The position numbers and the translations under genes are program-made. This document shows positions 1-32,107 of a stretch of 32,107 nucleotides of DNA, in pieces. Position 1 is the stretch's first letter, and each line of letters begins with the position of its first letter. Origin of the DNA: a virus; IMG/VR virus record IMGVR_UViG_3300010153_000047, positions 1-32,107 of that record; one strand, given 5' to 3'. The notes under the pieces were generated by a model, which saw only the letters and a list, made by a program, of their open reading frames with translations, ran no database searches and was not told the origin of the DNA.

Positions 1-434
1 AATGTAACACCTGTGGCTACAACTAAGTGCAAGAAATTGCTTTCGTCAGCGGGATCTACAATTGTTGCATTTCCACCCACTGCTAGTTGAATGGTATCAT
101 TAATTTCGAAACCAACCAAACTACTTGCAGATGGCAATAGAACACTTTGGTCCAAACCACTAACGAGTACGTTTTGAATAAAAAGCAAGTCTAACCACGA
201 CCCACCATCCATAACTGATTGGATTTCATACCCCATCGTAAACATGTGTGGAGATCTCAATTTCTCATGTCGGGCTCCATTGTTTAGATAGACCCATCCA
301 AGTCTCATTCCTTTTCGATGACTCCATTCCATTTCAGGATTCACATTGTTTCCGCCAACGGCATGATCATCTGCATTTGCTGGTAATGATAGTCCAAGAC
401 CCATCACCATGCATGTTAAAAATTTCTTAATCAT
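1..434 (-). CDS. Secreted, probably outer-membrane protein (partial, 3' end off window)
   Basis: The frame is open from an ATG at 434 to the left edge, about 144 residues, with no stop seen. An AAGGAG ribosome site lies 8 bp before the ATG. Residues 1-21 look like a Sec signal peptide: basic start (Met-Ile-Lys-Lys), hydrophobic core, and Ala-Asn-Ala before a likely cut at residue 21. There is no lipobox. The mature part has alternating polar/non-polar stretches separated by short Gly/Asn turns, as in beta-barrel outer-membrane proteins. I do not recognise the family. It lies just downstream of the gp32 terminator and needs its own promoter, which I could not identify with confidence. A secreted phage protein could alter the host envelope, for example superinfection exclusion; that is inference. 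It could also be a recently acquired host gene. Confidence 0.7.
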   Translation of the reverse strand, partial: MIKKFLTCMVMGLGLSLPANADDHAVGGNNVNPEMEWSHRKGMRLGWVYLNNGARHEKLRSPHMFTMGYEIQSVMDGGSWLDLLFIQNVLVSGLDQSVLLPSASSLVGFEINDTIQLAVGGNATIVDPADESNFLHLVVATGVT

Positions 435-456
435 TTTTTTCTCCTTCGAAAAATAA

Positions 457-524
457 GGCAACAATAAGTGGTTCCTCAAACAAATTATGGATGAGTCTCA
501 CTGACTTGTTGCCGGATTGTTGCC
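457..524. repeat. Inverted/direct repeat GGCAACAA / TTGTTGCC
   Basis: The 9-mer GGCAACAAT at 457-465 is the exact reverse complement of ATTGTTGCC at 516-524. A second TTGTTGCC copy lies at 506-513. The repeats lie between the gp32 terminator and the secreted protein gene. They could be an operator or an RNA stem with a 50-base loop; neither can be decided from sequence. Confidence 0.45.
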
Positions 525-527
525 TAT

Positions 528-562
528 AAAAAAAGCCACTCTTTTAACCAAGGGTGAGTGGC
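528..562 (-). terminator. Intrinsic terminator after gp32-like gene
   Basis: On the minus strand a perfect 7-bp stem GCCACTC/GAGTGGC (556-562 with 535-541) is followed directly by seven T residues (528-534). It lies 32 bp after the gp32-like stop codon and separates it from the secreted protein gene. Confidence 0.85.
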
Positions 563-593
563 GAAACCCTTATAACACAGGAGGACCTACGAA

Positions 594-1367
594 TTAATCT
601 TCTTTCATGAATGCTGCAAAAGCCTCATCTACATTTGAACCAGTGTCTTTATTGTATTTTTGAGTCTCTGAAGAAGAGGTCTCTGCTGAAGAGTCGGAGG
701 ACAAGTAACCATCCAACAGAGCCTGTATTTCTTCTGGTGTTTTTCGCTCAAATAGGTTGTCAATCACAGGGACCGAATCTATTAATTCCTGACAATTTGC
801 AATCGATTCATCGCATAAAATTGATGGTCTACGACGAGGTTGCAAATTTGTCTTTGGGAAAGAGCCGGGGGTGCCTGGAATAGTGTAAGTTAACTTAATA
901 TCTGTCCCTGTTTCTGCATCTGTGATATCTCCATAATCCGGATCTAACACATAGCCCAATAGGGTTTCATAAGCTGTCTTGCCATAAGCCCAGATTTTTA
1001 CACCATCCGATTCGTTACCTCGAACCAAAACAGGGGAATAATAGCGCTTTCGAGCGAAAAGCTTTTTAGCTTCATTTTTTAAATTTTGATCATCATTTTG
1101 AGTTCCATCTCTCCACAACTTTGATGCAAAGTCGCAGATCGCACATTCACCGTTATCATTGCGTTTATTGCAGTAGATTCCAGGGTTTTTTCCAACATTA
1201 TAGTGGAAATGAAACTCGCGGAATGGATCGCCATCCGCTGTTGGGAGGATTCGAATATTTTGATCTCCCTGCTTTGGCTTCCACATAGTGGAATTTTTAC
1301 CATTTGATTTATTGCCATTTTTAGATGCATTAAGTTTGGCACGCATCGCTTCTAGATTTAAAGACAT
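594..1367 (-). CDS. 32: gp32-like single-stranded DNA-binding protein
   Basis: 257 residues. It matches T4 gp32 in plan. A basic N-terminal segment (residues 9-33) fits the cooperative-binding arm. The zinc site is His53, Cys66, Cys75, Cys78, with spacing H-x12-C-x8-C-x2-C; T4 has H64-x12-C77-x9-C87-x2-C90. The acidic C-terminus ends in Glu-Asp, as in the gp32 tail that recruits replication proteins. In T4 this protein coats single-stranded DNA in replication, recombination and repair. The ATG at 1367 has AAGGAG upstream. It is a one-gene transcript: a near-consensus sigma-70 promoter lies about 100 bp upstream and a strong terminator follows. T4 gp32 has 301 residues, so this is a shorter form. 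Assignment is firm because of the zinc-site spacing. Confidence 0.9.
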   Translation of the reverse strand: MSLNLEAMRAKLNASKNGNKSNGKNSTMWKPKQGDQNIRILPTADGDPFREFHFHYNVGKNPGIYCNKRNDNGECAICDFASKLWRDGTQNDDQNLKNEAKKLFARKRYYSPVLVRGNESDGVKIWAYGKTAYETLLGYVLDPDYGDITDAETGTDIKLTYTIPGTPGSFPKTNLQPRRRPSILCDESIANCQELIDSVPVIDNLFERKTPEEIQALLDGYLSSDSSAETSSSETQKYNKDTGSNVDEAFAAFMKED

Positions 1368-1464
1368 AAGTTGCTCCTTGGTTAGTCTATTTTTCTGTGT
1401 TTTATCACTAAGGTAATCAAGCTATTTTTTCATCTCGATTCCATTTTTAATTTCTCTATAATGT

Positions 1465-1493
1465 ATTATAACATTTTTTAAGTCGTTTGTCAA
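1465..1493 (-). promoter_or_regulatory. Sigma-70 promoter for gp32-like gene
   Basis: Minus strand TTGACA (1488-1493), exactly 17 bp, TATAAT (1465-1470), with TGT before the -10 box (extended -10). Both boxes are perfect consensus. It gives a leader of about 90 bases before the gp32-like ATG. Confidence 0.9.
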
Positions 1494-1520
1494 GTATTGT
1501 TTTTTAAAGTTTCTTATTTT

Positions 1521-1609
1521 GTGCTCGAGAAGGGATTTGAACCCCACAATTCTAACGTTTAGATAAGCGGCCTGCCCTCGTTAGTTATCTGCAACCGTAC
1601 AGTCGAGCA
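1521..1609 (-). ncRNA. tRNA-like RNA, non-canonical
   Basis: An 89-base stretch has tRNA ends. A perfect 7-bp acceptor-like stem joins 1603-1609 to 1522-1528 (TGCTCGA with TCGAGCA). A T-arm follows at about 1531-1546 with loop TTCAAAT and a GGG/CCC stem. A short D-arm is possible (CTG, an 8-base loop containing GG, CAG). The middle is odd: no normal 7-base anticodon loop is visible. CTAACG (1579-1584) pairs with CGTTAG (1552-1557) across about 21 bases, and AGATAA (1585-1590) pairs with TTATCT (1561-1566). Those two helices interleave as a pseudoknot. No CCA is encoded. It may be a degenerate tRNA, a tRNA with an enlarged anticodon loop, or a tRNA-like regulatory RNA. Confidence 0.5.
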
Positions 1610-1615
1610 TAAAGA

Positions 1616-1638
1616 GCGGCCTTTTGAAAGGTAGCCGC
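1616..1638 (-). other. Hairpin just upstream of the tRNA-like RNA
   Basis: On the minus strand GCGG and CCTT pair with AAGG and CCGC around a TCAA loop, with a 3-base bulge. There is no T-run, so it is not a standard terminator. It lies between the 88-residue gene and the tRNA-like RNA and could mark a processing site. Confidence 0.4.
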
Positions 1639-1661
1639 AAACCTTCAACAAATTATACTAA

Positions 1662-1928
1662 CTAAAATAAGTTAATGCTTACGTCTTGAGTAGACGATGA
1701 TATACTTCCAACTTGAGTGCTGGTGTTATATGTTCGATATTGTTTTTGATCGATATCCCAAACGAGTTCAGATCCTTCACTTAACTTTCGTTGCTTTGAA
1801 AATGATGGAAAAGTTCCACTTGGTGCTTCAGATAATCGAACAAAATTCATTGTTCTACGGAATCCGGTTTGGGTTACAAATGTTCCAGTGTAAACTGTTA
1901 GTGATTGTGTATTGTTAGTGTTGCTCAT
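1662..1928 (-). CDS. Small WYL_2/SH3-barrel-like protein
   Basis: 88 residues, function unknown. The central part has the pattern Thr-x-Thr-Gly-x-x-Arg-Thr-Met-Asn-Phe-Val, then Glu-Leu-Val-Trp-Asp followed by Tyr-Arg-Thr-Tyr. This resembles the small phage family DUF2693/WYL_2, an Sm/SH3-like barrel with 'R-T-M' and 'V-W-D...R-S/T-F/Y' motifs; the match is by eye. The ATG at 1928 has AAGGAGG upstream. Its own near-consensus promoter lies about 30 bp upstream, so it is probably well expressed early. The tRNA-like RNA follows and may be co-transcribed, because no terminator separates them. Confidence 0.7.
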   Translation of the reverse strand: MSNTNNTQSLTVYTGTFVTQTGFRRTMNFVRLSEAPSGTFPSFSKQRKLSEGSELVWDIDQKQYRTYNTSTQVGSISSSTQDVSINLF

Positions 1929-1959
1929 AAAACCTCCTTAATTGTTTTGAGTCATTTAT

Positions 1960-1988
1960 ATTATAACATGTTTTTGAAGACTTGTCAA
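1960..1988 (-). promoter_or_regulatory. Sigma-70 promoter for 88-residue gene
   Basis: Minus strand TTGACA (1983-1988), 17 bp, TATAAT (1960-1965), preceded by CATGT. Perfect boxes. The -35 box overlaps the stop codon of the next upstream gene. Confidence 0.9.
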
Positions 1989-2245
1989 GTCTTTTTTTCA
2001 ATTTCTTTCTTCAATTCTTCGACATAAATCATTACTTGTTCGAAAACTTCGGGATCATCCACAAGAACTGTTGTGAACGCCGCTTCGAGAATCTCAACCA
2101 TGTCTTCATCTGTGAATTTTTGAATGTCATCAATTGATCTTCCAGTAAGATAACAGCCAGTGTCAATTATCATCATTGCCAACTCTTCGTTTTCTTTTTG
2201 CTTCTTTTCTCTTAAAGCTTTTGTTAAATCAATTATGTCTGACAT
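1985..2245 (-). CDS. Small acidic helical protein, unknown function
   Basis: 86 residues, rich in Glu, Asp, Lys and Ile, predicted mostly alpha-helical, with a charged N-terminal helix and a Lys-rich end. No family is recognised. The ATG at 2245 is preceded by GAGGAC about 8 bp upstream. It has its own sigma-70-type promoter (2270-2298). Small acidic proteins expressed from strong early-type promoters in phages often bind and redirect host proteins, but nothing in this sequence shows a target. Confidence 0.75.
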   Translation of the reverse strand: MSDIIDLTKALREKKQKENEELAMMIIDTGCYLTGRSIDDIQKFTDEDMVEILEAAFTTVLVDDPEVFEQVMIYVEELKKEIEKKT

Positions 2246-2269
2246 GTTGTCCTCGTTTATTATGTTTAT

Positions 2270-2298
2270 AATATAACATGTTGAGGACTGCTTGTCAA
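2270..2298 (-). promoter_or_regulatory. Sigma-70 promoter for 86-residue gene
   Basis: Minus strand TTGACA (2293-2298), 17 bp, TATATT (2270-2275), preceded by ACATGT as in the other promoters of this region. Confidence 0.8.
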
Positions 2299-2318
2299 AT
2301 AAAAAGGTAAACTTTTTT

Positions 2319-2498
2319 TTAATTTAAATTTCTAATTTGCCACCTTGCTCCGTTCCACTCGAGAGAAGTTAGATCTTTTTTAATTCTCTCTCCGGTTGAA
2401 AAGATAATCGTGGCAACACTGTGTCTTATTTTTACCACCTGTCCATTTAGATTATTGCTTGGATTGAATATGATATCCATCAATTTAACTCTTATCAT
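2319..2498 (-). CDS. Small protein, 59 residues, unknown
   Basis: The ATG at 2498 opens 59 codons ending in TAA at 2319. AGAGAGGAC about 8 bp upstream serves as ribosome site. The start overlaps the end of the 63-residue gene by 14 bp, which suggests translational coupling at the end of the polymerase operon. The sequence alternates short hydrophobic and polar stretches (Gln-Val-Val-Lys-Ile-Arg; Ala-Thr-Ile-Ile-Phe-Ser; Leu-Glu-Trp-Asn-Gly; Trp-Gln-Ile-Arg), suggesting a small beta-barrel. No family is recognised. Confidence 0.6.
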   Translation of the reverse strand: MIRVKLMDIIFNPSNNLNGQVVKIRHSVATIIFSTGERIKKDLTSLEWNGARWQIRNLN

Positions 2499-2676
2499 TT
2501 TTTGTCCTCTCTAGAAAACCCTCTAGAGCTATAATATATTCTGCTACTTCGAAAAGCTTTTGACAAACATAGTTGAGTTCACTAGGTGTCCCTTCACCCG
2601 TTAATAATGTCAAAAGAATCCTACTTTCCACATCATACATTCTTTTCAATTCTTCAACTGCTTTTTCTCTTTTCAC
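2485..2676 (-). CDS. Small helical protein, 63 residues, unknown
   Basis: It starts with GTG at 2676 with AGGGAGA upstream and overlaps the tubulin-like gene by 23 bp. The sequence looks like two or three amphipathic helices with Leu/Ile at heptad-like spacing and a charged C-terminus. Overlaps on both sides place it inside the polymerase-tubulin operon. Given its tight coupling to the tubulin-like gene, it could be a partner of that protein; this is inference from position only. Confidence 0.65.
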   Translation of the reverse strand: MKREKAVEELKRMYDVESRILLTLLTGEGTPSELNYVCQKLFEVAEYIIALEGFLERTKNDKS

Positions 2677-3526
2677 CTTTATTCTCCCTTGTTTTTTGGC
2701 CTCGATCCTTTACCAACCCTTCCTCTTGAATAAAGTGTGTAAAATGTCTAACCAAATAATTGTTTGGATCTGAGGATTCCCAAATTCCAAAAGAAGTTTC
2801 CCTCTCTTTAGAAATGTTATCTCTAACTATTTGCTGACACGTTGGTAAAATCGTTTCATCATTTGTTAGATCTTCCCCCTCTATATTCATATAGTAGCAA
2901 GATTCGGTGATGTTGTCAAGATTAAATAAGTTTTTCTCTTCAACATCTACAAGGTTTCCAAAACCTAGAGTTGAAATTCTTGAATGATCTTTGGGAACGT
3001 GAACTGCACCATAGTCACTATCAACATTCATGCAGTAATTTAAATTTTGAAAGATGCTGTAAATGAAGTAATTGGCTTTTTCATAATAATCTTTTATCGA
3101 ACCAGTGCCGGCTACTTTTAAGATTTCTTGATTATCTAAAACTATCATCCCCTCAACTGTTCCAGATCTTGCATATTCTTGCAAAACATGGAAATGAACA
3201 CGATGACGAATCCGTTCATCCTTAGATAAAAATTCTAGGTCTGGTTTTATGTAGACAATGGTCATTCTATGGTCCGTAAGAGCCTCTAAAACCCTTAGAG
3301 ATGCACCAGCAATCTTACCACTCCCACAAACAAACAGAAGCCCTTCAGCGTGTGATTTGAGCCCCCTATTCTTTATAGTAACAGGTGAGTCATCATATTC
3401 TTCAACTGTTTGCTTTGCAAGGATGCCATCATCCTCATCTAAAGTGATTATTTTATAATTTTTCGAATGCGATTTAAACAATTTTACAATGTTTTTTCCC
3501 GCCTCTCCTAATCCAACCATTAACAT
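2654..3526 (-). CDS. Divergent tubulin/FtsZ-superfamily protein
   Basis: 290 residues. The N-terminus Met-Val-Gly-Leu-Gly-Glu-Ala-Gly-Lys-Asn matches the FtsZ T1 nucleotide loop. Residues 64-76 (Leu-Phe-Val-Cys-Gly-Ser-Gly-Lys-Ile-Ala-Gly-Ala-Ser) sit where FtsZ has its Gly-rich T4 loop, altered from GGGTGTG. Residues 88-125 follow the FtsZ course 'T-x-V-x-x-x-K-P...R...A/H-x-x-x-L...D/E-x-x-I-V-x-x-N/D-x-x-I'. Residues 157-161 (Asn-Val-Asp-Ser-Asp) sit where FtsZ has the catalytic T7 loop NLDxxD, followed by Leu-Gly-Phe-Gly like FtsZ 'MGIG'. FtsZ, TubZ and PhuZ polymerise with GTP; phage PhuZ positions DNA and capsids in infected cells. This one is short (PhuZ about 315, FtsZ about 380). The ATG at 3526 has AGGAG upstream. 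Altered loops leave GTP use open. Confidence 0.65.
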   Translation of the reverse strand: MLMVGLGEAGKNIVKLFKSHSKNYKIITLDEDDGILAKQTVEEYDDSPVTIKNRGLKSHAEGLLFVCGSGKIAGASLRVLEALTDHRMTIVYIKPDLEFLSKDERIRHRVHFHVLQEYARSGTVEGMIVLDNQEILKVAGTGSIKDYYEKANYFIYSIFQNLNYCMNVDSDYGAVHVPKDHSRISTLGFGNLVDVEEKNLFNLDNITESCYYMNIEGEDLTNDETILPTCQQIVRDNISKERETSFGIWESSDPNNYLVRHFTHFIQEEGLVKDRGQKTRENKGEKRKSS

Positions 3527-3540
3527 TTGCTTCTCCTAAA

Positions 3541-3750
3541 TTATCTTTTGCCTTTAAAAATTTCTATTTCTGCTTCCCACATTGGAGTATCAACTTCCTT
3601 TTTACCAAACCTAACCCAATAAATATAATAGTTTCTCGATATCATTTCAACTTTAGTTACGATGCCGATATTGCCATTTTTCACTCCACTTGTTTGAGAA
3701 CCACATGCAACAACAAGATCTCCGGCCTTAAAATCCGGTAGCCTTACCAT
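3541..3750 (-). CDS. Small KOW/SH3-like protein
   Basis: 69 residues. It has the pattern 'F-K-x-G-D-L-V-V-A...G-x-x-G-I-V-T-K-V' followed by 'Y-x-x-x-W-V-R-F-G', typical of KOW/SH3-type small barrels that bind nucleic acid or protein. Its ATG overlaps the polymerase stop by 7 bp (ATGGTAA), so it is translationally coupled to the polymerase. A polymerase accessory role is possible by position. No exact family is named with confidence. Confidence 0.7.
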   Translation of the reverse strand: MVRLPDFKAGDLVVACGSQTSGVKNGNIGIVTKVEMISRNYYIYWVRFGKKEVDTPMWEAEIEIFKGKR

Positions 3751-4937
3751 TCAAACTCCCTCATGTTTCCGAGATTTCTCCCCATCGAAACGTTTACTTT
3801 AAATCTTCCCAATCTTGTTTTTTCAAAAATCTCCTTAAGTTGTGGGATCAAGCTTCTGTCGTCTCTGTGTAAATCAATGATAACGCTATCGTGAACAACA
3901 GCTGCGACATGGGATTGAGTTCCCCTAAGAAATTTTGAAATTCTATTAAACCGGTCGAGGGTGTTGTCTGAGGATGAGGATTGGAGAAGATAATTGAGTG
4001 CTTTACTATAGGGAGTAGCAATTGACCTTCCAAATGGGGTCTGTATAACCTCTTGCTCGGGGTCGTAAAATCTTTCCAATAAAATCTCTCTGTCGTAATA
4101 ATCGGATTTAATGGCTGTTGACTCTTGATTGTAGAGCCAAGCAAATATTTTTTGTTTTGCTTTGTCTCTTTGCATTTCTTTTTTAAATACGTTTTTGATA
4201 TTCCATTCATGGATATCCTCCTCAGGTTGTTTGTGCCCTTGTAGGGCCAAAAGTGTTCTAATTTCTGCAGCATTAAAGTCAAGCTCCAAAAAAACATCAT
4301 TTGTGGGCTTTACGAACTGTTTGAGTTCTTTTTTTAAATTTAAAACCGGGAATGACTCTCTTCTTGTTGTAAGGCGACCCGTAACGGTTCCAAAAAGATT
4401 ATAATCAATGTAAGGCGTCTTGTCACCAAACTTTGCATAGAGATGCTTTGCCTTGACATCATTTTCCGCAGCATTATAGAGACCTAGGGAATCCAAAGCC
4501 ACACGGTGCGTTGCAAGTTCTCGTAAACTTTCATGAGTTTCTTTGAGGAAATGGTAATTTTCTGGTTTTTCAATGTTTTCAAATACCCATTGAGTTATTT
4601 CGTTCTTACAATCATAATAATGCTGCAAATGCTTTTGGGGAACGAGATCAAAAAAGCAAACATCCGTTAATTGAATCTTCGCTGTCCTAAAAGCTTGGAA
4701 GTGACTCTTCATGAGTCCTTGAGCAGATGCCCAGCGGTCTTGCAGGTGTGATGGACAGACGTCATCAATAGACTGACCAGAAACCCATAATTTGGCATAA
4801 TCAATGTCCCTACCTGTCAAGTGTGAGGACCAACTCCATGTTTTAGATAGTCCATCAGGGATTCGACCATAAATAAACCTGTTTGCCAAATAGATACCGG
4901 CGCAATCTAATTTGCTGTCCATTAATTGAAAAATCAT
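3744..4937 (-). CDS. Family A DNA polymerase, polymerase domain only
   Basis: 397 residues, the size of the polymerase domain of Pol I without a 3'-5' exonuclease. Motifs in order: 'GTVTGRL' (183-189); motif A with catalytic Asp220 in Leu-Glu-Leu-Asp-Phe-Asn-Ala-Ala-Glu-Ile-Arg; motif B Arg257-Lys261-Phe265-Tyr269 at the exact +4 spacing of Pol I R754/K758/F762/Y766; 'TPFGR' (300-304); and motif C Val-His349-Asp350-Ser. The usual Glu after His-Asp is Ser here and the Gly after the motif B Tyr is Asn. T4 phages normally carry a family B polymerase; Rhodothermus phage RM378 has a family A enzyme with the exonuclease on a separate gene. No exonuclease gene is in this window. ATG 4937 follows AGGAGG; a sigma-70 promoter lies upstream. 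It heads the operon down to 2319. Confidence 0.9.
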   Translation of the reverse strand: MIFQLMDSKLDCAGIYLANRFIYGRIPDGLSKTWSWSSHLTGRDIDYAKLWVSGQSIDDVCPSHLQDRWASAQGLMKSHFQAFRTAKIQLTDVCFFDLVPQKHLQHYYDCKNEITQWVFENIEKPENYHFLKETHESLRELATHRVALDSLGLYNAAENDVKAKHLYAKFGDKTPYIDYNLFGTVTGRLTTRRESFPVLNLKKELKQFVKPTNDVFLELDFNAAEIRTLLALQGHKQPEEDIHEWNIKNVFKKEMQRDKAKQKIFAWLYNQESTAIKSDYYDREILLERFYDPEQEVIQTPFGRSIATPYSKALNYLLQSSSSDNTLDRFNRISKFLRGTQSHVAAVVHDSVIIDLHRDDRSLIPQLKEIFEKTRLGRFKVNVSMGRNLGNMREFEW

Positions 4938-4987
4938 TACGACATTCCTCCTGCTGTGTGTTATAGTAAGTTGTGGTGGTTACTTAT

Positions 4988-5016
4988 AAGATAACACATT
5001 GAAGGCTCCGTGTCAA
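4988..5016 (-). promoter_or_regulatory. Sigma-70 promoter for polymerase operon
   Basis: Minus strand TTGACA (5011-5016), 17 bp, TATCTT (4988-4993), with TGTGT before the -10. The -35 box contains the TGA stop codon of the upstream structural gene, so the replication operon starts right at the end of the late region. Confidence 0.85.
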
Positions 5017-6185
5017 GTATTGTTGGCTCTTTTTTCAAAATAAGTTAGGGAGCCATCCTTTTGATTATAGAGTGCTCTGAACTGATCTTCTATGTAAATC
5101 ATTGCCTTATTTTGATCGTGTTTTCCAATTCTAACAGCAGTTTTTTGGATGAGACCCAAAGCAGCGGAATCAAAGGCTGAATCTTCAAAAAAGTTTTTCA
5201 TATTTATATATAATATTAATAATTTATTATAATCTATTGAAGATTTGTTTTTAATATTAACAATAGAAGAGACTGTTTTATTATTACATGCTTTATAATA
5301 AGTATTGTAAGGATTTAAACTAACATAAGAGTTGTAAGTCTGTAGTAATAGCTTTTCCAACAAATCTAAATCTTTAAAGATTGTTTTTTCATATTGCTTC
5401 TCAAAGATGGATGAAACCGTCGGTAAAAGAAGTCTCTTTCTATATTCTATTGTAACTGGTGATGCAACATCTACAACCAAAACACCAGGATTCTGAAGGT
5501 TTACATGAAATCCATATTGCTTTGCTAAGTTCAAATAGTAATTAAATGCTGGGGAATCGAACATTTTAACTCTCTTTTCTATGTCGTTTGAAAAACTAAT
5601 TCCCCCAATGTCTATCGCCATACCTGTCATAAACAGGTTTGAGTTTTTAGATTTCATAAAATCAGATAATGTAAGGGTCTCGGAATTATCTGAATTTAGA
5701 TAGAATTCCATAAACACATTTACAAAGTCATCAAAGTTGTTAACTAACTTCTTGTTTTGTAAAACAAAATTGTTCAAAACCCTACTCATGCTACTCTTTG
5801 AGACTATGAGAAACTCATCCATTGGACTTTTATAGGAGTTTTTAATAGTTAAAGATGATAAGACAGGATCATCTACAGGAATGACGCCCATTCTACATGC
5901 CTTTGCAAAATGAAGCTCTAAGTCTTTAAATTGCTCTGCGGCGAAGTTTAGGGCTAGGTGAGTTCCAACATCTTCTGGAGAAGATGTTATAATTGGACTC
6001 AAGAATTCCTCTCTCACAATAACTGGTTCAATCATCCTATTGACTCTGCCATAAAAGGTTCTCTCAGCAAAATTAAAATCTGTGACCTGTTTGGGATCAT
6101 CTTTGAATGCATTTGCTTGATAGTTTGCTCTTTCAAACGCTAAACGTTTAGTTTTTAAGTTGTTTTTTCCATTAAATTTAGTCAT
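5013..6185 (-). CDS. Unknown protein at end of baseplate operon, probably virion-associated
   Basis: 390 residues, AT-rich, no signal peptide or transmembrane segment. It begins 'FAERTFYGRVNR' style at about residues 38-50 and looks alpha/beta. No enzyme motif is seen and the family is not recognised. Start and stop signals overlap with the hub-like gene as TAATG, so it is translated by reinitiation in step with that baseplate protein. That coupling argues for a baseplate or tail-tip partner. It is the last gene of the long unit that begins at the tape measure. Confidence 0.7.
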   Translation of the reverse strand: MTKFNGKNNLKTKRLAFERANYQANAFKDDPKQVTDFNFAERTFYGRVNRMIEPVIVREEFLSPIITSSPEDVGTHLALNFAAEQFKDLELHFAKACRMGVIPVDDPVLSSLTIKNSYKSPMDEFLIVSKSSMSRVLNNFVLQNKKLVNNFDDFVNVFMEFYLNSDNSETLTLSDFMKSKNSNLFMTGMAIDIGGISFSNDIEKRVKMFDSPAFNYYLNLAKQYGFHVNLQNPGVLVVDVASPVTIEYRKRLLLPTVSSIFEKQYEKTIFKDLDLLEKLLLQTYNSYVSLNPYNTYYKACNNKTVSSIVNIKNKSSIDYNKLLILYINMKNFFEDSAFDSAALGLIQKTAVRIGKHDQNKAMIYIEDQFRALYNQKDGSLTYFEKRANNT

Positions 6186-9100
6186 TATTTAAATAGCCTC
6201 TGTGTTCTAATAACCTTATCTTTTCCAACACTTTCCCCTACGTCTTCTTCATATTTTATAAATGGAAGTCCATTTTCATAAACAACAATCCCTCGGTTGT
6301 TGAATCCCGTTTCGTCTTTAAAGTAGGCAGTCGAGCCTTCTAAGTATTTCGCCCGTAGTTCTTCTACGGTAACTGTCGGAGTAGACACAGGTTGGGACCC
6401 TTCTGCTTGCCCCTCCATGGTCTGTGCGGGTCTAGCATCAATCGGAACCTCCTCTCCAACAACCTCTTCAATGACATCATTGTCAAACTTGTAGTTTTGA
6501 ACAGATAGGATGGTAGCAGTGCATTTTGCCCCGTCTAATGTTGTCGCTGTCGGGTCATAGGTTTCAATATCAGGATAGTTAGTTTTACTTTTCCGTTGAA
6601 GGTCTGAATTTCCAGATCCATCCCCAGAATAATATTGCATCCCATCTACGGTGGTTACGAATTTTCCCGGAGTTATTGAAGAGTGAACGGAAGTTACTGT
6701 GTGATATCCTCCGATTCCTAATTTGTGAGAAACAGATCCAGCATCTTGTGGTCGGCCGAAGTTCGTTCCCCCTCCGAGTCCATAGGGATTGAAGAAGAAT
6801 TCCATTCCCGGTAGGAAAATTGTGTTTCCAAACATTTCAATTTTTGCACTATAGACTGCTGCTAATTGCAATAATCCGTCAATACCATCTTGAAAAAACC
6901 TTGCTTCTCTAATGTATTGTTGGTCGACTTTGGACAAGCTTATTGACTTAACAATTCCTCTTTGTGCGCCAATGTGGACATGAAATCGTCCATCTTCTAT
7001 ATCTTTTTCATAATCACCAGTCCCAGTAAATGTAAGCGAAGATCCTAATGCACATAGGACAATGTAGTTGTAATAATCATTAACACTTGTTTTATTATTA
7101 TTTTGTCCACCACCGGCTAGTGGAAGTTTCTTCTGTTTTCTGAGATTTGTTACATTTAGAGATGAAGTCCCTTTTCCCATGGCTGCAATTGCTAATGGCA
7201 ATAAAGGATCGCCACCTGTATCAAATGCTGTGACTTGTCCAGTTTGGAACCTGAGTTTATTTTCTATTTTCCTATTGATGCAATTTTCAAGCAATGATGG
7301 TTTAATTAGGGAGTTCGACAAGGTCCTAATGAAGTTTAAGACAGGAAAAGTCCTTCTTGTGCTTTTTTGACTTGTAATATTGTCAACAAACCACCTAGAG
7401 AAGAAATCAACAGAGATTGGAATTTGAGCAATACCATAAACATTATCTCCAATTTTTTCATTGGTAAAAGAGTCAAACTCAAATGATCCTAAAATGATTT
7501 TATTATTGTTTAAACCATAGCGTGGGATGGAATTTTCACGAAAGACACAATCCAAAATTGTGTATAATAGATCTCCAAAGAAAAAGAATTGAACTGCCCT
7601 ATTTTCTGAATCGATAAAATTAAAATCATCTGAGTTTTCAGGAAGTTCCGTGGTCATAGCAATTTCCACATCGGTGGTTCCCTGTGTAGTCTCAGAAGTA
7701 CCAGTTGTTAATGAACATTTCTTAAAATATCCATCATTAAGAAATTGCTTCCTATGTTCATCGTCAATTAACACACTATAGATTACACCTCGAGATATTA
7801 ACCTGTCCATTATTGAAGTTAAAGATTTCTTTACAAGAACCTCTTCTTGTGACTGGAGTGAAATTTGTAGTTCCCTCAACTCTTCTTTTGTGCACTGCCT
7901 CGCAGCTATTTGATTTGCTAATAATTTTGCATTCTCTTCTCTTTTTGCAATTAACTCTGGTGATGCCAATGCATCGAGTTTTGGATGCTTCATTAAAGTT
8001 TCCAAATAAGCTCTATAAGAAATTGAAACCTGAACTGTTCCATCTACATTGAAACTCAAGTCATGGTCGACCATACAAAGAAAGAATGACTTATTAGACA
8101 TTTCGATTGCATTACTTAATTCTTCTGAAGCATTTGGTGGAATATTATAGCCCACCTCTGCTCTGATTCGGTAAAACAATGGATGGGACTGTCTATTGTG
8201 TTGAATTTCTACTCCAAAAATTGAATTTGTTCCCTCATTTGGAGTTGGTTGAATTATTAAGTCAACAAACCTATAAACATCACCACTTGCAGATTTCCTA
8301 TATCGAATGAGGTCGTCAAAAGATTGAAAGAATAATTTCAATGTAGCTTTAATATCATTTCTTGCTTCGGCTGGGTTTGTCCCATTAAATTCCCACGAGA
8401 ATTCTTTTAATCCACAACCAGTACCTTTATCAAATCTTTCTGTTAAAAAAGTTGTTGCTGGAGATTTGTAATCTGGTCCTACAACTTCCTGCCGATCAGC
8501 ATTGTAGTTGGGATCAAATTGAAACTCAACCTCTTTAGCTCCCCCTTTTGGATCCTCGTCAACTCGGAACAACTTTATCTTTGGAACCAAAGTGGAGACC
8601 TCTCGCCCTTTTAGTTCAAAAAATTTCTGTTCTGCTTCGGAAGAGATTAATTTAGAAATCAAAGTTTCTTGACTATCGGCAGTTTCCTCAGACCCCTGTC
8701 CGCAATGAGCAGAGAAGAATCTTCCGTCATAAGGTGGCTTTACTTTACCTTGAGATGGAGCATATGTTTGTTGAATTCTTTTTTCATAAAGAAGCCTCAA
8801 CGTAGGTAAGTTTATCATCAAAGCACACTGTTTAAAGAATTTTTGCCTATTTGCTAAATCCTCTTCCGATAATTTGGATTCAACTTTGTCTTCAAACTCA
8901 CCAGCTTTCCAAGCCTTTAATGCCTCAGCCGCAGCTGTCTTTTTCTCTTCGGCCGTTAGGTCTCCGTCTTCCGTCAATTCTTCATATTGTTTAAATAATT
9001 GAACCCTTCTTACGATTTCTTTATCTGCTAGGATAACTTTGTAAATTGCATTGAGGAAATTGTTGGTGAAACTAGCTGTAAACTGCTGTCCAATAGTCAT

Positions 9101-10453
9101 TGACAGGTTTGAGTCATCTTCCAAGTCTATCAGAATTCTATCTAAAAAGTTGTAATAACCCTCCTTGACTATGAAATCTAAGACTTCACCAGATCGCTCA
9201 GGAATTTTTCCGTAACCAGCTTCTCCTGCTAAACCTTCAACGACTCCATCATTCCACTCAACTAACAGTTCAGTCAGAAAACGACTCCATGACCCAGCGC
9301 CGTAGTTGTAGGCAAATTGATAAGATGGGATTAGATTTCCCTCAAATCCTGTGAAATTTCTTAAGACTTGTTTTACATCTTCTTCGTCCGCGTTATGATA
9401 TGCGTCATCCGGCCAAGTGACTCCGGATTTAAAAACTCTGCCGAGATTACTTGCTTCATCATTGACTACACCAGCAAGGGATTGCAAAACTCCCTTTTGC
9501 TCCTCTTTCTTATAAATGTTTTTCCCGCGATTTGCTCCCTTGTTATCAATAAAAACCCTAGAGTCTCCATAGATTTGTTCAACAGTGGGCATTAGAAATA
9601 TGTTACCATCCAATCGAAAATTTATTTTGTCCAAATTTTGAACTTTTTTCTCGAGGAGAGTTGCCAACTGTGCATTAAATTCCGAATATGTAAAGCCATT
9701 TTGGATAATTGTTGCAACAAGTTTGTTTTCTGACTCTTTTCTCCAGTCTCCGTTCTCAATCTTCTTAATGGCGGCGTCAAAAATTGCTTTCTTTTCTGAC
9801 TTGCTATAGTTGACTATGCTTTTCTTGTGGACCCATTCAATTTTAGCGTTGGGAGATTCGATACCTCCAACTGGAAATTCCGGCCCTCCGAATATAACCC
9901 CTTTACCCCTGATTGTCTCTAATGCTGCCTGAACTATGTAAGAACTCTCGTCCGCGAATTTATCTAAAATACCTATGATTTTATCGTCAAAATCAACATT
10001 AGGATCAGTTGGTAAGAAGCCTAGATATTCATCATTCAAATACCCCTTAGCTGAGTTGACCAGATTGTTTGCCAATATAAGTTTTGGGTCGTCAATCGCT
10101 CCGGTCGAATAATCACGAAGATAAAACACCATAGATTGATAATATCTTTTGTTCATAAAGGGGATTTTTCCACCATTTTTAAAATCATCATCACTCAACA
10201 AGTTCATAACTTTATCTGCTTGCTCAGTTGTATTGGCGCCAAATCCATATCCAATCCCAGCGCCAACAGAACCCATGGCTATAACGATTGGGATGGTTGC
10301 TGTTCCTCCGGAAAAAATAGTTCCTAGCGTTACGATTAGACCCCCACCAACAGTCGAAGCGACCTTCCAAGCTAAGGCGTCGTCATCAGTTGGTGCGAAC
10401 TCCTGTAGGAGTTCGGCCATTTGTCGAATTACTTCCGGTTCTTGCGCTGTCAC
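6185..10453 (-). CDS. Large baseplate hub-like structural protein
   Basis: 1422 residues. It starts with GTG at 10453, overlapping the LysM gene stop (GTGA), with GGAGGT 6 bp upstream. Residues about 28-75 are a Gly-rich hydrophobic glycine-zipper-like segment that could insert in a membrane. A charged coiled coil covers about 830-885. Residues about 1210-1275 read 'F-L-P-G-M-E-F-F-F-N-P...G-I-G-G-Y-H-T-V-T-S-V-x-S-x-I-x-P-G-x-F-x-T-x-V-D-G-M', the form of the C-terminal part of hub proteins of contractile tails (gpD/XkdQ/gp27 type: 'PG-M...G-Y-Y-V-x-S-V-x-H'). The order tape measure, tube cap, LysM, hub matches contractile-tail operons of Mu/PBSX type, which supports a hub role. It is far longer than gp27 (391) and probably fuses hub with other baseplate functions. 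No lysozyme domain is evident. Confidence 0.65.
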   Translation of the reverse strand: MTAQEPEVIRQMAELLQEFAPTDDDALAWKVASTVGGGLIVTLGTIFSGGTATIPIVIAMGSVGAGIGYGFGANTTEQADKVMNLLSDDDFKNGGKIPFMNKRYYQSMVFYLRDYSTGAIDDPKLILANNLVNSAKGYLNDEYLGFLPTDPNVDFDDKIIGILDKFADESSYIVQAALETIRGKGVIFGGPEFPVGGIESPNAKIEWVHKKSIVNYSKSEKKAIFDAAIKKIENGDWRKESENKLVATIIQNGFTYSEFNAQLATLLEKKVQNLDKINFRLDGNIFLMPTVEQIYGDSRVFIDNKGANRGKNIYKKEEQKGVLQSLAGVVNDEASNLGRVFKSGVTWPDDAYHNADEEDVKQVLRNFTGFEGNLIPSYQFAYNYGAGSWSRFLTELLVEWNDGVVEGLAGEAGYGKIPERSGEVLDFIVKEGYYNFLDRILIDLEDDSNLSMTIGQQFTASFTNNFLNAIYKVILADKEIVRRVQLFKQYEELTEDGDLTAEEKKTAAAEALKAWKAGEFEDKVESKLSEEDLANRQKFFKQCALMINLPTLRLLYEKRIQQTYAPSQGKVKPPYDGRFFSAHCGQGSEETADSQETLISKLISSEAEQKFFELKGREVSTLVPKIKLFRVDEDPKGGAKEVEFQFDPNYNADRQEVVGPDYKSPATTFLTERFDKGTGCGLKEFSWEFNGTNPAEARNDIKATLKLFFQSFDDLIRYRKSASGDVYRFVDLIIQPTPNEGTNSIFGVEIQHNRQSHPLFYRIRAEVGYNIPPNASEELSNAIEMSNKSFFLCMVDHDLSFNVDGTVQVSISYRAYLETLMKHPKLDALASPELIAKREENAKLLANQIAARQCTKEELRELQISLQSQEEVLVKKSLTSIMDRLISRGVIYSVLIDDEHRKQFLNDGYFKKCSLTTGTSETTQGTTDVEIAMTTELPENSDDFNFIDSENRAVQFFFFGDLLYTILDCVFRENSIPRYGLNNNKIILGSFEFDSFTNEKIGDNVYGIAQIPISVDFFSRWFVDNITSQKSTRRTFPVLNFIRTLSNSLIKPSLLENCINRKIENKLRFQTGQVTAFDTGGDPLLPLAIAAMGKGTSSLNVTNLRKQKKLPLAGGGQNNNKTSVNDYYNYIVLCALGSSLTFTGTGDYEKDIEDGRFHVHIGAQRGIVKSISLSKVDQQYIREARFFQDGIDGLLQLAAVYSAKIEMFGNTIFLPGMEFFFNPYGLGGGTNFGRPQDAGSVSHKLGIGGYHTVTSVHSSITPGKFVTTVDGMQYYSGDGSGNSDLQRKSKTNYPDIETYDPTATTLDGAKCTATILSVQNYKFDNDVIEEVVGEEVPIDARPAQTMEGQAEGSQPVSTPTVTVEELRAKYLEGSTAYFKDETGFNNRGIVVYENGLPFIKYEEDVGESVGKDKVIRTQRLFK

Positions 10454-10782
10454 CCCAGCACCTCCAATGCTACTGCAATGTTGAGTGGAATTTTAACTAT
10501 ATCTCCAGGATCAAACATCGACTCTGTTGGCTTGTTGTTTAACCTTGCAATGATCCACCACAATTTTCCATCCCCAAATTCATTAGCAGCAATTCTCCAA
10601 AGTCTATCTCCATTTTTCCAAATGTAGTCTTTTGTTTGAATTCTAGCTAATTGCTCCTCTGTTGGGTTCTTAAGGGCTGGGGTGGTGTATTGCTTAACTT
10701 CTTTAAGTCCTCGGTCTTCAAGGACTTTTTTCCATTGTTCATTTTTGTTTATTGCTTTTTTTCTTGAGTTATATCTAGACAT
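10450..10782 (-). CDS. 53: LysM-containing baseplate wedge protein (gp53-like)
   Basis: 110 residues. The C-terminal half is a LysM-like fold: 'W-K-N-G-D-R-L-W-R-I-A-x-x-x-F-G-D-G-K-L-W-W-I-I-A-x-x-N-x-K-P' followed by 'F-x-P-G-D-I-V-K-I-P'. This is the signature of T4 gp53-type and XkdP-type baseplate proteins, where LysM is a structural module and not a wall-lysing enzyme. The N-terminal 40 residues are basic. The ATG at 10782 has AAGGAT upstream and lies 5 bp after the tube-cap gene stop. Its stop overlaps the GTG of the hub-like gene. Confidence 0.8.
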   Translation of the reverse strand: MSRYNSRKKAINKNEQWKKVLEDRGLKEVKQYTTPALKNPTEEQLARIQTKDYIWKNGDRLWRIAANEFGDGKLWWIIARLNNKPTESMFDPGDIVKIPLNIAVALEVLG

Positions 10783-10787
10783 GATTA

Positions 10788-11366
10788 TTATCCTTTATAG
10801 GGAAAGTTTACAGGGGATGAGGTGGAGCCACTATTGAAGTTCAACAATTGCCTATGTTGTGGTGAAAAGTCCAAAGTTGCATTGAAAACTTTTGGGTAAA
10901 ACATCCCTGGTGCACCGGTGAACATCCCCATATCTATAGCAGGGTTTGCAGACCAGTTATTGATCCATCCCAATAGAGGCGAGTTGACCTCTTGAATAAG
11001 GTTGCCAAACTGTAGGGTTACCAGTGGAGCTTTAGCGAGTGATAAGGCGCTTCGATTTCCGTCATCAGAGCCTGCATAGGAGGGGTAAAGCATTCTTGTT
11101 AAAATGTTTATTTTTTTTAAATTCTCCTCGGCTTCAGATTGATTGCTAGCAATGATATCAAAGCCCAAGCTAATCGTTCTTTTGGTTCCTTGAAATGTGC
11201 CGATTGGATCTTGCCTACCATAGACCAGCTCCTCATTCCACGTTGATGTAAAACTATTATTGAAGGCTGTAAGAAATGCTGGGAAACTAACAGATAGGTC
11301 TCCTTGAGCAGATTTTATTATTAATTCTGCCTTCTTATTGCTTACATATTCTTTTTCTAAACTCAT
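10788..11366 (-). CDS. 48: Baseplate tail-tube cap/initiator protein (gp48-like)
   Basis: 192 residues. Features: 'F-P-A-F-L-T-A-F-x-x-x-F' (about 29-40), 'V-Y-G-R-x-D-P-I-G-T-F' (about 48-58), 'R-T-I-S-L-G-F-D-I' (about 63-71) and 'A-P-L-V-T-L-Q-F-G-N-L-I' (about 112-123). This pattern is shared with marine T4-like baseplate/tube-cap proteins that nucleate the tail tube on the hub; I rank gp48 above gp54, but cannot separate them firmly. The start lies 2 bp after the tape measure stop, with GGAG upstream, in the same transcript. Confidence 0.65.
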   Translation of the reverse strand: MSLEKEYVSNKKAELIIKSAQGDLSVSFPAFLTAFNNSFTSTWNEELVYGRQDPIGTFQGTKRTISLGFDIIASNQSEAEENLKKINILTRMLYPSYAGSDDGNRSALSLAKAPLVTLQFGNLIQEVNSPLLGWINNWSANPAIDMGMFTGAPGMFYPKVFNATLDFSPQHRQLLNFNSGSTSSPVNFPYKG

Positions 11367-11368
11367 TG

Positions 11369-13570
11369 TTAATCTCCATTGGTTACACTAGCGACGTAGG
11401 CCTTGAACTGTTGTCCGTCAACGTTTAGTGTCATTTCCATTCCTTGAAAGAAGTTTTGAACATTAGCAACAACAGAAGTTTGGTTAGCCACAACTCTTTC
11501 CCCAGTGATGCTGGTGGCTTTTCCTGCCGTAATTAGGGCTAGATTCTCAATTGTAGATCTAACTTCAAGAGTTGTTCCTAACTTATTTATCTCTTCTACT
11601 ATTTTCTTAATCATTGAGTGGGCCGCACTAAAGTCTGCATTTAAAACACTTTCAAGACTCTGCATGGCATTGACTTCGTTTGCTCCTATTTCAGGCGACT
11701 CTTCTCCACCACCGGTCAATAGCCCAAAACCTGCACCGGCTAAGCCTACTGCGGCACCAATAGCTAATACTGACGTGGCAACTCCAGCAAAGGCAGCTGC
11801 GAATGCGGCAACTCCTGGAGCTGCTGCTGCACCCGCTACACCAATTCCAGCAATGCTAGCCGGAATGGCCATTAATCCAGCAATAAGTCCACCGCCGACA
11901 GAAACAAGTGGAACTAAAACCCCAAGACCTGCTCCGACAGCCAATAGTGTTCCGAGCATCTCTTTCTCTTCAACCTCTAGTTCGCCCATGAACTCAATCA
12001 TGCTATCGGCTACTTCGGACAAGAAATTGAAAGCGGGCTCTAAAGCTACGATTATCTCAGCACCCAACAGTTTCATTTTGTCTCCAAGTTCAACAGTTTT
12101 TGCAACTGCGTCTTCAAACTTTTTCTGAGCATTAGTGGATGATTTTAATTTTCTTTCGTTTTCATCATATTCTTTTAGCGACATTCCAAAGATCTTATTA
12201 GCCTCTGCCATATCCGTGATACCAGCTGCATTAGCGATGGCTTTCTGAGTGAAACGATCCATGTCTTGAAATGCAACACCTTGAGATTGAACACTCTCGA
12301 CGAGCATCCTAACTCTTTCATCCTCAGTTGCCATCAACATTTCTGTTGTCGATAACTGAGTTCCCAACAATGCATTAAGTTTCCCAACACCCTCAGCAGA
12401 TCCTGCGAATGTGTCAAATTTGGCAGCAATGCCTAGTAAAACAGATGTTTCAACACTGGCAGCTTTCGCAGCGGCTTGGAGGCCCTTAAAGACGTTGATT
12501 GACTCTTTACCATAAACCATGAGAGATGACAGGGAGCTACTGAAATTTTTGATGATTTCGGCAGCGCCAACACCTATGTCAACACCAGCCATCGCCAAGT
12601 CTCTCTGCATATCTATGGATTGCTTAGCTGTTATTCCGAGAGCTTGGTTAAAGTTTTGGAATATCGTCGCAGCATCACTCGCTGAGACGCCAAGTTTTCC
12701 CATCATTGCCACCGTTTCGCCAATCTCGCCCTGAAGACCCTTATTTAGGTGAACGAAGTTGGATGTCATACTAACAAAAGTTCCTATTGCATCCGCAGCC
12801 TCGGACATGGATACGCCGAACAGGTTCGTATTACGACCAACACTGTAAAGAACATCATTGAATTTTCTACCTTGCCCTGTGGCTGCTGCCAATGAAGCCT
12901 GTGCAGAATCAAAAGATTCGAAAACTGCCATAGAGTTTTCTTTGATTGTATTGAAAACGTTTAATGCCAAATTTTGGAAATTAAAAATACTTCTGAAGTT
13001 TTCAACAAAAGCTTTTCTTGCTTGCTCACCCTCTTCACCACCTTTGGACATTGCCGCCCCGACTTTTACCAAACTTCCAACTAAAGAGTCTGAATATCTA
13101 GCAGATAATCCAATTCCATCTGCAATGTCGCTAATGGCTTTTTTCTGTTCTGCGCCATATTTCTCTTGACCTTGTCTTGCCTGCTCCATAGATCTTATGC
13201 GTTCGGCATTTAGTTTTAATTCTTGTTGAGTCATCCCTAATGTTGCTGCTGTAGAGGCTAGTGCGACTTGCTCACCCCTCTTGGCAGCCTCGATGAACTT
13301 TTCCATCGCTTCTATTTTTCGAGAATCACCAGAAGCTTGAGTCATCAACTCTTGCTCTAAAAGAATGGCTGATGCTCTACGGGATTCTTCGACATTTCCT
13401 AACAGATCAGCAGTCCTTTTTAAGACTTTGTTATATTCCGCTTGATCTCTGGATAATTGTTGCGTTTGTTGGTTGTTATTTTGGGTGCTATTATCTTGCA
13501 CCAACTGCTGAACAAGGTCGATTAACTCTTGTCTTGTCATTTGGTCTGGGTTTTGATCGTTTGGCGCCAT
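11369..13570 (-). CDS. 29: Tail tape measure protein (gp29-like)
   Basis: 733 residues. It has a polar Gln/Asn-rich, helical N-terminal third, a central tape-measure-like region (about 215-500) rich in Ala, Ser and Gly with 'A-A-x-x-I' helices, and a long Gly/Ala hydrophobic stretch at about 537-620, as in tape measure proteins whose hydrophobic part enters the host membrane. T4 gp29 is 590 residues and its sheath is about 90 nm long; a longer tape suggests a somewhat longer tail. The gene follows the chaperone-like pair and precedes the tube cap, the usual position. The ACTATTTA motif lies 22 bp before the start region. The ATG at 13570 uses GAGGGA. Confidence 0.85.
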   Translation of the reverse strand: MAPNDQNPDQMTRQELIDLVQQLVQDNSTQNNNQQTQQLSRDQAEYNKVLKRTADLLGNVEESRRASAILLEQELMTQASGDSRKIEAMEKFIEAAKRGEQVALASTAATLGMTQQELKLNAERIRSMEQARQGQEKYGAEQKKAISDIADGIGLSARYSDSLVGSLVKVGAAMSKGGEEGEQARKAFVENFRSIFNFQNLALNVFNTIKENSMAVFESFDSAQASLAAATGQGRKFNDVLYSVGRNTNLFGVSMSEAADAIGTFVSMTSNFVHLNKGLQGEIGETVAMMGKLGVSASDAATIFQNFNQALGITAKQSIDMQRDLAMAGVDIGVGAAEIIKNFSSSLSSLMVYGKESINVFKGLQAAAKAASVETSVLLGIAAKFDTFAGSAEGVGKLNALLGTQLSTTEMLMATEDERVRMLVESVQSQGVAFQDMDRFTQKAIANAAGITDMAEANKIFGMSLKEYDENERKLKSSTNAQKKFEDAVAKTVELGDKMKLLGAEIIVALEPAFNFLSEVADSMIEFMGELEVEEKEMLGTLLAVGAGLGVLVPLVSVGGGLIAGLMAIPASIAGIGVAGAAAAPGVAAFAAAFAGVATSVLAIGAAVGLAGAGFGLLTGGGEESPEIGANEVNAMQSLESVLNADFSAAHSMIKKIVEEINKLGTTLEVRSTIENLALITAGKATSITGERVVANQTSVVANVQNFFQGMEMTLNVDGQQFKAYVASVTNGD

Positions 13571-13592
13571 TCGTTGTCCCTCATTAATAACC

Positions 13593-13600
13593 TAAATAGT
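13593..13600 (-). promoter_or_regulatory. ACTATTTA motif upstream of tape measure
   Basis: Minus strand GA-ACTATTTA, 22 bp before the tape measure ATG. It is one of seven copies placed upstream of virion genes and is the candidate late-promoter element. Confidence 0.65.
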
Positions 13601-13624
13601 TCAATGCAGTAAAACCCAAAAAGG

Positions 13625-13873
13625 CTATCGTCCTTTTCGAGCTTTCTCTACTTGCTTGGCTTCATCTTCAAATTGTTTCTTGAGTCTCTCAATAAACCAA
13701 GACCTCAAACCAATTGGTAATGAGTGGATCTCTGTGAAAGACCATCCCCCAAAATGCTTTAGAATAAAAAATCCCTCATAGATTCCTTCCATAGCTTTAG
13801 GCGTTAGGCCAAAAAAAGTCGGTTCCGAATGGAACCTGAACCTCCTTTTCGAAAGAACAGTTTTTACAGACAA
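13625..13873 (-). CDS. Small tail-assembly-chaperone-like ORF overlapping gp26-like gene
   Basis: The open frame gives 82 residues from a TTG at 13873, which has AAGGA upstream. The conserved-looking part starts at Met28 (ATG 13792): 'M-E-G-I-Y-E-x-F-F-x-L-K-x-F-G-G-W-S-F-x-E-I...L-P-x-G-L-R-x-W-F', ending in a charged helix. ATG 13792 lies 4 bp past the upstream stop but lacks a good ribosome site. The frame overlaps the 3' end of the gp26-like gene by 77 bp, with a run of seven T (13811-13817) in the overlap. Three routes are possible: TTG initiation, reinitiation at ATG 13792, or a +1/-2 frameshift giving a fused protein. Position just before the tape measure is that of the G/GT tail assembly chaperones; T4 gp51 is another comparison. 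Confidence 0.65.
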   Translation of the reverse strand: MSVKTVLSKRRFRFHSEPTFFGLTPKAMEGIYEGFFILKHFGGWSFTEIHSLPIGLRSWFIERLKKQFEDEAKQVEKARKGR

Positions 13874-14630
13874 GGTTTTCCTTAACTGTTATTGAGGGAG
13901 TTGCATGCTTGAGACAGATTTTAAAATGAGTCACATCTGCAATTGGCATGTTATCAACAAATTGATTAATGATTTCATCGTCAGTGTGACCTTCAATGGA
14001 GACTATCATCTGCTTATATTGATCTGATAATGAAAGGTTACCATCTTCATTTAGAATGGCGTGAGCTATCTTACTCTCTTCAACACCATTCGCTAAGCGA
14101 AATTCAATGTTAAAGTTTGAAAATGGAAGTTTGGTTTGGAAAAGCCCATCTTCTGAGATTTTTACAATTTCTTGTTCCAAGTTCATTCCACCAGTTATTG
14201 TTGGTTGCAATAAGTTAAAAATTAGAGAATTGCTCACTCCGCATTCCGGACACTTGATTGTGGCCTCGTAATCGTTGCCATAAGCCGTTCCACGGGTTTT
14301 GATGAGGATTGCATTACGGTCAGCTATTAAAAGCGTTAAAGGGTCAATGTTGCCCTCACAAATGATGTTTTCAAGCAATCTTTCAATAGCCACACCTTTC
14401 TTTATTAAAGATTGATTAGAAAGGATGTCTTCATCTTTTGCTGTCATGTATCTAATCTCGACACTGTCTTTTCCATGTAGTGGATGATCTTTGTGATATC
14501 CAATGCCCTTTGATGGCAATTCTACAAATTCTGTCGGTGCAGTAAAACTTAAAGGATTAAACATTTGAGGAGGGGCTTCGCCCTGCTCGGTTTGATTGGA
14601 GGTTCCCAATCGATCTGAATTTCTACCCAT
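13797..14630 (-). CDS. 26: gp26-like baseplate hub/tail assembly protein with zinc ribbon
   Basis: 277 residues. It has the signature 'P-T-E-F-V-E-L-P-S-K-G-x-x-Y' (about 32-45) and 'V-E-I-R-Y-M-T-A-K-D-E-D-I-L' (57-70), then 'L-I-K-K-G-V-A-I-E-R-L-L' (75-86). This matches the T4-like gp26/baseplate hub family (PF12322 as remembered). Two Cys pairs, Cys127/Cys130 and Cys255/Cys258, probably form one zinc ribbon. T4 gp26 is smaller (208). The ATG at 14630 has GGAG upstream and is 10 bp after the second tail tube gene. Its 3' end overlaps the next small ORF in another frame, as in tail assembly chaperone pairs. Confidence 0.8.
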   Translation of the reverse strand: MGRNSDRLGTSNQTEQGEAPPQMFNPLSFTAPTEFVELPSKGIGYHKDHPLHGKDSVEIRYMTAKDEDILSNQSLIKKGVAIERLLENIICEGNIDPLTLLIADRNAILIKTRGTAYGNDYEATIKCPECGVSNSLIFNLLQPTITGGMNLEQEIVKISEDGLFQTKLPFSNFNIEFRLANGVEESKIAHAILNEDGNLSLSDQYKQMIVSIEGHTDDEIINQFVDNMPIADVTHFKICLKHATPSITVKENLVCKNCSFEKEVQVPFGTDFFWPNA

Positions 14631-14640
14631 TATTTCTCCA

Positions 14641-15153
14641 TTATTCTAAGGTTGCGTAATCATAAGTAACTGTTATTACAATTGAGACTATTTCATCCAT
14701 TGCGTAATCTAGAGTGCCAAATCGAACTTCGGAAAAGAATGCTCCATTAAGCCTCCAAGTCTCCAAAGCGTCTCCGTTGCCATCTAGTTGTTCAATTCTT
14801 ATGTTTCCAATTTGACCCAAAGCATCAGTTTTTGCCAATCCCGTATCTTTTCCAAGACTGTTCGGGTCATAGCCAAACTGGCTAAGTTGATCCATTAGGC
14901 TCTTGACGGCTTTTCCCACATCAACAATTTCAATTGTCACTGGATTCCAGGATGCTATTCCCGGAACGTTGATTTCATGATTGATTAATCTGTATTTGTT
15001 TGAACTGATAGTGTAGGATGGTTTGTCGACCTTCTTAGCGTGCCACCAATAAGGTGACCGACCAGTGTCGCCAATTTCCATCCCGTCTGTTGATCCCAAT
15101 CGGAATCTATAAGATCTTCTTGGTTCAAGACTGTTTTGCGTCCAGAACGACAT
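14641..15153 (-). CDS. 19: Tail tube protein gp19 paralogue 2
   Basis: 170 residues, about the size of T4 gp19 (163). It shares with its neighbour 'M-S-F-W-T-x-N...E-P-x-R', 'V-D-x-P-S-Y', 'W-x-x-V' and the C-terminal 'G-N/D-A-x-E-T/S-W...F-x-S/x-V-x-F-x-x-L-D-Y-x-x-D-E'. This is the tube fold built from hexameric rings. It is more diverged than paralogue 1 and may form special rings at the end of the tube, as gp3, gp48 and gp54 do in T4, or share the tube. Strong AAGGAGG site; 11 bp after paralogue 1. Confidence 0.85.
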   Translation of the reverse strand: MSFWTQNSLEPRRSYRFRLGSTDGMEIGDTGRSPYWWHAKKVDKPSYTISSNKYRLINHEINVPGIASWNPVTIEIVDVGKAVKSLMDQLSQFGYDPNSLGKDTGLAKTDALGQIGNIRIEQLDGNGDALETWRLNGAFFSEVRFGTLDYAMDEIVSIVITVTYDYATLE

Positions 15154-15163
15154 TCAGACCTCC

Positions 15164-15748
15164 TTAGCTTCGTGATTGACCAGGTCTTGGGAACTGAATC
15201 TTATCGCCGAACTCGCTACTTAAGTTCTCACAAGATGCCCAATCATATTTCCAATTTAAGTCAATTGTTCTCATTTCATCATTTGTGTAATCAAGAGATG
15301 AAAATTTAACTGATTGAATAAACGGATTGTGCATTGTCCAAGACTCAACAGCATTACCAGCACCGTCAAAGATATCAATCACAACATCACCAACAGCAGT
15401 GTTAGCACCACTCTTTGTGATCGAAGTTGGATTTCCAGCAAACTCTGACAATCCTTTGATTGTGTATCCAGAATTTAGAATGATCTGGTTGGTAAGTTGG
15501 GCAGCGTTTGGTGAAATTGGATCAACCAAAGTCATAGCCACGTCTTGCCATTGAACTCGACCCGGGAACTTGAATTCATTATCGAAGAATGAATGCGTTA
15601 TATCAGTTACTTGGTAACTTGGAGTGTCAACAGTTTTTGCCCACCACACTGCTGCAGTCTGTGCATCAGTTGCGAATGTTCCAAAAATTGAAACCCTCCA
15701 TCTAAAATTTCTTTTCGGTTCGGTTGTGTTCTCAGTCCAAAATGACAT
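15164..15748 (-). CDS. 19: Tail tube protein gp19 paralogue 1
   Basis: 194 residues. Its N-terminus 'M-S-F-W-T-E-N-T-T-E-P-K-R-x-F-R-W' and 'V-D-T-P-S-Y-Q-V', and C-terminus 'V-E-S-W-T-M-H-N-P-F-I-Q-S-V-K-F-S-S-L-D-Y' are typical of T4-like tail tube proteins. It directly follows the sheath, the T4 order (18 then 19). AGGAG lies about 10 bp before the ATG at 15748, and the ACTATTTA motif 22 bp upstream gives it a possible promoter separate from the sheath. It is the more likely main tube protein. Confidence 0.9.
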   Translation of the reverse strand: MSFWTENTTEPKRNFRWRVSIFGTFATDAQTAAVWWAKTVDTPSYQVTDITHSFFDNEFKFPGRVQWQDVAMTLVDPISPNAAQLTNQIILNSGYTIKGLSEFAGNPTSITKSGANTAVGDVVIDIFDGAGNAVESWTMHNPFIQSVKFSSLDYTNDEMRTIDLNWKYDWASCENLSSEFGDKIQFPRPGQSRS

Positions 15749-15770
15749 AGTAATAATCTCCTGTTTACTT

Positions 15771-15778
15771 TAAATAGT
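15771..15778 (-). promoter_or_regulatory. ACTATTTA motif upstream of tail tube
   Basis: Minus strand AC-ACTATTTA, 22 bp before the tail tube ATG and 5 bp after the sheath stop codon. Confidence 0.65.
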
Positions 15779-15783
15779 GTCTA

Positions 15784-18477
15784 TTAAAATTCCACGCCGC
15801 TTTGGGTGATAACAAAGTCAATTGCGATGAACTCGATTGCTTTGGCAGGCTTAACGAAGATTTTTGCATACATGATGTTACGATCTTGCAAGTCTGGCGT
15901 AGTTGTTGTTTCATCAAGAACCAACTTGTATTCTGTGATCCCAAATTGTGAACGAACTTCTGATAGAATTGGTTCAACACGAGATTTAAATTTGTCAAAG
16001 GTAGCCTTTGTGCTTTGTTCAAAAAGAATAGTGTCAGAGATGTCTCCGATTCTTTTCTTCAAGAAGATCATCATTCTACGAACATTGATGCGATCAAGCG
16101 CAGAAGCTGACTGTTGAAGAGTTTTTTGTCCAAAGATAACGGTGTCACCTGTTGCAGGGAAACGAGCGATTGGATTAACATTAACTTCATAGAGCTTATC
16201 TCTATCAGCTTTTGTTAAGTGCTCTAGCGTTCCGACAACGGCTGGTCCGCCTTGTCCACCAAGAGGGTTAAGTCCACCACGGTTGAAACCAGCAGGAGCG
16301 AACCATGGCTGAGAATCAGCCTCTGATTTAGCAATAGCGCCGATTGCAGCAACCGAAGGAGGTGCCATTAAGATTGAACCGTTTCCGTTAGAAACATCTG
16401 ACAATCTAACATTTGGATAGTAAGTGGCAGCGTAAGAAGAGTCGAATCCGGCAGTGTTAATTTCAGCAACAACTGAGTTAATTGCTCCAGCAGTTGCTGC
16501 AGTTCCAGTGTCTTCTGCTGATTGATCAATCCCTGCGATGTCAACGATTGCCAAAGCATCACCACGAGCAGCGGTTTGATTGATCAAGTCTTGATTGCGA
16601 GCTCTTGATGTGATCCCAGGCATTGCAATTAAGTCATAACGAATCATGTCTCTATCAGCAACAATGCTAAGAGCAGACTCTAAAGAGTATTTTGCATAAC
16701 CAGAAGCGATTGCAGTTTCATTGAATGGGTTTTCCAACAAGATGTTTTCACCATTGGTTCCACCGAAGAACGGAGCAACAAATTGCTTAACACCAGCGTT
16801 GATCAAAGTTGTAATATCTGCACCCGCTGAAGCCGGATTGAAGTAATAAAGACCAGTGGCCGTTACAATGTCATTAAGAGTAAAGACGTAGGATGCATTT
16901 GAGTTTGCATCGCCTTCGGCTAAGTGTGGGTCGTAGTCGGCTTTTCTAAAGCTTAAATCTGCAAAGTCGCCTTCGCCTTTTTGAGCCAAGTAAGAAAGTC
17001 CAAACAAAGATGTCGATGGGTAATTTGCCCCTCTCAAGTAAGTGTTTGTTGTAGACAAGCCATAGGTTGGCCACGCTGTAGTAATACTGTCTGTTAACCT
17101 TAAGCCTTCAAGTAATCTTACACCTTGACCATTTGGAGTGGCATCCAATCCATAAATCCAACTTGCATTTCTAGCAGCAGATGCTTCGGTAATGGTTTGA
17201 TCAGCGAGAGGGTTTTTCGGCCCCACGAAGCCAACCGGAAGATCAGATTTGTTAACACTTGATGCCATTTCAATACGAACAAGGTCGGAAACATTGTCGT
17301 AAATTCCAGTAGTAACTACTTTGCCCTTTGTTGCATCCCAAGTTTGATTAACTGTTCCAATTCTTTTTGCAATGTAATTGATGTCATCTGGATTTAAAGT
17401 AAGGTTTGAATATTTTTCAACATACTCAGAAGGACCAGCTCCAACTCGTGCAATTTCAATTGAGAAAGTTGCATTTGGTTTCACTGTTGATGCTTCACGT
17501 AAATCTTTAACACGAACAACATAATTCTTTGCAAAATCTCCGCCTTCATCTAAGGCTGCAAGTCTAAACAGCTTTTTGCCTGATGATGCATTTGAAGCAA
17601 TAAACCAACCTGATTTTGAAGCTTGAAGTTTAAGTTTGTGATCACAAAGAGTATCAGAAACAACTGTTGGGTCAAGGGCCATAACAAAAGCACAGAGACC
17701 ATTGGCTCCATCTAATCTGGCCACATTTCTTTCGAACGACTCACCTAAGAAATATTTGAAATTATAAGTTCCAACCCCAGTAGAAAATTTTGTAGGATCA
17801 GTGCTTAAAACGTTTCGAATGAAGTTTGGAGAATTTGGATCAAAATTAAAGGTGAATGCCTCAGTGTCCGAACCGTCATCAATAGTTAGTCCCCAACCAG
17901 CGGATCCTTTCTTGATCGCATAGGCGCTGACATTGGTTTGTGGTGCAACGATGAGTGGATCTCTAGCGTCGCCGTTTAGTCCAAGTTGGATACCATCAGC
18001 ATAGACAATTGCACCGAGAACAGCATTCATAGCTCCAGCTCCAGCTGGATTGTCTGATACAAAAATACCTAAGGCACCCTTCACATCTGCAACAGCCGGT
18101 ATTGCACCGCCATTAAAGTTGGCTTGAGTAACACTCCATCCGGCATCTCCGGGATTCTCTTCTTCTCCGGCTAAGCGGATAAATTTAACGGGACCAACTC
18201 CAGCAGCTAGATAAGCTTCAGCAGAATAACCTGCCCAAGATCCAGCACCAGTGTTGCCCTCGCGCCAAGGGTCAGTTCTTTTAACGCCGTCCATTGGTGT
18301 TCCAAACACGTCATGGAAGTTGCTCAAAGAAGTGATCTTAATTGGCTTCATAGCGGGGCCTTTCTTGGCTCGTCCGATCAAAAGTATTCCGTCTTGCTCA
18401 GGGACTGGGCTGACCGATGATTGGTCAATTTCTCTCAGTTCAATTCCTGGAGACACAAAGTCAAACTTGGTAGGCAT
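15784..18477 (-). CDS. 18: Tail sheath protein gp18
   Basis: 897 residues, against 659 in T4, so the outer domains are enlarged. The N-terminus 'F-V-S-P-G-I-E-L-R-E-I-D' with 'G-I-L-L-I-G-R-A-K-K-G-P' (about 30-41) and the C-terminal domain 'N-P-I-A-R-F-P-x-x-G...F-G-Q-K-T-L...L-D-R-I-N-V-R-R-M' with 'R-D/Q-I-M-Y-A-K' are the hallmarks of contractile sheaths; these two ends form the conserved inner domain that links subunits. The protein forms hexameric rings round the tube and contracts on infection. The ATG at 18477 has AAGGAG upstream; an ACTATTTA motif lies 31 bp upstream. Confidence 0.95.
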   Translation of the reverse strand: MPTKFDFVSPGIELREIDQSSVSPVPEQDGILLIGRAKKGPAMKPIKITSLSNFHDVFGTPMDGVKRTDPWREGNTGAGSWAGYSAEAYLAAGVGPVKFIRLAGEEENPGDAGWSVTQANFNGGAIPAVADVKGALGIFVSDNPAGAGAMNAVLGAIVYADGIQLGLNGDARDPLIVAPQTNVSAYAIKKGSAGWGLTIDDGSDTEAFTFNFDPNSPNFIRNVLSTDPTKFSTGVGTYNFKYFLGESFERNVARLDGANGLCAFVMALDPTVVSDTLCDHKLKLQASKSGWFIASNASSGKKLFRLAALDEGGDFAKNYVVRVKDLREASTVKPNATFSIEIARVGAGPSEYVEKYSNLTLNPDDINYIAKRIGTVNQTWDATKGKVVTTGIYDNVSDLVRIEMASSVNKSDLPVGFVGPKNPLADQTITEASAARNASWIYGLDATPNGQGVRLLEGLRLTDSITTAWPTYGLSTTNTYLRGANYPSTSLFGLSYLAQKGEGDFADLSFRKADYDPHLAEGDANSNASYVFTLNDIVTATGLYYFNPASAGADITTLINAGVKQFVAPFFGGTNGENILLENPFNETAIASGYAKYSLESALSIVADRDMIRYDLIAMPGITSRARNQDLINQTAARGDALAIVDIAGIDQSAEDTGTAATAGAINSVVAEINTAGFDSSYAATYYPNVRLSDVSNGNGSILMAPPSVAAIGAIAKSEADSQPWFAPAGFNRGGLNPLGGQGGPAVVGTLEHLTKADRDKLYEVNVNPIARFPATGDTVIFGQKTLQQSASALDRINVRRMMIFLKKRIGDISDTILFEQSTKATFDKFKSRVEPILSEVRSQFGITEYKLVLDETTTTPDLQDRNIMYAKIFVKPAKAIEFIAIDFVITQSGVEF

Positions 18478-18508
18478 TAAAAATTCTCCTTAATTATTCA
18501 TTTCTTAG

Positions 18509-18516
18509 TAAATAGT
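18509..18516 (-). promoter_or_regulatory. ACTATTTA motif upstream of tail sheath
   Basis: Minus strand CG-ACTATTTA, 31 bp before the sheath ATG, in the short gap after the gp15-like gene. Confidence 0.65.
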
Positions 18517-18533
18517 CGTCTGAAAAGCCAAAG

Positions 18534-19373
18534 TCATAAATCTCGGTAATTCTCACCGTTCTTATCCCACGGCTTTGAATCTCCCACAATGACGCGCTCT
18601 CTCGTGATCTTTACTTCAACGATTGATTGCTCTCTTTTCACAACTGGTTGATCGTCATTTATGCCGTTTCCATTGATGTATCCAAGAACTTTGAATTGGA
18701 CTTTCGACGTAAACATCCTTTCGTCTTGTCCGAGGGATGATTGGTTGCTTGTTAAGCCATAATCATCTTGGACAAATAATTCATATTGATAGCCATTACT
18801 TTCTATAATAAAATAATTTTTATTGTCAGAAATAAACAATGGCAAGATGTGATTCATTTGTTGTTGGTATTCTGTTCTTATGTTTATCTCAAACATGCAG
18901 TTCAAATAAATCGGTTTTGGGATTGAAATTGTTTCGTATACAATCTTTTTTGTTGAAACAGGACCTGTATCATCACCCTTAGTTTCACGTTTCCTAGAAG
19001 CGTTTTGAAAATTTTGAGTTTTGTCCTGTTTGACCACTCTTCTAATTTGAATGTAGTCTTTTCCATTTTGAGAATCATCCATGTAAGTAGCTTGGACCGA
19101 TCCCTTAAAGGTATCATCTCTAGAGACTGCGGTTCTTGCAACTGTTATTAAGGGTAGTTTTAGTTTTCCAACCTTATCTCTCAATTCTTTATTGTTTTTG
19201 ATTTGGAATGTTCTCTCAGAACCCATCCAAAGGACTTTAACCTTTTCTTTACCGCCATTGGTAATTGTGTGTGGATCTAAAACTTCATTGATAAAGTTGT
19301 AGACAGCAGTATCAATGTTTTCCAAAGTTGATGCTGTCGTTATTTCTTGTTTATCCGGCATTGAATAGTCCAT
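18534..19373 (-). CDS. 15: gp15-like tail sheath stabiliser/completion protein
   Basis: 279 residues (T4 gp15 is 272). The middle has 'I-S-I-P-K-P-I-Y-L-N-C-M-F-E-I-N-I-R-T-E-Y' and 'M-N-x-I-L-P-L-F', matching T4 gp15 'P-x-x-I-x-Y-E-L-x-I-F-T-R-Y-x-x-x-x...Q-I-L-P-Y-F', followed by 'F-x-V-x-G-Y-I'. In T4, gp15 forms the ring that caps the sheath and joins it to the neck. The start at 19373 overlaps the gp14-like gene by 23 bp; the ATG at 19361 (Met5) is an alternative start. Order 13, 14, 15, 18, 19 is as in T4. Confidence 0.75.
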   Translation of the reverse strand: MDYSMPDKQEITTASTLENIDTAVYNFINEVLDPHTITNGGKEKVKVLWMGSERTFQIKNNKELRDKVGKLKLPLITVARTAVSRDDTFKGSVQATYMDDSQNGKDYIQIRRVVKQDKTQNFQNASRKRETKGDDTGPVSTKKIVYETISIPKPIYLNCMFEINIRTEYQQQMNHILPLFISDNKNYFIIESNGYQYELFVQDDYGLTSNQSSLGQDERMFTSKVQFKVLGYINGNGINDDQPVVKREQSIVEVKITRERVIVGDSKPWDKNGENYRDL

Positions 19374-19836
19374 CTCTCGCTCTTATACATTCAGCTCCAA
19401 TTTCAAATCTAGATTCAGGTTGCCCAAATAAGATTTTTGGCTCAATGAGTTTTACAATTTCATAGAAAATTTCTCCAAACCGGACAAAATCCCCTTCTCT
19501 TACGAAAAGGTTTTGATCTTCGGTAAGCCTTCTTTTGTGAAAGTTAACCTTGATCTTTGTTGCTTTGTCGATTGCGATGTTGTCCATGTCACTGGTTTCA
19601 ACACCTTGATATTCAACTAAAGCAAAAACTCTGATTGGGTGTAAGAAATTTTTTTCAATTGCTTCACCATAAATAGGGTGAAAATCTGTGGATTCTATGT
19701 CTATTGGAAAATAAAGGACCTGTTGCCCAACAACTCTTTCGATTATTTCATCATTTACTTGTTTTACGAAGTCTTTTTCTTTTTCCCCAAAGAACATTGG
19801 CGAAGGTGGTTGCGTTGGTCTTTCCCATTTTGACAT
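19351..19836 (-). CDS. 14: gp14-like neck protein
   Basis: 161 residues against 256 in T4, lacking the T4 C-terminal part. Matching features: 'G-Q-Q-V-L-Y-F-P-I-D', 'P-I-Y-G-E-A-I-E-K-N-F', 'E-G-D-F-V-R-F' and 'I-V-K-L-I-E-P...F-G-Q' parallel T4 gp14 'Y-Y-V-P-x-E', 'I-F-G-E-D-L-x-x-K-F', 'E-G-D-L-I-Y-F' and 'V-E-P...L-G-Q'. The protein helps form the collar that closes the filled head and joins the tail. It starts 7 bp after the gp13-like stop; the AGGAT ribosome site lies in the end of that gene. Confidence 0.75.
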   Translation of the reverse strand: MSKWERPTQPPSPMFFGEKEKDFVKQVNDEIIERVVGQQVLYFPIDIESTDFHPIYGEAIEKNFLHPIRVFALVEYQGVETSDMDNIAIDKATKIKVNFHKRRLTEDQNLFVREGDFVRFGEIFYEIVKLIEPKILFGQPESRFEIGAECIRARDGLFNAG

Positions 19837-19842
19837 TATTTA

Positions 19843-21108
19843 TTATCCTACAAAAATTTTCAAAGGCGTTTTTCCAACGATTGCATCTGTGTTGTCAACC
19901 ATCCCTTTGTCAACCTCAGCTAATTTAGCATAAAGCATTTCATCTAGTTGTTTGTTTAATTCATCTCTAAGATTTTGCTGTTCAGATTGTGCTTGAGATA
20001 AAAGGTCTGCAGAGTTAAGCGTGACATTGTCTCCCGGAATTGGAACTTGGCCGCCAAACTTGCCTCGGATTTGACCAAGAGTCTCTTTCGATAAGGCAAG
20101 AGCAAAACGACGGATCCATTGCTTACCTATTGAGTTGATGCTAGCATAAGGTAGGTTTTCCATAGGCATCGTGTTCATGTTGTTCACACCATTAACACCG
20201 TTGTCATACTCTCCTTCGACAAAAGCTGTGTTTCCTCCATCTACGGAGAATTTAAACCAAAACTTTTCTGGACTGACATCATCAGGCGCAGGGTAAACTC
20301 TTAATTTATTATCGATGATTTCATAAGAATAGTGAGATGTGCGTGTGTAGAGGTGATCTTCATAAGCCATCGCTTGTAGTTTATTCTGCCATGCAGGAAT
20401 AACTTCAAAAGTAGAGTCATCTGCATACTGTCCATAATTGTTAAAATTACCAACAACATTTAATCCACCGTAGTAGCCATAAAATCTCCACATTTGCCTA
20501 GGGCTTATGTAATACATTTGTCTAATTTTAATTCTATGTTTCTTCCCAGCGCCACCACCAAGAGAACTTGAGAATGGAACCGTGGGGTCTGCCACAATGA
20601 TATCCTCGACGATCTTTTGTAGGTCATAGTCTTGCTCCATAGCCACCCTATCAAAAGATGCAGAGTAAATTGGCTCTGTACCTCCAACGGTTGCTTCGGT
20701 TGAAAACTTATCCGCTACTCGGAATGCATAATCAAATTGGAACTTTGGATATTTCAAAGAAACATCTGAACCCGATACTAAACCACCCTTCTCATCAAAG
20801 GAGCCAGTAGGTCCACCCAAGGCAGAACCTAGAGCATTTCTAGCTTGATGTAGGTTGACTATGTAAGAATATTCAAAACATGCTTCTTCATAATTATTGT
20901 AGACTTCTTTAGCAGTCAATTCAATATCTAAGACATTGCCACCCAACCTGTTGTAGGTGTAGGCAACTTGATCTGCTGCACCAGATAGAAAGGCGACTGT
21001 GCTATAAAATCCAATAGCGAGAGTGGCAGTTACATCTGCCTCGACTCCGACAGATGGGAGTGCAATCGCGGATGTTGTTGATGTGGGTGTTAAAGGTGGG
21101 AAAGCCAT
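19843..21108 (-). CDS. 13: gp13-like neck protein
   Basis: 421 residues (T4 gp13 is 309). The N-terminal part 'G-G-N-V-L-D-I-E-L-T-A-K-E-V-Y' (about 55-69) and the C-terminal part 'L-G-Q-I-R-G-K-F-G-G-Q-V-P-I-P-G-D-N-V-T-L' followed by 'L-x-x-x-A-x-x-E-x-x-x-L-R-D-E-L' match T4 gp13 (I-N-V-E-L-T-x-x-Q-I-Y; L-N-G-Q-I-x-A-x-x-x-G-x-x-L-P-G-G-V-T). The protein joins portal and neck. GGAGG lies before ATG 21108. A terminator and an ACTATTTA motif lie upstream, so it opens the neck operon 13-14-15. Confidence 0.8.
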   Translation of the reverse strand: MAFPPLTPTSTTSAIALPSVGVEADVTATLAIGFYSTVAFLSGAADQVAYTYNRLGGNVLDIELTAKEVYNNYEEACFEYSYIVNLHQARNALGSALGGPTGSFDEKGGLVSGSDVSLKYPKFQFDYAFRVADKFSTEATVGGTEPIYSASFDRVAMEQDYDLQKIVEDIIVADPTVPFSSSLGGGAGKKHRIKIRQMYYISPRQMWRFYGYYGGLNVVGNFNNYGQYADDSTFEVIPAWQNKLQAMAYEDHLYTRTSHYSYEIIDNKLRVYPAPDDVSPEKFWFKFSVDGGNTAFVEGEYDNGVNGVNNMNTMPMENLPYASINSIGKQWIRRFALALSKETLGQIRGKFGGQVPIPGDNVTLNSADLLSQAQSEQQNLRDELNKQLDEMLYAKLAEVDKGMVDNTDAIVGKTPLKIFVG

Positions 21109-21129
21109 AGAATAAATCCTCCGTCTTTA

Positions 21130-21137
21130 TAAATAGT
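21130..21137 (-). promoter_or_regulatory. ACTATTTA motif upstream of neck operon
   Basis: Minus strand AA-ACTATTTA, 21 bp before the gp13-like ATG and right after an intrinsic terminator. Confidence 0.7.
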
Positions 21138-21143
21138 TTCATG

Positions 21144-21178
21144 AAAAAGAAACCCCCAGATGAACTATCATCTAGGGG
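21144..21178 (-). terminator. Intrinsic terminator after 95-residue gene
   Basis: Minus strand stem CCCC + AGATGA with TCATCT + GGGG (one bulged base, 4-base loop), followed by TTTCTTTTT. It separates the head-associated gene group from the neck operon. Confidence 0.85.
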
Positions 21179-21201
21179 AAAGGAGGTTAAAATGATTAGA
21201 C

Positions 21202-21489
21202 TTAATTCTTTTTCTTAGAGGGGGTTTTGCGTGGTGCTTTATTTTTAGTAGCTTTACGCGCAGCTTTCTTTTCTTTAACCTCTTCAACTGCTTCTGCTGC
21301 TTCTTCTGCAATGTCTTCTGCTGTTTCTTTTATTTCTTCAACAGCTTCCTTTGCAGCTTCTACGATCTCTTCTGCTGCTTCAATTGCTTCTTCTACAATC
21401 TTTTCAACAACAGACTCTGTGTTTTCCACAATGCCTTGGGCTCTATTTGCCCATTTAATTCTTCTTGATTTTCTTTTGTTACTAGCCAT
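21202..21489 (-). CDS. Basic-ended coiled-coil protein, unknown
   Basis: 95 residues in three blocks. Residues 1-15 are basic (Lys-Arg-Lys-Ser-Arg-Arg). Residues about 25-72 are nearly all Glu, Ala, Val and Ile with repeats of the type Glu-x-Ala-x-Glu-x-Ile/Val, a long amphipathic or coiled-coil helix. Residues about 73-95 are Lys/Arg/Pro-rich, like the tail of histone H1. It could bridge DNA or act as an internal head protein or scaffold, but nothing decides this. ATG 21489 has AGGAG upstream, and the gene follows the 134-residue protein by 14 bp. Confidence 0.65.
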   Translation of the reverse strand: MASNKRKSRRIKWANRAQGIVENTESVVEKIVEEAIEAAEEIVEAAKEAVEEIKETAEDIAEEAAEAVEEVKEKKAARKATKNKAPRKTPSKKKN

Positions 21490-21503
21490 TTTATTCTCCT
21501 AAA

Positions 21504-21908
21504 TTAAGCTGATTGTTGCCAAGTTACACCGTGGGTCATTCCACTGACATACCACTTTGTTCCGTCACAGATCAAGTCCAAATAAGAACCTGCGGCTGCC
21601 CCTGAGGGTAAGGTGATTTTTGTCTCATTGCTGGTTCCAACTGGTAAAACATCCACCCCAGAATCGTCGAAAATTAAAATTCCTTCCATTGCTGGTGTTT
21701 CAATTGTCAAGTTTGCTGTTGAAACATCTGCTAAGATTATCTTCAAATAACATCCCGTCGTTGTGAAGTCAATAGTTAGTGCGATTGTTTGACTTGCAGT
21801 TACAAATAAACATTTACCGCTTGATCTTTCACCTATGATTTGATCGGAACCTATGGTTTCCGTATCCCATCGTGCTGCATTATATGGTGTTCTTGCAATT
21901 CTAGACAT
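21504..21908 (-). CDS. Small beta-structured virion protein
   Basis: 134 residues, probably all beta. It resembles the N-terminal part of the 1042-residue protein next to it: both read 'L-T/S-I...F/L-P...Y...I/T-L...A-x-x-T', then 'G-I/L-...', and end in 'L-x-x-D-G-T-K/N-W-Y/F-V-x-S'. The same type of beta domain ends many tail fibres. A virion decoration or fibre-tip role is likely from this and from its late-type motif (ACTATTTA, 21 bp upstream). GAGGAA lies before the ATG at 21908. Confidence 0.7.
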   Translation of the reverse strand: MSRIARTPYNAARWDTETIGSDQIIGERSSGKCLFVTASQTIALTIDFTTTGCYLKIILADVSTANLTIETPAMEGILIFDDSGVDVLPVGTSNETKITLPSGAAAGSYLDLICDGTKWYVSGMTHGVTWQQSA

Positions 21909-21929
21909 TTTTAATTTTCCTCGTGTTAT

Positions 21930-21937
21930 TAAATAGT
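21930..21937 (-). promoter_or_regulatory. ACTATTTA motif upstream of 134-residue gene
   Basis: Minus strand AA-ACTATTTA, 21 bp before the ATG. Confidence 0.65.
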
Positions 21938-21950
21938 TTGTTTTTAGTTA

Positions 21951-24900
21951 TTAAGACAATGTAATGGTTATATCGATAAATGGTAGCACCCCACCTGCGG
22001 CCCTATTATGAATATCTTGATCATTAAACACTACCACATTCAATGTATCAGGTAGGGATGTCACTGAGATCTCAGAAGAGATTGATCCACCCGAACCTAC
22101 TTTGACAACCCAACTACTACCATTGTGAACATCTAATCCAAGGTCAAATCCACTTGCTGTCTTTTTAACTGTGAATCTGTGTAACTTTTCAAACTCTGCA
22201 GGTGACCACGAATAACCATTAATGGTGTGGCTAGTGAATGAGGTGGAAACATCTTGCCTCTCGGTGTCATTGGTAGCATCTGTTCTTTCGAGAAAAGATG
22301 CAGCCTGCTTTGTATCATTAGATCCGTGGGTACCTTGGTCCTCGCGTAACCTATAAACAAGTTCAGATTGGTGCCTAGTGTGCAAGACAGCATTTGTGCC
22401 ATTGTTTGCCGGCGTCCAAGAGTTTGATAGAGTGGTCCCATAAAGAGTTTCAAGCGCAGAGAAGTCAATCAGCGATAGATTTAAGGCATTAGATGGGGAA
22501 CCAACGCCTGCTGGTCTTGTTGTGTTCCTACCCCTTCTCCATTCAACATAGTAGGTTTGTCCCACAGACATTGACGCAATGTTTAGGCTATTTTTGAACT
22601 TAGCATATTCTGCATCGTAAGTCGCACTAATGTTGGCCGGAATGAATTTCACTGCATTTGATGTTGGAACCGTATCACCAGACTTCCAAAAAGCATCTCC
22701 CAGCGTATAATTTTCTAGAACACTAGTACTTGTCCCAGTTAGATTTATCAACTGCTTAATTGTAAATGCATCAACCGCTGCGACAACCACCTGTAAGGTC
22801 TTCTGAGTTGCAGCCCCTGCACCATTGGAAGAGTCAAAGGTTAAATTGTAAGTGGCTGGAGCATTTACATCCAATGTGTCCCCACCTGGTGTCACAGCAG
22901 ATCCATCATTAGTAGAGGCAGTGAATGAGAAAGAGTCTCCCTCATTAATGTTGACGGTAGTGTTGGTAATGTCTGCACCGCCTGCATCATTAGTAATCGT
23001 TATCACTGGAGGTGTAGCTGGTGCACTAATGGTTAAGGTTTCTGCAATTGATTGACCAGATTCCCCTGCTGCAGAATTGATTGACTTAGCTGTTATTGAT
23101 CTAGAGCCAGTGCTTAGTGATGTTGTTGTGTAAGTAAATGCTCCACTTGAGACAGCTACTGGGCTTCCGTTATTTGAGCCATCCACCAAAACTTGAACTG
23201 TCAAATTATCTGCATTTGAACCGGTAACTGTTCCTACAACCGTTACGGTTCCATTACCATTATCAGTTACACTTGATATAACTGGGATAATAACTTGAGT
23301 TGTTACAGTTACGGTTCTGGTTATTGTTGATTGATTACCAGCCTGATCAGTGGAAGTGTAAGTTACCGTTTTGCTTCCTTCGGTTGCTGTTACTTGTGTA
23401 GACCAATTCGAAAGCGTAGTCACTGAACTGAAGTCAGTGGCAGTTGCTCCGGTGTCATGGTTTGTTCCGATGTCTCCAAGGTAAATTGTCGGAGATGCCG
23501 GACCAACTAAACTCTGAACAGGTGCAACCCTATCTACATTTAAAGAAAAGGGAGTGCTTGCTTGCGATGCCATAAAGCTAGTTTTTGTAGCCTTCGCTGT
23601 TAATGAATTGATTGATTCATTTGTTGCATTAATTGTTGCAGTGTAATTCCCAGATCCATCAACAGAGGGTCCTGAAACTGGTGTGATTTGTGTAGATCCA
23701 TTAAATAGAGCTATGGTTGCTCCAGCAGTTGTTGTTCCTGTTACTGTAAATGGATTAGCTGTGTTTGTGTAAGTTCCATTTACCTCTGCAGTAACTGCTA
23801 AAGTTGGCTGACCTAAGGTAGGTGGCGTGAATGTAACTGAAGTAACATCCGACAAGGGACTATTACCAGCAACGTCTGATGCTTGAACTGTTAGGTCAAA
23901 AGATGAATTAAACGTGAGGTTTGTAGTAAATGTCCAAGCACCTCCGCCATTAGCGGTGACTGTGCCCAATAAAGTTGCATCTTTGTAGATTTTAACAGTT
24001 GAGTTAGCTTGCGCTGTTCCGGTAGTGGTGAACTCTGTAATATTAACTGCATGGAATTGAGCAGTAGAGATGATTGGTTTTGCTGGAGGTGTCACATCTG
24101 TTACGGTACCAGGAATTGTTCTAGAATAGCTTACTGCATTGTAAGTAAAACTGTAGATAATATCAAATGTCGCGCCGTGGGCTAGACCAGTGTTATATTC
24201 TGAACTGTCGATTGTTGGAGTAATTGGATTGCCAACTGGGTCCTTAACTAAAACACCAGTGCTGAAATTGACCGATTCTCCGGGCTCTGGACTGAAACTA
24301 GTGGGGGTATTGAAAATAATAGAACCAGCATTACTAGCAAAAATTTCAGATGCTGAAATTCCAACTTGTCCGAGACCGATCTTGGTTGCTGTAAATGTAA
24401 ATTCATAACTATTACTTGGTAGGTTGGAAATAGTTGTGGACCAATCTCCATTACTATCAACTGTTATTGTAAAGGTTTGCACTAAACTATTTGTCTCAAC
24501 AATCTCTATTGTTGAGTTTGGTTCTGCGGTTCCCACAAAGTTTAATTCATGAACGGCAGTCAATGAAGAAACAGGAAAGGTTGTGTTAGAAGTAAAGCTA
24601 GAAATTATAACATCTGCGTAGCTTGGATTTACTGTGGGTGGGAGCCCAACTGCAATCCCTGGGTTGCCACCAATCCCTATAGTTCCGCCGGTTGCAATTG
24701 ACCAAACAAACCAATCATTCCCATGAGACAAGAAGTTGACAAAAGACCCATCAGAAGTACTTGTTTCCAAATCTAAACTACCAGCATCAACAGGAATTGG
24801 ATCTATAGATAGGGTTCCATTTTGAGTGTTTAAGACTAGACCCTTTATCGCATTGGATCCTTGACAAGTAGCAGTGGCTTTTCCAGTGAAACCTTCAGTA

Positions 24901-25079
24901 TTTAATAGTGTATAGTAAAAGCTATTACCTTTGGTTTCTGGTAATGAAATGGAGATGTCAATAGCCCCAGTCGGAATTAAAGTTTCACCTTGTTGGAAGT
25001 TTGGTAAAATCTTTCCCGATTGGTCTTTTCTAAGAATTTTTTGCTTTGCCGATTTGATTGCACTTTTTCCTGATTTCAT
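21951..25079 (-). CDS. Large Ig-repeat surface protein
   Basis: 1042 residues. Residues 1-135: basic start then a beta domain like the 134-residue neighbour. Residues about 150-765: at least five bacterial Ig-like domains, rich in Thr, Ser, Val and Asn, with 'G-T-A-x-x-N-S-T-V/I-x-I' and 'D-x-x-G-N-x-x' strands and an HYR-like 'T-S-T-D-Q-A-G-N-Q-S' segment. Residues about 770-1042: a separate C-terminal region with 'Y-Y-V-E-W-R-R-G-R'. No signal peptide. Ig domains on phage heads and tails bind loosely to glycans; the gene directly follows the capsid gene, so a head decoration/fibre protein (Hoc-like role) is a fair guess, with an adhesive tail fibre as alternative. AGGGAAG precedes the ATG. 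Confidence 0.75.
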   Translation of the reverse strand: MKSGKSAIKSAKQKILRKDQSGKILPNFQQGETLIPTGAIDISISLPETKGNSFYYTLLNTEGFTGKATATCQGSNAIKGLVLNTQNGTLSIDPIPVDAGSLDLETSTSDGSFVNFLSHGNDWFVWSIATGGTIGIGGNPGIAVGLPPTVNPSYADVIISSFTSNTTFPVSSLTAVHELNFVGTAEPNSTIEIVETNSLVQTFTITVDSNGDWSTTISNLPSNSYEFTFTATKIGLGQVGISASEIFASNAGSIIFNTPTSFSPEPGESVNFSTGVLVKDPVGNPITPTIDSSEYNTGLAHGATFDIIYSFTYNAVSYSRTIPGTVTDVTPPAKPIISTAQFHAVNITEFTTTGTAQANSTVKIYKDATLLGTVTANGGGAWTFTTNLTFNSSFDLTVQASDVAGNSPLSDVTSVTFTPPTLGQPTLAVTAEVNGTYTNTANPFTVTGTTTAGATIALFNGSTQITPVSGPSVDGSGNYTATINATNESINSLTAKATKTSFMASQASTPFSLNVDRVAPVQSLVGPASPTIYLGDIGTNHDTGATATDFSSVTTLSNWSTQVTATEGSKTVTYTSTDQAGNQSTITRTVTVTTQVIIPVISSVTDNGNGTVTVVGTVTGSNADNLTVQVLVDGSNNGSPVAVSSGAFTYTTTSLSTGSRSITAKSINSAAGESGQSIAETLTISAPATPPVITITNDAGGADITNTTVNINEGDSFSFTASTNDGSAVTPGGDTLDVNAPATYNLTFDSSNGAGAATQKTLQVVVAAVDAFTIKQLINLTGTSTSVLENYTLGDAFWKSGDTVPTSNAVKFIPANISATYDAEYAKFKNSLNIASMSVGQTYYVEWRRGRNTTRPAGVGSPSNALNLSLIDFSALETLYGTTLSNSWTPANNGTNAVLHTRHQSELVYRLREDQGTHGSNDTKQAASFLERTDATNDTERQDVSTSFTSHTINGYSWSPAEFEKLHRFTVKKTASGFDLGLDVHNGSSWVVKVGSGGSISSEISVTSLPDTLNVVVFNDQDIHNRAAGGVLPFIDITITLS

Positions 25080-25112
25080 TTTTCTTCCCTGTGATTGTTT
25101 TTTTATTCTTCT

Positions 25113-25120
25113 TAAATAGT
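25113..25120 (-). promoter_or_regulatory. ACTATTTA motif upstream of Ig-repeat gene
   Basis: Minus strand AA-ACTATTTA, 33 bp before the ATG at 25079 and shortly after the capsid terminator. Confidence 0.65.
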
Positions 25121-25139
25121 TTATCCATTAGTCAAAAAC

Positions 25140-25176
25140 AAAAAAAATCCCCCTCCAACAATCAAGCGGAGGGGGA
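25140..25176 (-). terminator. Intrinsic terminator after major capsid gene
   Basis: Minus strand 9-bp stem TCCCCCTCC/GGAGGGGGA followed by eight T. Insulates the highly expressed capsid gene. A second small hairpin (CTAT-CTCAT with ATGAG-ATAG) lies just before it at about 25177-25199. Confidence 0.9.
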
Positions 25177-25203
25177 CCTATCTCATTATGATGAGGATAG
25201 TTA

Positions 25204-26976
25204 TTAGATTTCGTCTAGACCATCAAGTCCGCGAACGATAACTAATCCGTACATGTCCGGACGAACCATTTTCTTACCATAACGAGTCATTACGCCCTTA
25301 CGAGGAACGAAGTCTTCTGGTCCGAAGATGGTAGGAGTTGTTTGTAGAGGCACGTAAGGTGCATAAACATAACCAGACTCCAAGAAAGAAGAACCTTTAC
25401 GACCAACAAGAACAGCGTTACGTGGGAAGTAAGGATCAACGATCACGTCGAATTTACGATTTAAAGAACCAACCTTAACAGCTCCGATGTCGCCACGGTC
25501 TGCATCAGCAGTAACGTTAGCACGGAAACCAGCGGTGAATTCCAAGATGTTTGCAACTTCAGGTGAAACAACACAGAAGTTAGCACCACCACGCAATGTT
25601 TTACGATGGATTTGTGCAGAAACGTCATTGATTGTTTCGATCAAAGTTTCATACCATTCTGAAACTGTCCCTGTGAAGTCAGGAGCAACAGAACCAGCAG
25701 CCATTGAAGCGCCAGTTGAACGATTTACGAACAAACCAGGTGAACGAGACCAGTAGTAAGTTCCAGCAGTTGCACCTTTTACAAGATCTTGAAGGATCTC
25801 ACGGTCAATTTCAAGAGCGATTTGCTCAGAAAGGATAGAAGTCAATTCAACCTCAGCATCCAAGTTGTGGTAAGCATTCAAGTCTTGACCCAATTCTGGA
25901 GTCCACTTTGCTTTCAACTTTTTGGTTACTGCTGTGATTGCAATACTATCAACTCTGATGTCAATCTCAGGGATGTCAGCTTCGCCTTCAAGTCCCCAAG
26001 CTGATGTTCCAGCAACAGAACCAAGAGCAGAACCAACGTCCAATGCGTCGATTGCAGCGTAAGAACCAGCACCAAAGATGGTAGCAGCATTAACGCGAAC
26101 AGCACCAGCCATTGCATTAGCAGCATCCAACTTGTAAGTCAGAGTCAAAGTAAGCTTGTCATTAGAGATTGAAGTCAAACGACGGATTTGAACAGCAGCA
26201 GCTTGGTTTGCTGTAGCAGGACCAACAGCAGTGTTACAAGTGTCCAAAGGAAGAACGATAGATGATAAAACATCCAAGTTAAAGTCATAACCAGTTTGCT
26301 TCAAAGTTGCAACAAGAACAGTTACTTGAAGAAGTTTATCGGTTCCTGCATAAGTTGTTGCGATATCTGGATCAAAATCAATTGATGCATTGTCAAAAGT
26401 AGCGTGACCGATAGTAGCACTGTTAGAGAAACCATCTAAGGTAGTGCTAACACCAGCGATTACTTTCCCAGTTGCAATAGAACCAGTTGGTGAAGAGTAA
26501 GCAGATGAGAAACCGTAAGGTTGCTTGTCCAACTCAACAGAAGTCAAGTTAACACCACCAGTAAGTTGGTTACCTGTAACCCCTTGACCGTAAATAGATG
26601 TTCCAGCAGCTTCTCCGCCTCTTGGCATCTTTCCAGCAGTACCGAAAGTGAAGTCAAGGAAGAAGATCAAACCAGATGGCAAAGACATTGGTTGAACGCT
26701 TACAAGATCGTTAGCAATAAGTCCAGCGAATACACGACGAACGATTGGGAATGCAACAGCAGCGAAACCTTGAACGTCTCCACTTGCCATTGTGTTAGAT
26801 TCACGAAGAAGTTCCTTCGCTTGGTTTTCCAATAGACGAGCCATTGAAGATTTTTGGTTAGCATCAGCCAAGCCTTCTAAAAGACCAGTCTGAGACCATT
26901 TGTTTAAAAGAGCCGCGCCTTCTTGTTGCATATCACGGTTAACGATGCCCTCTGTTAATGTTTCAATAATAGACAT
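25204..26976 (-). CDS. 23: Major capsid protein gp23
   Basis: 590 residues from the ATG at 26976 (Met-Ser-Ile-Ile-Glu-Thr-Leu). I chose this over an in-frame ATG at 27006 because AGGAG lies 7 bp upstream; that ribosome site overlaps the TAG stop of the scaffold gene. Matches to T4 gp23: 'A-x-x-L-L-N-K-W' (about 21-27), 'P-I-V-R-R-V-F-A-x-L-I-A-N-D-L-V-x-V-Q-P-M' (about 76-96), 'E-L-G-Q-D-L-N-A-Y-H-N-L-D-A-E-x-E-L' and 'Y-V-Y-A-P-Y-V-P-L' and 'R-K-G-V-M-T-R-Y-G'. A Leu57-Arg-Glu59/Ser60 site fits the T4 prohead protease rule (Leu/Ile-x-Glu), so residues 1-59 may be removed on maturation, as 1-65 are in T4. It forms the capsid hexamers. Confidence 0.95.
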   Translation of the reverse strand: MSIIETLTEGIVNRDMQQEGAALLNKWSQTGLLEGLADANQKSSMARLLENQAKELLRESNTMASGDVQGFAAVAFPIVRRVFAGLIANDLVSVQPMSLPSGLIFFLDFTFGTAGKMPRGGEAAGTSIYGQGVTGNQLTGGVNLTSVELDKQPYGFSSAYSSPTGSIATGKVIAGVSTTLDGFSNSATIGHATFDNASIDFDPDIATTYAGTDKLLQVTVLVATLKQTGYDFNLDVLSSIVLPLDTCNTAVGPATANQAAAVQIRRLTSISNDKLTLTLTYKLDAANAMAGAVRVNAATIFGAGSYAAIDALDVGSALGSVAGTSAWGLEGEADIPEIDIRVDSIAITAVTKKLKAKWTPELGQDLNAYHNLDAEVELTSILSEQIALEIDREILQDLVKGATAGTYYWSRSPGLFVNRSTGASMAAGSVAPDFTGTVSEWYETLIETINDVSAQIHRKTLRGGANFCVVSPEVANILEFTAGFRANVTADADRGDIGAVKVGSLNRKFDVIVDPYFPRNAVLVGRKGSSFLESGYVYAPYVPLQTTPTIFGPEDFVPRKGVMTRYGKKMVRPDMYGLVIVRGLDGLDEI

Positions 26977-26986
26977 TTTTTTTCTC

Positions 26987-28129
26987 CTATTTTTTAATGC
27001 CTGCAAGCTTTCGCATCTTTTCCATAAAAGGATCGGCGCTAGGCTTACTTTCGTTAATGTTTTGTCTTGAATTCAACATTGCACTTAAATTGCTTTTACG
27101 GTTAACGGACTCGCTAAGTGATTTTGGATTCTTATTGCTGTTAGGCGTTGATCCCACTGTAGCTCTGAGTGTTTCGAAAAGCTGCTTTGCTTCTTTCGTA
27201 GACTCCGCATTGGCGATGGCTTCGACAATTTTAGATTTTTGTCGCTCATTCAGGGAGGCATCATTCAATGTACGGTTTTGGTATAAAAGTTTTGCGTTGG
27301 ACAACAAAGCCTCATCCAAATGTTGTTCTAGCTTTTGTAGAACATCTAGCATTTGGCCATTGTGTTTTGTTAAGGTCTCTATTGTCTCATATAATTCTAA
27401 TGTTGGGTCCTCTTGAACTTCATCTTCCTCAGAAGAGTCTTCTTCTTCTGGGTTATTGAGAGCTTCGTAAGCTTCACGTTCAATAGCGGCTCTATCTTGA
27501 TTTGGAGAGCCAACGTCAAAAGCACCAGTTGGTCTTACGTGATCTCCATTTTCATAAGTTACTTTTTCATCAAGCATGTCAAGAATTTCTTGAAGTTGCT
27601 TATCTTCTTCGGCCTCTTCATCACTTGACTCTTGGAGGGTCGCCAATAGGTCATCAACCTCTTTGTCGGCAACGGCAGTGTCTACCTCCTCCGTGTCGCC
27701 TAGGAGGTCCTCAGTAGGGTCCATTGGACCTTCCATGGCATCTTCTTCTTCTGGTGATAATTCAAGTTCTTGTAAATCGATCTCAACCATTCCATCATCT
27801 GTTTCTGGTAGAGCATCAACAAGCGCTTCAAAACGAACTGACATTTCTTCATATCGTTGGTCCCATGCTGGAGGAGCTGTTGTTGTTGCGCCCTCTTGAC
27901 TACCGCCAAATGATGCAGGCATTGTCTCAGCTTCTTCGTTTAATTCAGCCTCAGCTTCTGCAACAATGTTTTCTGCTCTAGCCAAAGGTGTTTCCGCCTC
28001 TAGCATTTGATTTACTGCTTCCTTAATTTGTTGAGAATATTTTTCAATAACTGATTGCTCTGCATTTTTGATAGCTTGTTCTCTCAATGCGGCCGCATCG
28101 GCAATTGCCTGTTCTAGCATGTTGGACAT
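26987..28129 (-). CDS. 22: Prohead core scaffold protein (gp22-like)
   Basis: 380 residues (T4 gp22 is 269). It is very acidic, with Asp/Glu runs at about 165-180 and 228-243, Ala/Glu-rich helices at the N-terminus (1-70) and coiled-coil-like helices at 245-310, and a basic C-terminal end (Arg-Lys-Leu-Ala-Gly-Ile-Lys-Lys). Composition and position directly before gp23 fit the T4 core scaffold, which fills the prohead, shapes it and is cut up by the prohead protease. It is placed by context more than by sequence match. Its TAG stop overlaps the gp23 ribosome site (TAGGAG), which ties capsid translation to scaffold translation. GGGAG precedes the ATG at 28129. Confidence 0.75.
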   Translation of the reverse strand: MSNMLEQAIADAAALREQAIKNAEQSVIEKYSQQIKEAVNQMLEAETPLARAENIVAEAEAELNEEAETMPASFGGSQEGATTTAPPAWDQRYEEMSVRFEALVDALPETDDGMVEIDLQELELSPEEEDAMEGPMDPTEDLLGDTEEVDTAVADKEVDDLLATLQESSDEEAEEDKQLQEILDMLDEKVTYENGDHVRPTGAFDVGSPNQDRAAIEREAYEALNNPEEEDSSEEDEVQEDPTLELYETIETLTKHNGQMLDVLQKLEQHLDEALLSNAKLLYQNRTLNDASLNERQKSKIVEAIANAESTKEAKQLFETLRATVGSTPNSNKNPKSLSESVNRKSNLSAMLNSRQNINESKPSADPFMEKMRKLAGIKK

Positions 28130-28160
28130 TAAATCATCTCCCGAATTTATTTTTCTTCTT

Positions 28161-28168
28161 TAAATAGT
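28161..28168 (-). promoter_or_regulatory. ACTATTTA motif upstream of scaffold/capsid operon
   Basis: Minus strand AC-ACTATTTA, 31 bp before the scaffold ATG. A near copy, TCTATTTA (28170-28177), sits directly before it, giving a tandem arrangement seen only at the capsid operon. Confidence 0.7.
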
Positions 28169-28200
28169 GTAAATAGACTTTAAAGTCCAAAAGAGGACCT

Positions 28201-28236
28201 AAAAAGAAAATGCTCTGATGCTTTCACACCAGAGCA
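28201..28236 (-). terminator. Intrinsic terminator after LamG-like gene
   Basis: Minus strand 10-bp stem TGCTCTGGTG/CATCAGAGCA (one G-T pair), loop TGAAAG, then TTTTCTTTTT. It separates the fibre genes from the head operon. Confidence 0.9.
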
Positions 28237-28263
28237 ATAGATGCTCAAAGAACAAACTATCAA

Positions 28264-29328
28264 TCAACGGCCTTGATTGTAGAGAGTGGTAATGTCACCT
28301 GGAGACATTGCTTCCCCATCTCTAATTTCAAAGTTGTCAAAGAGAGTATTGTAAGCTGAGTCACTTCCACCATCATTTGTTGCACCGATTTGAATCTCTG
28401 CAGTTGCCGAAGTTGGAACAAACGGAAAGTTTGCTCCGTGACTAGCAACCTGAACTCCATTCCAAAAGGTTTTGGTGGCAGTTGCTGTTCTAGTAATAAC
28501 AAAATGATTCCATGGGTGAGGAACATTTGGATCCTCAGAGACTAAGTTTTGTCGACCAGCGAAATAGGAAGGACCAAAATTGGTTTGCAATCTGATTCCA
28601 CTACTCCAGTGATCTTTGATGTAGAAAGTCATCCCTTGATTCATAGCAGCAGTTCTACCATTGAAGAGACCAAATTGTGGCGTTAATCCAGTAACTGGGG
28701 TTTCACCATGTTTCCACCAGAATGAAACTGTAAAATCAGTATTATCTGGGGTGTTACCGGTATAAGAGACAAAGTCAGACCACAAGGCTGAGAAGTATCC
28801 GCCGTTGGTTTCCATAAGTCCGCCATTGTTAACGGCATCGCCATTAACGGTGAAATTCGGACCACTTGGTGGTGGACTACCATCAATCATGTAAGTCTCG
28901 TCTGCCAATAACCAACGCAAAGAACCATCAGACATAATGGTCAACATCTTGTCTACATCAGAGGCTGTGTAAACAGGGACCTCATCAATATCATGAAGTT
29001 TTGACTCTGCATGAGTGGTTGGTAGACGCAGGTTTGAGTTTTGAATTTTATTAACAGAAAAGAAAGAAACGCCAAACATTTCTTGAGAACCAGTAAGGGA
29101 CTCAATATAATAGTTTTGATAAGTGTTATCAGTAGTAAATTGAGAATCCACATTGTTCCAAGTATAAATTAGTGACCATGAAGATCCATCATAACCATGA
29201 ATTTTGGCATTTTTTCCTTTAAAAACAATCGATAATTCACCAGCATGGGAAGCCGGTGCAGAAAACGAATTAAGCAATGCTGGATTTCCAACATGGGCTT
29301 GTTGTTTTGTAAATTTTTGTTTTTTCAT
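28264..29328 (-). CDS. Fibre/adhesin protein with LamG (concanavalin-like) domain
   Basis: 354 residues. Residues about 1-145 are related to the preceding 133-residue protein, both with 'G-x-S-W-x-L', 'T-Y', 'T-G-S' and 'D-x-x-P-x-Y/F-T-(A/S)-(S/A)-D-x-x-K-x-L-(T/S)-I-x-(S/A)-(D/N)-G-x-L-x-W'. Residues about 155-354 look like a LamG/concanavalin fold: 'F-T-V-S-F-W-W-K-H', 'P-W-N-H-F-V-I-T-R-T', 'F-W-N-G-V-Q-V', 'I-Q-I-G-A-T-N' and 'F-D-N-F-E-I-R-D-G', ending 'I-x-T-L-Y-N-Q-G-R', as in glycan-binding domains. A receptor-binding or virion surface role is likely. GGAGGG lies before the ATG; the gene is 14 bp after its paralogue. Confidence 0.8.
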   Translation of the reverse strand: MKKQKFTKQQAHVGNPALLNSFSAPASHAGELSIVFKGKNAKIHGYDGSSWSLIYTWNNVDSQFTTDNTYQNYYIESLTGSQEMFGVSFFSVNKIQNSNLRLPTTHAESKLHDIDEVPVYTASDVDKMLTIMSDGSLRWLLADETYMIDGSPPPSGPNFTVNGDAVNNGGLMETNGGYFSALWSDFVSYTGNTPDNTDFTVSFWWKHGETPVTGLTPQFGLFNGRTAAMNQGMTFYIKDHWSSGIRLQTNFGPSYFAGRQNLVSEDPNVPHPWNHFVITRTATATKTFWNGVQVASHGANFPFVPTSATAEIQIGATNDGGSDSAYNTLFDNFEIRDGEAMSPGDITTLYNQGR

Positions 29329-29342
29329 CTTAGATCCCTCCG

Positions 29343-29744
29343 TTATCTAGTAATCCAAACAAGATCACCGTTAGCGTCAATGGAAAGAACTTTTCCCGCA
29401 TCTGCAGAGGTGAAAGATGGCATATCGCCGATTTCATCAACAGTAGTTGGGGTAGGGGCTGCTGCTTGAACAATTGAATCTTCAATAAAAAAGACTCGAA
29501 CAACTTCAACACTCCCAGTGTTTGATTTGAAAAAGACTTCACTATAAGTCTCGAATGGGATAAAAACAACTTTATCCTCTGCAGTGATCGTTCCAACGAG
29601 AACCCAAGAGGCTCCGTTTTTCCCATAAACTTCAACTTCCGCGAAGCCGATGGCGATCATAGTGTTTTGATTTGCATCTGGCGATACACCAACGGAAGAG
29701 CCGATTGGTGCAGTAACATCTGCATTGTGTTTTACAACTGACAT
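29343..29744 (-). CDS. Small fibre-like protein, paralogue of the LamG protein N-terminus
   Basis: 133 residues, mostly beta. Its whole length parallels residues 1-145 of the LamG protein (see there), ending in the fibre-type module 'F-T-S-A-D-A-G-K-V-L-S-I-D-A-N-G-D-L-V-W'. It lacks a lectin part, so it may be the shared attachment piece, forming a mixed oligomer with its longer paralogue. Good ribosome site GGAGGA before the ATG at 29744. An intrinsic terminator lies just upstream, and no clear promoter motif is seen between them; the run TTAAAATTTTTTT there is AT-rich only. Confidence 0.7.
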   Translation of the reverse strand: MSVVKHNADVTAPIGSSVGVSPDANQNTMIAIGFAEVEVYGKNGASWVLVGTITAEDKVVFIPFETYSEVFFKSNTGSVEVVRVFFIEDSIVQAAAPTPTTVDEIGDMPSFTSADAGKVLSIDANGDLVWITR

Positions 29745-29777
29745 TTTAAATCCTCCAAAAAAATTTTAAGTTGTGAT

Positions 29778-29812
29778 AAAAAAATAGGGCCTCGAAGTTT
29801 CCCCCGAGGCCC
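29778..29812 (-). terminator. Intrinsic terminator after Ala-rich fibre gene
   Basis: Minus strand 8-bp stem GGGCCTCG/CGAGGCCC with a 10-base loop, then TA and seven T. A smaller hairpin ATACCT/AGGTAT lies before it at about 29821-29837. Confidence 0.9.
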
Positions 29813-29860
29813 AAGGTTAAATACCTCTAAGGTATTATGTAGTTTAACTAATCACTAGGA

Positions 29861-32107
29861 TTACATCAAGTACATAACTCCGCCTTTCTTAATGAACATG
29901 ACAGATGCTCCACCGTGAAGAGTGATAGAACCATCAGCTTCTCCGTCGATAGATTCACCAACGCCAGCGTTGAAAGTAACAGATGAAGAACCTTCAGCAA
30001 CCTTAACTCTGATGTAATGCTCTTCAGACATCATTGGCATAGTGAATGCCTTTGGTGCAGCAGCGTTTACAATGTAGTGAGTTGCAGCAGGTGCCATTCC
30101 TGGAGATGTTTCAGTCAACAATTCAACTTTAACAGAACCAGCGTTGATAAGGTCAACATCACCTTGAAGTGCATTATCACCAGCCAAACGATCAGCGTTT
30201 GCTTGAGCAATAGCAGCATCAGCATCAGCTTCATTTTGATCTACGTCCGATTGGATAGCACCACGAGCGCCAGCAGCAGCTACGAAATCAGCATTTGTTG
30301 CAGCAACTTCAGCAGCTAAAGCGTTAGTTAAAACAAGCTCAGCAGCTTCAGCACGAACTTTCTCAGCTAAGATAGCAGCATCAGCATCAGCTTCGTTTGC
30401 ATCTACATCAGCTTGAAGAGCAGCAATAGCAGCGTCAGCATCAGCTTCATTCTGATCTACATCAGCTTGAATAGCACCACGAGCTCCAGCATTGAAAGTA
30501 GCAGCAGCGGCAGCAGCAGCGATTCTTGCAGCTTCTTCTGTAGAAACAGAAGCGGAAAGAACAGCTTCAGCGGCGGTTGCACGAGCTTCTTCATCATCAA
30601 TAGCAGTTTGAAGAACAACATCAGCAGCATCTGCATCTGATTCGTTACCATCAACATCAGCTTGAAGGGCAATAATTTTGTCCTCAAGTTTACCAAGGGT
30701 ATCATAACCAGCAGCAGCGTCACCCTTAAGGGCAGCATCAGCAGCAGCAAATTCAGAGCGGATAGCACCACGATCAGTTGCAGCAGCAGTGAAGTCAGCC
30801 AACATTGATCCAGCGAAGTTAGCATCATCAGCAATAGATGCAGCCAATTCATTCAAAGTGTCCAATGCAGCTGGAGCACCATCAACAAGATTGGTAACAG
30901 CAGTAGCGATGTCAGCAGCCATTTTGGTCTCAAGAGAAGATTGAAGAGCAGTATCAGCAGCTTTATATGCAGAATCAAGAGCAGAAATTGCAGCAGTTCT
31001 AGCAGCAATTTCACCGTCAATCTTAGTATCTAATGCACCTTCAGCACTTTCAGCGCGACCTTTTTCAGTCACAACAGCAGCAGCATTTACAGCTTCAGCA
31101 GCACCAGCACGAGCAGCTTCGGCAGCAATAGCAGCGTCAGCGTCAGATTCATTTTGGTCAACATCAGCTTGAACACCTGCAACAGCAGCTAACATAGCTG
31201 TGTTTTCAGCAGTGATTGCAACACCACGAGCAGTAGCTTCTGCAGCAATAGCAGCAGCGTTTGCTTGTTCAGCAGCACGAGCTGTAGAGGCTTCAGCAAC
31301 CAAAGCAGCGTCGTTAGATGTTTCGTAAGATGAAAGATCAGATGCAACAGCAGCAATAGCAGCATCAGCATCAGCTTCGTTTTGGTCTACATCAGCTTGA
31401 ATTGCATTTCTTGCAAGAAGAGCAGCAGCTTCGTTAGCATCAACATCAGCTTGGATAACACCACGAGCAGTAGCAGAAACTCCAGCTTCGTGTGTATCAG
31501 CAGCCATTCTCTGTGCGGTTTCAGTAGCTAAAGCATTTGCTTGAGCAGTATCACCAGCAACACGAAGACCAGCTTCAGCAGCTACGTCAGCGTCAATTTC
31601 GTCTTGAAGAACAACTTTTTGTGCAGCCAAAGCAGAAATTCTTGCAGCTTCTTCTGCAGAAATAGCAGCAGCGTTTGCAGCTTCTGCAGCACGAGCAGTA
31701 GTAGCCTCAGATGCTAAGTCAGTAGCCAATTGAGTATCAGCAGCTGCACGAGCAGTAGCTTCAGCAGTATCAGCAGCACCGCGAGCGGTAGATTCAGCAG
31801 CAAGGTTATTAGTTAAGACTAACTCAGCAGCACGAGCAGCAGTAGCTTCGTTAGCGATTGCTGTTGCATTTGCAGCTTCAGCAGTCATTGCACGAGATTT
31901 TTCACCAGCCAAAGCTACAGCAGCAGAACCAGAGTTTGCAACGATAGATGTTGAAAGGGCAGAATCAGCAGCAGCAAATTCAGAACGAACAGCGCCACGG
32001 TCAGTAGCAGCATTAGCCATTTGTGTTGCAATTGAGTTGTGATAATCAGCATCATCACCAAGAGCAGCAGCTAATTCGTTAAGAGTATCAAGAGTTGCAG
32101 GAGCAGC
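29861..32107 (-). CDS. Ala-rich coiled-coil tail fibre protein (5' end off window)
   Basis: 749 codons are visible. The frame is open through the right edge, in frame from 32107, so the Met at 32020 is internal. Almost the whole visible part is Ala/Glu/Asp/Arg-rich and predicted helical/coiled-coil. Two repeat types occur: a short unit 'Q-A-D-V-D-Q-N-E-A-D-A-D-A-A' in seven copies, and a longer one 'A-P-A-x-L-D-T-L-N-E-L-A-A' plus 'A-T-D-R-G-A-I-R-S-E-F-A-A-A-D' in two copies (at the right edge and at about 30725-30880). The last 90 residues are a beta domain of the common fibre-tip kind ('Y-I-V-N...F-T-M-P', 'G-E-S-I-D-G-E', 'S-I-T-L-H-G-G-A-S-V'). It is likely a trimeric fibre or whisker. 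The unseen N-terminus would hold the attachment domain. Confidence 0.85.
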   Translation of the reverse strand, partial: AAPATLDTLNELAAALGDDADYHNSIATQMANAATDRGAVRSEFAAADSALSTSIVANSGSAAVALAGEKSRAMTAEAANATAIANEATAARAAELVLTNNLAAESTARGAADTAEATARAAADTQLATDLASEATTARAAEAANAAAISAEEAARISALAAQKVVLQDEIDADVAAEAGLRVAGDTAQANALATETAQRMAADTHEAGVSATARGVIQADVDANEAAALLARNAIQADVDQNEADADAAIAAVASDLSSYETSNDAALVAEASTARAAEQANAAAIAAEATARGVAITAENTAMLAAVAGVQADVDQNESDADAAIAAEAARAGAAEAVNAAAVVTEKGRAESAEGALDTKIDGEIAARTAAISALDSAYKAADTALQSSLETKMAADIATAVTNLVDGAPAALDTLNELAASIADDANFAGSMLADFTAAATDRGAIRSEFAAADAALKGDAAAGYDTLGKLEDKIIALQADVDGNESDADAADVVLQTAIDDEEARATAAEAVLSASVSTEEAARIAAAAAAATFNAGARGAIQADVDQNEADADAAIAALQADVDANEADADAAILAEKVRAEAAELVLTNALAAEVAATNADFVAAAGARGAIQSDVDQNEADADAAIAQANADRLAGDNALQGDVDLINAGSVKVELLTETSPGMAPAATHYIVNAAAPKAFTMPMMSEEHYIRVKVAEGSSSVTFNAGVGESIDGEADGSITLHGGASVMFIKKGGVMYLM
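30200..31480 (-). repeat. Internal repeats encoding the Q-A-D-V-D-x-N-E-A-D-A-D unit
   Basis: Near-identical DNA, about 35-45 bp, recurs at about 30205-30255, 30375-30415, 30427-30480, 30625-30670, 31127-31175, 31355-31405 and, more diverged, about 31425-31460. Each encodes a Gln-Ala-Asp-Val-Asp-x-Asn-Glu unit of the fibre. DNA similarity suggests recent duplication or recombination in the fibre stalk. Confidence 0.75.

Follow-up and report, generated by a model that had tools for sequence, protein, structure and literature searches.

The stretch of DNA analysed here (the window) comprises the 32,107 nucleotides of the viral record IMGVR_UViG_3300010153_000047. Its minus strand carries at positions 2654..3526 an open reading frame with an ATG start, encoding a protein of 290 amino acids that was assigned to the tubulin/FtsZ superfamily on the basis of an AlphaFold2 model and Foldseek searches. 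Direct reading of the sequence revealed a Shine-Dalgarno element (AGGAG; 3533..3537, minus strand) located 6 nt 5′ of the ATG. The upstream partner of the gene is a short family-A DNA polymerase of 397 aa (3744..4937, minus strand; phrog_17, E 5.4e-22), whose counterpart in the relative L095 matches Pfam DNA_pol_A, and the downstream partner is a gp32-like ssDNA-binding protein (SSB; 594..1367, minus strand; Pfam gp32, E 3e-14; phrog_1192, E 2e-31). An earlier note, made from the sequence alone, had proposed a tubulin/FtsZ-like gene at 2654-3526 inside a DNA polymerase operon; the position proved exact, on the minus strand, and so did the placement, the flanking genes being those for the DNA polymerase and the SSB.

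Several other features of the locus were observed. A protein of 69 aa is encoded between the polymerase and the tubulin-like gene (3541..3750, minus strand), with a match to Pfam NifZ (E 2.4e-5) below the curated cut-off; this NifZ/SH3-like protein, identified only at sub-threshold level, was present in 28/75 loci, and different small ORFs were found at that place in other members. The PHROG match of the polymerase begins at residue 179 and no exonuclease domain was detected, so that the N-terminal half of this protein remains without assignment. Just upstream of the polymerase, a 390-aa orphan (5013-6185, minus strand) has no Pfam or PHROG match, yet it was found in 73 of the 75 loci anchored on the tubulin-like gene.

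Comparison of the tubulin-like gene with four relatives revealed a divergence of 0.51-0.56 at the third codon position and of 0.16-0.27 at positions 1 and 2. Since the third-position divergence is far above that of the other two, these data indicate that the gene is genuine and that purifying selection acts on it, and a spurious ORF was ruled out by this codon-position test together with the Shine-Dalgarno element and the synteny described below. The last residues of the window protein (271-290; 2657..2716, minus strand) form a disordered basic tail, with pLDDT values below 50, that is specific to the window member; the C-terminus of most relatives lies at about residue 268-275.

A first scan of IMG/VR identified four relatives with 66-69% identity, and an alignment-based scan raised this number to 37. 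The use of the adjoining polymerase as bait led to far more distant tubulin-like members at the same locus, and a final alignment scan of IMG/VR gave at least 598 confirmed viral-contig loci. Removal of near-duplicates left 81 representatives (set A3), with pairwise identities of 19-82% and a median of 34%. This diversity, along with the occurrence of the gene at the same locus everywhere, rules out a recent acquisition by one phage. As shown by this analysis, seven long contigs of 120-192 kb have one copy of the gene each; contig G001 gave one further sub-significant match, with stops. In locus L172 (1765-2676) the gene appears as two ORFs, due to a stop, a frameshift or a sequencing error. 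No match was obtained by tblastn with two family members among GenBank phages, nor in one-per-species prokaryote genomes, the latter being a weak negative that rests on a single exact peptide pattern. The bacterial viruses that carry the family form a group that is uncultivated and has gone unrecognised, although it is common.

Sequence searches detect almost nothing in this family, which is why usual annotation misses it. The window protein had no significant match in Pfam, PHROGs or PADLOC, and the best score against Pfam Tubulin (PF00091), 14.4 bits in a relative, did not reach the curated cut-off of 33. The best sequence-based match was that of NCBIfam TIGR00065 (ftsZ) to residues 124-164 (E 0.0024), the same segment to which FtsZ chains from the PDB align, with a best phmmer E of 0.3, and the T1 loop was matched by archaeal and Asgard tubulins in the PDB sequence search. 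It has to be noted that the PDB sequence searches were all sub-threshold, and that the near-clade profile alone matched an unrelated reductase at 0.029. The weak signals nevertheless follow one another along the chain as they do in FtsZ: in hhalign, family residues 2-162 aligned in order with residues 13-196 of Escherichia coli FtsZ (P 4.9e-4), and the alignment with PhuZ gave P 5.3e-4. As a yardstick, FtsZ against PhuZ gave P = 1.1e-5; the controls against the family gave 0.13 for shikimate dehydrogenase and 1.8e-3 for TrkA_N, the latter out of register.

The evidence for the fold came from predicted structures. The AlphaFold2 model of the window protein, built from 56 sequences, reached a pLDDT of 90.7 and a pTM of 0.87. 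Foldseek searches with this model against the PDB returned 449 matches at E <= 0.001, the best 50 of which were all FtsZ or TubZ, with a probability of 1.00 for the top matches, a best E of 1.7e-10 and TM values of 0.55-0.67 by query length. To avoid dependence on the clade of the window protein, a second model was built for L095, a relative with 28% identity to it, from 49 sequences that are each no more than 38% identical to the window protein. This model (pLDDT 95.4, pTM 0.92) had FtsZ as its best match, with CetZ and TubZ also among the top 50 (E values down to 4.6e-13, TM 0.63-0.73). Among predicted viral structures the closest was a phage protein annotated as FtsZ (E 6.4e-11, 12% identity), and no close member of the family appeared among the matches listed there.

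In both models a Rossmann-like GTPase domain, a central helix H7 and a C-terminal activation domain were present, as required for the tubulin fold. These computations show the fold at the level of prediction, and we have little doubt that the protein has the complete two-domain tubulin/FtsZ architecture. The main claim of the earlier note, a divergent tubulin/FtsZ-like gene, was therefore upheld by two models matching FtsZ, TubZ and CetZ across both domains. That note would have been refuted by a predicted structure without the tubulin nucleotide domain, and the opposite was found with AlphaFold and Foldseek, or by a confident match to a different Rossmann-type family, none of which appeared in Pfam or in the Foldseek top 50.

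Conservation of the residues expected to contact guanine nucleotide was then evident in the alignment of the 81 homologues. The T1 phosphate loop at residues 5-10 (GLGEAG, that is, G5-L-G7-E-A-G10; 3497..3514, minus strand) aligns with GVGGGGGN of FtsZ, and its GxGxxG pattern is kept in 78/81. The T6 asparagine N132 (3131..3133, minus strand), conserved in 80/81, aligns with N165 of E. coli FtsZ, a residue in contact with guanine (PMC8456036). The H7 residues Y148 and N152 (3071..3085, minus strand) align with FtsZ F182 and N186, position 148 being aromatic in 79/81 and position 152 Asn or Asp in 80/81. F182 and N186 (Asp187 in many FtsZs) touch the base in FtsZ/tubulin structures. Conservation of these contacts is shown by computation; that the protein binds GTP or GDP is a likely inference from it, without biochemistry.

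On the other hand, the same alignment and models show the loss or reduction of the T3/H3, T4, T7 and H8 features. The T4 loop at residues 67-75 (CGSGKIAGA, with G68-S-G-K-x-A-G74-A; 3302..3328, minus strand) is degenerate: the tubulin signature [SAG]GGTG[SA]G was found in 0/81 homologues, and its remnants are a GxGxxxG pattern in 55/81 and G68 in 80/81. A T7-like stretch, N167-V-D-S-D171 (3014..3028, minus strand), does not preserve the catalytic motif, NxDxxD being absent from all 81 and the Asp pair at this position not being conserved. An acid at position 171 occurs in 27/32 near members and 4/49 far ones, and at position 169 in 31/49 far members; since 59/81 keep an acidic residue at 169 or 171, some GTP hydrolysis is possible. 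The S2-S4 segment carrying T3/H3 falls short of its FtsZ counterpart by about 12-20 residues, and the helix at the FtsZ H8 position is absent from both models according to DSSP. T2 and T3 touch the beta- and gamma-phosphates; T7 sets off hydrolysis in the subunit that follows (PMC8456036). Because of these losses we predict weak or no GTP hydrolysis and no canonical protofilament, an inference from lost motifs and from monomer models, which are also the only basis for the loss of the canonical interface.

Most of the motifs read by the earlier note were confirmed: the T1-like glycine loop at the N-terminus, the degenerate Gly-rich loop at 67-75, the run with Lys-Pro and Arg at 90-125 (K94-P95 followed by an Arg-rich stretch) and Leu-Gly-Phe-Gly (at L187-G-F-G) after the Asn-x-Asp-x-Asp. 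This last motif is present at residues 167-171, not at 157-161 as stated there, and is not conserved. That the motifs go beyond chance is supported by the diverse homologues, of which 78/81 keep T1 and 80/81 the T6 Asn. The suggestion that GTP hydrolysis is altered or lost was strengthened by the missing T4 signature, T7 motif, T3/H3 and H8, activity and polymerisation not having been measured.

Peculiar to the family is the signature LQEYARSG at residues 115-122, at the end of helix H5 (3161..3184, minus strand). Q116 and R120 are invariant in 81/81 members, and S121 and G122 are kept in at least 79/81. In the absence of binding data, we infer that this segment, more than any other, may serve to bind a partner.

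A survey of the gene neighbourhood in related phages, which the earlier note had suggested, revealed the polymerase-SSB flanks in every informative relative. The polymerase was upstream of the tubulin-like gene in 75/75 informative loci and the gp32-like SSB downstream in 68/68, these counts covering only loci that were fetched by the tubulin-like gene and were long enough to judge. Conversely, starting from the polymerase side, the tubulin-like gene was present in 70/70. Related contigs are among those counted, and the loci do not represent independent events. Among distant members the start of the tubulin-like gene overlaps the polymerase stop (by 8 nt in L095; as ATGA in L114), and RecA, a 5′-3′ exonuclease and a DnaB-type helicase come next in relatives. 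The fixed position between polymerase and SSB is thus shown by computation. Some members carry insertions between the tubulin-like gene and the SSB: a DNA methylase (N6_N4_Mtase) in L179 (8837-9751) and, in L164 (9318-10187), a gene that by its look only is probably another methylase.

Regarding the type of phage, a contractile tail is indicated by the virion genes, which include a tail sheath (phrog_23) and a major head protein (phrog_138). The polymerase-SSB-RecA-exonuclease order is that of Immutovirus and of Spounavirinae/SPO1-like phages, which share the family-A polymerase, small ORFs, SSB, RecA and 5′-3′ exonuclease in the same order but have no tubulin-like gene in the replication block. 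The term T4-type phage, used in the earlier note, holds at most for the virion, T4 having a polymerase of family B, and it should be restricted to the virion or dropped because of the family-A polymerase and the SPO1-like/Immutovirus-like replication block. No detectable homologue was found around the polymerase and SSB of Immutovirus, Microcystis phage Mel-JY01, Lysinibacillus LysYB1 or a 484-kb uncultured phage, indicating that this polymerase type as such needs no tubulin-like protein. A 428-aa SSB neighbour in Mel-JY01 (L122:10598-11884) was considered as a hidden homologue and rejected on its match to S-adenosylmethionine lyase (E 4.4e-10). In the 484-kb phage (LR756508.1), an ORF of 360 aa (L350:12920-13999) occupies the place of the tubulin-like gene between a related polymerase and the SSB; at sequence level only, it matched neither Pfam nor the family profile. 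At the far end of the window (29861-32107, minus strand), a long protein rich in Ala, Asp and Glu and containing many degenerate repeats (QADVDQNEADADAAIA) runs off the contig; its sequence has the look of a fibre protein or a structural repeat protein.

The fixed place between polymerase and SSB suggests that a cytoskeletal fold has joined the DNA-copying machinery of these viruses. Our main reading, to which we give a probability of roughly 0.5, is that the protein is a minimal, divergent and dedicated part of the phage DNA-replication machinery. In this view, GTP or GDP would be bound via T1, T6 and H7, and hydrolysis would be slow or absent because the T7 motif, supplied in FtsZ by the next subunit, is missing. 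The protein would associate with the polymerase, or with itself via a non-canonical face, the near-invariant LQEYARSG being the proposed binding site, and this association would tether or organise, at replication sites, the polymerase and the DNA coated with SSB. The separate parts deserve different weight. We lean towards some role in replication, by inference; whether the protein physically partners the polymerase or serves as its scaffold could go either way, this being inferred from linkage only. A bolder version, in which it is a stoichiometric, GTP-switched subunit of the polymerase complex (a clamp, tether or scaffold) that makes no microtubule-like filaments, remains tentative and we incline against it; to our knowledge, the tubulin superfamily offers no precedent for a GTP-switched DNA polymerase subunit. 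All of this is limited by the lack of biochemistry, and gene order is evidence of linkage, not of contact.

The rival explanation that remains possible is that the protein forms dynamic or static filaments that position phage DNA or capsids, like PhuZ and TubZ. It is supported by the common fold and the retained guanine-binding residues, and it is still alive in spite of the predicted loss of hydrolysis, since PhuZ with its catalytic Asp mutated still polymerises with GTP (PMC4244570). The PhuZ gene of phiKZ also lies about 7.7 kb from the phiKZ DNA polymerase gene. Against filaments, both models show T3/H3 and H8, which belong to the canonical longitudinal interface, in reduced form or not at all, there is no conserved C-terminal tail or H11-like extension, and no chimallin was matched in the seven long contigs with phiKZ gp54 as query, in a search without positive control. 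We regard as unlikely that the protein is purely an accessory of the polymerase, a processivity or regulatory subunit for which the tubulin fold was re-employed without any polymerisation. Strict adjacency, the stop/start overlap with the polymerase in distant members, a polymerase of only about 397 aa and the lack of a match to the T4-type clamp (PF02916) in the seven long contigs, again without a true positive control, are in its favour, but the conserved guanine contacts imply nucleotide control.

Less likely still is a mimic of host FtsZ that would block host cell division by capping or co-assembly. Phages often target FtsZ, and FtsZ is the nearest structural match; however, one would not expect a host-takeover gene to keep its place between polymerase and SSB in every relative across 19-82% pairwise identity, and the interface elements needed for docking onto FtsZ are degenerate. 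Membership of another Rossmann-type nucleotide-binding family (dehydrogenase, TrkA_N) is all but excluded: sub-threshold Pfam matches to Sacchrp_dh_NADP and TrkA_N (E 0.05-0.16) point to it, but the topology fits FtsZ over both domains in full, with H7 and the C-terminal sheet, the top 50 of either model contain no other folds and the TrkA_N profile is out of register. An NAD Rossmann enzyme was consequently rejected on fold and register.

A large group of uncultivated phages thus has among its core genes a hidden tubulin, locked to replication genes in every genome examined. If binding of GTP and of the polymerase proved true, the tubulin fold would be linked directly to DNA replication. The family also constitutes a natural experiment on what this fold does after loss of its catalytic and filament-forming parts.

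Comparison with known systems places the family as follows. With FtsZ it shares the two-domain fold with H7, the T1 glycine loop, the T6 Asn and the H7 aromatic and Asn/Asp residues; it differs in lacking GGGTGTG, the T7 NxDxxD and H8, in the T3/H3 region shorter by about 12-20 residues, in having no linker with an FtsA/ZipA peptide, in its identity of only 10-15% and in its location in a phage replication block. PhuZ of the phiKZ-like Chimalliviridae is likewise a phage-encoded superfamily protein of about 300 aa, but the family profile scores only 1.5 bits (E 4.8) against phiKZ PhuZ, on which grounds orthology was rejected, and the family has no conserved counterpart of the C-terminal extension or tail through which PhuZ makes filament contacts. 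TubZ of Bacillus plasmids and phages agrees in fold, with a TM of about 0.6-0.7 to the query, but, in contrast to TubZ, the tubulin-like protein has no extended C-terminal helix and tail and its catalytic loop is not conserved; its neighbours in all informative loci are polymerase and SSB rather than a TubR/tubC operon, although TubR and centromere repeats were not searched by name.

A 2025 survey, which used profiles at > 30 bits, reported that phage tubulins distinguish Chimalliviridae, with a handful elsewhere (PMC11835377); at about 14 bits at most against the Pfam tubulin model, the present family is below such detection limits. The earlier note considered a tubulin co-transcribed with a polymerase in a T4-type phage to be new to its author's knowledge: PhuZ and TubZ are known, and no tubulin beside a family-A polymerase was found in the open-access literature searched. 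That FtsZ-tubulin families can diverge and take on unusual roles has a precedent in FtsZl-1 and FtsZl-2 (Makarova and Koonin 2010, PMC2875224); these are cellular and implicated in membrane remodelling, whereas the gene described here is viral and belongs to a replication operon. It represents a new divergent family within the known tubulin/FtsZ superfamily, in a new genomic setting and probably with a new role.
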